A stretch of 64,000 bases of DNA from Tubiluchus corallicola (Eukaryota; Priapulida; Priapulimorpha; Priapulimorphida; Tubiluchidae), in contig JAQGDQ010000427.1 in the NCBI GenBank assembly GCA_030141605.1, positions 124,001 through 188,000 on the forward strand, in the 5' to 3' direction. The notes under the pieces are model-generated. The model was given only the letters and a program-made list of their open reading frames with translations. It had not been told where the DNA came from and made no database searches. Position 1 is the first letter of the stretch, and the number at the start of each line of letters is the position of its first letter. This document shows positions 1 to 64,000 of this stretch, in pieces. Position numbers and translations under genes: made by a program.

Positions 1-845
1 ATTTCTGGAATTGTCCAGCAAATACTGATAGACATGTACGTGGATAATATGATTATGGGGATTGATTCCACTTCTGCTGCCTAAGCAATTCAGTTTTATA
101 TTGAAACAAAACTGATATTCAAAAAAGCAGGAATGAATCTTCGTGAGTGGGCTTCTAACTTTCAACCATCGATGGACAACTAGCAGACAATTGCACTAAT
201 GGAAACTCCATGAAAGTCCTTGGTTTAAAATGGAATACTCTACTTGATCGTCTCGTGGATTGCTACAGTTTCCAAAATGCACAGATAAAGTGCCAAGTGC
301 TAAAAGTGACTCCATTAATCTTCGGCCCACTAGGGATTGTGACACAATTGACTCTGCTTGCAAAACTTTTATTGGCAGACCTGTGGGCTCACAAATATAC
401 ATGAGGCAGCTCCTTATCACCAGATCATCCAGGACAAACAGAATCAGATTGCACATCTTCAGGCACCTATCCTATCCTCATTTCTGATTCCCAATGTGTG
501 CTGTACCCATTTGGTAGGTAACAACAAAGCCACTATATTGGTATTTGTACTTTTCGGTATATTTCAACCATCTCTGTGACATTGACATAAACAAACACAC
601 AATTCCTAATAAACTGTTCCGTGTAAGAGCTTATGTCTTTTGTGCCAAGAAGAAGTTCAAAGATACAAGTGTTATTGGAATACTCACAAAGGAAGAACTT
701 AATCTTGTTAAAGTGACCTGGATAAAACACGCCCAAAGCAAAGAATTCTTCATCAAGGCTCCAGAACATTCACTTGAAGAGGGAAAAACAGACGGCTACT
801 TTGATCAAGGATTTAAGACAGCAAAATCCAACGCTTGATGACCAA
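1..845 (+). pseudogene. BEL/Pao retrotransposon pol remnant (RT to start of integrase)
   Basis: Conceptual translation on the plus strand shows a BEL/Pao polymerase fragment running in from beyond the left edge. It contains a reverse transcriptase active-site segment YVDNMIMG (canonical YVDD, second Asp changed to Asn), then FKKAGMNLREWASN, then KVLGLKWNTLLD and a DPLGIVT-like stretch, all typical of BEL RT. About 480-560 most of the RNase H region is deleted compared with the inverted copy at 3011-5330. It resumes with TKEELNLVKVTWIKHAQS, the segment before the integrase zinc region. Stop codons and frame changes are frequent, so it is dead. In a live element this protein would copy the RNA into cDNA. 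Family assignment is firm, boundaries approximate. Confidence 0.8.
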
Positions 846-2250
846 TTCTCCTTCCACGACAATGCTATTTCACAAAACTGGTGATAAAATACGTCCAACG
901 ACTATTGGATTCTGGATGGTAAGTGTTGCGACAATGTACACACGCTGACGTACGGAAGGCCCTCTTTACTGCCTGGCAGAAATGCCAGCTCTGCCATCAG
1001 AGTGGGTCTGGCGACCTAAACCATTTTGACATGTTGGTCTTGACTACAGGAAAAGAACATCACTAGACAAATGTAAACGTTGTTTACAAAAATTATGTCA
1101 GCACTTTAAATTCTGACACCATTTATGATATGTGGAGCAGCTCTTGTGATATAGGGCGCTTTCGTTATGATACCACAAACACTTTTTTTCTACTAATTTC
1201 TGATACATGCTGACACGTGGGTTCAGCGAACCTTTCCATTTAAGCATAGTTCACAGTCGACTGATGGTCAAGTGTCACGTACCAAACCAGCTTGAGAAAT
1301 TATCTACAGTTTACAGAAAAAGTTGTGTTTGCCTTTCTAGTTTTTTGGAAACACGAGCAGTGCATCTAGAGCTGGTGATTGACATGCGCACAGAATTTTT
1401 GCTAGCATTTCGCATATTTGTTGCAAGACAAGGTTGTCCTGACACCACCATCAGCGATAATGTAGACCAATTTCATCTAGCCAAACAAGCTTTGGACACC
1501 CATTTCACAAAACCATGATGTCTCAAGACGTTCAAAAACACTTTGCACGTGAGAATATCAAATGGAAATTTATTGTTGCAAATCACCACAGTCACCAATA
1601 CGAAAGACTGGTTGGACTGGTCAAACGTTGCTTGTAAAGATCACTTGGGACAAGAGTCTTAACCAAACATCAGCTAATCACAGTACTGGCTGAAATTGAG
1701 ATGGTACTCAACAACCATCCATTAATATACCTGGACCAAGGTATCAATTCTAGTAGATTTCATTACACCAGCTCACTTTCTAACATTTCACTCACTTAAC
1801 CTTGTTGCCTCAAATGAACAACTCAAAGAACATACAGATTACAAACCAAACACTTCCAATAAAGACAATTTGAATGAAAGCTGGAAAAGTGAATTTCCTT
1901 ATTAGTCTCATTCTGGTCTACATGGCAAAATGAATATCTATTAAGCTTGTGTGAACACAATCAGTCACAACATCGACAATCTCGATCATTATTCCCCCAA
2001 GCCCCAAAGTTGGCGATATTGTATTAATACAAGATAACTTGCCCAGAGGACAATGGAAATTGTGGCACATCACTGAACTTATTTCAGCCCGAGATGGCCA
2101 AGTTCGTGCCACACAAGTTCGCACAACAAAGGGCTATCTCATTGAACGTTCACTCAAATACTTTTATCCCTTGGAATGTGCAGATAATATACATGATAGT
2201 CATGACAGATTTCAGAAAAGAGACACTTCTGTACCATCATGTATTTCTAA
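846..2250 (+). pseudogene. BEL/Pao pol remnant: integrase core and DUF5641-type C-terminus
   Basis: Continuation of the same plus-strand element. Readable pieces in order: an LLP-type pre-core segment near 845-890; a VGLDY start of the integrase catalytic core near 1030; ETRAVHLELVIDMRTEF near 1350-1395, a hallmark of BEL integrases; ISDNVDQF near 1450 carrying the second catalytic Asp; YERLVGLVKRC near 1600 with the catalytic Glu; LTPAHFLTF-like near 1770; and VGDIVLIQDNLPRGQW from about 2009 to 2180, matching the DUF5641 domain that ends BEL polyproteins. The frame changes several times, and an unrelated LTR fragment (1131-1258) sits inside the core. The catalytic triad is recognisable but the gene cannot be translated. 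Confidence 0.82.
1131..1258 (+). repeat. LTR 5'-end fragment nested in BEL integrase
   Basis: About 128 bp beginning TGTGGAGCAGC align, with scattered mismatches, to the first part of the LTR at 63199-63988. The shared stretch includes CGCTTTCGTTA and ACCACAAACACTTTTTT and ends near AGTTCACAG. It breaks the BEL integrase reading between the start of the core and the HLELV motif. Only the 5' end of the LTR is present. Confidence 0.6.
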
Positions 2251-2879
2251 TACCTCAGAACGCAAAAAAGAAAAGGCAGATTTACTTTAACTTTTCTTGT
2301 CTACTGTTGATTATGTTTTCCATTTTTTGTGTATGTGGGTTGAGTATGAGACTACGATTTGGGGTAAAATACATATTGTTAAGTTAAACCATGTATTCAT
2401 CCACAGATTTCAACTGATTAACACGAACATCGCAACTTCAAAAACAGTCTAATCGACCTGCCAATGTCAGTTGTTGGTTCTCTGCAAAATATTCCAGTGA
2501 CAATTCTAGCATCACGATAAGGCTTGCCCTCTGCTGTTTGTGTGTGTGTGCGTGTGTGCGTGTGTGCGTGTGTGTGTGTTTTGGTTATCTGTAAATGTTT
2601 TCAGCTTTATTTTTATCGTTTTGCTAAAGAACTGAGTAACAGGTGAAGTTGCTGCCAGATGCTCTTGCTTAAAAGCTTGGTATGCAGTAACTGTGCCAAA
2701 CAGTTTACGTGGCGTACAAACTTGTGCAAGCCACAAACTGGTATTAACCAAAGAAATGAGGAACTGCCTGCTGTACATGATGTTGATAACGATGAAAATC
2801 ATGATCTACTCGAGTCTTAATTATTTAACACCAAATTAAAATGCGACATCTAGGTATTTGTTGTGTAAGTGTGACTTTT
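2251..2879. other. Unassigned sequence after BEL pol, with a (GT)n array
   Basis: No gene is seen. A (GT)n/(CGTG) microsatellite occupies about 2537-2580. This is where the 3' LTR of the plus-strand BEL copy would be expected, but no matching second LTR is visible, so no LTR is called. Confidence 0.5.
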
Positions 2880-3010
2880 TGCCACCTGAGGCGCTTTAAT
2901 TGTGACTTCTTGCGATATTGTCGTTTTGTGAATTTATATTTATGTTGCTAATTATTCTGCAAAGCAGTGTTTATCAGACATTCGGAATTCGTTATGTGTT
3001 ATTGCACTTT
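2880..3010 (+). repeat. Short dispersed repeat shared with 10.7 kb
   Basis: The stretch from GCGCTTTAATTGTGACTT through GTTATGTGTTATTGCAC matches 10715-10840 with modest divergence (shared GCGATATTGTC, GCTAATTATTCTG, GTTTATCAGA and GGAATTCGT). It lies exactly at the junction with the inverted BEL copy. Confidence 0.65.
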
Positions 3011-4465
3011 GGTGTTAGGGATAGTTTTTGCTGTGGACGGACTTTATCACCAGCTTTTTGAAATAGCGTTGTCGTGGAAGGAGAATTGGTTCACTGGTTG
3101 CTTGTGTAAGTTGTGCATCTCCAATGCGACCTTTATCGCATCATCATCGAGCGTTTGATTTTGCTGACTTAAACCCTTGATCAAGTAGCCGTCTGTTTTT
3201 CCCACTTTAAGTGAATGTTCTGGAGCCTTGATGAAGAATTCTTTGCTTTGGATGTGTTTTATCCAGGTAACTTTAACAATATTAAGTTCTTCCCTTCCGA
3301 GTGGTCCAATGACACTTGTACCTATAAGCTTCTTAGTGGCACAAAAGACATAAGCTTTGACACGGAACAGTTTATCAAGAATTGTGTGTTAATTTATGTC
3401 AATGTCACAGAGATCACAACAATAAAGTTGAAGGCTTATTATCATGCACTAAGTAATGTGTTTCAAAGAAGATTTGTGTTTCGTTCTTTGTTTTGGTTTC
3501 TGGGAGAAATTTATCCATCTGGTTTCAACAGATGCATGGCACAATCTCGGCATGCAGTTTCATCTTCCATCAAGAACTTGGGTTCATGAAGCCAAATGGA
3601 TTGGTCAAAATATTGACATCCGATGTTGCTCTGGTTACCACATCTGCTGGATTCAGCTTGGTTGAAATATACTGAAAAGCAAGTACCAATATAGTGGCTC
3701 AGTCATTAGCAAAAGAGGATTGGATCTAAAAGTGCGATATAGAGTTCCTTTTGAAAAATTTTAAGAACTCGTGTTCCTATAAGAGCAGTCAGCAGTTCTA
3801 ATCTTGGTATTTCAGATTTTCTTGGTGCCAATCTGGTTTTGCAAAAATATCAGGTTAGTTGATTTGTTTGTTGGATCAGTGCATCCGATGTAGGTACTTG
3901 CTACGTATGCTCTCTTGGATGCATCAACAAAGCATAACAGCAAATAAGCTGCCTGTTCACCTCATCCAAAATAAAGCAGAATTACAAATGAAATTATAGG
4001 TCCAGAAGATGTACAATCTGATTCCATTTGTCCTGGATGATCTGGTGATAAGGAGCTGCCTCATGTATATTTGTGAGGCCACAGATCTGACAAGAAAAAT
4101 CTTGCAAGCAGAGTAAATGGTGTCAAAATCACTAGTGGGTCGAACATTGATGGAGTCACTTTTAGCACATGGCGCTTTGTCTGTGCATTTTGGAAACTGT
4201 AGCAAGCCACAGAAGCAATTCCGAGACAATCAAGTAGAGTGTCCCATTTTAAACCAAGGACTTTCACGGAGTTTCCATTTGTGCAATTGTCAGGTAGCTG
4301 TCCATCGATGGTTGAAAGTTAGAAGCCCACTCACGAAGATTCATTCCTGCTTTTTTGAATATCAGTTTTGCTTCATTATAAAACTGAATTGCTTGGGCAG
4401 CAGAAGTGGAATCAATCCCCATAATCATATTATCCACGTACATGTCTATCAGTATTTGCTGGGCA

Positions 4466-4583
4466 CTGCGGCCATATCACGTTGAAAACTCCGGTTCTCG
4501 TCTGATCACCGAAGTTAAGCAACGTAGAGCCTGGTTAGTACTTGGATGGGTGACCACCAAGGAATACCATGTGCTGTGGGCTT
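4466..4583 (+). rRNA. 5S rRNA-derived sequence (head of the SINE-like element, probably not a functional 5S gene)
   Basis: The segment runs from CTGCGGCCATATCACG to GTGCTGTGGGCTT and follows the 5S rRNA order throughout: CATATCACGTTGAAAAC, CCGGTTCTCGTCTGATCACC, the A-box region GAAGTTAAGCAACG (about 4511-4524) and the C-box region TTAGTACTTGGATGGGTGAC (about 4535-4554). The internal Pol III control region is well kept. It starts about two bases into a normal 5S and carries several substitutions (for example ACCACCAAGGAATACC). No T-run terminator follows; the transcript would run into the insertion body. Flanking target duplications argue for a retroposed unit rather than a 5S array member. 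Confidence 0.75.
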
Positions 4584-5007
4584 GCGGGATGCCCACACTG
4601 TATCTCGACGATAGGCAGAGGAGATGCACAAGCAGAGCAGAGGCGGTCAAGTGACCCAATAGCCATGTGTTGAAACCTTCCAAATCAGGGGTGGAGCCAA
4701 CGAAGGCGGACCAGTGCAGCATGCTCACTGACTCCGGCAGCTCCTGCATCCAACCTGGTGCCAAACGTATCGCTTCGCTTTCCTCTGGACTACACCATGG
4801 AGGAAGAGAGGGGGTTCCTGTTGTCTGGGTAACTCAGGATCTCCATACACCTTGCCCAGGCGTGTGCCCTGGAGAGACCACTCCAGTGGTTCAAGGATCG
4901 GACTGCTCAGCCACAGTCAATACTGCAGCTCCATCAATGTGATCGATAACTGACTCTCTTGGCGCATGCTCCATTGTCTTCCGAGACAGAAGGATGCCAA
5001 AAACAAC
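4466..5007 (+). mobile_element. 5S rRNA-headed SINE-like insertion (SINE3-type candidate)
   Basis: A 542-bp insertion splits the minus-strand BEL reverse transcriptase. It is flanked by 12-bp direct repeats ATTTGCTGGGCA (4454-4465) and ATTTGCTAGGCA (5008-5019), differing at one base. The plus-strand BEL copy near position 15 keeps the uninterrupted site. The first 118 bp are 5S rRNA-like, the next about 410 bp are an unrelated GC-richer body with no ORF that I recognise, and the 3' end is a short A-rich tail, GCCAAAAACAAC. A Pol III-type head, an unrelated body, an A-rich tail and a target duplication are the layout of SINE3-class elements, which use a 5S promoter. The family itself is not recognised, and its partner LINE is unknown. 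Confidence 0.72.
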
Positions 5008-5019
5008 ATTTGCTAGGCA

Positions 5020-5409
5020 ATTCCAGAATTTGTCTGTTTCAGATGATAGGCCACGGTGGCATTTAGAAGAACTGGCTACTGACGACACCAGAGTGCACTA
5101 GTGTAAAACGGAAAATTTAGTGGCTGTCTTTGTCAATAGTTGGTATGGATAGGTCTTTCATCCAGAGAAATCTGGTGACATCCCTCTCTGCATGTTGTAA
5201 TGCAACTTGTAAGAATGTTTTTGTATGTCTGCGCTCAAGGCTGTTTCATGCAGCTTAAAACGGGCTGTTTTGGAAAATTGTTTCTAAGCTTGCTACCATG
5301 TGTGAAAAAACTACTACCTTCACAGAGAAGCTAAGTAATCCCGTTACATACAAACATATAGCCGCACTACAAAATGTACTGAGAGATGTCTGCACTGACT
5401 TCGTGGTAA
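5020..5409 (-). other. Remaining BEL RT upstream part and junction with gypsy
   Basis: About 5020-5330 belongs to the minus-strand BEL RT already described. The last stretch, 5330-5409, has no clear similarity. It ends in the left target duplication GTAAT (5405-5409) of the gypsy element. Confidence 0.5.
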
Positions 5410-5757
5410 TTGTTGTGCAGATCGCTGGCATCTATTAGAATTACGTTAGAATAATCGTCTTACAGTGTAAAATGTTCTGGAACAAGACTTCTAGAAGCTT
5501 CTCAGGCACGCTATATAAGGCGAAGCAGGCCACTGAGACACACACACAGATTCATATGGATGCCACTTACACAATCTCTTGTATACTTGTATTTTCAGAT
5601 ACACTTAAACGCTTTCCAAATTTTCACGTTTATTGTAAACATTTCGCATTCCTTCATACTTTTGTGTTGTAGAATTTTCGCTTAATTAACTAGTTTAATT
5701 TGATGACGTGTTTTCTGGTTTTCTCTACGAGCCTTCCGAAAGAAGCAAAACACAACA
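5410..5757 (+). repeat. 5' LTR of the gypsy element
   Basis: A 348-bp LTR with TGTTGTG and CACAACA ends. Compared with the 3' LTR it lacks about 24 bp after GCATCTATTAGAATTAC and has extra bases before the end. It carries the TATA box CTATATAAGG at 5511-5520. Its GCTTAATTAACT replaces the AATAAA seen in the other LTR. Confidence 0.9.
5511..5520 (+). promoter_or_regulatory. TATA box in the 5' LTR
   Basis: CTATATAAGG is conserved at the same position in the 3' LTR (9959-9968). It is the expected Pol II core promoter that would start the element's RNA. Confidence 0.6.
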
Positions 5758-5760
5758 ATA

Positions 5761-5777
5761 TTGGCGCAGTCAACAGG
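5761..5777 (+). other. Primer-binding-site region of the gypsy element
   Basis: TTGGCGCAGTCAACAGG begins three bases after the 5' LTR, where the tRNA primer binds in LTR elements. I did not match it to a specific tRNA. Confidence 0.45.
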
Positions 5778-5830
5778 ATCCTTGGTAACTCAGTGGACAG
5801 TTGTTTATTCAAGCAATGATGGCAGAGTAG

Positions 5831-6424
5831 ATGGGCGAACTTATCAAGCTCCTCTGCCAACAGATGCATCAGCTCGTGCAGCAACACACAGAAGATATGG
5901 ATGCTATGAAAAGGCTGCCTCAGGCTCGAACTCCAGAGAATTACAGCTCGAGCACCCACATAAAAACCTACATCAGCGCTTACAGCTGCCATTCCACCAT
6001 TTGCTGCTTTCAATCCAACTTCTGAACTGTGGTATGACTAATGGTCAAGATTTTGTACCTTCGTGGCAGCCAACACAGTGCCTGACCAACGCAAGGCTCA
6101 AGTTTTCCAAACAAATCAGACTGCTGCCATCTACAAACACCTGGCGAATCTAGCAACTCAACAGTCTCCATCCAAGGATATCAACGAACTGACAATTGAC
6201 GAAGTTGTTGACTTTATGAAGGAACAGTTTGACATGAAACTCTTCGTTGTGCGAGAACGTTTCAAGTTCTGGAGTGACATGTAACGGAAGCCAAACGAAA
6301 CTCCTCAGGAGTTAGCAGCCAATATATGCCAATAAGTTGCTACCTGTGACTTTTCTTCAATCCAAGACCCACAAGATGAAGCTCTGAGGCAGAGATTATA
6401 TGCTCTATCAACAACGAAGCTGTT
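5831..6424 (+). pseudogene. gypsy gag remnant (capsid region)
   Basis: Gag would form the particle that packages the element's RNA. The putative start MGELIKLLCQQMHQLVQQH is followed by a frame change near 5990. The reading continues as IPPFAAFNPTSELWYD, a stop, then VAANTVPDQRKAQVFQ through KFWSDM. Further stops fall near 6040, 6282 and 6333. The capsid signature is the pattern of invertebrate gypsy gags (FNPTSELW..Y, then Q.FQTNQ). At least one frameshift and three stops make it non-functional. The zinc knuckles lie in the next reading frame. Confidence 0.75.
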
Positions 6425-8494
6425 TTGATGGCTATCTTCAAAATCAAGGATGAAGATCTGACTTTCGCCTGTGCTATTCAAGTCGCTACCGAGACTGAAG
6501 ACATGGCAAATGCTGTCAAGGAAACTGTTTACGGTTCCAAGACCAGGCCCGTCAACAAAGTCAAGCTGAACCAGAACAAGGATCAACGAAAGAACCCTAA
6601 GCAGTCACATTTCACAGATATGGATACAAAGTGCTACAAAGTGAAACGCCATAAAGTGACTGACTGTCCCAACAAAGATGCCAAGTGCCATTTCTGTGAC
6701 AAGAAAGCACATTTGGAGGCTGTTTGCATGAAGAAGCAGCGACAGCAACGGGACCAAAAATCTGGAAAGTCAGTGAGGAAAATCTGGAAAGATGAGCTTG
6801 TCAAGGTGATCCTCGGTGAAGTTCCCGAAGATTCTCCTAGTTTGGATGTCAAAGTCAACATCCAAGACCAACAGTTCAAGATGGAACTTGACACTGCAAC
6901 CTCCGGAAATTTCGTTTCAGTGCTGATCTGGAAGCAACTAGGCAAGCTAAAGCTGGATGACGTCAGACATCGCTACGAGTCTGCCAGCAAGCACGACCTG
7001 CCCGTGCTGGGAACTTTCATGGGCCAGACCAAGGATCCAAAGACTGGCACACAAAGCTCAATTCCTTACATTGTCATCACCAAGATCCCTGACCTGAACC
7101 TGCTTGGACGAAATGCTATCCAGAAGCTGGGAATTTCTATGAACAATGCTCTAGGACTCATGGAGAGTCAAGACAAGAGCACGGGTGTAAAAACATCAAG
7201 TCCAGAGACTTGTTACACGTCTTACGCTTCCTTGCAACGAGATTGCCGCAACTTGTGTGACGAGTTCCCAGATCTCATCAAAGAAGAATTGAGGTGCCTT
7301 AAGGACTTTGAACTGGAAGAGAAGTTTAAGTCTGACGAGAAGCCGGTTTTTCACAAGGCACGACCTGTTCCATTCGCTCTTCGAGATGACCTGGCCAAAG
7401 GTTGCGAAGAAGTCATCGCCAAAGGTGTCTGGAAGCCAGTCCAGTTCAATGAATACGGAACGACAGCTGTACCTATTCATAAAGCTTACACTCCGGGCAC
7501 TCAGAAGCTCAAATTGCGGATCTGTGGTGACTACTCAGTCGGCATCAACGATCAGCTAGAGGACCACCATCATTCGATGCCACTCCCAGAGGAACTGATG
7601 CAGAAGCTGCGAGGCAGATATGGCTACACAAAGAACGACCTTGCTGATGCCTATAACCAGATTAAGCTGGCACCCGAGAGCCAATGGAGGCTAGCTCTCA
7701 GTACCCACCATGGTGTACTCCTGCAGCAACGACTTCCTTTCGGAATCAAGTCAGCGCCTGGTTACTTTCAGGAGATCATGGAGAACCTGACTAGTGATCT
7801 GCCTGGAGTCGCCGTCTTCCAAGACAATATGATCTTCAGCGGGCAAGATGCAAATGATCACCTGAGCAACCTGAGATGCTTGCTCACTCGTCTGAATGAC
7901 AAAGGACTCAGATGTCGTAGCAAAAACTGCTTGTTTGTACAACCAAGTATTGAATATCTTGGACACACCTTATCGACCAAAGGAATTGCGAAAGGATCCA
8001 AGGTCGAGGCAGTCATGAAGATGCCACCTCCTACAGACGTCTCAAGCTTGAAGTCTTTCTTGGGCTTGGTTCAGTTCTACGGGAAGTTCATCCCTAACCT
8101 GGCTACTATGGCAGAGCCTCTTTACCACTTGACCAAGAAGACAGTCCCCTGGAATTGGGGAGATGAGGAGCAAACAGCATTTCAACTGTTGAAAAATGTG
8201 CTATCCTCAGATCAAGTCCTTGTGCATTTCGACGCAGACAAGCCTCTGGGATTGGCTTGTGATGCGTTCAAAGTTGGAATTGGAGCTGTCCTGTTTCATC
8301 TCTATCCGGACGGAATTGAGCGCCCAATTGCTAATGTGTCCAAGACTCTCACAGCTGCAGAAACGAACTATAGCGAAATACACAAGGAAGCCCCAGCCAT
8401 TATCTTCGGCTTACGGAAATTCTACCAGTACCTCTACAGGCGTCATTTCACACTGGTGACTGATCGTAAGCCACTGACTTCACTCTTCGGATAG
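6425..8494 (+). pseudogene. pol: gypsy pol part 1: zinc knuckles, protease, reverse transcriptase, RNase H
   Basis: A 689-residue open frame. Residues 70-101 are a degenerate double zinc knuckle (the second, CHFCDKKAHLEAVC, is better kept). DTATSG at 156-161 is the aspartic protease motif. RT spans about 310-560: motif A KNDLADAYNQ with Asp405, LPFGIKSAP at 438-446, and motif C FQDN at 465-468, where the usual YxDD has lost its second Asp to Asn, so RT should be inactive. The connection and RNase H follow, with Asp613, Glu655 and Asp680 in the expected contexts. The frame ends at a stop right after TSLFG. In family members the protein continues, here in another frame from 8500. The start at 6425 is only the first ATG after gag stops. 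Confidence 0.9.
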
Positions 8495-8499
8495 AAGAA

Positions 8500-9294
8500 A
8501 TGGACCCACTTCTTCCAGCTAATTGTCTAGCTCGGTGGGCCCTGTGGCCAAACCAATTTGACTACACCATCGAGTACCGGAAAACAGCAGATCACGGCAA
8601 TGCAGATGCCCTTAGTCGTTTGCCATCTGGAGACGACAACGACTTCGACAGGGAGGAAAATGGTGAAGACATGGACATGGTGTGTGCCATTAAAGTTCAC
8701 AGTATTCAAGTCAAGCCTGTGGATGCCAACATGCTCCGACAAGAGTCAGGGAAAGATCCAGTGCAAGCTATGGTCATGGCTAGCCGACGATGTGACTCAT
8801 GCAGAGAACATCAGAACAGGCTATCCAAGCCTGCAGTTCACCCATGGATGCTACCAGAGAAGCCATGGAGCCGCTTACACCTGGATCACACCATAAACTC
8901 CATGGGTACGAACTGGCTGGTGATCACGGATGCTTACTCAAAGTATCCTTGTGTTCACCCTACGTCTTCCACGTCCACTAGAGCCACTCTAGATTTGCTG
9001 GAAGAGGACTTTGCTCACTTCGGATTACCTCACACGCTGATCACAGACAATGCATCAACCTTCATGTCTGATGAGTTCCAGAGCTGGTGCAGAGAACATG
9101 GGATCACACATCTCACAGGAGCACCATACCATCCAGCTACCAACGGAGCAGCAGAACGATTGGTGCAGACATTCAAGCAAGCACCCAGGAAGTCTTCTCT
9201 GCCCCCGAAGCGAGCTCTTCAAGAGTTCCTGATGCAGTACCAGAGAACACCGACATCCTGTGGATTCTCTCCGAGTGAACTCTTGATGTTTTAG
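8500..9294 (+). pseudogene. pol: gypsy pol part 2: end of RNase H and integrase core
   Basis: A 264-residue frame continuing part 1 after a frameshift. Residues 1-46 finish RNase H (FDYTIEYRKTADHGNADALS). After a linker, VMASRRCDSC joins the middle of the integrase zinc domain directly. The His pair and the first half of the HHCC domain are deleted, and only the CxxC (98-101) remains. The catalytic core keeps its DDE residues: Asp129 (LHLDH), Asp183 (ITDNAS) and Glu219 (GAAERLVQ). The frame stops at SPSELLMF. The matching region of the family carries on at 9395 in a different frame. Confidence 0.9.
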
Positions 9295-9394
9295 AAGATA
9301 TGGACAAGGATCCATTCTCTGCTACCCTCGCCAGCGCACACCCCTCAGGGTAAGCAATCCTCAGTCAACTCCAGACTCGGGAGGTGTCGCCAAG

Positions 9395-9666
9395 GTCACC
9401 AAGCAGTACAAGGCTGGAGAGCCTGTCTATGCACTGTACTATGGACCTCATCAAGACGGACATCCCCGATGGGTACCAGCGGTCATCAAGAAAGCTTTGG
9501 GTACTCGCTGTTTCAACGTTAATGTCTTTCCTCATGATCCAGTGTGGAGACGACACTGGGAACAGCTACGTACATGCTACACTTCTGGAGAGGACTACGA
9601 ACCTGGTGATGAGATGGACTTTACTTCTGAGCTTCCACCTGATCATCCAATGGAGATCCTGGAATA
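9395..9666 (+). pseudogene. pol: gypsy pol part 3: integrase C-terminal domain
   Basis: The frame reads VTKQYKAGEPVYALYYGPHQ, then PRWVPAVIKKALGTRCF, FNVNVFPHDPVWRRHWEQLR and an acidic tail. It ends with a stop at 9664-9666, after which about 30 more residues are readable to 9759. VYALYYGP..PRWVPAV and VWRRHWEQLR are the C-terminal fold that follows the DDE core in this gypsy group. The region 9295-9394 contains the linking HSLLPSPAHTPQG-like stretch in yet another frame, so at least two frameshifts separate this from the core. Confidence 0.85.
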
Positions 9667-9824
9667 ACTGCCCGAAACCCTGAAGCAGACCAGAGCACCT
9701 CGGCCCATTTCCGAGACCAAGCTACATGTGCCAGAGTATGGACCGGACAACCCCAGATGATCCAAGTGGACACCCAACCCGAGAAAGGGACTTTGTTGCT
9801 GATGCTTTGGAGACAGCATCAGTT

Positions 9825-9836
9825 TCGGTGGGGAGG
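9825..9836 (+). other. Polypurine tract of the gypsy element
   Basis: GGTGGGGAGG lies immediately before the TGTTGTG start of the 3' LTR, which is the position of the plus-strand DNA primer in LTR elements. One T interrupts the purine run. Confidence 0.6.
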
Positions 9837-10198
9837 TGTTGTGGAGATCGCTGGCATCTCTCAGAATTACACAGAACATAGTAGAATGTTCCGTTAGAAT
9901 AATCATCTTACAGTGTAGAATGTTCTGCAACAAGACTTATAGATGCTTCTCGGGCATGCTATATAAGGCGAAGCAGGCCGCTGACAGACACACGCAGATT
10001 CACATGGACGCCACTTACACATTCTCTTGTATACCTGTAAATTCAGATACACTTAAACGTTTTCCAAATTTTCACGTTTACTGTAAACATTTCGCGTTCC
10101 TTCATACTTTTGTGTTGTAGAATTCTCGCTTAATAAACTAGTTTAATTTGATGACGTGTTTTCAGGTTTTCTCTACGAGCAAGAAACAAAACACAACA
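9837..10198 (+). repeat. 3' LTR of the gypsy element
   Basis: A 362-bp LTR, TGTTGTG to CACAACA, with the TATA box at 9959-9968 and an AATAAA signal in GCTTAATAAACTAG near 10130. It is followed by the right target duplication GTAAT at 10199-10203. Confidence 0.9.
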
Positions 10199-10203
10199 GT
10201 AAT

Positions 10204-10690
10204 GAACGATGTTTGATTGTAGACGGCCGTAATAATCACGTCTGTAACGTTGTAATCATGAAGTTGATCAAACCGCCTCAGAATTCAAATAAACACACAG
10301 CTGAGGAACCTTTATTTCTTAATACAGGACACCGTTTTGATCACTGTTATATCACTGTTATATATATTTATATCACTATATATATATATATATATATAAC
10401 ATTTTGGCCGCTTGTTGGTTTTCTCAGCTAAATATTAGCGCCTGAGTCGTTAGCTAAAAACATTCATTCCATACGAAAATATATATCAAACAAACAAACG
10501 GTGATTCAATATTGAAACAGAGAAAGTAAAATTATTCGTTTGCTGTTCGCACTCAGACACTCACTAAATATTTGTAAACTAAATCACACATTAGACTAAA
10601 ATCATATAAAGAGCAACTGCGCTTTCACATCATATGATTTTCTTGGTCAGTTGGCTTCTTTTATATTTTGTTGCTCAAATGAAGCCACGC
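10204..10690. other. No gene seen; (TA)n array
   Basis: AT-rich sequence with a (TA)n array at about 10361-10398. No protein similarity is recognised on either strand. The sequence flanking the gypsy insertion is not recognisably BEL. Confidence 0.5.
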
Positions 10691-11075
10691 CCACATGCTC
10701 CTTGCGCAAAACTTGAGACGCTCTAATTGTGACTTTTTGCGATATTGTCATTATGCGCTATGCGAATTGTTATTTACGCTGTTAATTATTCTGTAATGCG
10801 GTGTTTATCAGAAATCCGGAATTCGTAATGCGTTATTGCGCTATATGAATTTATATTTACTTTGCGAATTACTAAGTAAAGTGGGCTTTATCAGACATCC
10901 GTAATGCCTTATGCGTTATCGCGTATAAAAAGTCGCTACGAAATAGTTGCAGAAAAATAACGCAGTACGGCAGGTCCGATAAACGGGTTCATTAAAAACA
11001 CATAAAGTGATTTTTACGCAATAACGCATAACGCATTCAGGGTGTCTAGTAAAACGCCGCTTTACTTGCTTGCGA
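10690..11075. repeat. Tandem plus inverted repeat (foldback) related to 2880-3010
   Basis: Two direct copies of an AT-rich unit (about 10715-10840 and 10841-10930), with TTATCAGACATCCG and TATGCGTTAT motifs, are followed by an inverted copy at about 10980-11070. There AGTAAAACGCCGCTTTACT, GCATAACGCATTC and TTTTTACGCAATAACGC pair with 10865-10930. The arms could form a hairpin with a loop of roughly 45 bp. The first unit also occurs at 2880-3010. No coding potential. Confidence 0.65.
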
Positions 11076-12159
11076 ATAGATTTATAAGGCACCGTGTTGG
11101 CCTCGTTCATATAATACAAACCTTCGACATCTTCGCATTGTAAAACAAGGCGTACTAAATTTTCGCAATTTTGGATTGGCGGCGACCGTAAACGCGCATT
11201 AACTGCTTATTCGGCAACGGTAAACAGACTATGCAGAATGAGCGCGCATTATTACCGTCCTTTCAGGAGCTGACATAAAGGACCGCGTAGAATGTTCGTG
11301 CATTATTGGTGATTAGCGGGCGGATTATTAGCGTTTTTTTCACACAGCTTCAACATTGTGCAAAATATTTTTGTTGGTGCTGTTCCTTCGTGGTGTGGGT
11401 AGTGTGACGTGGTTTCTTAATATTATGACGTCACAATCCAGCACTATTGCAGAAAATTCTTTGAATGAATGTAATGAAAGAACCTACGGAAGGGCATTAT
11501 ATAGAACATTATCATGACTAGAATGTAGCTAAAATAAGCTTTTTCACAATTTCGTTATGCAAACGCGCATCTAGATGCTGTAGGTCAAAGGTTAAGTGTA
11601 CCACAGCAACGCCGACACGTGACATATGAGTAAAGCTAAGCCTTCTGCCGCATCAGTTCAGTAATTTCAGCTGCGGCGCCGTTTCCTTGTTGTTTTGTGT
11701 GAATTTCACTTAATTATGCATTACTTTGTGCGATGTAGTGTAATTTACTAACACGATCTTGCTTGGGAACAACAAAAATTAACTGTTACTAGTTCAATAA
11801 CATGGTCTGGGGGGTGCTGTCTCGTACACTTATCCTTCGACCTTTTCCCAATCATCATCAATTTATTTATTTTTTTATTTATTATTTATTAGGCACAATA
11901 AATAAATATACACATTTTATAAATGATTAAAAGTAAACAGTAAAACTACATAGGCAAAGTCATATATTATTATATACTATTATCAAAATTATATAGGCTA
12001 CTTTTGAGACTAAATTTTACAGACTTACAAGATCTACTTCATAAGCAGAAGGCACCCGGTTCCAATCCAGGCTGTAATTCCAACTTTTCCTGAATTTCAA
12101 AATTCGTTTTCAAAATTCAATTAATTACGGTTTTGTACTATCATTAATAATAATCTTGA
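11076..12159. other. No gene seen; AT-rich, with a possible LINE 3' tail
   Basis: No ORF or RNA gene that I can support. About 11840-11960 on the minus strand reads as an A-rich stretch with several AATAAA hexamers, like a LINE 3' end. At 12057-12070 GGTTCCAATCCAGG resembles a Pol III B box, but no matching A box or tRNA fold is seen. Confidence 0.4.
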
Positions 12160-13500
12160 CATTGCGTTTATAAGCAATAAACACCTGCGTAAAAGGTGGC
12201 ATAAGAACATTAATGGCATTTGAACTTATTAATTTTATATTTGAATTATCTTATCACATGTCAACACATTTGAGAGCAGTAAACCCTAAAATAATTATGG
12301 TGGCGAATAATAATTAGCATTTTTGTATTGCATTTAATAAGCACTCATTAAATTACGCTTTCCAATGTTTAATAATAAACACGAAAGCGAAATAAGAAAG
12401 AGCGAAAAGGCACTAACACATCAACGAAATGTTGTGTCCCAGAAGGAACCTATAATGCGCAAGAGTAACTTAAATATAGTCTGCTTAGCGTTAATGGAAA
12501 AACTGAAAAGAGGATTTTCAATATTTTCAACATTCCATTTCAGCTGATTCCCGCTTTGGCAAATTTTACTTTAAAACTCAAATCAGTCATCGGCAAATTA
12601 GGATAATTAACCCGGATAACAGCATCCAGGGTTATTGTGGTCTCAGCAATTTCTTCACTGTGAAGTGGCGCCGCCATGCGAACGCTTCCAACTCAATAAT
12701 TATGTGTAATTGGAAATGAGTCTTTGTGTAAATGGTAGAGGCAAAGTTCGTAAAAAATTTATAGCCAGAAAAATAATTAATGCAGTACCGCCATTAGTTT
12801 AAAGTAGAAGCTGCCATATGTTCACATCAACTAATTAACCTGCCAACCTTATAGAATCCAGAGAATTAAATCAAGGCTTCGCTACATTACTAACGACCAG
12901 TAACTATAGGAAATGCTGTTGCAAAGTATTTGAATGTTTTTCAAGGTGAAATGTGCTGAGCATTTGCACAGTGGCATTGTCTTCATTCTGGTAATTAATA
13001 ATTATAGGAACTTGCAATTCTGCTGGTTACAAGAAAATTTAAGAAAGTTTCAACGACGTTTAAAAAACTTGCGAAAGGGAATCGGAAGGATATTCACAAA
13101 TTACAAAATTAAGACTTACTATTAATTTTAAAATATTTTATAAGACTGGAAAGAACTAAAATTGTTTAAGTTGCCCTGCTACAGGAGTGAAGGTAAAGAC
13201 ATTTGTTGCTATAATGGAAAACTCAACCGTCGAGTTTCTTAACGAAATAATTGACGGAGTCTTACTTACGTTGAATAATGACACTAATTACCGTTATTAA
13301 GCATCTGTTTGTTAGACAACAGCCGTTACGTATGCAAGATTATTAAAATTTCATGTTTTGGCACTAGATAAATTAGATAATGCATTAAGATATTAACATT
13401 ACCTAAGCAAAACAGATGCGCGGTTTATAAAATATTTAAAGCTGACTGAATACTATTGCGAGCCGATTCTTTGTTCTATGCTAATAACAGTTAAGTGCCA
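12160..13500 (+). repeat. Dispersed family A, divergent copy
   Basis: Motifs in the same order as the 19.5-21.3 kb block: a GCCAGAA...AATTAA...GCAGTA...GCTGCCATATGTTC unit near 12760-12830, GTTATTAAGCATCTGTTTG near 13290, CAAAACAGATGCGC near 13410 and TTTGTTCTATGCTAATAAC near 13470. Divergence is high. No protein-coding sequence. Confidence 0.5.
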
Positions 13501-14171
13501 TATGTCCAAATTTCATTATGTATTTATGAATAACACTTTAATCAGCAGTAATTCGTAGCTGTTTTTCATTGGGAGCAGATGAATTATTCACATTTTGTTG
13601 ATCCACGATTTGTTTTTTACATATCTCACTCAGAAATTTACATTTATAATAAATTAGAAATAAAGTGATCAACGCTTGCGCATTTTGCGCAGAATCTGCA
13701 TCCGAAAGCTGTCGCGTTTCATTAAAGGAAGACAGGATGATGTTTCATATACCACAACATTTTCAAGTCCGATAAAAAGTATACATTTTAACACGACTGA
13801 TATTGCAAAAGGGTTCTAATAATTAAATAAATAAATAAATAAATAAGATTAAAAACTTAAATAACGGCGGGGAGCCCAACTATTGATGACATCACTAGCT
13901 AAAATAATTTTCAACAGCAAAAATATTCCATGGGCGTGTTGCACGTATTTGTGAAAGAGAAAATTGAAGGACAGCGCTGCTGTAAGATATTCAGTGTGTT
14001 GTTGTACTAAAACTAGGCAAGGTTTAAGATAAAAATTCAAATTTCAAATTTACCGCTGTCCTCGCGCATTAGCTGTCGAACGTGCGTAATTCGTCCCAAA
14101 CTAACACATCTGAACTGAGAGGTACAGTGGCTGTTTTTTTGTGCAATACGTTTCCGGAATGCAGGCGTTAG

Positions 14172-14579
14172 CAGGGCCGTAGTCGGCTTTTGAAAAGTGG
14201 TCCGGTCACAGATACGGAACAGGTAGAAAAAGAATACAGCAGCAACATATAGAAGAGTATATTATAATTTATAATACAGAGTTATAATATAATAGAGCAC
14301 TACACATACTCAATGATGACATGATTGATTAAAACTTCCAAACACACATCTGCGCCGCTCATTTCTAGCAGTAAACTCGTTCACAATTTCCTTCAGGTCG
14401 AGAGCGTCTGTTCTATCCATATGTACATGCAAAGTCATGAGATTGTTCAGTCTAGTTTGAGTCATCGTACTCCGCAAATAAGTTTTTACTCTACGCAGGG
14501 CTGAGAATGTCTAGGCACGTATTGCAGAAAAAGTGGTCCGGCCATGGCCGGACCGGCCGGACCGCCGACTACGGCCTTG
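14172..14579 (-). mobile_element. Internally deleted hAT transposon (hAT5-like)
   Basis: A 408-bp insertion. Left end CAGGGCCGTAGTCGGC; right end, read in reverse complement, CAAGGCCGTAGTCGGC; so the terminal inverted repeats match at 15 of 16 bases. It is flanked by the 5-bp duplication GTTAG at 14167-14171 and 14580-14584. The 49.6-, 53.8- and 57.8-kb copies of family B show the empty site. CAGGG-type ends with a 5-bp target duplication fit the hAT5 group as I remember it. The interior keeps only the last part of the transposase on the minus strand. Confidence 0.82.
14310..14510 (-). pseudogene. hAT transposase C-terminal dimerisation domain (fragment)
   Basis: The minus strand reads 66 residues to a stop, beginning TFSALRRVKTYLRSTMTQ and continuing RLNNLMTLHVHMD and then VNEFTARNERR. 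SALRR(I/V)KTYLRSTM..RLN.L..L..H is the signature of the C-terminal hAT dimerisation region that hAT transposases need for assembly, also found in ZMYM6-like proteins. A stop lies directly upstream in frame and the catalytic DDE region is absent, so this is a relic inside the 408-bp element. It is too short for a normal transposase of several hundred residues. Confidence 0.85.
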
Positions 14580-15104
14580 GTTAGTGTCCATCCAACCAGC
14601 GAATGGCGAAATGAGCGTAACAGCGAAGAACTAGTGGCGCAAACGTTAAATTGTGTTTGTGTGGTAATAATTCTTTTACGCAAGTCATTTTTGAAAAAAT
14701 AGTATGTTTCCTTTCAATATTTTAAAGAATAGATTATTTGGGTCCGGTATTACTTTAAATAAGCTTATGATAAAATACATACAAACTTTGCAGTTTATTC
14801 AGCTCAATTTTAATTTCCAATATTACAAATGAAAAATAAATTCGAAAAAAGAACAATTGAAACCAGTCAGATAACTTATAACTATGACAGATTAAATATT
14901 GCAGGAAAACTGTGATTTCCATTGTGTACTATTTTAACACTGCATTCAAATCGCTAGGGCTAATCTTTAGCATTTAATAAAGCTTTCCAACCAATCACTA
15001 ACACGCACGGTGTAATGAACGTTTACCGAAAAATAAATATTTTTACAATAAGACAGTAAATATCACTAAGTGGTTTAGTTGAGCCCGAGGCAAGTGGTCC
15101 CTAG

Positions 15105-15277
15105 ATTTTTGGCGATGGATATTTGGGCGACGGGCAATCTGGGATGCAGTATTTGGGCCCAAGATAATTTGGGTCCAGGATATTTGGACCCCATGGATTT
15201 TGGGCCCCGGGGTGTTTGGGTCCAAACATTTGGGCTCCGGGATATTTGGGCTGCGGGATATTTGGGCCTCAGGCAAT
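15105..15277. repeat. Minisatellite, TTTGGGC-rich, unit about 16-18 bp
   Basis: About nine degenerate units of the form GGATATTTGGGCTCCGG. It stands out as GC-rich against AT-rich flanks (14731-15104 holds nothing I recognise). Proline-rich ORFs on the minus strand are a by-product of the unit. Confidence 0.75.
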
Positions 15278-15360
15278 GATGTAACTGGAAGCAATTCAAT
15301 ATAATAGTTGCATCAGACCACTGTACAAAGTGAAGCACTGAATACTGATTCTATTTTATA

Positions 15361-15568
<208 letters not shown>

Positions 15569-15814
15569 AATTCTTTACTGAAAATAAATATTTACATATA
15601 TAATTATATATGTGTATAATAATTAATGACAGATTCGATATTATTTTTATACAGCATTAAATGTAATTTTCGTTGTAAAATGGTGTGAAATCGTGAAAAA
15701 TTCAAACCAACGTAACTCGTCAAACGCTAAATCGAAAATCAAAATGGCGGATGACGAAAACGTTAATATAAATTAAAGGAAACTATTGGAAATTTCCACA
15801 GTGAGGTCAACAGA

Positions 15815-16230
15815 CACTCCAATACATAAAAGTACCAAACAGGTAATAGTCATCTTTAATGTACTCCTCATCGTATCTATTTAACTGGTCTTCCTGTTGT
15901 TTGTAAATTGGGCAATCACGAGACAAAGCTTGGTGTTTGCTCTTACAATTTTTATACTTCATTCTGTCTGTCTGACTTGCTTTCGAGCTGTGATTCATTG
16001 CACACTTTCCGCATACAGTTTTACGGTCACTATTTTAGCCATATGATCAAAAGAGTAACAGTTATAACATAATAATGGCCGTTTTTTGAAGATGAATTTC
16101 AATACATTACAGTATATGTTCCCCACTGGTATGCCTTCTCTGATTGCTAATTCCAGATATTTATATGAAGGAAAACTGACTTTGACTAATGGCAATGTGG
16201 TTTTGTCTTTGCGCTTAAACCGTTCTACTT
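15815..16230 (-). pseudogene. LINE ORF1 remnant, RNA-binding and zinc-knuckle part
   Basis: Minus-strand reading: PLVKVSFPSYKYLELAIREG, then GNIYCNV, then RPLLCYNCYSFDHMAK, a CCHC knuckle, followed after a frameshift by KNCKSKHQALSRDCPIYKQQ, a second knuckle region with an HQALSRDCP ending typical of LINE ORF1/gag-like proteins. It lies downstream of the ORF at 16528-17130 in the same direction. The intervening stretch, 16231-16527, holds stops and frame changes. In live LINEs this protein coats the RNA. No ORF2 follows; the remnant ends close to microsatellites. Confidence 0.75.
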
Positions 16231-16527
16231 TGGCATCTGAAAATATTCACTTAATTTCTTCTTCCGTAATGTATCACAGTCTTTCAGGATGCCCAGGGCA
16301 TTTAATTTTGGTTTTCCTGCCACTGTGCCTTTACCTAAGAAGTTAGCCTGCCAACCACCCACTATTGCATTAGCATCATCTTCATTCTTAAGCTAAAGCT
16401 GTATCTTTCCTCTCGCTGTTTTATATGTCGTGTCAAATCTAACTCTAGGAAATACTTCACTTATATGTTTCTTAATGCTCATACTATTTTGCACAATTTC
16501 TCTCTCAGTGACATTCTTTCTCAATAA

Positions 16528-17130
16528 TCACAGTTCACTCGGGGGATTACAATGCATATCTGGTATTGCACTTTCAGGTTTGCGGCTAATGCTGTTTGTA
16601 GATTTTCCTTCACTAGCAGTTTTAACCACGACGGCAGGTTGCCTCTTTTTTGTGCTTTCTCTTACCACTGAGCTGTAAGACGCTTTTTGTTTGTCTGACA
16701 TCTTCGTTAAATTGTCTCGTATTTTTCCTATTTCCAAGTCCATTCTGGACAGTTTGTCTAATACAGACTTTTGCACTACATATTCTTGATTCTCTTGTAG
16801 CCAATCTAATATATGACGTAATGTTGCTTGATTTTCTTCCTGTTCGACTAATTCTGTTATCTGCGTTTTTAGGTTGTCGATGTCGCTCCAACTGCGCTGG
16901 TTAATTTGAGTTAAGGAAACAGAATTTGCTCTTTCTCTGCTGGTTCCTGGCTGTATGTCCGTTGAATTGTTTTTGTCGTAGCATGCTTCACATATCACAA
17001 TTGAAACTAGCTTCCTACTAACTGGCTTTTTCGTATTTCGACATAGAGCGCAGCTTTTCCTCTCACCTATTGTAGGACCAGTTTGCGTTGCCTCTACCTG
17101 AACGTTTTCGTCGACAGGTGAGTAGACCAA
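16528..17130 (-). CDS. LINE ORF1 N-terminal region (open but part of a broken element)
   Basis: A 200-residue open frame. Residues about 27-51 contain a Cys-rich motif CALC...CEACYD, possibly a zinc ribbon or PHD-like half. Residues about 75-145 are polar and helix-prone (LKTQITELVEQEENQATLRH, then SVLDKLSRMDLEIGKIRDNL), consistent with a coiled coil. A Lys/Ser-rich linker then leads towards the RNA-binding/zinc-knuckle fragment. This is the layout of CR1/Jockey-like ORF1 proteins. The reading stops at 16528 and resumes out of frame. It is probably not a host gene. Confidence 0.6.
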   Translation of the reverse strand: MVYSPVDENVQVEATQTGPTIGERKSCALCRNTKKPVSRKLVSIVICEACYDKNNSTDIQPGTSRERANSVSLTQINQRSWSDIDNLKTQITELVEQEENQATLRHILDWLQENQEYVVQKSVLDKLSRMDLEIGKIRDNLTKMSDKQKASYSSVVRESTKKRQPAVVVKTASEGKSTNSISRKPESAIPDMHCNPPSEL

Positions 17131-17400
17131 TTAAGGTCTAATCAATGACACAATAGCCTCAACAAGCCACACTGACCATGAATTGCAGGATTGCAGTAGA
17201 ACTCGAAGAAATTCAACAGTTTTTCACTTTTAATATCTAAATCCAACTGTATAAGTGCAAATGTTTATTACCTTGTTCTTCTGTAGATATTTACACATAT
17301 AATGGTATCACTTTTATCATGTTAAACATGAAATTACTTTATAAAATTGGAAAAATTTGGAGAGCTTGTTAACAACACAAGACACGGTCACGATTGCTCA

Positions 17401-17899
<499 letters not shown>

Positions 17900-18110
17900 G
17901 AATGCTCTGATCATTTGTTTCAAACTTTACATAATGTTTTCTAAACTTGTTATGAACGACTTATCGTGAAAATGGCTTCGTCTAACGGTCATCGCGGGAG
18001 TTTAAATTTACATGCTTTATACAACGTTACGGCCGACGCAAGTCTTATATGCGAAAAGGGAGTATGTAAGTGGTATAAAATTCCAAAACGAAGCTTTATG
18101 TAAGTGGAGG
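17900..18110 (+). repeat. Dispersed family C, copy 1
   Basis: Matches 39860-40064 in the same orientation: ATGTTTTCTAAACTTGTT, TAACGGTCATCGCGGGAG, GGGAGTTTAAATTTACA, GGCCGACGCAAG and GTATAAAAT. Noncoding. Confidence 0.65.
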
Positions 18111-19480
18111 GTTTTCTTGTGCATTAAGTTACATTTTTTATCCTTTTGCGTCTATATTAAATCTTGTTTCACCATTTCAGTTTTAGTTACAGTACATGAC
18201 CGAGTGCAAACTTTCCACTGCAAAAACTAATGTGAACAAAGGCTATGGTGCTAAGACATCTTCTGGCACATCTGATCACGTTCCGTTTACTGACTTAGCA
18301 GGTCAAAATAAACCATTGTTAATATCAGGCTTTTATATAGATAAGTATTGTTCACACCTATAATTGATCGACATTGTGTAGTTAATGTTGTTGTTTGTGA
18401 CGAAACCTGAGCCTAGTTTATTATCAAGGACATTTCACTGAAGCACGAGGAGTGTCACAGCCACATTCAAATGTGTGTAAGATTCTCAGTTATGGAGTAT
18501 ATGAAATACTAGAAATTTTTGACTTTATATATTAACTGATTCACTTATATTAGCTTATAGGTAATTTTAGAAAATGCCCAAATGCCCAGAATATGTCTGA
18601 TCACACTGATTTTACATAGTGAACGGATTAGAAGACAATTGTTATTGCTGGTCTTTATTCATTGATTAGCCTACTACTATTGTGTAGGCTTACTAGATTA
18701 CACGCCTGTTTTTCAGAAAGGAACGTGATTCTAGATTTCTTGCTCGCAACGTTTTTCAGAAATTTCACAGTTTTTGCTATTTCGCCTTCTAGTGTTAGAG
18801 CGCGAAAACTGTTCAGCTTTTTCTGTAATTTTTGATGACAGCAAGGATTGTCGGAAACGACCTGACTTCAACAATCCATAAACGTGAACTAACAAACACT
18901 GCCGTAATGATTCAACAGATGATTTTAAAAAGCAACAACTGTTTGTTATACACTTATAATCTCAAATTTGAGGAAAATAAACCGAAGACAGAAAACACGA
19001 ACACTCCATCATCTCGTCTATTCAACTAGAACAAAAAAAGTCACGTGCCAAATGCTCATGGCCAATCAAAAACTCTCTTGGTGTCACGTGCTTCGCGTTG
19101 GCAAAAAGGATGTTTTAATTTGCTTTGTTATTTTTATTATATCATAGGAAATCACGAAACTGAAGCCAACTTAAACAAACCACCCCGTTTTATTTAAACG
19201 AGATCTCTTGATCTCAAATAAAATATTTTGCTACCTCCAGATAATTTATGTCTTTTGGAAATATGCAAATTTATCTGCTAGGCTCCCAAAGAATTTCAAG
19301 GCAAAAAATTTGCTGTTTCTTTAGCTATAATCTGAAAGGCGACGTCCTTTCTATTTGTACAATTGAATTACCATAGTGTGATTAGCTCGACACTATAATG
19401 TGTTTACTCTGAATTTCCCTATCCAGGGTAGTTGTTACCTTTTATATAACTGACAATATACTTATTGTTTATTTATCATC
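18111..19480. other. No gene recognised
   Basis: AT-rich. A few short ORFs without recognisable domains. TCACGTG/GTCACGTGC E-box-like palindromes near 19040 and 19083 lie 40 bp apart. No convincing gene. Confidence 0.4.
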
Positions 19481-19859
19481 AGTAGAATAATGTTTGTTCA
19501 TTATTATATGATCTGAAACCGTTTAGTTTCATAGATCATTTCTTGTTGCTATTAAATGTATATAGGTCGTATTATAATGATATAATGCAGCAGGCCTGAT
19601 GTTTCTCAATTTACTAATGCATGTAATAAATAAGCATCTTTATTTTTAATGTGAATCGTAATAATTAAGCGATAATAATTGAAATGTTTTAATGAGATGT
19701 TCTTGATATACAACACGAACAGGTAGACAGCAGCTTTAATTTCACATAAATTATACTCATTTCAATCAGAAACAAAGTTTGGGCGTTTTTCTAATTAAGT
19801 TAAAACTTGGGAATTCAAATTACGTGTCTCCCCGTTTTTTTCGTTTCGCAGGACAAAAA

Positions 19860-20460
19860 TTACAAATGGCGCCAACTGGCGAATGGTTCAAACATGCCTT
19901 TGTGAAAAACCAGAAGCCTGTTTAGGGCCAGAAGAATAACTAAGACATTAGTCCATTATTGTAAAACTACAACAAGGTTAAAGTAGAAGATGCCATATGC
20001 ACCTAATTCCACTAATTCTACTTGTTCCACTAATTAAACCAGAAGCCGTTTCCTAAATAATTTAGTGCCAGAAGACTAATTAACGCACTAATTTATTACT
20101 GCATTGCTGCCATAGCAACAAAGTACAAATTGCCATATGCTCACCGCTCAATTTCATTAATTAACTTCCACTAATTCCACTGGTTTCACAAAGTAAACTA
20201 GAAGCCGTTTCATAAATAATTTAGTGCCAGAAGAGTAATTAACACAGTAAATCATTATTGCGTCAGCTCAAAGTAGGAATTGCCATATGTTCAAGCTCAC
20301 TAGGTAACTTCCAGTAATTCCACTGGCTTCAGATTTATTAACCCGGAAGCCAGTTTTTAAATAATTTATTGCCAGATGAAGAAATAACGCAGTAATTCAT
20401 TATTGTATTTACCAGAAAGCCATACTGTAAAACTAGAAACTGCCATATCTCCGTATAAAC
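19860..20460 (+). repeat. Tandem subrepeat inside family A, about 140-150 bp, four units
   Basis: Each unit has AGAAGCCGTTTC.TAAATAATTT, GCCAGAAGA.TAATTAACGC, ATT.ATTACTGC and TGCCATATG, followed by AATTCCACTAATT motifs. Units start near 19906, 20039, 20200 and 20341. Reverse-complement units occur at 45230-45760 and 56700-57080, and a lone unit near 12760. Confidence 0.7.
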
Positions 20461-21258
20461 TAGTTAAGCTATCAACTTTAAAAAAAATATACACAGTGAA
20501 TAGAAAACAACGTTTATTGACTCATTCACCAACGAACAGTCATTTATACACGATTATATTAGCACAGCCTTTTTTAGTTTTAATAAAATCAAATGATGAA
20601 TAAATTTTATTGACATTTCAACAATTTTTGACAATGAAATACACTGACCACTTATCATATTTTGCAGCGTTTTTTAAATTGTCTTTTCACTAGAACCTCA
20701 AATAAAAAACTCCAGTCGTTTCCATAGAAAGGATACCAGTTTAAAATTAAATTTTTCTTTAAAGCCTGCTTAGAATTCACTTCACTGTACAATGCTAAAA
20801 TGCCTGCGATGACTACAAAGACATACTCAATCAAAAAACAAATGTTTTTAAGAAGTCGTTAATTTTGGAGGACCTAAAAAAGAGTCAAATGAGTTAAAAT
20901 TGCCTTGCGTAGACGTTGATATTGCCATACCTCCTGCATACTTGATTTACTAGGAAACTTGTTGTGCGTCTTTCAACTTCGCCGCGCTCATGATTAATTA
21001 ATAATTCACGGATTTTTCTTTTGTTCGAGTTGATCAACGCCACCATTATCGTAATTAAGCATCTTTTGCGGGCACATTCATGTTAGTTCATTAAAATTGG
21101 ATTGTACACCAGGTAATAGATCAGTCCTAATTAATTTTACCGTAGCAAAGCAGATGCAGCTGTTATATTATTTAGAGTAACCTAATTGAGTGGAGCCTTT
21201 GTTTCACGCTAATAACACCAACTTACCTTAATTACATTATACAATATAAATATACGCT

Positions 21259-21540
21259 TATCAGGAATGACACTCATCTCTGATTTGTTAGAAACAGTTC
21301 AAAAACGTTCATTGAAAATATTTTTTCAAATGATAACTGGGTAAATGCTCTAATGTTGGCTAATATTCAACGTATATTTAACCATCACGAAAAATCTTGC
21401 AAAAAGTTGTTCTTATCAATTCAAAATCCTAATAACAAAATCCACACTCTATTGCCAGGTGCCCATACTTATAGATATAACACTCGCCACCATTTGAAAT
21501 ATTTAGATGCAGCAGAAAGAGATTCAAGAACAGTTTAATC
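21259..21540 (+). pseudogene. LINE ORF2 C-terminal fragment (CR1/L2-like)
   Basis: Plus-strand reading: LLETVQKRSLKIFFQM, a stop or frame break, then LANIQRIFNHHEKSCKKLF and GAHTYRYNTRHHLKYL to a stop at 21538. V.QKRSLKI...L..R......K.F..I.NP.NK.H.LLP....YN.R....L is the usual C-terminal region of CR1/L2-like LINE ORF2, beyond the RT domain. The 3' UTR follows with AATAAAG and an (ATT)n tail. This is a 5'-truncated insertion. The inverted copy lies at 43890-44409. Confidence 0.8.
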
Positions 21541-21713
21541 TTGTATGGTTTATTTAAATTCCAAACTCATATTTAAGCTCATTTTAATTTATTTCGTTAA
21601 TGTATCTTGTAACAGTGTAAAAGTGCTTGTTGCTATATGTTCTACCTTGCTTATTCTTTTAAATTTTTTTATATTTTGTATTTTTTCTTTTGGTTGTAAT
21701 GATGATAAATAAA

Positions 21714-21874
<161 letters not shown>

Positions 21875-21960
21875 AAATATCATTTTTGTCAGCGTGTATA
21901 AAACGAACTGTATTTATTTTTTATATCACCGAGATTGATAGCCTATCAAATCAACATCTA

Positions 21961-23180
21961 ATATTGCATTAGATAACATATTGAAATTTCAACAGTAAAA
22001 CAGTAAGAAGAGATGATCAAAATGGGGCTATACAGGCCTTTTTCCCGGAGTCTTGCGGTGGCAAACTCCCACACGACCACCGCTGCATCTGATGCTTCCT
22101 CTCTTAAAAATATCTCTTTTGGAAGAGAAATGTGCTAAATAGAACGTTTTAAATTTAGGACAAAGAAAATTATTTGCAATCATACTAAAAACCAGGAAAT
22201 TTCTGTACAACGTTAAAACGAAAATTCGCTAGAAAGTATTTAGAATATTAACGTAACAAAATTACAAGAGTTTTTCGCCCACAGTAAAACTGTTCTTATC
22301 AAAGAAGGTAAAACTGGTGTTTGTAGACTGTGCGAAAACAACGAATTTATATTCATTGTGGCGAAGTGGGTACCAACGCTTTTTATAGATAAAATAACTC
22401 ATTTATTATATATACAGCAATATATGAGGTTACAAAGAGACTCAAAGAGATTAACTGATTACATGTGTCTCTTGTGTACAAGGAATTTATGCAAGTTAAC
22501 GTCATATAAGCAGCTTTCAAGTAACTTAATATTTTGTGCAGTTACGACGGGTGCACCATCAACATATGCAAGCAATGAACTTTCATGTGTTTAACATAAA
22601 AAATTCCTAATTTCCATTTTACAACACTTTTTGTATAATGAAAAGTGCTCGGCTACATAATTCCTCCGCCCGCATGAACACATCAAGTTTTGATAAAAAT
22701 AAGGCTTAATATATTATCATAATTTGTAACTTATTGCATGAACTAACTACTGTGGATAATACGATTAGATATTAACAAAACAGTTAATTAGACATTCAGA
22801 ATGTCAATCATACTTCTAAGTGTTGACAATAATATTTGAACTACATAATCAAAATCCGCCGCAATATGGCGCTAGATTGCAAGTTAGATGGTTTTCTTAC
22901 TCTGTTATTAGCGGTACGTGTAGCGGTTTGCCGCTCGTAATGTGCTGGCTAATTGTTCACTACACGCAAAAACCGGACAAAACAACAATGTCTGCCGATT
23001 CGCTAATAGAGGGCAGCACCGTCCAATAAGAGTAAATTCAATCGGGCTGTTAGCAAGCTTCTATGATATACATTGCGTATGCAACTGGCGATGTAGAAAT
23101 AAATGAATATGCAAACCTATGACATGCAACAACGCAAAATGTAAAATGCAACTGAGTCTAACATGCACATAGAGATTGAC
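21961..23180. other. No gene recognised
   Basis: A GC-richer patch at about 22030-22100 and another at 22855-23040 (GCGCTAGATTGCAAG to GCACCGTCCAATAAG) differ in composition from their surroundings. No domain or repeat partner is recognised for either. Confidence 0.4.
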
Positions 23181-23189
23181 CATTTATTC

Positions 23190-23300
23190 TTATTATTCTT
23201 AATATTATTATTTATTTTTTAAAACATGTATAATATACATTCCCTCTATTTGCAGGGATAAGTTTTAAAATTGCTAAAAGCATTTACAAATCATTAAACA
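23190..23300 (-). mobile_element. LINE 3'-end fragment with (AAT)n-like tail
   Basis: Read on the minus strand: AAATGCTTTTAGCAATTTTA, then CCCTGCAAATAGAGGGAATG, then AAATAAATAATAATATTAAG. The same 3' end occurs on the plus strand at 34555-34665, where the tail is (ATG)n. Confidence 0.6.
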
Positions 23301-23479
23301 TATTGTCATATGCATAATTTTAGAGTCTAATGCATTACACACAATGAAGACAACGAGAATAATAAACATGATCATCAATTCTAATGCAATTACACGTAAT
23401 AATAAATAAAACAAAGCAGCATGTAACAACAATAACCATTTGGCTATTAGTGTGAAGTCAAATTAAAAAAGCTCCTTTT

Positions 23480-23810
23480 TTATTACAGGCACTTTAAAAC
23501 ATTTATAGTTAATTAACAACACAACTTTATTAAACCTTTTACTTTACGTAATTAAAATCATGTCAAACGTTTCGACATGCTGCTGCTGTATCATCATAAT
23601 GATGGCAGCTGCAGTCTGTCGAAATGTTTGTCTTGATTCACTATGTACATTTAGCCTTAGTAATTTATAACTTAAGTCTTTACCAAATTCAAACTCTTCA
23701 ATGAATAAAAACGAAAATCAAAATAGAAGTTAAAATGCTGTCATGATGACAGCAGTAATCTGTTGAAATGTTTGGCATGATTTTAACTATGTAAAGTAAA
23801 AGTTTTAACA
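23480..23810. repeat. Family D hairpin repeat, two or three partial copies in both orientations
   Basis: The conserved core, in the plus sense, is TGATGACAGCAG, a short loop, CTGTCGAAACGTTTGGCAT, then ATTTTA and an A/T-rich region with TTTAACAAAGTTGTGTTG. Copies here: 23563-23605 (minus), 23605-23640 (plus) and 23740-23810 (plus). Others lie at 36422-36475, 39495-39550, 40378-40432 and 52356-52400. Confidence 0.65.
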
Positions 23811-24061
23811 AAGTTGTGTTGTTTTTAACTATAAAAGTTAAAGTTAAGTTATAAAATGATAAATTAGCTTAAAATTTACTTAATTTCTATTTTTATTTTT
23901 GTTTTTATTCATAAAAGAGTTTGAATTTGATAAAGACTAAAATGATAAATTACAAAGGCTAGATGAACACAGTGAAATGCTACATTCTGCTAAGCGTTAT
24001 GCATAGTTTATTCTGAGATATGAAGCAGTTTAAATAAGCTTTAGATTCTCGTTTTGTTTTT

Positions 24062-24365
24062 GTTTTCCTAGATTAATCCCAGACGTTGACGTCGTCATCC
24101 TGTATTCAGTCCTTCACAATAACTCTCCCGCCTTTCTGTATTTTCTGCCTTCAAAATTACAAAATCAAAATGGCATTAAATTAAAAAAAATGTAGAACAA
24201 CGCAATATTCGCTATACAAACCTTATTGAACCAAGGCTTATTATATTTCTTGGAATTCGCATGTAATTCTTTGATAGTAGAGGAATAATCTTAATGTTCC
24301 GTAGCTTTTTCGCTGGAACAAAGATTGAAAGCTGTTTTGGATTGCTCGAGTGGCACTAAAAAAAT
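24062..24365 (+). repeat. Segment inverted at 43530-43790
   Basis: TGACGTCGTCATCCTGTATT, CCGCCTTTCTGTATTTTCTG, AACCTTATTGAACCAAGGCT, GGAATAATCTTAATGTTCCG and AAAGCTGTTTTGGA are all found in reverse complement at 43530-43790. This extends the family A inverted pair beyond its LINE. Confidence 0.8.
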
Positions 24366-24584
24366 ATAGTTTCGGTTACCTTCTTCAAAACGTTACCCTT
24401 GCTTGACTTGCAGTTTTGTTTTCGCGAGTCTCATGGTACACAGCTTGCTCTACTTGAAATCGCTGATTGCATTTATGTAGCGCCAGAGAATAAAAACCTG
24501 TCTGGTTTTCTGCGTTCTTTATTGATTTAACTAAAACTTTTAACACTGTGACATTCTTTTAAAAAAATTAAATTGTTGCGGCGT

Positions 24585-25045
24585 AAAAAATATTGAGTTG
24601 CTGTTGTTTAAAAAGTATCTGCATCACAGAATGAAACATTAACCAAATAATTGGTGCATAGTCTAACCATATGTCAATTAAATGTGGTGTTCCCCGGGTG
24701 TTTACTCTAGGACCACTGTTGTTTCTGATTTTTGTGAATGCTCTGCAAAACATGTCCAGCTTGTTAAACTTCAGACTTTTTGCGGATGACAAGAATTTTT
24801 TATGCTGATCCAAGCTGATCCTTCATTTGCAAATATACAAATCGTACTCAGTACTGAAATTCCCATCTAAGCAATGGTTTTACACTAATGGATTATCTCT
24901 TAATTTGAAAGAAAACAAACTACTCGAAATTTTTAATTTGCACATAGATGGTAAAAAAATTGAAGAAAAAGAAATTCAGCGTATAATTCAACTAGATTTA
25001 CTGGCACAAGCAATTACAACAAACAAGAAAAACATTCTTTCCGAT
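24585..25045 (+). pseudogene. LINE reverse transcriptase fragment
   Basis: The plus strand reads LFKKYLHHRM, then after a stop IKCGVPRVFTLGPLLFLIFV, NALQNMSSLLNFRLFADDKN, then in another frame WFYTNGLSLNLKENKLLEIF and LHIDGKKIEEKEI. GVPQGS.LGPLLFLI, the catalytic FADD and W...N.LSLN..K are RT blocks of CR1/Jockey-like LINEs. Here GVPQGS has become GVPRVF. The fragment covers only the palm-to-thumb part and is frameshifted. No TSD was identified. Confidence 0.85.
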
Positions 25046-25414
25046 AACTTTGAACCGCTCTGCGAGCTTCGACAGCATTCATATCACAGTTGCTTTCCCG
25101 CCGTAAGGTTAGTGGACCGCGTTCCTTAATATACGCAACGTATTAAATTAGACTTCTTTGACTCACCAGGTTTTGCGAAAAAAAACCAGCGAAAAGGTTT
25201 TCATTTTGGCAACCTGTGCCCGCCTTTCTTCACAAAGTTTCTTGGAAATCTGTTAGACAGTTTTTGTGTAATAGACTTACAGCCATAACAGACAAAAAAC
25301 AACCAAACAAAGAGACAAACAAACAGTGTTGAAGTATAACTTCCTTGGCATAGGCAAAAATTGCTAAAATAATTATCCTCCACTGTAACCGAAATCCAAA
25401 GCACGTATTTTGCT
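25046..25414. other. No feature recognised
   Basis: AT-rich, with A-runs and short C/A repeats near 25290-25325. No coding similarity. Confidence 0.4.
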
Positions 25415-25545
25415 TAGTTTGCCATTTTACCTACTTTTCCATTTGTGCCTTTTTCCTGTGCCATTTTCAGCGTGCCATTTTTTTTCGAGTGCCATTTTTT
25501 GCTGTGCCATTTTTAACTGTACTATTTTTTACCTACATTCCCAAT
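25415..25545. repeat. Degenerate minisatellite with GTGCCATTTT core
   Basis: Six or seven units of about 18-20 bp, each with TGCCATTTT and a variable spacer. Later units are clearer than earlier ones. Confidence 0.65.
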
Positions 25546-25840
25546 ATGCAGTTTAACCGGAATCACAAGTCCAACATATTCTAGATAACTATGCTGAGCA
25601 CCTGCATGATTCTCTATGCACTCTACCTGAGCAAAATTCATCTTTTTCTTGCTGCATTAACCGACTTTCGAGACTTAGATAACGCATGAAATAAGTAAAA
25701 AAACATTTTGCTATACGGCCTACTTGCCCTTTACAAGCCATTAAAATTAAATAAATGTTCCTCCTAGAAAGTCTAGTTTGTTATACCCTGTACATTGTAC
25801 TACGAGAACTATATAATGAGCACTGATGCAGTGCAAACAA

Positions 25841-26200
25841 CTTTTGCGGATGCAAAACGTGTTACTTTTGCGGAGGTAAAATGTGCAACTTTTGCGTCCG
25901 TAAAACGTGCAATTTTTGCGGAGGCAAAAAGTGCAACTTTTGCGGAGGTAAAACGTGCAACTTTTGCGGAGGTAAAACGTGCAGCTTTTGCGGAGGTAAA
26001 ACGTGCAGTTTTTGTGGGCGTAAAACGTGCAACTTTTGCGGAGGGAAAACGTGCAACTTTTGCGGCGGTAAAACGTGCAACTTTTGCGGGCATAAAACGT
26101 GCAGCTTTTGCGTGCGTAAACCGTGCAACTTTTGCGGGCGTAAAACGTGCACCTTTTGAGGGCGTAGAACGTGCAACTTTTGCGAACGCAAAACGTGCAG
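25841..26200. repeat. 24-bp minisatellite, 15 units
   Basis: The unit is AACTTTTGCGGAGGTAAAACGTGC with small variants (GGCG, GTGCG, CATG). 360 bp equals 15 units. Because 24 is divisible by three and no unit contains a stop, long ORFs appear on both strands (for example repeated FAEVKRAT, repeated CNFCGGKT, repeated HVLPPQKL). These are consequences of the repeat; no start, splice or domain evidence supports a protein. Confidence 0.9.
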
Positions 26201-26274
26201 ACAGAAAAATCGGTGTATGTAAGTGTCGACGCGCGTTCAATGTCCAAAAAACTGTTTGTTTTCACTGATTGTAC

Positions 26275-26450
26275 GTCTTTTCGCCAGATATTTTTTCGCC
26301 AGGCCTACTTTTTCGCCAGGCCACTTTTTCGCCGGTCTACTTTTTCGCCAGACCACTTTTTCGCCAGTCTACTTTTCGCCAGTCTACTTTTCGCCAGTCT
26401 TCTTTTTCGCCAGTCTTCTGTTTCGCCAGTCTATCTTTTCGACAGTTATA
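26275..26450. repeat. Minisatellite with TTTTTCGCCAG core
   Basis: About ten units of 17-19 bp, TTTTTCGCCAGTCTAC with variants (GGCCAC, AGACCAC, GTCTTC). It starts about 75 bp after the 24-bp array and is unrelated to it in sequence. Confidence 0.85.
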
Positions 26451-27384
26451 TAGTGATTAACAATGAAGACAAAAGTTACCTATATGTTGATATATTATTT
26501 ATCGAAATGATTTCATTTAATCGCTTTGCGAACGGAAGATACAAGTCGTACAGAGGCGTGCCAAACATCATTTTATTCGCAATGAAACGGAGATCTGGTG
26601 CACTGCGCCAAATAGCGAGTCCTGTTTTGTTCAGCCAGAAAACGGCAATAAAATGGATGTCGGTCGAAAATTAACATCCAGAATCCGCTGTTATTTTTGT
26701 TCTGTGATGTTTAGTTTTCGAGATACGTATCTTTTTGGAATTACTCGAATACTAGACAAAGCTACACCATCAGATTTAGCGTGGTCGTAGCTAGGTAAGA
26801 GGGCCATCCTAGTTTGCAATTTGGGGTCGTGACTCTTTGACCTGCCTGAGTTATGACTCAAAAATCGTCAAAATACGTCTATTTTTGAGAAGCAATTCCT
26901 CCTAGAAAGAAAAACATCTATTCAAAACGGAAAAAAGCATGTAAAGCATTATGCCGTGGCTATCAGCAACTGGGTCAGCTTTGTCGAAATTTTAAGTATG
27001 GTACCAACCTGGGCCTAGTAAAATGGCCGCAGGAAAATTTTTCTGCATCTTATTTTACGGTTCATTGCGAATCCAATGATACAAGGTACGTCTCTGTACG
27101 ACTCACGGCTTTCGTTTAGAGAGTGTTTAAAGGAAACCACGTCGATACCTGCTATATGTTAGTATAAGTATGATAACCGAAAAACGGGCGTAGCGTGGTG
27201 GTGCAGCCCACTGTACAATCATGTCTTTTTCAGAGCTGTGTGTAAAGTTAAACAAAGTTGTGATGCAGATGTATTGCAAGGTCACACACGCGTGAAGCTA
27301 CTTATAAACTGCATGATGATCACTTTGTATTTGGATGGATTCTTATTTACATGCTGTTTTTTACACCATGGGAAACTGTAGTGT
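26451..27384. other. No gene recognised
   Basis: Mixed-composition unique sequence. The short ORFs lack recognisable domains. Confidence 0.4.
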
Positions 27385-27512
27385 AGAAAGTGTATGTGTG
27401 TGTATGTTTTGTGTGTTTGTGTGTGCGTGTGTGTGCGTGTATGTGTTTGTGTGCGTGCGTGCGCGTGTGTGTGTTTGCGCGTGCGTGCGTGCGTGCGTGC
27501 GTGTGTGCATGT
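27385..27512. repeat. Degenerate (GT)n/(GTGC)n array
   Basis: Alternating purine-pyrimidine tract, GTGTGTGTATG to GCGTGCGTGCGTG. It makes Val/Cys- and Thr/His-repeat ORFs that are artefacts. Confidence 0.9.
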
Positions 27513-28160
27513 CACACAGCAGCTAGAATGTGTCCCTGTCTCGGACGTTTTTCTGCTTTTCCGGTCTAAATTGCCAGGTTGACCGCTGGTACTGAAGAAC
27601 ATTTTAGAATAGATTTGCACAAGTGTCACAGTTAGTGGGTGCTAATTAACTGGCTTAGCAAGTTGGCTGGTCTCGCCTGCCTGTCTTTTTGGAAGCTGTC
27701 TGGTTACTAACAGTTTACCATTTTTTTACTCAAAATCCGAAAATTCGACTACTATATCGCTTCACAAATATCAGAATCGCTCTCTGTGTACTCATTTGCA
27801 CAAAATAGTACATTTCTATTCATAATGCACTTGATTAACTTGTATGCAAAAGTAAAAAATGAGAACCCTTTTTCAACCAACCTGCGCAAAAAACCTGCGC
27901 AAAAACACTTGTAGCAAAGTGTCGGCAGTGACGAAATTCGCCTATTGTTACGTATTTCGTTTTTGCGATTAGCGGCCGGCTATGCTATGGCGGCATCAAA
28001 TGGCGGAAGATTAAACACTTTTGAGCGGCGCACTGTATTAATAATATTCTTAAGTCAATCAATAGTGTCGGCATACGCGCATTTTTGATAAGCCAAAATC
28101 ACTTTTGCGTTTTTAATAAAGAAGAATATCTCAAATAAATGCAATTATAATTTAAAAAAC
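27513..28160. other. No gene recognised
   Basis: Includes a GC-richer patch near 27960-28040 (GCGGCCGGCTATGC, GGCGGCATCAAATGGCGG) with no domain or repeat partner that I recognise. Confidence 0.4.
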
Positions 28161-28208
28161 CAAAAACAGTGGTAGCAATACGTTTGTATTATGTGCTTGC
28201 AAATACTT

Positions 28209-28590
28209 ATATATATATATATATATATAAATTCTTTATTTGTCATTAAAAATGGCTCACTCATTACAATAAAATTGAGTAATCCTCAGCGTAATGTTAA
28301 AAACAACACTGTTCAAGACAAATGCGTCCAGTGCAGACTAAAAAAACTAAAGTGTAAAACTAAGGCCTAATTATATACAATAAATGAACATATTTACAAA
28401 CACAATATTAAAATATTTTTACAAAACAATATTACAAAAAAACATTAAATTTTACAAGACATATTTTACACTATATATACATTTAACATGACACAACAGA
28501 AACATGTTTTACATTACATATTTTTTTTTAATTTTACATTTTTAATCGGTTTATGGAGTTAATATTATAATTGAAAACTTGTTCAGTTTT
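28209..28590 (-). mobile_element. Retroposed 3' end with (TA)n tail nested in family F
   Basis: Copy 2 of family F reads GCAAATACTTCTTCAG straight through. In copy 1 about 380 bp intervene between GCAAATACTT and ACTTGTTCAG. On the minus strand the insert ends ATTGTAATGAGTGAGCC, AATAAAGAATTT and then (AT)n, like a LINE or SINE 3' tail. ACTT on both sides may be the remnant of the target duplication. No coding part is recognised. Confidence 0.55.
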
Positions 28591-28634
28591 CTTTTAAGTA
28601 AAATTTTCTTCCCGAGGAAAGAGGCTAGCAGACT

Positions 28635-29041
28635 AATGTTAGAAAATTTTCGATTAAATACAATGGCCCTTACACATGGAATTCAATTGCTCCAGCTATT
28701 AAAAATGCCAACTCGCTTTCCATATTTAAAAAAAATATAAATTAAACTTACTTGAAACATATAACTGATGACTCAATCATGATTTGTTGTTTTTCATTTT
28801 CAAAACTTGTATAGTATAATAATACTTTTATTACTTCCCACCCGTATTTATATTTGTATATATTGTAATTTTTTTGTAACTAATTCTAGTGGCATACCAT
28901 AAGCTAGCTTCTTAGGTCTCTAGCGCAGTATTCATGAATTGTATCATATTTTTGTATTAACAAAACCTGATTATCGTGCACATGTAATGTATATGTATAT
29001 GTTTACTGCGAAATAAATCTATTAAAATCAAATAAAAAAAT
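28635..29041 (+). mobile_element. 5'-truncated LINE insertion (CR1/L2/Jockey-like 3' end)
   Basis: A 407-bp insertion flanked by CAGACT (28629-28634 and 29042-29047). Copy 2 of family F at 33880 reads CTAACAGACTGTGTGATGGG without it. The 5' part encodes the LINE ORF2 C-terminus: FSIKYNGPYTWNSIAPAIKN, then SLSIFKKNIN, and a stop. A 3' UTR and an A-rich end, AATAAATC then AATCAAATAAAAAAAT, follow. GP..WNS.P..I.....L..FKK is the standard C-terminal motif of these LINEs. Confidence 0.85.
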
Positions 29042-29489
29042 CAGACTGTGTGATGGGCTGTTCACTATGTAAAAAAGTATTAACTCTATGGATAACATGC
29101 TTTTTTAATGATAAAAAATGTGTTGGATGTTTTATCTTAACTTATTATTTAGCGAGAGAAGAATTGCTTTTAAACACTAGACCTTTAATATAAAATTATT
29201 TAACACCTAGATAAAGGACAGAAAGTGAAAGTAAGACGTAACATATTTTTATTATTAGAGAGGGAGAGAGAAATCTCACGTTAACTAATGATTAGTGTAT
29301 GCTCCTTAGCTTATATACCGTATGTGTATATAAGGTATATATATATATATATATACGATGTAATTCGAATTATTATAAATACAATAAATTCATTTGGTTA
29401 GCTGCATAAATAAGTAAAAAATGTCGGTTAGTAGTTAAAAGCTCATTCCTTTACAATAAAATGTGCCATTAACTAACATACATATACGA

Positions 29490-30125
29490 TAATATGTTTG
29501 ATTTTACATCACAAAATCACAAATTATTCGCAACATAAATGCTGTAGAATGTCATTAATTTGCGGATTGTCTAAAATGGAAAAGTTATTTCTGGTTAAGA
29601 AATTTAAAACATCTTTATCAAATGAAATAGTGAGGCTTTGAGCCCACATAAGCCCTCCAGTTTTCTTACATATCAATCTTTTGATTTTTAAATAATCACA
29701 TTTATCTTAGTTACCATTATATTTAAATTTAAGAAACTGAAGATTGTAACCGAATGTTGACTGCACAGAATACGTTGCGTTTCTAGCAAAAAGTTCATAA
29801 GCGTATTACTGCTATTAATACATGACATAAATAATTTTACAAATCTAATTTCAAACTGCGTACTCGGACGAAGCAAACACGATAAATGAGATAGCAAAAA
29901 CTTGAGTTTAGCATGGTATCAAAATGTACGTACGCCTGTGTTCCAGGAGGTATCAATGTTATTAATAAGAGTGTTATCAATCGTCCACATTTGCGAACCA
30001 TGAAAGTTGTGACAGTGCAGTTGATACAGTCTTAATACAGCTATTAAGAAACGGGAAGTCACGTATAACACTGTTTGCAAGATAAATAAAATCTCCACGT
30101 TTACATGGAATCTCAGCGTTAGAAG
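29490..30125 (-). pseudogene. LINE ORF2 C-terminal region remnant
   Basis: Minus-strand reading: CKRGDFIYLANSVIRDFPFL, then after a frameshift CHNFHGSQMWTID, then DTSWNTGVRTF, a stop, KFLLSHLSCLLRPSTQFEIR and FVKLFMSCINSSNTLM. FYGSQ.W......SW....R....P...H..LL..LS...P...Q...RF.KF...C.NS.N is the post-RT region of a LINE ORF2. Multiple stops and a frameshift. No RT core is seen upstream (30130-30540 holds no recognised similarity). Confidence 0.7.
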
Positions 30126-30539
30126 ATAAATTACATGTCAGTTATTGATTTTTACTGGCATTGTGCCTATATTGTGCCTTTGCGTAATAAGGAAAATCAA
30201 ATCCTGTTCATCTGGTTCAGTGATTTCCGCAAATCCAGTACGCAGACCACTTCAAAAAATGAGCCATTCTTCATCTTTCTCCAGGAAACTTAAAGCATGT
30301 CGCAAGCTAGACTTGTGCTGAAAATCCAGAAATCCTCAAACGAGCAGTCGGGTCTCTCCACAACAATAATTTTATTTGACCATTGTTGACTATGATTCCA
30401 CTACCTCGTGTATCCAGCAATTTAAGGTTACAATGCCTATTATTTAGCATCACTTCTTGTGAAACTTCTGACTAAACTTACAATTACTAAAGCACAAAAA
30501 GAATTAATTGAGAACAAGAACTGGAAAAATTTCTAATTT

Positions 30540-30790
30540 CTAAGGATCAACACAATTATCACAAATATATCTAGTCATCCCAAATGCATCAGCACACTCT
30601 TCATGGCACAACTTGTAGCAAACGGTGCACTGAATCCAAATTTCACCTCCTTTGTTGTTGGAGAAGAGTTCGAAGATGATTAAACACCATGGTTCTTCCG
30701 ACTTCTCCGCGTTTGGCTTCCTCTTTGTCATTACACTTGCTGTTTTCACATGTTTAACACTTGTCTTTTTTGGGTTTTGCACATAGCTTT
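30540..30790 (-). pseudogene. pogo/Tigger-like transposase C-terminal zinc region
   Basis: Minus-strand residues end VMTKRKPNAEKSEEPWCLII, then IWIQCTVCYKLCHEECAD, then YICDNCVDP and a stop. A basic linker and then a C..C...W..C..C..W.H..C....YICD.C pattern is the PHD-like end found on many pogo/Tigger-type DDE transposases of invertebrates. Here the first C..C is degraded (CLIIFE) and W..H is LCH. Upstream the frame runs into a minisatellite, so only the tail survives. Confidence 0.6.
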
Positions 30791-30821
30791 GTCTTACAAG
30801 CACTTTAAAATTATTTTCACC

Positions 30822-31142
30822 TGACGACAACAGTCCGTAATGGTCTGCCGCTAGGGCGACACTAACTGGGCAAATAGCTTGCGCACGTGACAACAGTCCG
30901 TAATGGTTGCGCTAGGGCGACACTAACTGCGCGAACAGCTTGTGCACGTGACAACAACAGTCCGTAATGGTCTGCCGCTAGGGCGACACTAACTGTGCGA
31001 ACAGCTTGCGTACCTGACAACAACAGTCCGTAATGGTCTGCCGCTAGGGCGACACTAACTGTGCAAACAACTTGCACAGTAGCGTACCCGACAACAATAG
31101 TCCATGCCACTAGAGGACACTAACTGTGCAAGCAGTTGTGCA
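30822..31142. repeat. Minisatellite, unit about 60-65 bp, five copies
   Basis: The core, GGTCTGCCGCTAGGGCGACA, then CTAACTGTGCGAACAGCTTG and ACCTGACAACAACAGTCCG, repeats about five times with the last copies more divergent. The same core occurs in the tandem pair at 58848-58978. Confidence 0.85.
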
Positions 31143-32329
31143 GTAGGGTCTCGAACTTTCTGACTTATTGATATGTTGGTACATGGAAAGACTAATTTCT
31201 CCTTCCTACATCCAGTTACTGGACAACAATGACGTCACTGAACTTTGACGACTATTGATTACTGTACCTGCGTCCTGTCCTCCATCTGTTCCGCAATCAG
31301 ACTTCAAAACAGTTTGGCTTCCAGTGTCATACCTTCAACAGATTAATTTAAACATTTTTGTGAAAATTAAGCATGATTAATGATGAAGTTATATTAGCTT
31401 ACAAACAAGTTACATAATTAACAAGCATGAGCATCATACGTGTATAATTAATTACACAGAGCAGTTGGTGTATATCGTAAGTTAGCAATTCGCTGATGGT
31501 TCGCTAAGGGTTACGTCATGGAGGTAAAAGCGCTCCATGATGTTTTCCGCGGGACACAAGAAAGATAATTAATTAACGACGACGTTAACTATGGAGAGAC
31601 GTAAGATGCAGCCATGTTTACTAATTATTGCACTGTACCAAATAATTCATTTCTTATCATGTTGTTATAGTAAATATGAATCTACCAAGACATTTAATCT
31701 CGTGTTCTTGTATCTGACTACTTGACTTCTTTTTCTTTACAGCAAGACAACAATAATCTAATCTGTACAATAAAAACTAATGTCATTCAGATATCACTTC
31801 GTCAATTAGAGACTGTTTTTCCAGTATTTAAATCAAGCACTATAAAAGCAGTGGAATTACATTCAGTTTCGTGAGGAGAGAGAGAGCGCGCAGGGCTATT
31901 TTTCATATCGAATTTAAAGCACGGTAAAAAGCATTAACGGTTTTTCCCCCTGATAAATAATGCCGATAATTAATTAATAGCGTTAAAGAATTAATTAACG
32001 GTCAGGGAGTGCACAGCAAACGGTGACGTCAGAAGATCTGAACGTAATTTTTAACGAGACTTACATTCCATAAGTGGGTTACAGGTGTTTGCGGAAGCGA
32101 AAGTTGAAATGCAATGCTACTACTGTACAATACTTACTGTAATACACAAAACTACGCAAAAATAGTGCTCTAAATGTGTAAAATCCCTACAATATCCTAT
32201 ACAACCCCAACAGATAGCGAGGCTTTCTTAACTTATTATTAAACAAAGAATGCACTTTACTTTTAAAAAAAGAAAGGTATAAATTAAACAGGCTTAACTG
32301 GCATTTTTGTTTCAAATTTCGAAAGAGAA
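31143..32329. other. No gene recognised; AT-rich with short shared motifs
   Basis: GCGCTCCATGATGTTTTCCG near 31530 echoes GCGCTCCATGGTTTTTCCCG in the 36.7- and 40.9-kb duplicates. (GA)n is brief near 31875. Nothing else is recognised. Confidence 0.4.
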
Positions 32330-32930
32330 AACCTCCGTTAAGCCGCCATGTTTCGCGGCTTTGGCGTGAGCGTCGAGTGAGCGAGAATGACACGTGATCT
32401 GCGCATAAAGCTTTTATGGTCATAATTATGGCGGCTTGCATGGTGCGTGATCACATTAGTCAGAATGTTTCAATTGTTATATATAAGGTCAGTTGTTCTT
32501 CAAATTTAGTTAAAATTCTTGTGTTAAACGAAAAATTTTCACAAGTAAGCTTTTATTTTAGTTCAGGTATAATTTCTAAGTTAAAATTCTTTACCCAAAT
32601 CTACATACTTTAGCATTATGTATTTGATTTAATCGGCACTTTAAAGCAAAAGTCTAACCACTGTTAGTCTAAAAAAACTCGCATTCAAAACGTATACTTT
32701 AGCGAAATTGACAACAGCTTTTTCACTTGGGTTCAACAGTGGTAGATCTACTTTGGACAGCTGGAAAATAACATTAAAAATTAAAAATGATTTGTGGTAT
32801 CTAAAATGTACAAGCTTAAAGTTTCAATTGCAAGCTGTCGCAAACGTTACCACTATCCTAAAATAGTAAAACTATTATTTCCCTCCTGCCTCATACGATG
32901 TGATACTACACTTTCATTTATCTGTGTCTC
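32330..32930 (+). repeat. Dispersed family I, copy 1
   Basis: Matches 49885-50500 over about 600 bp: GCCGCCATGTTTCG, TCACGTGATCTGCGCATAAA, ATGGCGGCTTGCATGGTGCG, GTTTCAATTGT, TATATAAGGTCAGTTGTTCT and GTTTCAATTGCAAGCTGTCG. A short plus-strand ORF (32416-32613) is shared with the second copy (49963-50151) but has no recognised domain. TATATAAGG might be a TATA box. Confidence 0.75.
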
Positions 32931-33479
32931 TGTCTAGTTTCTATAGTACATGCGGTGCCGAGTTAAACTTACTGCATTATCAGAGGGGAATAGCTATTTA
33001 CTGAGCCAGTTATGAATAATTTCTAACGTAGCATAAGATTTACTGAGGCTTTAAACATCAGTTGTGCGTTTTGAAAATAAATTAAAAGTTTCATATGCAT
33101 ATTAGAGAATTGATTATTATAATTATAAATTTATTACCTAACTTGCAATTTCTCGGTACTAAAAGCTTCCACCCCACCTTGCCTATTGTGTGCAACAATT
33201 ATAGCTAAGAGTACTGTGTAATGTGACACTGCCTCAAGGTCAAGCGTTCGCAGACGTGGATGAATATCGAGTCACAGTAGTTTGCAAGAATGAGCCAGAA
33301 TTTCGTTAAGAAGACAGGTGCTTTAAAAAATCTGTGTTAGGAATTACTTCAGTTTAAAATGACATCTGGTTAGTTCTACTAGAAAGATTTTACCAACACA
33401 CTCATCTGCTGACTGAAGCTAGTAATATGTGTAACTTATGCAGTAAAGATTTATATAATATGAATACTTGCACTCCAAA
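32931..33479. other. No feature recognised
   Basis: AT-rich sequence without coding similarity or a visible repeat partner. Confidence 0.4.
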
Positions 33480-33745
33480 TCTCATGCTTTAAAGTTTATT
33501 TTTTTCTGATAATGGAGTCCTGCAGGAAAACAAATAACTCAAGGAAAGTGTCCTATGACTGTAACGTAACTGTAGAATTTCTCCCGATAGTCTCTCTTCT
33601 GCCTCCTTTCAACATACAATGCTTCTGTCTTGTTTCGCTAATTCGCGAAAAATTGCAAGTAATTTGACCGCTGGACGTGCGTCAAAATCACGCGGTTTCT
33701 GCGTGAAATGAATTTTCTTGCTGCTTGGGTTTTAGCAGACCTGGG
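33480..33745 (+). repeat. Family G copy (shared with the start of the 2.2-kb duplication)
   Basis: TGCTTTAAAGTTTA, ATAATGGAGTCCTGCAGGAA, TGTAACGTAACTGTAGAATT, GACCGCTGGACGTGCGTCAA and CTTGCTGCTTGGGTTTT match 35915-36185 closely; a shorter version begins the 40.07-kb copy. Confidence 0.75.
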
Positions 33746-33769
33746 TAATGTATTACCTTATTCATAAAA

Positions 33770-34096
33770 GCAGTTATAGCAATAAGTTTGTATTATGTAC
33801 TTGCAAATACTTCTTCAGTTTTCTGGTAAGTCTGGTAATGAAAGTCTTACTTTTCTTCCCGAGAAAGGAAGCTAACAGACTGTGTGATGGGCTGCATACT
33901 ATGTAAAAAAGCATCAACTCTATGGATAACATGCCTTTTCTAGTGATTAAGAATCTGTTGGAGGTTTTACCTCAACTTATTATTTAGTGAGAAAAGAATT
34001 GCTTTTAAACACTAGCCTTTTATATAAAATTATTTATCACCTAGATAAAGGACAGAAAGTGAAAGTAAGACGTAACATATTTCTATTACTATAAGG

Positions 34097-34153
<57 letters not shown>

Positions 34154-34243
34154 TGGTGAGGGAGAGGGAGGAAGGGAGGAAGGCAGAGACAGAGAGAGAC
34201 AGAGGGAGAGTGAGAGAGAGAGAGAGAGAGGGAGGGAGAGAGA

Positions 34244-34279
<36 letters not shown>

Positions 34280-34310
34280 ACATTAACTAACGATTATCAT
34301 ATGCTCCTTA

Positions 34311-34387
<77 letters not shown>

Positions 34388-34450
34388 CAATTTATTTCAA
34401 ATTATTGTAAACACAATACATTTATTCAGTTAGCTGCGCAAATAAAGAAA
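33770..34450 (+). repeat. Dispersed family F, copy 2 (empty-site copy)
   Basis: Lacks both nested insertions of copy 1, but its microsatellites have expanded: where copy 1 has GAGAGGGAGAGAG, copy 2 has about 180 bp of (GA)n, and the copy-1 TTATATACC stretch corresponds to a (CA)n-(TA)n run. Confidence 0.8.
34097..34386. repeat. (GA)n, (CA)n and (TA)n arrays in family F copy 2
   Basis: (GA)n with interruptions at 34097-34277, (CA)n at 34312-34367 and (TA)n at 34367-34386. Confidence 0.9.
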
Positions 34451-34554
34451 GAAACAATATAGTTAAAGAACTCATACCTTGATTTTAACTTATGCAATAA
34501 AGATTTATGTAATATGAATACTTGCACTCCGCATCTCATGCGTTAGATTCTAAA

Positions 34555-34665
34555 TTATATGAGAATATGTTTAATACTTTGTAAATGCTTTTGGAAATTT
34601 TAAACCTATCCCTACAAATAGAGGGAATGTATTTAAATATTAATGATGATGATGATGATGATGAT
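34555..34665 (+). mobile_element. LINE 3'-end fragment with (ATG)n tail
   Basis: TTTGTAAATGCTTTTGGAAA, CCTATCCCTACAAATAGAGG and GAATGTATTTAAATATT lead into (ATG)n at about 34643-34665. Same 3' end as the minus-strand fragment at 23190-23300, with a different trinucleotide tail. Confidence 0.55.
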
Positions 34666-34929
34666 AATCCAAATTTCCGTAATTGCTTGATCTAGAAGCT
34701 AACTAAGAATTCAAACTTAGGCAAGGGACAAAAACATATTATGTTTAAATTTTTTGACATTTAGAATTCGCTTAAGAAATATTAGCAATGGGTGGCTTTA
34801 AAGTCTCCCCAAACTCTCTTAGCGTCCTTCTTAGGCCCATTTTACAGTGAGAACGCACACCAAAATTCTTTCAAGCAAAACCGGACCCAATCTTTAACTG
34901 TAGATCAACATAATCAATTCCTTAAAATA
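34666..34929. other. No feature recognised
   Basis: Short unassigned stretch between a LINE tail and a family B copy. Confidence 0.4.
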
Positions 34930-35450
34930 TTGAAAGAAAACATAAGACAATTTCACGTTCGTGCCACTAGTTCTTCGCTGTTACATGCGTTTCGTCATAT
35001 GCTAGTTAGACGGGCAGTAGCGCCTGTATTCCGGAAACGCATTACACAGAAAAACAGGTGCTGTACCTCTCAGTTCAGGTGTGTTAGTTTCTGGCGAACT
35101 ACACACGTTGGACAACTCATGCGTGAAGACAGCGGTAAAGTTAAAATTCTAAAGTGTATTTCTAAGGTGAATCTCCATCTGCATAATTTTAGTACAACGG
35201 ACTGAATATCTTACAGTAGCACTGTACCCCAATTTTCGCTTTCTCAAACACGTGTAACGAAAGTTGTTTTGATATCATTAGTTTTATAGTTGGGCTCGCT
35301 GGCCGTTAACTAAATTTTTAATCCATTATTTAATTATCAGAAATGCTTTTGCAGTATCAATTGTGTTAAAATGTATACTTTTTATCGGATATGAAAATGG
35401 GGTAGTATGTGAAAAATCATCCTGTCTTCCTTTCAGGAAAAATTCGTTGC
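34930..35450 (-). repeat. Dispersed family B, minus-strand copy
   Basis: Reverse complement of the family B core: CAATTTCACGTTCGTGCCAC, GGAAACGCATTACACAG, CTGTACCTCTCAGTTCAG and GTGTTAAAATGTATACTTTT. Not interrupted by the hAT or MADF insertions seen at 14 and 54 kb. Confidence 0.75.
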
Positions 35451-35757
35451 GGCATTAGTCACAAAAATTGAAAAGATTGCTTTCTATGGCGCATTTCACG
35501 TAGACGAATTTTGCCGCCAGCTAGAAGTTATGCATCCTCCCAATGAGGAAAATTGGAGCATGGTAGAAATACTGTATGTTCAACTTTCGTGAGAAATCCC
35601 CACGGAATTCACACTGAAATTTAGTGCCTTCTAGTTTAATGAGCAAAAATAAACACAATTCAGCATAAAATTATATGTTTTTAATCTCTCTTTTAACATA
35701 TGTACGATTTCTTGTTTTATTACTGCAACAGTGATAGTTACATTCGTTAAAAAATAA

Positions 35758-35791
<34 letters not shown>

Positions 35792-35914
35792 GTGTATATA
35801 ATATGTTATAATGTGTTTTAACATAATATAATATAAATATATTGTGTATTATATGTCTGTACTCGTGAAAAATATCGCATATATATATATATATATATGT
35901 TCTCTTGTGCTTTA

Positions 35915-38105
35915 AAGTTTAATTTTTTTATAATGGAGTCCTGCAGGAAAACAAAATAACTCACGGAAAGTGTCTTGTGATTGTAACGTAACTGTAGAAT
36001 TTCTCCCGCTTGTCTCTAACCTGCCTCCTCTCAACATAAAATGCTGCTCTCTTGTTTCGCCAATTTCGTGCACCATTAACGGTGATAATTAACGCAAAAA
36101 ATTGCAAGTAATTTGACCGCTGGACGTGCGTCAAAATCATGAGGTTTCTGCGTGAAATGAACTTTCTTGCTGCTTGGGTTTTCGCGAAAAAATCGAAAAT
36201 GTTCTGAAAATGTTCTGATTTTCTGACACCAATTCCACATTTCCTTAGCACACCCACTGTGAAATGGGCCTTAGTTTTACCTAAACGTGTTTCAACTAAT
36301 GTGGAGAAAAAGTTAATACCCAATTAAAGTCAATGATTATTACAGGCAGATTATAATGATTATTATTATTGTAAAATCATTTATAGTTAAAAAACAACTT
36401 TATTAAAACTTTTACATTAAAAACTTAAAATGATGCCGAATGTTTTGACAGGCTACTGCTGTCATCTTTCACAATCATACAACCAAGTTTATATAGGCAG
36501 AGCCTACAGTATCGAACATTATGCACTAATTAAGTATTTAGCAGAAGCCAAATAGGTAATGAATAAGCAGACCTGAAGAAGCCATGGGTACTGCACTAAA
36601 TTTAGTGCATGGCGCCCTACAGTATTAAATGATAGTATACAGTATGTATCCAACAACACCGCCAGTTTAATTTGTAATGTATCGCGCTACCGCCATACTG
36701 GCTGTGACGTAGCTGAGCTGCGTGCTGGTAGATGCGCAAACAGCGCTCCATGGTTTTTCCCGCTGATACAAATAAGCTAATTACTAGTTAATTAAGCAAC
36801 GCAGCGCAAAACTTTTTACGCCAAATAACTGTCCGGTAATTCAGTTACAAAATAAATATAACTTGATTTTCGTGATATTTCTCCTTTAAATCACCTCTCA
36901 TATTCATCTGTAAAAGCTTTAGTAAAAAAAATCGATCAAAGTAGGAAAGAGATGTCAGTCAGAGGTTCGAATTCCAGGATAGCATGGCGGCCTTTAAATT
37001 CCGCATTATGATGAGCCATTTTGTATAGTTGTTCTATTAATGTAATTAATTACTTAAGTAATGAATATCTCTTAATTACAAACGTTATCGTAATTAGCAA
37101 ACAATTGTTTGTAAACTAACTGCATTTACCTTTTGTAACAAGTCATCTAGCACTCACCAATGTCACAGAATAGAACACTACAATTACTCTGTAACAAGTT
37201 TTATTTCCAGCACTACCAACAAAAAATGGGGAACAAATACACAAAACAACAAACTTAAATAATTAACATGGCACATATATATACTAGGCCAAGAAGCACC
37301 AGTGTCAGAAATCCAAGGTAGTAGTGACCGCCACACGCTTTTATACTGGCATTCCAGGTCAGCTGGCTTCTTACACCACGTGTAGGCCCAAACAAGACGT
37401 CTTGATGTACAAGGAAGAGGCGAGTCGCTGCTAATGAGTATTAGTACAGTACAGGGCGTACAGAGGGCGCTATACAGACCCGACAACAGGTGTCCCTGTA
37501 AAAATATTATCTTTATCATTTCATATCGTTATAACAATAAGACTTATATAAGTTATAAAAATGATTTATATACGTTTGCCTAGACCGCAAAATTATTTTC
37601 TAGGCTTGCAAATATCTAGTCTTTTATTAAGTTGCAGACCGAATTTTTTTAATGTCAGCTTAAAGTCTTACTGCAGTTTTGAACTTTCATTTATATTATT
37701 AAATCAGACATTATCAATCGATTGAATCACTGGTGTGTGTATTGTAACACTTTACTCTTCTACCAGATGTTCAAATCTTAGGCATATTAAATTAAACATT
37801 ATAAATCAGATGAATCATTTAACACCTTCGCTCTTTGTCTTATACCAAATGCTCAATTTATCAGGTGAATCACCTGTGCCTGCCTTTAAATAAATTAACT
37901 CTTTGTCTTACACCACAGATGTTCAGTTTATCAGGTGAATCACCTGTACCTGTTTAAATAATTTAACTCTTTGTCTTACACCAGCTGATCAATTTATCAT
38001 GTGAATCACGAAACCTGATTAACATCCTTACTTTTGTTTCACACCAAATTTTAACACTTAATGCAAGCTTAGTTGAACGTCAGTAATCAGGGGAATCTCA
38101 GTCAT
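35915..38105 (+). repeat. 2.2-kb direct duplication, copy 1
   Basis: Parallels 40065-42310. Differences: an internal segment of about 240 bp after GCAGACCTGAAGAA is absent here, and the family G head is longer here. From about 36900 to 38100 the two copies look almost identical (only scattered substitutions and small indels by eye). Minus-strand ORFs 35961-36323 and 37184-37519 exist in both copies (partly) without recognisable domains. (TA)n arrays lie just before, at 35760-35789 and 35878-35898. Confidence 0.85.
37790..38060 (+). repeat. Tandem repeat about 70-75 bp, four units, inside the duplication
   Basis: The unit has TTAACTCTTTGTCTTACACC, CAATTTATCAGGTGAATCAC and CTGTACCTG. About four copies, also present at about 42005-42260 in the second duplicate. 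Confidence 0.75.
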
Positions 38106-38315
38106 TTTATTATTGACAATGATGCTTTTCTACTTGACATAGAGAACGATCCTCATCAATTTAAAAACTTTATTAGCTTTTTTTAGAAACACACTTATAC
38201 ATCATGTATGTATTCCCTAATCATTGTAAGCTAAAACATAATATACATTTTCTCTGGTTTTTATATATATTTTGATCCAGGTATAAAATAAGCCCTGTGT
38301 GAGTACAGTATCTAT

Positions 38316-38382
<67 letters not shown>

Positions 38383-38700
38383 CATCTTTCTCTCTCTCTC
38401 ACTCTCAGTGAGTTAAGAAAACGCAGTCATTAAATAAGCGTAAAATATTAAATTAGGTTTGTGCTTGAGCAAACAAAAAACAGAAGGTGTGCGTCATTTA
38501 TCTGAAGCATGAAACTGAACTAATTATAGTTTAAATATGTATGGAATACCAAATGAAGTTAAAACAAAGAGAGGCAGGCAGCGTCAGTCACGTATTAATT
38601 ATTAGTTAGTTTGGTATGCAGCAACAGTGTATTAATTTTCATGAAATTCCGTTATTTTCGTTATATAATATCGTAACAAAATATCGCTTTTTGCGACACC
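38060..38700 (+). repeat. Dispersed family H, copy 1, around a (CT)n array
   Basis: Left part: GTCAGTAATCAGGGGAATCT, TTATTATTGACAATGA, AAACATAATATACATTTTCT. (CT)n at 38319-38402. Right part: CTCAGTGAGTTAAGAAAACG, ATTAAATTAGGTTTGTG, TATGTATGGAATACC. Related copies at 42260-42980 and 54810-55960. Confidence 0.75.
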
Positions 38701-39480
38701 TGATATATTAGACTGTTTACATAAATATGAATAAATATTTTGCGAACTTCTGCTTATAGCTCCGCGGAATTTGATATCTATGTTGAAATAGTGAAATGCT
38801 TAAAATTTTAGGCCTACGTGTTATCAAATCTGCTGAAATTTCTTTGTAAAAACAATAACTTTAATAAATCTCACATGATATTCTAATAGAACAAGATTAA
38901 GTTTTATACAGAACCATTTTCGTATTCGTATTCCCGCAAAGTGTATGCAATTTTAGGAAAGATAAAAATGCTGGCAAAAATCGAAAAATTAAAAATGAGA
39001 ATATAAATAAAAATCACACAAAAAGCGAAATGAAAAAGACGACAAGTTTCGGGACATTGCTGCTCCATGCCTTCTAACGAAAGGGACAGTGAAATTCTAT
39101 CAAAATTCATTAAGGAGCCCCCCCCCGTAAAAATAAGCGTATAGCCATAAGAGGAGAGAAATGGTCTGCGGGGAAATTTGATTTTATTTCAGACATTTAC
39201 AGTCCTTAGAACAGTAAAAATAAGGCACAGGTAAAAACACAGAGTCAGTTTACAGAAACATAATAAGCTTACAAGAGGATTGTTTAATCAAATCTCCACC
39301 CACGAAAATGAGAAGCGTTTCAATTTTATGAATTCCTACTGAGATGCTGCAGAATGTCTACTGTTGCGACAAGAGGCGTATCAAGTCTTTCGCTGATAGC
39401 TCTGTCCTGTCGTCACTGTTGTGAATTTATGGCTGTTTATGTAATGAACAGATTAAACAGTTACTTGTGGTGTATAAGAA
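38701..39480. other. No gene recognised
   Basis: AT-rich. A CCCCCCC run near 39118. No domain found on either strand. Confidence 0.4.
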
Positions 39481-39700
39481 ACACTGTTTATTAAAACTTC
39501 TACATTAAAAACTTAAAATGATGCCGAATGTTTTGACAGGCTACTCATCATTCACAATCATACAACCAAGTTTATATAGGCAGAGCCTACAGTACAGAAC
39601 ATTATGCACTAATTAAGTAGTTAACAGAAGCCAAATAGGTAATGAATAAGCAGACCTGAGAAACGAAATTATGTAACCAATAAAACAGCCTGGCTACTAT
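39480..39700 (-). repeat. Family D copy with its extended flank
   Basis: Matches 36400-36590 and 40350-40560: AACTTAAAATGATGCCGAAT, TTTTGACAGGCTACT, ACAACCAAGTTTATATAGGC, ACATTATGCACTAATTAAGT and AGCCAAATAGGTAATGAATA. The hairpin core is partly deleted here. Confidence 0.7.
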
Positions 39701-39859
39701 AAAAAGAGTTCCGTGAGTCACCAATGCGGTATTTGGACTGATAATGCACCACACTGTCTTTCCGTAAATCTTAATTAGATAAGATTATTTACTCACTCCA
39801 AAGATAGAATTGTACATATACTTATTTACATTATATATATTATACATTATTATAGAATT

Positions 39860-40064
39860 GTACATTATTTTTTCAAATTTTACGCAATGTTGTCTAAACT
39901 TGTTTTAAACGACCAGCCATTAAAATGGTTGCGCTTAACGGTCATCCTGGGAGTTTAAATTTACAAATTTTGTACAGCGTTAAGGCCGATGCAAGCCTTG
40001 CATGCAAAATGGAAATATGTAAGAGGTATAAAATATCTAGACGATTTTTTTAAGCTTCCACTTT
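39860..40064 (+). repeat. Dispersed family C, copy 2
   Basis: Same orientation as 17900-18110. GTTGTCTAAACTTGTT, TTAACGGTCATCCTGGGAG and GTTAAGGCCGATGCAAG are shared. It ends where the 2.2-kb duplicate begins. Confidence 0.65.
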
Positions 40065-42310
40065 TCTTCTGCTTTAAAGTTTAATTTCTCTCACACGCTT
40101 TTGGCGTGAAATGAACTTTCTTGCTGCTTGGGTTTTCGTGAAAAAATCGAAAATGTTCTGAAAATGTTCTGATTTTCCGACACCAATTCCACATTTCCTT
40201 AGCACACCCAGTGTGAAATGGGCCTTAGGTTTACCTAAACGTGTTTCAACTAATATGGAGAAAAAGTTAATGCCCAATTAAAGTCAATAATTATTACAGG
40301 CAGATTATAATGATTGTAATTATTATAAAATCATTTATAGTTAAAAAACAACTTTATTAAAACTTTTACATTAAAAACTTAAAATGATGCTGAATGTTTC
40401 GCCAGGTTACTGCTGTCATCATTCACAAACATACAACCAAGTTAATATAGGCAGAGGCTACAAAATAGAACATTATGCACTAATTAAGTATTTAACAGAA
40501 GCCAAATAGGTAATGAATAAGCAGACCTGAAGAAAAGAAATTATGTAATCAATAAAGCAGCCTGGCTACCAAATTAGATTAGATTATTTATTCACTCTAA
40601 AAATACAATTGTACATTTACATAAATAAGATATAATTACAATTAAAGATAACTAGCTAATGTTTAAAGAAGGCAGAAGCCACCAGGCATGAATGCGCTTA
40701 TGGTGACCCACTCCATGACATCAGTCGTTTCTGTTTAATTTACAAAAAGTATTAAAATCAATTGTAATTTCGAAATCATTTAGCGCATGCGTAGTGCGCT
40801 AAATTTAGTGCATGGCGCCCTACAGTATGAAATGGTTGTATACAGTATGTAATCAACAACTCCGCCATTTTAATTTGTAATGTATTCACGCTACCGCCAT
40901 ACTAGCTGTGACGTAGCTGCGCTGCGTGCCGGTAGATGCGCAAACAGCGCTCCATGGTTTTCCCGCTGATACAAATAAGCTAATTACGCATTAATTATGC
41001 AACGCAGTGCAAACCATTTTAAGCCAAATTACTGTCCGGTAATTCAGTTATAAAATAAATTTAATTCGATTTTCGTGATATTTCTCCTTTAAATCACCTC
41101 TCATATTCATCTGTCAAAGCTTTAGTAAAAAAAATCGATCAAAGTAGGAAAGAGATGTCAGTCAGAGGTTCGAATTCCAGGATAACATGGCGGCCTTTAA
41201 ATTCCGCATTATGATGAGCCATATTGTATAGTTGTTCTTTAATGCAATTAATTATTTAAATAACGAATATATCTTAATTACAAATGTTATCGTAATTAGT
41301 AAACAATTGTTTATAAACTAACTGCATATACCTTTTGTAACAAGTCATCTAGCACACACTAATGTCACAGAATTGAACACTAGAATAACTCTGCAACAAG
41401 TTTTATTTGCAGCACTAATAACAAAAAAGGGGAACGAAATTCACAAAACAACTAACTTAAATAATTAACATGGCACACATATATACTAGGCCAAGAAGCA
41501 CCTGTGTCAGAAATCCAAGGTAGTAGTGACCGCCACACGCTTTTATACCGGCATTCCAGGTCAGCTGGATTCTCACACCACGTGTAGGCCCAAACAAGAC
41601 GTCTGGATGTACAGGGAAGAGGCGAGTCGCTGCTAACGTGGAAGCAGGGCGTACAGAGGGCGCTATACAGACCCGACAACAGGTGTCCCTGTAAAAATAT
41701 TATCTTTATCATTTCATATCGTTATAACAATAAGACTTATATAAGTTATAAAAATGATTTATATACGTTTGCCTAGACCGCAAAATTATTTTCTAGGCTT
41801 GCAAATATCTAGTCTTTTATTAAGTTGCAGACCGAATTTTTTTAATGTCAGCTTAAAGTCTTACTGCAGTTTTGAACTTTCATTTATATTATTAAATCAG
41901 ACATTATCAATCGATTGAATCACTGGTGTGTGTATTGTAACACTTTACTCTTCTACCAGATGTTCAAATCTTTAGGCATATTAAATTAAACATTATAAAT
42001 CAGATGAATCATTGCAACGTCATTTAACACCTTCGCTCTTTGTCTTATACCAAATGCTCAATTTATCAGCTGAATCACCTGTGCCTGCCTTTAAATAAAT
42101 TAACTCTTTGTCTTACACCACAGATGTTCAGTTTATCAGGTGAATCACCTGTACCTGTTTAAATAATTTAACTCTTTGTCTTACACCAGCTGATCAATTT
42201 ATCATGTGAATCACGAAACCTGATTAACATCCTTACTTTTGTTTCACACCAAATTTTAACACTTAATGCAAGTTTAGTTGAATGTCAGCAATCAGGGGAA
42301 TCATTGTCAT
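40065..42310 (+). repeat. 2.2-kb direct duplication, copy 2
   Basis: Second copy of 35915-38105. It retains about 240 bp (near 40535-40780) missing in copy 1, while its family G head is shortened. The minus-strand ORF at 41452-41712 matches 37184-37519 but is truncated differently. GGTTCGAATTCC at 41167 (and 36965) resembles a Pol III B box without a visible A box. Confidence 0.85.
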
Positions 42311-42356
42311 GTTATTATTGACAATGACAAGCCTGTGTGAGTACAATATCTATTTA

Positions 42357-43529
<1,173 letters not shown>

Positions 43530-43889
43530 TTTAGTGCCACTCCAAAACAGCTTTCAATCTTTTTTCCAGCGAAAAAGTTACGGAACATTAAGATTATTCC
43601 TCTACTATGAAAGAATTATATGCGAATTCCAAAAAAATATAATAAGCCTTGGTTCAATAAGGTTTGTATCACGAATTTTGCGTTATTCTACATTTTTTTA
43701 ATTAATGTCATTTTGACGTTTGTAATTTTGAAGGCAGAAAATACAGAAAGGTGGGAGATTTATTTATGAAGGACTGAAGACAGGATGACGACGCTAACGT
43801 CAAACTCTTTTATGAATAAAAACAAAAATAAAAATAGAAGTTAAGTAAATTTTAAGTCATGGCTAATAAAAACTTTTTTTATTTCGTGG
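43530..43889 (-). repeat. Inverted partner of 24062-24365 and 23870-23940
   Basis: GTGCCACTCCAAAACAGCTT, CGGAACATTAAGATTATTCC, AGCCTTGGTTCAATAAGGTT, ACAGGATGACGACG and AAATAGAAGTTAAGTAAATT are reverse complements of the 24-kb segments. The 21.96-23.87-kb sequence between them is absent from this arm. Confidence 0.8.
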
Positions 43890-43908
43890 TTACATGGATC
43901 CTTGAAAA

Positions 43909-43978
<70 letters not shown>

Positions 43979-44409
43979 TAATAATAATAATAATAATAAT
44001 AACAGTAATAATAATAATAATAATAATAATGATAAATGGTTAATATATATATATATATATATATAGAACATATAGGAATAGGCACTATTAAAACTGTTAC
44101 AATATAAGTTTGGAAGTTAAATAAATCATACAAGATTAAACTGCTCTTGAATCTCTTTGCTCTGCGTCTAGGTAAGTGGTTTTTGATGGTGGTGAGTGCT
44201 GTATCTATGAATATGGGCATCTGGCAATAGAGTGTGGATTTTGATATTAAGATTTTGAATTGATGAGAAAAACTTTTTGCAAGAATTTTGGCGACAGTTA
44301 AGTAAAGGTTGAAGATCAGAGTAGAGCCAATCTGCATAGTTATCATTTGAAAAAATATTTTCAATGAACGTTTTTGAACTGTTTCTAACAAATCAGAGAT
44401 GAGTGTCAT
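43890..44409 (-). pseudogene. LINE ORF2 C-terminal fragment, inverted copy
   Basis: The minus strand reads LLETVQKRSLKIFFQM followed, through frame changes, by FKSSLILYDLFNFQ near the end. It is the counterpart of 21259-21540 and has the same 3' UTR and (ATT)n tail. Compared with the plus copy, the reading frame is broken at different places. Confidence 0.75.
43908..44064. repeat. (AAT)n array, LINE tail, and adjacent (TA)n
   Basis: (AAAT)n/(AAT)n at 43908-44031 with CAG and AAC interruptions, and (TA)n at 44043-44064. Confidence 0.9.
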
Positions 44410-46200
44410 TCCTGATAAGCGTATATTTATAATGTATAATGTAATTTGGGAAAGTTACTGTTATTAGCGTGAAACAAAGGCTCCACTCTACTAAGTTACT
44501 CTAAATAATATAACAGCTGCATCTGCTTTGCTCAGGTAAAATTAATTAGGACTGATCTATTACCTGGTGTACAATCCAATTTTAATGAACTAACATGGAT
44601 GTGCCCGCAAAAGATGCTTAATTACGATAATAGTGGCATTGATCAACTCGAACAAAATAAAAATTCGTGAATTATTTAATTAATCATGAGTGCGGCGAAG
44701 TTGAAAGACGTACATCGAGTTTCCTAGTAAATCAAGTATGCAGCAGGTATGGCAACATTAACGTCTACGCAAGGCCATTTTAACTCATTTAACTCATTTT
44801 AACTCCTCCAAAATTAACGAATTCCTAAAAATATATGTTTTTTGGTTGAATATGTTTTTCATGTTGTAGTCGTCACGGGCATTTTAGCATTGTACAGTGA
44901 AGTGAATTCTAAGCAGGCTTCAAAGAAAAATTTTAAACCGGTATCCTTTCTTTGGAAACGACTGGAATTTTTTATTGGAGGTTCTAGTCAAAAGACAATT
45001 TAAAAAACGCTGATATGATAAGTGGTCAGTGTATTTCATTGCGAAAAATTATTAAAGTGTCAATAAAATTTATTCATCATTTCATTTCAATAAAACTAAA
45101 AAAAGCGGTGCTAATATAATCCTGTATAAATGACAGTTCGTTGGTGAATGAGTCAATAAACGTTGTTTTCTATTCACTGCTCATATTTTTTAAAGTTGAT
45201 AGCTTAACTAGTTTATACGGAGATATGGCAGTTTCTAGTTTTACAGAATGGCTTCCTGGTAAATACAATAATGAATTACTGCGTTATTTATTCTTCTGGC
45301 ATTAAATTATTTAAGAGCCGGCTTCTGTGTTGATCAGTCGGAAGCCAGTGAAATTATTGGAATTACTAGAAGGTATCTATTGAAATTGAGCATATGGCAA
45401 TTTCTACTTTAAGCTAATGCAACAAATGATTCACTTGTTAATTACTCTCCTGACACTAAATTATTCAGGAAAAGGCTTCTGAATTAATTAGTGAACTTAG
45501 GAGAAGCTACTTAGTGAAAATAAGCAATGAGGGGACTTTGTTCTTATGGCAGCAATGTTATATAATAAATTAATGTGTTAATTAGTCTTCTGATACTAAA
45601 TTATTCAGGAAAAGGCTTCTGGTTTGATTAGTGGAATTAGGAGAAGTAATTAGTGAATCTGAGCATATGATAACTTCTGCTTTGGTCTTATGGCGGTAAT
45701 GCATAATGATTTGATACATTAAGTTTTCTTCTGTGTCTGAATTATTTAAGAACAGGTTTCTGGTTTTCCAAAAGATTTGTATATTATGTTTGAATGGCAA
45801 TCGTTTGTTGGCTTACACATAAGTCAGAAATTTTGTTCATTTGTAATATTTTATATTTTTATAAAAGAAGAAAAAGTGGAGACTTGTGGGCTGAATTCGT
45901 AATCGAAAAAACCTCCTCAACTTTGTTTCTGATTCAAATAAATATAATTATGTGAAATTAAAGCTGCTTTCCACAATCGTGTTTCATACATGAGAAAGAA
46001 ATCAAGAACGTCGATTAAAACAAGTGCATAATTATTACAATTCACCACGTTATCTATACAACGATGCTTATATTACTAATTATATTAGTAAATCGAGAAA
46101 CGCCAGCCTACTAAATTATATTATTATACGTTTTAGTATGACGTAGTTCGTAACGTCAAGTAATCTATAAATATGATACTGAACTATGATATAGTTATAA
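44410..46200 (-). repeat. Dispersed family A, minus-strand copy (right arm of inverted pair)
   Basis: Reverse complement of 19480-21260, anchor by anchor: GCGTGAAACAAAGGCTCCAC, AATATAACAGCTGCATCTGC, AAAGATGCTTAATTACGATA, GGAGATATGGCAGTTTCTAG, four subrepeat units at 45230-45760, AACTTTGTTTCTGATTCAAA, ATGTGAAATTAAAGCTGCTT and CGAGAAACGCCAGCCTAC. Confidence 0.8.
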
Positions 46201-46582
46201 TATATTACTTGTGGTCAATTAGAAACACTATTAACCTAGAGTAAGTTTTCACGTGGTCATTACTAAAGTATTTGCATAATACTTGCATTCAAATAAGCTG
46301 CTCAACTGCTTGTTGTGTGTACTACATTGCAATTCGTTAAGTGTCACTTGTATAAAAGATTTGCTCAGGAACTGCCTGTCGCCCTAGGCTACAGCCTAGT
46401 TAGACTATTGGTTAATATGCCCCTGATTGTGACATCCCATTTTAATCCCGTTACTAAGTCTCATTTTAAGATGTCTGTTTGTATTTTTATTTTTCCAATG
46501 TATTTTTATATTTTGTTGTTTTTATTGTAGAAAAGAGCTCTAGCTGCTTATTTTATCCATGTAGATAACTGCATTGGATAAA
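46201..46582. other. No feature recognised
   Basis: A short plus-strand ORF (46315-46530) has no recognisable domain; its hydrophobic C-terminus comes from T-rich sequence. Confidence 0.4.
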
Positions 46583-46800
46583 ATTTACCTTACCTCACTT
46601 TACCTTACCTAACCTTACCTTACCTTACCTTACCTTACCTTACCTTACCTTATCACACATTACATTACTTTACCTTACCTTACCTTACCTTACCTTGCCT
46701 TGCCTTGCCTTGCCTTGCCTTGCCTTGCCTTGCCTTGCCTTGCCTTGCCTTGCCTTGCCTTACCTTACCTTACCTTACCTTACCTTATCTTACCTTACAT
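46583..46800. repeat. (TTACC)n pentanucleotide array with a (TTGCC)n block
   Basis: (CCTTA)n from 46583, switching to (CCTTG)n at about 46696-46760 and back to (CCTTA)n. The same period runs through, so one variant unit has expanded inside the array. Confidence 0.9.
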
Positions 46801-47051
46801 TGCCTTATCTTACTATCCTTACGTTATTACCTTAACTTATGTTACCTTAACTCATATTACTAAGCTTACAAGTAACAAAAAGGAAGAAAGAAATAGACAC
46901 ATTTTGCATGAAGCCCTGACTACTGACCACATTGAGAGTGCGCCCTGGAATCCTCATAATTATGTAGGCCTAGTATTTGATTAATTGAGTATGCTCGTAG
47001 TATTTGAAATGAAATCGAAGACGAATTGCACTTTCTTATAAAATACCCGTA

Positions 47052-47520
47052 GATAGGCAAGTAGGTAGATAGGTAGGTAAGTAAGTAGGGTAGGTAGGCA
47101 GGTTGGAAGGTAGGTAGGTAGGTAGGTAGATAGGTAGGTAGGTAGGCAGGTTGGAAGGTAGGTAGGTAGGTAGGTAGGTAGGTTGGTTGGTAGGTAGGCG
47201 AGTAGGTAGATAGGTAGGCAGGTTGGAATGTTGGTAGGTAGGTAGGCAGGTAGGTAGGTAGGTATGTTGGTTGGTAGGTAGGTACGTAGGTAGATAGGTA
47301 GGTAAGTAGGTAGGTAGGTTGGCAGGTTGGTAGGTAGGTAGGTAGGTAGGTAGGTAAGTAAATAGGTAGATAGGTAGGTATGTAGGTAGGTAGGTAGGTA
47401 GGTAGGCAGGCAGGCAGGCAGGTAGGTAGGTAGGTAGATAGGTAGGTAGGTAGGTAGGTAGGTAGGTAGGTAGGTTTGTAGGTCGGTAGGTAGGTAGGTA
47501 GGTGGGTAAGTAAGCAAATA
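47052..47520. repeat. (TAGG)n tetranucleotide array, about 470 bp
   Basis: GTAGGTAGGTAGG with recurring variants (GGTTGG, AGATAGG, GGCAGG). Minus-strand ORFs full of LPTYLPTY are artefacts of this repeat. Confidence 0.95.
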
Positions 47521-47679
47521 AGTAAGCAATCTATTGTTATTAAACCATAATACACACAATGAAATTTATGTGGTTTTACGTACGTTACATGGTTTTGCAA
47601 TAACTTATGGAAACAACAAGGAGATTAACACAAATAATTCAATCGGTTGAGATAAAGAATTAATATTGGAGATTTACTG

Positions 47680-48262
47680 AAATTTACTGTTGATGGTGCG
47701 AATTGCAACGGGATAGAAAGAAGTTAATGTTCTTGTGGTTTTAGCGTTAATTGAGCGGAATTTACGACCAGATGGGAAGCATTTCAAAATATTTATTACC
47801 TGGATGGAATTCGTCTTTCATGATAACTTGCGCACTCTTTGCTACCCTAGTTTCATTCAAATATGCCATAGATTGCTGTTCAACTCCTATAATTTTTGAG
47901 GCGCATTTAATAATTTGATCAAGAGCATTGCGATCTCACTATGTGGTGGCGCCAATGGTACCAAACAGTGAGGGATGTTGTTAAGACATTCTCTATTACT
48001 ACACGATAAAAAATTTCCATCACAGTAGGGGCAACATTATATGATATCAATTATCTAAAAAGTACAAACGCTGGCGGACCTTTTTACACAATAGCCACAT
48101 TATTTTCCCTGATCATCTGAAATTTTTATTCCCAAATATTTGAAATCTTTAATAATTTTTACAGCTGTTTCATTTAAAAGTAAAGATGCTCTTCCACCAG
48201 GCTTGTTTCTAAAATCTACGATAATTTCTTTTGTCTTTGAAACATTCAGTGTGTAACGACCA
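47680..48262 (-). pseudogene. LINE reverse transcriptase / C-terminal remnant (Rex/L2-like)
   Basis: The minus strand begins LNVSKTKEIIVDFRNKPGGR, then VKIIKDFKYLGIKISDD, a degraded middle with CLNNIPHCLV and SEIAMLLIKLLNAPQK, and ends LKCFPSGRKFRSIKAKTTRT followed by SFYPVAIRTINS. LNVSKTKE.I.DFR and FKYLG..I..D follow the catalytic RT block, and PSGR..RS..AKT.R...SFYP.A...IN is the LINE C-terminus. Several stops and frameshifts. The RT catalytic core itself (upstream, beyond 48262) is missing. Confidence 0.8.
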
Positions 48263-49615
48263 GCTTAGCATATATCTTTGTATTTGTAACTAGATTAAGT
48301 TATTACTAACTTAACTTCGTTGTAGAATGAGATATGTTTTTCTGGCCAATGTAAACTTTACGGTAGTATACGTAATTTAGTTTGGGCTGTATAAAATTGT
48401 TGTTTATAGCTGTTCAATGTATAAACCAGGTGTTCCACTTTAGTTATGCGCATAGGTCAAAACTAGGGTAAACTCGTTGAACGGATATGCAAATTCACGT
48501 TATCCTGCTATAGTGTTATTGAAGCCAGACTATGATACAACCGGCTTTAGAGGTCTTTTCACACAGATGTGTAGAGAACGACGTGGCTCTTTGCAAGAGA
48601 GACTTGCGGGCAGATATAATGCTGGACAGTTTATTTTAACATATGTTTTGCCTCTTTGCATATAAGTCGTGCAACTTTAGCTGGCTCTACCTAATGCTAA
48701 TGTTTAGTGAAAGTTCCAACAACGTGTTAGTGACTATTTATTTGGGCAGTTCTAGAATTGAGCCCAGTTCACCATTTGTTTACATCGAGTTACATTGTGA
48801 CATCTGACATGATAACCAAACTACCGGTCTACCAACGCAGGACGCTTCCGGGAGCGACTCCCATCTGCTTATGACTTCGCAGTTCAGCTATGCTCTAAAC
48901 ACCCGGGTGTGCACACCGATGTTGTGGATCCGCCATCTTCGTCGTCGTGCTACCGCCGATAAGTATTGCTGACGTATACTTTCATTGATGCAGAGACTGT
49001 AAGTGATAAATTCTCGTTTCTTTTGTTTAACTACTAGGCCACAGCCTGTTGCTTCCTTTTGTACAACGATACTTGCTTCGACTGGCAGTGGCTGGTAAAG
49101 CTAAGACTCAGTTGAAAGTGCTGATAGCTTACATATAAAGCTCGTGTGGATGGAGCTTTACTTTATGGACTTACTATTAACAAGCATTGGTGAACTATTA
49201 GATTATTTTCTTTCGTTAGCCAAAAGTTTATTGAACTGGTACCCGGGTACAAATTAACAGCTGTCACTTGGTTTGAACTAATTTATATTTTCAACATTTA
49301 TGAATATTAAAGGGTTATCTTATCATAAAAACTGCATAAAATTAGTTTCACGTTTTGTGTTCAAGAAATATATTGAGTAAAAACTGAGTAGTATGACACA
49401 CGCTACCAAACAATAAGAGCGCTGATTGCTCATACTTGATTGTGAGATCCGCCCCACATTACACAGTTCTAAATTATTCTTTTCGCACCATCGTATTAAA
49501 TTTTGAACTTCCAAAAAATAATTAGAGTTGTTGTTATTGCAAATAAGATTATTATAATATTGATTAATACTAATATTATAATTATTTCATAGTCTATAAT
49601 AACAATAATTAGTTT
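48263..49615. other. No gene recognised
   Basis: Moderately GC-richer stretch at 48780-48990 (CTTCCGGGAGCGACTCCC, ACCCGGGTGTGCACACC, GCCATCTTCGTCGTCG) ending in a donor-like ACTGTAAGTG near 48999. It might be a promoter/first exon or an LTR end, but no ORF, domain or second copy supports either. Confidence 0.35.
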
Positions 49616-49619
49616 AAAA

Positions 49620-49885
49620 TTAAAGTATGTTTGGAGGTGTGAATTTAACAAAAATGTTTAATGAGTCAGAGAAATTTGTCACATAAGAATGCAGGCGCTA
49701 GTGCCCGTCTAACTAGCAAATGGCGAAATGCATGTAACAGCGAATAACTGGTGGTGCAAACGTGAAATTGTGATTGTGTGGTAATAATTATTTCAAGTAA
49801 GTCATTCTTAAAAAATAATATGTTTCCTTTCAATATTTTAATAAATAGGTTGTGTTGACCTACACTTTAACATTGGGTCCGATCT
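49620..49885 (+). repeat. Dispersed family B, short copy
   Basis: GCAGGCGCTAGTGCCCGTCT, GAAATGCATGTAACAGCG, GTGAAATTGTGATTGTGTGG and TATGTTTCCTTTCAATATTT. It shows the site that is empty of the hAT insertion (GGCGCTAGTG against GGCGTTAG|element|GTTAGTG at 14 kb). Confidence 0.75.
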
Positions 49886-50500
49886 TGCTTTTAGGCCGCC
49901 ATGTTTCGTAGCTTTGGCGCCGAGTGAGTGAGAATGTCACGTGATCTGCGCATAAAGCTTCTATGGTCATCATTATGGCGGCTTGCATGGTGCGCGATCA
50001 AATTAGACAGAATGTTTCAATTGTGATATATAAGGTCAGTTGTTCTTCAAATTTAGCTAAAAGTTTTGTGTTAAACGAAAAATTTTCACACGGAAGCTTT
50101 CATTTCTGTTCAGGTAAAATTTTTAAATTAAATAAATTTACCCAGATCTAGGTACGGGAATAATATGTATTTGGTTTAGTCGGCATTTTAGTAGATTAAG
50201 CAAAAGCCTAGCTACTATTAGTAAAAAAACTCTCACATTTAAAACGTATGCTTTGACGAAATTGCAGACAGTTTTTTCACTTGGGTTCAGCAGTCGTAGA
50301 CCTACTATAGGACAGCTAGAGAATAGCAAATAAAATTTCAAAATTAAAAAGGATTTGTGTCTAAAATGCACAAGTTTAAAGTTTCAATTGCAAGCTGTCG
50401 CAAGTGTTACCAGAATCCTAAAATTGTGAAATTATTATTAGACTCATGCCTCATAAGTCAAGGCCTACAATATGACGCTACACTTTCGTTCATCTGTGTG
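49885..50500 (+). repeat. Dispersed family I, copy 2
   Basis: Second copy of 32330-32930, including TCACGTGATCTGCGCATAAA, GGCGGCTTGCATGGTGCG, TATATAAGGTCAGTTGTTCT and CAAGTTTAAAGTTTCAATTG. Confidence 0.75.
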
Positions 50501-51076
50501 TGACTCGGATACTAAAGCCAATGATACAATCCTGAAATACACAAACCGGCTGAGGTCGGCTATGTTAAAAAGATCGCTGAAATTAGACTACATTAAAGGA
50601 GCAAAATCACGAAAATTAAAGTTGAACTTATTTTATAACTGACTTACACGATAAGTTGGAAAAAAAATTTAGCGCTGCCTTAGTAATTGAGTATTTTATT
50701 TATTTTTCCTCGCGGGAACAGTCATGGAGCACTCTTTGCGCCTCTCCCGGGGAAAAACTGCAGAATAGCGCAGTGTGCGCAACTACGTCACAGCCAGTAT
50801 TGCAGGAAAGCCATATCACAGTTTATATAATAGTACATACAGTTAGGACACTCCGTATGTGCGCGCGTGGATTTTTGTGCCCGCGCATGCGCGAGCCTTA
50901 GCCAGGTAAAATTCGCCATTTTGTTTTTTCATGTTAAGATTGAGCTGCATTTTAGTTAATTCATTTTGGAAATTTTAAGCGCTAACTTTAAGTTTAACCA
51001 GTGGAAATGGAAGATCGTGATAACTGTGCATTTACCAAGTAAAAAAATTATACCAATAGACATTCATTCTGGTGTA
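50501..51076. other. Putative upstream region of the THAP gene; partial inverted repeat
   Basis: GCGCAACTACGTCACAGCCA near 50778 is the reverse complement of the GGCTGTGACGTAGCTG motif in the 36.7/40.9-kb duplicates, so part of this region is repeat-derived. A GC-rich stretch at 50840-50900 (GTGCGCGCGTGG, CCCGCGCATGCGCGAG) contains an NRF1-like GCGCATGCGC and could be promoter-like. No experimental support is implied. Confidence 0.35.
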
Positions 51077-51689
51077 ATGTGGTGTTCTGCCGTGGGTTGC
51101 AAAAATGATCAACTCGACAATAAAGATGTCAGCCTTTTTAGATTTTCTCGAGATGACAAGAGGTCTGTAATCTTGCAGATAAAATAATTTTATTATTGTT
51201 ACCTTTTCAGTTAAAATCAGTTGCCTCTGCTCTAAAAATAATTTAGTTTTCTAGGCTTACTACTTGTTATTCGTTTGTGGAGCAGCAAGCTAACAAGCCA
51301 AATTCGAAAATGTACTTAAGTAATAATTTGCAGTAATTAATACCAGGTATAATACCATCTATTCCACTATAATACTAATTAAATTGGCATTGGACAGTAA
51401 ATAAAACTTTGAACACGGAGAATCATATAAACCAAATTAGTTTGCAAGAACTATCGTGTGCAGTATACACTATTATTTTTTGTAATGTAAAGCAAACGAA
51501 ATTTTTAGTTACATGCTAAATTATTTAATCCTTCTAATTTTTAGGTCCAAAGAGTTGACTCAACTTTGTCCGCAGCAAGATCTGTTGAAAAAAGATGCAG
51601 AAACTATATACAAAACTAACCAACTATGTGCTACCCACTTTGAAGATATAATGTTTCAAAACACATGTAACTTGAAAAATCGCCTTTAA
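51077..51689 (+). pseudogene. THAP-domain gene, two exons, disrupted
   Basis: Exon 1 (51077-51162) encodes MWCSAVGCKNDQLDNK through RFSRDDK. A GT donor at 51163 and an AG acceptor (CTAATTTTTAG) at 51544 bound a 382-bp intron. Exon 2 (51545-51689) encodes SKELTQLCPQQDLLKKDAET and LCATHFEDIMFQN. C..(4)..C at the start, FRFS, and CATHF with the same spacing as THAP C2CH zinc fingers identify a sequence-specific DNA-binding domain. The near-invariant Trp of THAP domains is Leu here (KELTQL). The frame ends at TAA after LKNRL, where intact THAPs continue towards a P.LF motif; ENVAKPKLF is readable after the stop. Probably a pseudogene or part of a dead P-like transposon. Confidence 0.75.
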
Positions 51690-52179
51690 GAAAATGTAGC
51701 CAAGCCGAAATTGTTTCAGCAGGTGAACAATCCAACAGGATGCAAGTCCTGAAAACGAAAAGTCATTTACATCAAAGCAGACAGATTCTTCATTGATACT
51801 TTATTCTCCCAGCAAAAAATACATAAGAAAAACAGTCAGAAAGGAACGACAGCATTTTCAGCGATTATCAGTACAGAAAACTGATGGTTCATCGTGTAGT
51901 GATGTGTCTGCAGTCAAACAGCTAAACAACATTCTTTTAAACAAATCAGAAGAACTGCCTGTATCAGAAGCTTTTTCTAAAGTTATGACACCTTCAACTA
52001 GAACTGGCAAAGCGGAAACGTAATGGCCGCCGCTATACTTCGACATAACGGTACCTAATTAGGGTACATTATAATAAAAGAGAGTATATGTACCCTAATA
52101 AGACTTTTCTTATTGCACAAAGCAGTTCAATTCCTTAAACTTTACTTTTCAAACACTCAGCTGTTTGTTACTGTATCAG
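51690..52179. other. Possible 3' remainder of the THAP pseudogene
   Basis: Ser/Lys-rich short ORFs (for example 51793-52023) lie in several frames after the THAP exon. They could be decayed downstream coding sequence but show no recognisable domain. Confidence 0.35.
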
Positions 52180-52460
52180 TTTCTTTTCAGGTCTGCTGTT
52201 TGGCTTTTGTAAATATGTAATTAGTGTTTAAGTTACTGTATCAATTTCTTTACTGGTCTATATACTCATTACCTATTTGGCTTCTGTTAACTACTTAATT
52301 AGTGCATAATAAGCTCTGGCTTTATGAACTCGTTGTACGCTTTTAAATTTACCATTGATGATGACAGCAGCAGCCTGTTGAAACGTTTGGCATGATTTTC
52401 ACTTTTAATGTAAAAGTTTATATAAAATTTTGTTTTTTTAATTTTAAAAGTTAATAAAAT
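52180..52460 (+). repeat. Family D copy, plus strand
   Basis: TCATTACCTATTTGGCTTCT, ACTTAATTAGTGCATAATA, GATGATGACAGCAGCAGCCT, GTTGAAACGTTTGGCATGAT and TTAATGTAAAAGTTTA: reverse complement of 36400-36600. A partial duplicate of the first part lies just upstream (near 52190-52230). Confidence 0.7.
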
Positions 52461-53419
52461 ATTCGCCTGTAATCTTCTTCAACAGAATTGCAGCTGAAAT
52501 GCTGTTAATGAGAGTAGTAATAAGTTATACAACCAATAATTTCTTTTTCTCATTTTGCATATACGTATATTTCACATTTTTATATTATTTTTTATTAATA
52601 TTTACATTTCATAATGTCACTCACTGTTAAAGTACAAGAGAACTCGTTTCATAAATAAAGCTTTAAACTTCGTCTTGAAATTTTGTATATTGCTTTATTG
52701 CATAAGGTTGTATTAACAGTAACACTGTATAATACTAAGAAATTTAAATTCCTGTCATGACCATTACATGCAGCCATTGTTGTTTGAAAGAAGTTTAGAT
52801 AACATTGTTTAAAAAAAATAATCACGCCATTCGTACTAGCAAAGGTTTAGATTTTGTAATATTATCAATAAGATCAATAATGTGTCCTATGTGTCCAATG
52901 GTGTTGCACACTGGGCAGGCGATACAGTGCCGTTTATCCAACTGGCACAGTGGCACAAACATTTTAAATTGTTAAGAATTTTTTTCGACTACGTACATCC
53001 TTCAAATAAGTAATCGTGATTCAAATAAATATAACTTTGTACTTAAAATACTTAAAAATTTCCATTTCTCCCCCTTTAGCTTTACAAATTATTTAATCCA
53101 TTGAAGAAACAACACGATATCAAATACATTAATTGCAAACGGTGAAACAATCAAAATCAAGTTGAGTTTCATTAACTCTTGAATGTATTGCGAATGCAAA
53201 TACTTACCTCATTCTTGACACAAATGCCACATTTAGACACAAGTTCGCATAAAATTAAATTTAAAACTCGCGCTTACTTGTGCCACCATTGAGTATGGAC
53301 CTTCAGCCGACCCCTGGCGAGAAAATTGCCTGGTCACGTGAGCAACATTGGAGTGACGTACCAGCCAGTGCTATAGTAATTTGTTTATCAATACCAGTAG
53401 CTGCTGTTTGCTGTAGTTT
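52461..53419. other. No gene recognised
   Basis: AT-rich with no protein similarity or repeat partner noticed. Confidence 0.4.
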
Positions 53420-53923
53420 AAAGGAATAATTTTTCACATATTTTTCAAGTCTTGACAAAAAGTATGCATTTTAACACGATTAATACTGCAAAACATTTCT
53501 GATAATTAAATGATAAATTTTAAAAAGTTAATAATGGCGGGCGAGCCGGATTATTTATGACATCACAAACTAACATAATTTTCAACAGAAAAAATATTCT
53601 AAGAGCATGTTGCACGTGTTTGCAAAAGCAAAAATTCAAGTGCAGTGCAACTGTAAGACATTCAGCTTGTTGTATTAAAACTAGGCATGTTTTAAGATAA
53701 AAATTCAAATTTACCGCCGTGCACACACTGTTGAACGTGTGTAGTTCGTCAGAAACTAACACATCTAAACTGAGAGGTAGAGCACCTGTTTCCGTGTAAT
53801 GCGTTTCCAAAATACAGGCGCCAATGACCGTCTAATTAGCGATTCGTGAAATGCATGTAACTACAAAGAACTAGTGGCGCGAACGTGAAATTGTGTTTGC
53901 GTGGTAATAATTCTTTCACGTAA

Positions 53924-54124
53924 TAGTGACTTTCGGACTTTCTTCCGATTTTGTCGGCCAACAAAGTCGGCAAAACCCGTCCGGCAATTTTTAAAACATT
54001 TCTGCGTGCGGCAATCTCTGGTTTTATACTGCTTACTTTTTGTATTGCACAAGAATTCGTGCTTTCTATATGAATCTGTTATAGATTCTATTTCCGTAGT
54101 GGACCAGGGCCTGTCGTTGACCAT
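53924..54124 (-). pseudogene. MADF (Myb/SANT-like) DNA-binding domain fragment
   Basis: From a minus-strand Met at 54124 the reading is MVNDRPWSTTEIESITDSYR, then KHEFLCNTKSKQYKTRDCRT, QKCFKNCRTGFADFVGRQ. W...EIE.ITD.YR.H.FLC..KSKQYK.RD.R is the MADF pattern (Trp, then YR.HP.L, then Y.....R). Harbinger-type elements encode such DNA-binding partners for their transposase. The domain is cut short by the insertion end, where the ORF runs out into family B. Function in a host gene is unlikely. Confidence 0.65.
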
Positions 54125-54429
54125 TTTTATACAGCATTGTCTGTCCTTATACGTTATTTGTATTAAAACTAAGTCTATAGAATGTTACGTGAACGCAAGA
54201 AGCGTTACTATAGCTGCTATCCCAAAAGTCGGTAGATTGTTGCATGGAAAGTTGACCAATTCCCGACTGTGATCCGACATCGCCCGACAAGTCGGATATT
54301 AAATTTTCCCTTTTACACGATATCCGACAAAGTCTGTCCGACACCATCCGATTTTGTCGAACGACTTTGTCTGATCGTGTAAACGATTCATCCGTCAATC
54401 CGATTTTGTCGGATCGTTTAAACCGGGTA
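53924..54429 (-). mobile_element. DNA-transposon-like insertion with TAA target duplication, carrying a MADF-domain fragment
   Basis: A 506-bp insertion between TAA (53921-53923) and TAA (54430-54432) inside family B; other copies have a single TAA. The right half is packed with CCGA...TCGG motifs (CCGATTTTGTCGG, CCGACAAGTCGG, ATCCGACAAAG) and the left end holds CCGATTTTGTCGG too, so the ends carry subterminal repeats, though I do not see clean terminal inverted repeats. A 3-bp TWA target duplication plus a Myb/MADF-type second protein suggests PIF/Harbinger ancestry. No DDE transposase is present. Confidence 0.6.
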
Positions 54430-54480
54430 TAAGTCATTTTTGGAAAAGCATGTTTACTTTCAGTATTTTACACAGTAGAT

Positions 54481-54809
54481 TGTTTTGAAATCGAAAATTT
54501 TACAGTGTCGAAAATTTAGAGTTTTGTGTTTTGACCATTTCTTCTGGAGTTTTAAAAATATTTGTGATAATGTCGATCTACCAGCATCTCAAAGTTGTAA
54601 TGATTGCAGTAACTGGTTATCGTATTCCAGCTTTAATTAAATTTTGCAGACAATACAGTTACTCAGTAAAGATACTCTAGCTACTTCTAATTAAACTTTC
54701 ATGCTTCTATATTTTAATGAGTATATTATATGTAGTAAATTTATATATACTATTATTATTAAAATTATTGCTTTAATATAATTTTCTAAGTTGAAATGTT
54801 TGTCATGCT
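54481..54809. other. No feature recognised
   Basis: AT-rich unassigned sequence between families B and H. Confidence 0.4.
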
Positions 54810-55380
54810 TGCATTTGAACGTTAGCAATCAGGGAAATCATAGTTATATTATTATTGACAATGACGCTTTTACACTTGACAATGAGAATGATTCCCTAAG
54901 TATTGTAAGTTAAAACATAATATACATTTTCTCTCGTTTTTTATACATTTTTTGTCCTGGTATAAAATAAGTTTGTGTGAGTACAATATCTATTCATTTT
55001 CTTTTCTTTCTCTCGCTGTTTCCTTTCTCCCTCTTTCTATTTCTCTCTCTCTCTCTCTCTCTCTCTCACTCACTCTCAGTGAATTAAGAAAACGCACTCA
55101 TTAAATAAGCGTAGAATACTAAATTAGGTTTGTGTTTGAGCAAACAAAAAACAGAAGGTGAGAGTCATTTATCTGAAGCAACTAACTGAACTAATTGTAG
55201 TTTAAATATGTATGGAATACAAAATGAAGTTGAAACGGAAGCAGGCAGTATCAGTCACGTATTAATTATTAATTAGATTGGTATGCAGCATCAGTGTCTT
55301 AATTTTCACGAAATTCCCTTAATTTCTCTTTATAACGTCGTAATAAAAAATTAGGGAGAATTAAAAAATATTCCCTCCTC

Positions 55381-55437
<57 letters not shown>

Positions 55438-55483
55438 GTCTCTCTCTCTGTGTGTGTGTGTCTCTCTCTCTCTTTCCCTCCTC

Positions 55484-55537
<54 letters not shown>

Positions 55538-55570
55538 TCAATCTCTCTCTCTTCCCTCTCTATCTCCCTC

Positions 55571-55650
<80 letters not shown>

Positions 55651-55960
55651 CCTTCCTCTCTCTCTCTCACTCTCAGTGAATTAAGAAAACGCAGTCATTA
55701 AATAAGCCTAGAATATTAAATTAGGTTTCTTGTTTGAGCAATAATAAAACAGAAGGTGTGAGTCATTTAACTGAAGCATGCAACTGAACTAATTATAGGT
55801 TAAATATGTATGGAATACAAAATGAACAAAATAAACGTAGTGTTTTGAGGAAACAGAACAGAAGGTCTGATTCATTTACATGATGCATCTAATTAAATTA
55901 ATTATCAATTAAACTTGCATGAAATAGAAATCAGTTAGTTAAAATCTTGTGTGGAAATTA
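54810..55960 (+). repeat. Dispersed family H, copy 3 with a tandemly duplicated right part
   Basis: Left part AACGTTAGCAATCAGGGAAA and ATTGACAATGACGCTTTTAC, then (CT)n near 55014-55074. The right part, CTCAGTGAATTAAGAAAACG to TATGTATGGAATAC, occurs twice: at about 55070-55350 and again at 55672-55830, each copy preceded by a (CT)n array. The copy ends with CATTTACATGATGCATCTAA shared with 42890. Confidence 0.75.
55379..55676. repeat. (CT)n array with (GT)n and CCC interruptions
   Basis: About 300 bp. ORFs made of Leu-Ser or Arg-Glu repeats here are artefacts. Confidence 0.95.
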
Positions 55961-55964
55961 TATT

Positions 55965-57500
55965 GTATAACGTAACTTGGTCAAACAAAGGCTCCACTCA
56001 ATTGGGTTTAAATAATATAACAGCTGCATCTGCTTTGCCCAGGTTAATTACCTAATGTATTACCTGATGTACAATCCAATTTTAATGAACTAACATGGAT
56101 GTGCCGCAGAAGACCTGTTACTTAATTACGATAATAGTGGCGTTGATCAACTCGAGCAAAAGAAAAATCCGTGAATTATTTAATTAATCATGAGCGCGGC
56201 GAAGTTGAAAGACGTACAACAAGTTTCCTTGCAAATCAAGTATGCAACAGGTATGGCAACATCAACGTCTATGCAAGGCAATTTTAACTCGTTTAACTCA
56301 TTTTTAGGTCCTCCAAAATTAACGAATTCTTTAAAAAATTTGTTTTTTGATTGTATATGTCTTTGTAGTCATCGCAGACATTTTAGCATTGTACAATGAA
56401 GTGAATTCTAAGCAGGTTTCAAAGAAAAATTTTAAACTGATGTCCTTTCTATGGAAACGTCAGGAGATTTTTCTCTGAAGTTCTAGTAAAAAGACAATTT
56501 AAAAAACGCTGCAAAATATGACAAGTGGTCAGTGTTTTTCTTTGTCAAAAATTGGTAAAATGTCAACAACTAAAAAAAGCGGTGCTAATATAATCCTGTC
56601 AAAATGACCGTTTCGTTGGTGAATGACTCAATAAATGTTGTTTTCTATTCGCTGTGCATATTTTTTAAAGTTGATAGCTTAACTAGTTTATACGGAGATA
56701 TGGCAGTTTCTAGTTTTACAGCATGGCTTTCTGGTAAATACGATAATGAATTACTGCGTTATTTATTCTTTTGTGTTGATAAGTCGGAAGCCAGTGGAAT
56801 TATTGAAATATCTAGAAGATAACTAGTGAAATTGAGCATATGGCAGTTTTTACTTTAAGCTAATGCACTAATGTTTGACTTTGTTAATTAGTCTTCTGGC
56901 ACTAAATTATTCAAGAAAATGCTACTGGTTTAATTAGTGGAATTAGAAGGGAATTAGCGGAATTAGTAGAAGCTAATTAGTGAATCTGACCATATGATAA
57001 CTGCTACTTTGGACTTATGGCGGTAATGCAATAATGACTTACTACATTAAGTATTCTTCTGTGTCTAAATTATTTAAGAACAGGTTTCTGGTTTTCCAAA
57101 AGATTTGTATATTATGTTTGTTGGCTTATACATATGTCAGAAATTTTGTTCAATTGTAATTTTTTGTAAAAGAAGAAAAAGTGGACACTTGTAGGCTGAA
57201 TTCGTAATCGAAAAAACCTTCTCAACTTTTTTTCTGATTCAAATAAATATAATTAGCTGAAATTAAAGCTGCTTTCCACAATCGTGTTTTATACATGGGA
57301 AAGAAATCAAGAACGTAGATTAAAACAAGCGCATAATTATTACAATTGAGCGCATTATGTAAACAATGAAAAATTAAGATGCTTATATTAGTAATTACAT
57401 TAGTAAAACGAGTAACGCCAGCCTACTAAATTATATCATTATACGTTTTAGTATGCCGTAGTACGTAACGACAAGTGATCTATATATATTATACTGAACG
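55965..57500 (-). repeat. Dispersed family A, minus-strand copy without the LINE
   Basis: CAAACAAAGGCTCCACTCAA, AATATAACAGCTGCATCTGC, ATTAACTAATTCGG-type subrepeats at 56700-57080, CAAATAAATATAATTAGCTG and GCCAGCCTACTAAATTATAT. It follows family H directly, as it does (after extra sequence) at 42.3-46.2 kb, so H and A may be parts of one larger unit. Confidence 0.8.
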
Positions 57501-57539
57501 GTTAGAGATTACATAATAACTAACAAAACATTACTCCAC

Positions 57540-57960
57540 GACAAATAAACAAAGTATGTCTTTGGGAAAGCGAAAATTGAAGTTCAGTGCTACTGTAAGA
57601 CATTTTGCGTGTTGTAGTAAAACTAGGCATGTTCTAATATAAAAATTTAAATTTCTTGTTTACCGCTGTGCTCGCGCATGAGCTGTCGAACATGTGCAGT
57701 TCATCACAAACTAACAAATCTGAACTGAGAGGTACAGTACCTGCTTTTTGTGCAATGCGTTTCCGAAAAACAGTCGCTATTTCCCGTCTAACTAGCGAAT
57801 TGCGAAATGCATGTAACAGCTAAATACTTGTGGCGCGAACGTGAAATAGTGTTTGTGTGGAAATAATTCTTTCACGTAAATCATTTTTGAAAAAAACTGT
57901 ATGTTTCCTTTCAATATTTTAAAGAGTAGATTGTTTTGACCTACAGTTTAAGATTGGGAA
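57540..57960 (+). repeat. Dispersed family B, short intact copy
   Basis: ACTGAGAGGTACAGTACCTG, TGCAATGCGTTTCCG, GAAATGCATGTAACAGC, TTCTTTCACGTAAATCATTT and TATGTTTCCTTTCAATATTT. Empty of both the hAT and MADF insertions. Confidence 0.78.
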
Positions 57961-58689
57961 TGGTTTTCTTTTGAAGGATCGCCAGCTATACTTGTAAGTA
58001 AGGAACAATAACTAAGAATAAAATCTGTAGGTGTAACCCTATTAAATGGTTATACAGGTACATTTTTTACACAAAAACAAACTATATTTAATTAACATTT
58101 ATTTTGACGCAAGTCTAACTGAATCTTAAAAAATTAGGCTAAATATGAGTGACGTCTGCACAATATACATAGGGCTAATGTATGATTATATGCTTTTTAA
58201 ACATTTTACCTTGGAATTAACAAAACATCCAGATGCTTTTCTGGAAAAATTATTTGCTCCTCTGAAAAACTTTCTTTTTTATGAAAGGTATATTAAACAT
58301 GGAAGTCAGGCCTAATATTTTTTCAAACTATATTAACTGAGAAAAACATAAAATGAGAAAAAACATTTCTTCATAAATAGAATAGTAAATAAATAATTAA
58401 TTAATTTCTAATAGTAATAATAATGATGATGATGACAATGATGATGATGCTGATGATGATGATATGATGATGATAATAATAATAATAATAGTAAATAATT
58501 AATACATAAGCATATTAACTTTCATGAGATATGAACATAATAGCTTTATTTTAATTAATAATTAATTTTTCTTATTCTTACTTTAAATAATACTGAAAAA
58601 TATCGCAGCTGCTGTAAATCACCAAAGACAGATGTAGGCCTTGCAGTCTTTGCTTAGTGTACAAACTTGCAACAAAGTTACAAAATTGT
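57961..58689. other. No gene recognised; (ATG)n/(AAT)n array
   Basis: A compound (ATG)n-(AAT)n array at about 58417-58495. Nothing else is recognised. Confidence 0.5.
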
Positions 58690-58850
58690 GTTAGGATTAA
58701 CATTTTGGTGTAATTGAAAGGCGGCATTCTCGGGAAATTTAAAAAAAGATATTTCAGAGTTTTTATTTCTGTTTAGTGCCTGCCAACCGGCATGGCTTTG
58801 ATGAAGCGATCTCGTCAATTCGACTGCCACACCAGTGCGCGATAGCGTAC
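58690..58850 (-). pseudogene. Possible THAP exon 1 remnant
   Basis: The minus strand reads NRNKNSEISFFKFPENAAFQ in one frame, with MPVG in another just upstream. N(R)NK...ISFFKFP.N resembles the middle of THAP exon 1 as in the exon at 59325. The leading C..(4)..C is not intact. Weak. Confidence 0.3.
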
Positions 58851-58978
58851 CTGACAACAATACACAGTAATGGTCTTCCGCTAGGGCGACACTAACTGCG
58901 CGAACTGCTGCGCAATGGCGTACGGACAACACTCTCTAATGCTCTGCCGCTAGGGCGACACTAACTGAGCGAAGTGAC
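58848..58978. repeat. Minisatellite, two units, same family as 30822-31142
   Basis: GGTCTTCCGCTAGGGCGACA and GCTCTGCCGCTAGGGCGACA, each followed by CTAACTG.GCGAA and linked by GCGTACGGACAACA. Same core and flank order as the 30.8-kb array. Confidence 0.8.
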
Positions 58979-59218
58979 AACTTTATGACTTTGTAATACT
59001 TTGGTACAGCCTTTGTCTAATAGTCGTGCCTATGATGAGAAGGTTGCCCATATGTAGGGCGCGGAAAGAATAATGAGTGACAGGAAACGCCTACGAGAGC
59101 AATTTTATCACAAAATTAAGGTTTGTGCTGTAACACCGAAGTATTAAAGAGTCAGGCTGAAAGGGATGCCATTTGCTATTCCGAACTTCGGAGAATGTAG
59201 CTACAGAGCTTATCCATG

Positions 59219-59260
59219 TGACGTCATTGCGCAAGGAGTTATGGGTAGCACGCCATATTG
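59219..59260 (+). promoter_or_regulatory. CRE and CCAT-type elements upstream of the THAP exon
   Basis: TGACGTCA (59219-59226) is a perfect CRE/ATF palindrome. GCGCAAGG follows, and CGCCATATTG (59251-59260) resembles a YY1/CCAT site. They lie 65-106 bp before the ATG at 59325. A promoter role is an inference from position and motif only. Confidence 0.4.
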
Positions 59261-59324
59261 GACGGTATTAGTAACCACACCGCAGCGTTTGTTAATTATA
59301 GTTTAATATTTTCATAAATTTACG

Positions 59325-59503
59325 ATGGTTATTACTTGTGTTGTTGTTGACTGTACCAACAGTCAGAAGAAAAATGTACAGCTATCATTCTACAGATTTC
59401 CTGCGAACAAGGACAGTCGGTTACTGTGGATTATTGCAAATGAAACGGAACGACTGGATACCGTCAGTGTACAGCAGATTGTGTAGTGCACACTTTGTTT
59501 CAG
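59325..59503 (+). pseudogene. THAP-domain exon 1 (frameshifted)
   Basis: ATG at 59325 encodes MVITCVVVDCTNSQKKNVQL, then SFYRFPANKDSRLLWIIA. After a one-base frame change it continues MKRNDWIPSVYSRLCSAHFV, ending TTTCAG|GTACGTC, a good splice donor at 59504. CVVVDC, FYRFP, W, then DW.PS..SRLCSAHF is a nearly complete THAP zinc-finger signature, and THAP genes often break at this HF.SG point. The frameshift means the exon is dead unless it is a sequencing error. No second exon was recognised downstream (59504-60103). Confidence 0.72.
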
Positions 59504-60103
59504 GTACGTCAGTAAACTAACTCATCATATCAAAATAATAATCGCTACTGAGTGACTTTGTTGACCTACTAGAATGGTAGTTTTTCTAGAATGGTTCACA
59601 ACTGGGCTGTAAATGCTAGACTCAAATGTAGCAAATGTGTTAATACTTTTAACGCTTAAAAAGAGCCCTGTATTTGTAGGGGCATGTTCCTGTATGTGTT
59701 GTTTATTTAAGTGTGTGATATGTTAATTGTTCTTGTGTTTATATTTGTAAAATAAAGCGTTTATTGTTATTATACTTTAAGGCTTTTATTTTATTCCAGT
59801 TGTTTTAAAGTTACACTGACACCCTGGCAGACACTTGCTGTCAAAATTCACTATTGACTAACCTTGATACAAAAAGTGGCTTTATTTCTTTATAAACTTG
59901 GCGTGTTTCGCTTTGGTTAGCATTGAAACAATTTTAGTTTAGTGCCGTACAGACATCTAACGAAAAACGAAAAATCGAGGAAGAAAGCGGAAGTCACGTG
60001 CCATAAGGAACAACTGTAAGGAACGCCGTAAGGAATTAATAGATAAATCATTACTCAGCAATAACAGCTCTGTTCATAGTGCTCTGCTTGCTGCGGCCGC
60101 CAG
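59504..60103. other. No feature recognised
   Basis: Would be the intron of the THAP gene if it were live. AATAAAGCG near 59752 is a possible polyadenylation signal. No exon found. Confidence 0.4.
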
Positions 60104-61125
60104 TTGTCTACTGTACTACCTCTCAGTAAACTCTACCTGACGTGACGTCACAGCATTGAGTGTCATGGCAGACAGGTTGTCTACTGTACTAGCTCTCAGT
60201 AAGCGCTACCTGACGTGACATCATAGCAGTGAGTGTCATGGCAGGCAGGTTGTCTACTGTACTACCTCTCAGTAAGCTCTACCTGACGTGACGTCATAGC
60301 ATTGAGTGTCATGGCAGGCAGGTTGTCTACTGTACTAGCTCTCAGTATGCGCTACCTGACGTGACGTCATAGCATTGAGTGTCATGGCAGGCAGGTTGTC
60401 TGCTGTACTACCTCTCAGTAAGCTCTACCTGACGTGACGTCATAGCATTGAGTGTCATGGCAGGCAGGTTGTCTACTGTGCTACCTCTTAGCAAGCTCTA
60501 CCTGACGTGACGTCATAGCATTGAGTGTCATGGCAGACAGGTTGTCTACTGTACTACCTCTCAGTAAGCTCTACCTGACGTGACGTCATAGCATTGAGTG
60601 TCATGGCAGGCAGGTTGTCTACTGTACTAGCTCTCAGTATGCGCTACCTGACGTGACGTCATAGCATTGAGTGTCATGGCAGGCAGGTTGTCTGCTGTAC
60701 TACCTCTCAGTAAGCTCTACCTGACGTGACGTCATAGCATTGAGTGTCATGGCAGGCAGGTTGTCTACTGTGCTACCTCTTAGCAAGCTCTACCTGACGT
60801 GACGTCATAGCATTGAGTGTCATGGCAGACAGGTTGTCTACTGTACTACCTCTCAGTAAGCTCTACCTGACGTGACGTCATAGCATTGAGTGTCATGGCA
60901 GGCAGGTTGTCTACTGTACTAGCTCTCAGTATGCGCTACCTGACGTGACGTCATAGCATTGAGTGTCATGGCAGGCAGGTTGTCTGCTGTACTACCTCTC
61001 AGTAAGCTCTACCTGACGTGACGTCATAGCATTGAGTGTCATGGCAGGCAGGTTGTCTGCTGTACTACCTCTTAGCAAGCTCTACCTGACGTGACATCAT
61101 AGCATTTAGTGTCATGGCAGGCATG
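60104..61125. repeat. 73-bp satellite, exactly 14 units, with CRE palindrome and 4-unit higher-order repeat
   Basis: The unit starts TTGTCTACTGTACTACCTCT, then CAGTAAGCTCTACCTGACG, TGACGTCATAGCATTGAGTG, TCATGGCAGGCAGG. 14 x 73 = 1,022 bp fits the span exactly. Units 3-6, 7-10 and 11-14 repeat the same order of four variants (AAGC/TACC; TAGC with TATGCGC; TGCTG; TGTGC with TTAGCAAGC), giving a 292-bp higher-order period. TGACGTCA is present in all but two units (units 2 and 14 have TGACATCA). Confidence 0.95.
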
Positions 61126-62699
61126 TTGTCTTCTGTATGTGACGATGTAGTCTAAGTTTCGTTATTGCAAATAGTTGGTTCGTGACTTAAGTGTAAAGAA
61201 TAAAACACTTCGAAAACACTGAATTAATAAAATAATATTTATAATTTAATGAATATCTCAAATTACATTGCAAGACAAATTGTAATAATAAAGATTAAGC
61301 TGGCTAAGAAAAGAAAGAACAACGTAACGTTTTTCACCAGTCCTGTCTTAGCATCATCAAGCGACTTTTCTCCTGCTCCCATTCCGCGTCATCTCCTCAC
61401 CAGGGGCTTCATCGAGAAATGGTGCACCATAGAACGGTTAACTACACTACCTCTTCATGGATCTGATTACGTGGACGACGTCTCCAAACTTTGACGACTC
61501 CTGATGTACACGCCTCCACTTATATGACGCCAATATAGGGTAGCCTTCAAGCTCCTGCATTCGTCACAAGGTAAGGATCAATTTCGTAATCACCGCATGG
61601 AAGCACAAAGGACAGTATCAACAACGTCAGGTAAATACGGGTAAGTATCATCAGCAGTAGATATCATCGATAACTGGTAAGTACAATCCTTAATACGTTA
61701 TGTGTCATCAGCGTCAGGAAAATGTAAGCAACAGGCAAGTATCATCGTTAGAATGCAACTATCGTCTCTGTCGTAACCATGTAGACAGATCGCTTTTCTA
61801 CAAGCAAGCACCGTTACTAATAGACCATCATTTTATGACATGAGAACGTCCGCTTAACTCGACAACTTGAAGCGGAATACCTGGGCGAACTGAACAGCCA
61901 AAATTTCGTCTACGTGGCTTCAATCACATGATATACTAGTAATGCATAAACAGTATCATTAAATGTACAGGTGAAATCTGATTTCAGAACAACTTGGCTT
62001 CTAGCCTTATATCATTAAACAGTTTAACTAAACTTCTTTTATAAAAATTGACAATAATTAATGGTAGAATTATAACAGTAGGAACTAGTTACATTACCTG
62101 GCCTAAAATAAGCCTGAGCGCCACATAGCATCCTCCGTTACAAAAGCTTGATCCATCAATTTTTTTTTACTAAAATGTGATATCAAGACTTTCAACACAA
62201 TAGGTCAGGGCAATAAACTAGTTACACAAAAAATCATGATACATATTCATCATAATAATAGAACAAAAATAACTAATGTCAATGACAAAAATTGCAATAC
62301 TCAATCACAGTCTTCATCAACAAATCTTTGTGAATTCCTTCCCTCATGAAATAATTACATATCAGGTAATACAGTATTTGTTTACTCTTAAGCTTACAAC
62401 GCAAGGTTCAAATCCTGGTTTCAAAATAAATGAATAAAGTAAAAATAAAACACTGTATTGTTTTGAACAAAGGAGAAACACTTTTACTAGTAACCTGCCT
62501 AACAAGATTAAAATAATACAATACAACACATTACGGCCCATGTTTTCTATTATCACTCCTATGTGGCATTGCGAATACATTAAACTAATTTCGCAACAAA
62601 ATTTTATTATTTGTAATTCATTTCTAATGAATTGGCTTCACATAATGTAAAAGAAAATATTTCAAACTGGTCAGAAATGATCTTTAATCACCTAACTTG
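61126..62699. other. No gene recognised
   Basis: A short plus-strand ORF (61249-61494) has no recognised domain. GGTTCAAATCC at 62404-62414 is a perfect Pol III B-box consensus, but no A box or tRNA fold is visible upstream. The lower part should hold the rest of the gypsy pol whose RNase H lies at 62.7-63.2 kb, but I see no integrase. Confidence 0.4.
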
Positions 62700-63198
62700 G
62701 GCTTTAGTGGTTGGAATTACCCACTCATAGGCGTGAGAGAATCTGCTACAATATTATCTTTTCCAGCAATATTCTCTACAGTAAAGTGGAATTCTTGCAA
62801 AATAAGCGAACATGTACAAAGACGGCGATTATTTCTCTTCATGCGTGGGAGTTCTAGCAAACTACGTTGGTCAGTTCGTACTATGAACTCATGACCTTTT
62901 AAGTAGTAACGTAACTTAGATGCAGAATACACTACTGCCAACAACTCAATTTCCACAACACTATAATTTCGCTCACACGTAGTCAACTTTCTGCTTACAT
63001 GTGTAATTGGCACCTCACCTAACTCACTCTGTACTTGTGTCAGCGCTCCGCCAATACCACTAAATGAAGCATCAGTTGTTAGAACGAATTTCTGCGAAAA
63101 ATCAGGTGAGTGAAGCACCGTATCTGAGTTTAGTGCAGTGCGCAGTTCTATAAAGCTGCGTTCACACTCTTCATTCCAGTCAACATGTATGTGATATA
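62700..63198 (-). pseudogene. Ty3/gypsy RNase H fragment (second gypsy lineage)
   Basis: Minus-strand ORF (62717-63211), about 160 residues: DWNEECERSFIELRTAL, VLTTDASFSGIGGALTQ, THVSRKLTTCERNYSVVEIE, LLAVVYSASKLRYYL, FIVRTDQRSLLEL, FTVENIAGKDNIVADSLT. All four acidic RNase H residues are present (Asp47, Glu89, Asp114, Asp157). The sequence is clearly different from the gypsy at 5.4-10.2 kb. Its RT side is cut off by the LTR at 63199 (the first four residues of the ORF come from the LTR), and its integrase side is not recognised below 62700. Confidence 0.88.
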
Positions 63199-63988
63199 TG
63201 TGGTGTACCACCTGTGATGTAGGACGCTTTCGTTACGACACCACAAACACTTTTTTGCTACTAATTTCCGATATGTGCTGACGCGTGGGTTCAGTGAATC
63301 TTTCCATTTAAGCATAGTTCACAGACATGTATTCCAAATAGAACCAAATAAAACAGTTTTTAATATTACCGATAAATTCTGTGTTTAATGAGATAATAAG
63401 AAGTAAAAACAATTTACTTTAAACCAAAACAACAACAAACTTGTTATAATTACAAACAACGTTTCTAGACAATCTACGATAATCAGAAGACTAGTTAGCC
63501 CCAACCCAGGTGAAGGAGAAGGATGTGAGGTAAGTATACTTATCAGTTGTAGTCGGAAGTGCAGTCGGAAGCTGCCGGTTTCCAACGCTTGACGATCTCC
63601 ATCACTCTGGCAGCTTGGAATAACGTGACTAACCGGTTATGCGACCTTCGTCGAATCTTGAGCTGTTACTCTTCCAAACCTCAGCAGGGGGTGGAATCTT
63701 ACGTGGTAACTTCTACAACGCTTGTCAGGTGTACCGAAGTCGTAATTGGTTACTTCACCAATCCTAGTGGAGTGCAGTGGAGTCCTGACCCGTGGAGTTC
63801 GCGGAACTACCATTGGTACTCCGTCTGGTCATAACCTGGTTGTTTCTGCACCGGATCTCCTGTACTTCCGTTTACAGCAGTACGTCTAATAAGGAATAAA
63901 AGCCAGTTTATTGGTGTTTCCGCCTCACGGCTCGAACACCTAAACCTTTGGTGTGTCTGTGCCCTTTAAATCACTTTCTGTCGCCACA
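63199..63988 (+). repeat. LTR (solo LTR or 5' LTR running off the window)
   Basis: 790 bp beginning TGTGGTGTACC and ending CTGTCGCCACA, giving TGTGG...CCACA inverted ends. AATAAA at 63895-63900 lies about 90 bp from the 3' end, as in an R-U5 region, supporting the plus orientation. The first about 128 bp recur at 1131-1258. The left flank (GATATA) and right flank (GTAATTAAGTCT) show no target duplication, so a solo LTR is unproven; only 12 bp follow before the window ends. Confidence 0.6.
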
Positions 63989-64000
63989 GTAATTAAGTCT

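What the first reader, a model, noticed from the sequence alone, without database searches (positions are those of the whole stretch)
4454..5019. A 5S rRNA-headed SINE-like element caught inside a BEL reverse transcriptase
A 118-bp 5S-like head with intact-looking A and C control boxes, a 410-bp non-5S body, a short A-rich tail and 12-bp flanking duplications (one mismatch) interrupt BEL RT. The second BEL copy in the window gives the empty site. 5S-derived SINEs (SINE3 class) are known in few animal lineages, so a member here, especially in a mollusc-like genome, could be a new family.
Basis: partly seen in the sequence, partly recalled or inferred. Interest (0 to 1): 0.75.

Follow-up and report, generated by a model that had tools for sequence, protein, structure and literature searches.

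The report
Young 5S rRNA-headed SINE family
A stretch of DNA that starts as a near-perfect copy of the animal's own 5S ribosomal RNA gene has become a small parasitic copy-and-paste element with many copies in this genome: a new family of a known kind.

Summary
Window 4466-5007 is a non-coding retroposon inserted in a BEL/Pao element, with 12-bp target duplications (one mismatch). A second BEL copy at the window edge shows the empty site. Its first ~119 bases match 5S rRNA over the full model (96.2 bits). The body is not 5S spacer in the loci read. 42 further places hold complete or nearly complete copies (two may be one insertion). Of 40 rows aligned, 37 lie 1.3-5.1% from their consensus; these are best-scoring hits, so age is biased low. 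Target duplications (7-16 bp) reach the threshold in 18 of 37 copies against 12 of 1332 mismatched flank pairs. The consensus head differs from the closest host 5S genes (2 of 8 compared) at one site, position 97: G in 11 of 11 genes checked, A in 40 of 40 copies. This points to one capture of a host 5S gene that lost its T-run terminator. It fits SINE3 (5S-headed SINEs) on the features tested. The partner LINE was not found: 26 of 26 tails read upstream were this SINE. The host was not identified, so "mollusc" is untested. Verdict: a real new SINE3 family, ordinary in kind.

The parts
4454..4465 (.). left target-site duplication ATTTGCTGGGCA
   Evidence: mismatched-flank control
4464..4582 (+). 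5S rRNA-derived head; its first two bases overlap the target duplication
   Evidence: RF00001, 96.2 bits; family consensus head 119/120 identical to the closest genomic 5S genes
4517..4531 (+). box A of the 5S internal promoter (position by recalled vertebrate 5S numbering)
   Evidence: sequence AAGCAACGTAGAGCC
4533..4538 (+). intermediate element (recalled numbering)
   Evidence: sequence GGTTAG
4544..4561 (+). box C (recalled numbering)
   Evidence: sequence GGATGGGTGACCACCAAG
4583..4958 (+). family-specific body, not 5S spacer, no known RNA family
   Evidence: shared by the copies; absent from the ten 5S loci read; no other Rfam hit at E<=1
4959..5000 (+). 3' stem-loop
   Evidence: fold of 4940-5007; consensus folds alike; not unusually stable (z -1.05, 32 of 200 shuffles as stable)
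5001..5007 (+). short A-rich tail, a degenerate form of the family's (CAA)n tail
5008..5019 (.). right target-site duplication ATTTGCTAGGCA
3957..4465 (-). BEL/Pao retrotransposon piece, the insertion target
   Evidence: PF05380 at E 1.8e-5 on the 4061-4318 frame; no Pfam hit on frames 4267-4476 and 3957-4229
1..470 (+). second BEL/Pao copy, inverted relative to the first, with the empty site near its end at positions 1-23

Best explanation
4466-5007 is one member of a SINE3-type family of about 560 bp. Shown: a head copied from the host's own 5S rRNA gene, a family-specific body, a 3' stem-loop and a (CAA)n tail, dispersed, with 7-16 bp target-site duplications in about half the copies and some 5' truncations. 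Inferred: RNA polymerase III starts at or near base 1 from the internal 5S promoter (boxes A, IE, C) and reads past the 5S end, because the T-run terminator of the true gene is missing. It then stops at a T-run in flanking DNA. A LINE reverse transcriptase recognises the stem-loop and (CAA)n tail and inserts a copy by target-primed reverse transcription. The one head difference from the closest host 5S (G97A), present in all 40 copies aligned, points to one founding capture followed by amplification.
For: 40 near-full-length places (the window's own at 100%, 39 others at 86-90% identity to it) out of 2179 first-look candidates, of which 40 were scored. Of 39 copies read with flanks, 25 have CTACGG at the expected start (7 of the 39 read GTCTACGG there, as the 5S gene does), and 24 have GCCAACAAC at the tail. 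Divergence from the 40-row consensus is 1.3-5.1% for 37 rows; the others are the window copy 6.2%, L046 6.4% and the rearranged L040 8.7%. Target duplications score 8 or more in 16 of 37 copies against 4 of 1332 mismatched flank pairs; 10 or more in 9 of 37 against 0 of 1332. Position 97 is the only difference from genes L076 and L077; it is G in 11 of 11 genes checked and A in 40 of 40 copies. All 11 genes run into TTTT, while the SINE consensus reads GGCTTGCGGG there. No TTTT in the consensus, nor inside 37 of 39 copies. One SINE head (C660) scores 115.2 bits as 5S, against 119.8 for the best genes. Of six tails read 300-450 bp, L085, L087 and L090 stop matching at consensus 299, 245 and 292.
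Against: No partner LINE found: upstream DNA of 26 of the 40 scored tail matches was read and 26 of 26 were this SINE. 19 of 37 copies gave no duplication scoring 7 or more. 14 of 39 copies lack an exact CTACGG at the start and 15 of 39 lack an exact GCCAACAAC tail. Consensus bases 1-2 of the head are weakly fixed (commonest letter in 21 rows, next in 12 or 15). Lack of TTTT is weak evidence: 67% of dinucleotide shuffles also lack it. Neither the 3' stem-loop nor the whole element folds markedly more stably than shuffles (z -1.05 and -1.11). In inserted copies the head is not better conserved than the body: 4.66% against about 3.4% from consensus, promoter stretch 3.52%. The copies were the best hits to one copy, so divergence, and hence age, is biased low. 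No transcript data.
Confidence: 0.93

Rival explanations
1. A 5S gene or pseudogene with its own spacer, a stray unit of a tandem 5S array.
For: Tandem 5S arrays exist in this genome (contigs C779, C643, C140), and the head is up to 99% identical to those genes.
Against: In the ten 5S loci read (L072-L081) only consensus 1-120 (and a 7-54 relic) matches; the body does not. The insertion has target duplications and an empty site.
Confidence: 0.01
2. A TRIM with a pol III promoter (Cassandra/Ajax type): an LTR retrotransposon miniature with 5S in its LTRs, or a solo LTR of one.
For: Ajax and Cassandra carry 5S in LTRs (PMC10886601, first part of the text and passages).
Against: No long terminal direct repeat at the window copy's ends. 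Duplications are 7-16 bp and varied, not the 5 bp reported for Ajax. Some copies are truncated at the 5' end. Copies with a good duplication start within the first three bases of 5S, and the family ends in (CAA)n.
Confidence: 0.02
3. A one-off chimeric retrocopy made by template switching from 5S RNA to another RNA.
For: Template switching is proposed for the birth of HaSE3 (PMC3272025, passages).
Against: 43 places share the same head-body structure, and 40 of 40 aligned share the G97A change.
Confidence: 0.005
4. A SINE whose head is no longer the working promoter, for instance one copied passively from pol II transcripts.
For: No transcript data; the head is not extra-conserved in inserted copies.
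Against: The consensus head keeps the whole 5S gene with one change, and 18 of 18 copies with a good duplication start within the first three bases of 5S.
Confidence: 0.04

Closest known systems
SINE3 class (zebrafish SINE3 and other vertebrate families; Kapitonov & Jurka 2003, recalled and cited in PMC7245038)
   Same: 5S-derived head with A/IE/C promoter, body, LINE-like 3' end, variable target duplications (class features partly recalled)
   Different: Vertebrate families are said to be moved by CR1-clade LINEs (PMC7245038 passage). Here the tail is (CAA)n with an unidentified partner. Sequence relation of the bodies was not tested, as no Repbase copy was available.
Lepidopteran 5S SINEs HaSE3, PxSE4, PxSE5 (PMC3272025, PMC8010984, passages read)
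   Same: 5S head, body, LINE-derived 3' end (HaSE3, PxSE5), flanking duplications
   Different: PxSE4/5 promoter regions share about 63% with Bombyx 5S and the elements are 389 bp long. This consensus head is 99% identical to the closest host 5S genes over its full length, and the element is about 560 bp.
Ajax and Cassandra (TRIMs with 5S in their LTRs; PMC10886601, first part and passages)
   Same: 5S sequence as presumed pol III promoter of a retroelement
   Different: Those have LTRs; Ajax makes 5-bp duplications and has a primer-binding site. No LTR was seen here and duplications are 7-16 bp.
'5S' SINE line of the Octopus vulgaris repeat table (PMC13282606, passages read)
   Same: A 5S-class SINE annotated in a mollusc: 1 family, 7 recently active insertions
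   Different: No sequence shown in the passages read, so no comparison was possible.

Membership tests
SINE3 (5S rRNA-derived SINE) | head derived from 5S rRNA with internal pol III promoter boxes | tested here: met
   RF00001 96.2 bits; 119/120 identity of the consensus head to the closest host 5S genes; box positions by recalled numbering
SINE3 (5S rRNA-derived SINE) | dispersed multicopy family with uniform head-body-tail structure | tested here: met
SINE3 (5S rRNA-derived SINE) | variable-length target-site duplications made by target-primed reverse transcription | tested here: met
   18 of 37 at score >=7 against 12 of 1332 control pairs; lengths 7-16, median 11.5; the mechanism itself is inferred
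SINE3 (5S rRNA-derived SINE) | no protein coding | tested here: met
   longest stop-to-stop frame 95 aa in the consensus, 118 aa in the window copy; no homologue of the one body frame searched; the frames were not scanned against Pfam
SINE3 (5S rRNA-derived SINE) | 3' end shared with a LINE of the same genome | tested here: inconclusive
   26 of 40 scored tail matches read upstream; 26 of 26 are the SINE; none in a 200-kb sample
SINE3 (5S rRNA-derived SINE) | pol III transcription | not testable with these tools
   no transcript data; promoter and terminator layout only
TRIM with pol III promoter (Ajax/Cassandra) | two LTRs around an internal region | tested here: not met
   no terminal direct repeat in window 3500-6000 beyond the target duplication
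TRIM with pol III promoter (Ajax/Cassandra) | fixed 4-5 bp target duplications | tested here: not met
   7-16 bp
tandem 5S rDNA unit | body equals the spacer of a 5S array | tested here: not met
   only positions 1-120 (and a 7-54 relic) match in the ten 5S loci read

The most novel reading that the evidence does not exclude
The head keeps the complete 5S rRNA gene, both ends of the closing helix included, with one fixed change. It may therefore be kept for more than its promoter: the SINE RNA could fold as 5S, bind 5S-binding proteins (TFIIIA, ribosomal protein L5) and dock near ribosomes, where it could catch a freshly made LINE reverse transcriptase, as Alu is thought to do through its SRP-like fold (recalled). 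The plain alternative, that the family is just too young to have lost it, is more likely.
Probability: 0.08. Interest if true: 0.7.

Novelty: new member of a known kind. Interest (0 to 1): 0.4.

Why it matters
5S-headed SINEs are less common than tRNA-headed ones, and heads such as those of PxSE4/5 have drifted far from 5S (about 63% identity, PMC8010984 passages). Here the consensus head is one base from the closest of the host's own 5S genes, the terminator loss is visible, and one diagnostic base separates the 40 copies aligned from the 11 genes checked. That makes the birth of a SINE3 directly traceable. It also warns that 5S gene counts in this genome can be inflated by SINE heads: one head scores 115 bits, close to the best genes at 120.

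Tried and rejected
5S array spacer, TRIM/LTR and single-copy chimera were tested and rejected (5 and 82; 21). A tRNA-like second head was looked for and not found (ARAGORN on the consensus; Rfam at E<=1 on the window copy). Protein relatives of one body frame: none. IMG/VR: 4 hits for an 18-base tail pattern; against the SINE consensus they share only those 18 bases at 16 of 18 (E 0.81), so they are chance. A body pattern gave 0, and a tail pattern in the prokaryote genome set gave 0. A 200-kb sample (20 stretches of 10 kb from seven contigs that hold a copy elsewhere; 2,500 bases of one stretch read N) held no copy. A weak 40-bp 5S-like match in it (L061:5037-5076) had no Rfam support at E<=0.1. 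The host organism was not identified: the COX1 search meant to help did not complete, nor was the tail pattern search.

Not done: sequence comparison with Repbase SINE3 consensuses (not held), the known conserved SINE domains (V, CORE, Deu, Nin, Ceph, Snail, Meta; no sequences at hand), and Matetovici et al. 2016 on mollusc SINEs (not held).

Full report
Observation. Rfam finds 5S rRNA at 4464-4582 on the + strand with 96.2 bits over model positions 1-120; no other family reaches its gathering score in the 64-kb window, and no other reaches E 1 in 4400-5100. The insert is 542 bp (4466-5007), flanked by ATTTGCTGGGCA and ATTTGCTAGGCA. A second BEL copy lies inverted at the window start, 90% identical to 3996-4465, and reads across the site without the insert. 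It runs off the window after 11 more bases, of which 10 match.

Copies. Window:4466-5007 searched against its own assembly (343.5 Mb, 2344 contigs) gave 44 matches: 40 full or nearly full places, including the window itself, and 4 fragments. The other 39 are 86-90% identical to the window copy. 2179 candidates passed the first look and only 40 were scored, so the count is a lower bound. Three more copies turned up among five 5S loci fetched later. That makes 43 places, of which L035 and L036 share identical flanks and may be one insertion. None was found in 20 x 10 kb of other sequence from seven contigs. Of the 39 fetched copies, 25 start exactly with CTACGG, 7 of the 39 read GTCTACGG there as the 5S gene does, and 24 have GCCAACAAC at the tail, often followed by further AAC units. 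The rest differ by mutation, truncation or rearrangement.

Target duplications. I scored the best direct repeat between the left flank and the sequence after the tail in 37 of 40 copies. Dropped beforehand: L036 (same flanks as L035), L037 (TA-repeat flank) and L040 (rearranged 5' end). A score of 7 or more was reached by 18 of 37 true pairs and 12 of 1332 mismatched pairs; 8 or more by 16 and 4; 10 or more by 9 and 0. Lengths at 7 or more are 7-16, median 11.5 bp. 19 of 37 had no duplication at that threshold. Of six tail matches read 300-450 bp, L085, L087 and L090 stop matching at consensus 299, 245 and 292 (L090 with a rearranged piece beyond), L086 has an internal deletion and a 5' cut at 61, and L088 and L089 run to about the end of what was read. 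Variable duplications, 5' truncation and a short-repeat tail are the usual marks of target-primed reverse transcription by a LINE (general knowledge).

Origin of the head. The genome has ordinary 5S genes: tandem on C779, C643 and C140 and others elsewhere, up to 119.8 bits; 12963 candidates passed the first look and 47 were scored, SINE heads among them. Eight genes were compared base by base and three more checked at position 97 and the 3' end. All 11 continue with a T-run, and none of the ten 5S loci read shows the SINE body, so the body is not 5S spacer there. The SINE consensus head equals the gene type of L076 and L077 at 119 of 120 positions; the other six genes differ at 2 to 4 positions. 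Consensus bases 1-2 are weakly fixed because copies often start a base or two into the 5S. The one difference, position 97, is G in 11 of 11 genes and A in 40 of 40 copies. The simplest reading is one capture of a host gene, loss of the terminator at the junction GGCTT|GCGGG, and amplification from one lineage. 37 of 40 rows are 1.3-5.1% from the consensus; since they are the best hits to one copy, older copies are under-sampled, and I did not convert this to years. The head of inserted copies is not better preserved than the rest (4.66% against about 3.4%; promoter stretch 3.52%; 38 rows), so there is no sign of selection on copies after insertion.

Mechanism. Inferred from parts: pol III starts near base 1 from boxes A, IE and C (positions by recalled vertebrate numbering). 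It reads the whole element, since the consensus has no TTTT; that is not significant by itself, as 67% of shuffles also lack it, and 2 of 39 copies have one. It ends at a T-run downstream, found within 150 bp of the 3' end in 32 of 39 copies. The 3' 42 bases fold into a stem-loop in both the window copy and the consensus, though not markedly more stably than shuffles. The expected partner LINE should share this end. I read upstream of 26 of the 40 scored tail matches (1545 candidates), and all 26 continue as SINE; five more of the 40 coincide with SINE places. So the LINE is either rarer than the SINE, more diverged at its end, or absent from the best 40. This is the main gap.

Variants. Two subfamilies differ by 12 bp at consensus 431-442: 8 of the 40 aligned rows are of the short type, and so are 15 of the 20 tail-selected pieces by the same pattern. 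L020 carries two extra tandem copies of the 3' module (from consensus 344) and L040 one rearranged extra module. L089 has its tail duplicated.

Known relatives. SINE3 is described from various vertebrates and some insects (PMC7245038, passages read; PMC3272025 and PMC8010984, passages), and 5S-related SINEs from Aspergillus (PMC5063351, start of the abstract in search listings only). A bivalve survey's curated SINEs were V, Meta, MIR, Deu, Core and seven unclassified, with no 5S class named (PMC10294476, passages). An octopus repeat table has one 5S line (PMC13282606, passages). PMC10886601 was read in its first part and in passages. Eight paper searches listed no paper whose title or abstract start describes this family; only open-licence papers are held, and Repbase entries are not. 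Membership in SINE3 is met on the testable features. The LINE-shared tail is inconclusive and transcription is untested.

Noticed in passing
window 6380-9294 (+): A Ty3/gypsy-type retrotransposon with reverse transcriptase, RNase H and integrase domains in two overlapping frames; described only.
   Followed up: partly
window 62717-63232 (-): Another RT RNase H piece of a retrotransposon (PF17919, PF17917).
   Followed up: no
L020 (G000:C1698) and L040 (G000:C693): The SINE's 3' module (from consensus 344) is repeated after the (CAA)n tail with the same junction in both places, a possible seed for a satellite or a multimeric variant.
   Followed up: partly
L073, L074, L075, L077, L080 (and L079): A 48-bp relic of 5S (positions 7-54, 81-83% identical) lies 65 bp after several but not all 5S genes, in the same orientation; in L079 a relic has no listed gene just before it. 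L073 and L077 overlap and share one of these.
   Followed up: no
L078 (G000:C2123) versus the C779/C643/C140 genes: At least two 5S gene types exist: the L078 type with ACGTCGGGCC around box A, and types with CGTAGAGCC; the SINE head matches the latter.
   Followed up: partly
window 15411-15575, 21715-21887, 43909-44035; 13717-14170: Short repeat arrays shared within the window, and a repeat at 13717-14170 with relatives near 35018, 53442 and 57558 (list cut at 80 lines).
   Followed up: no
window 1955-2287 (+): A + strand frame with PF18701 (DUF5641, E 1.8e-8), probably part of a BEL-type element (recalled association).
   Followed up: no
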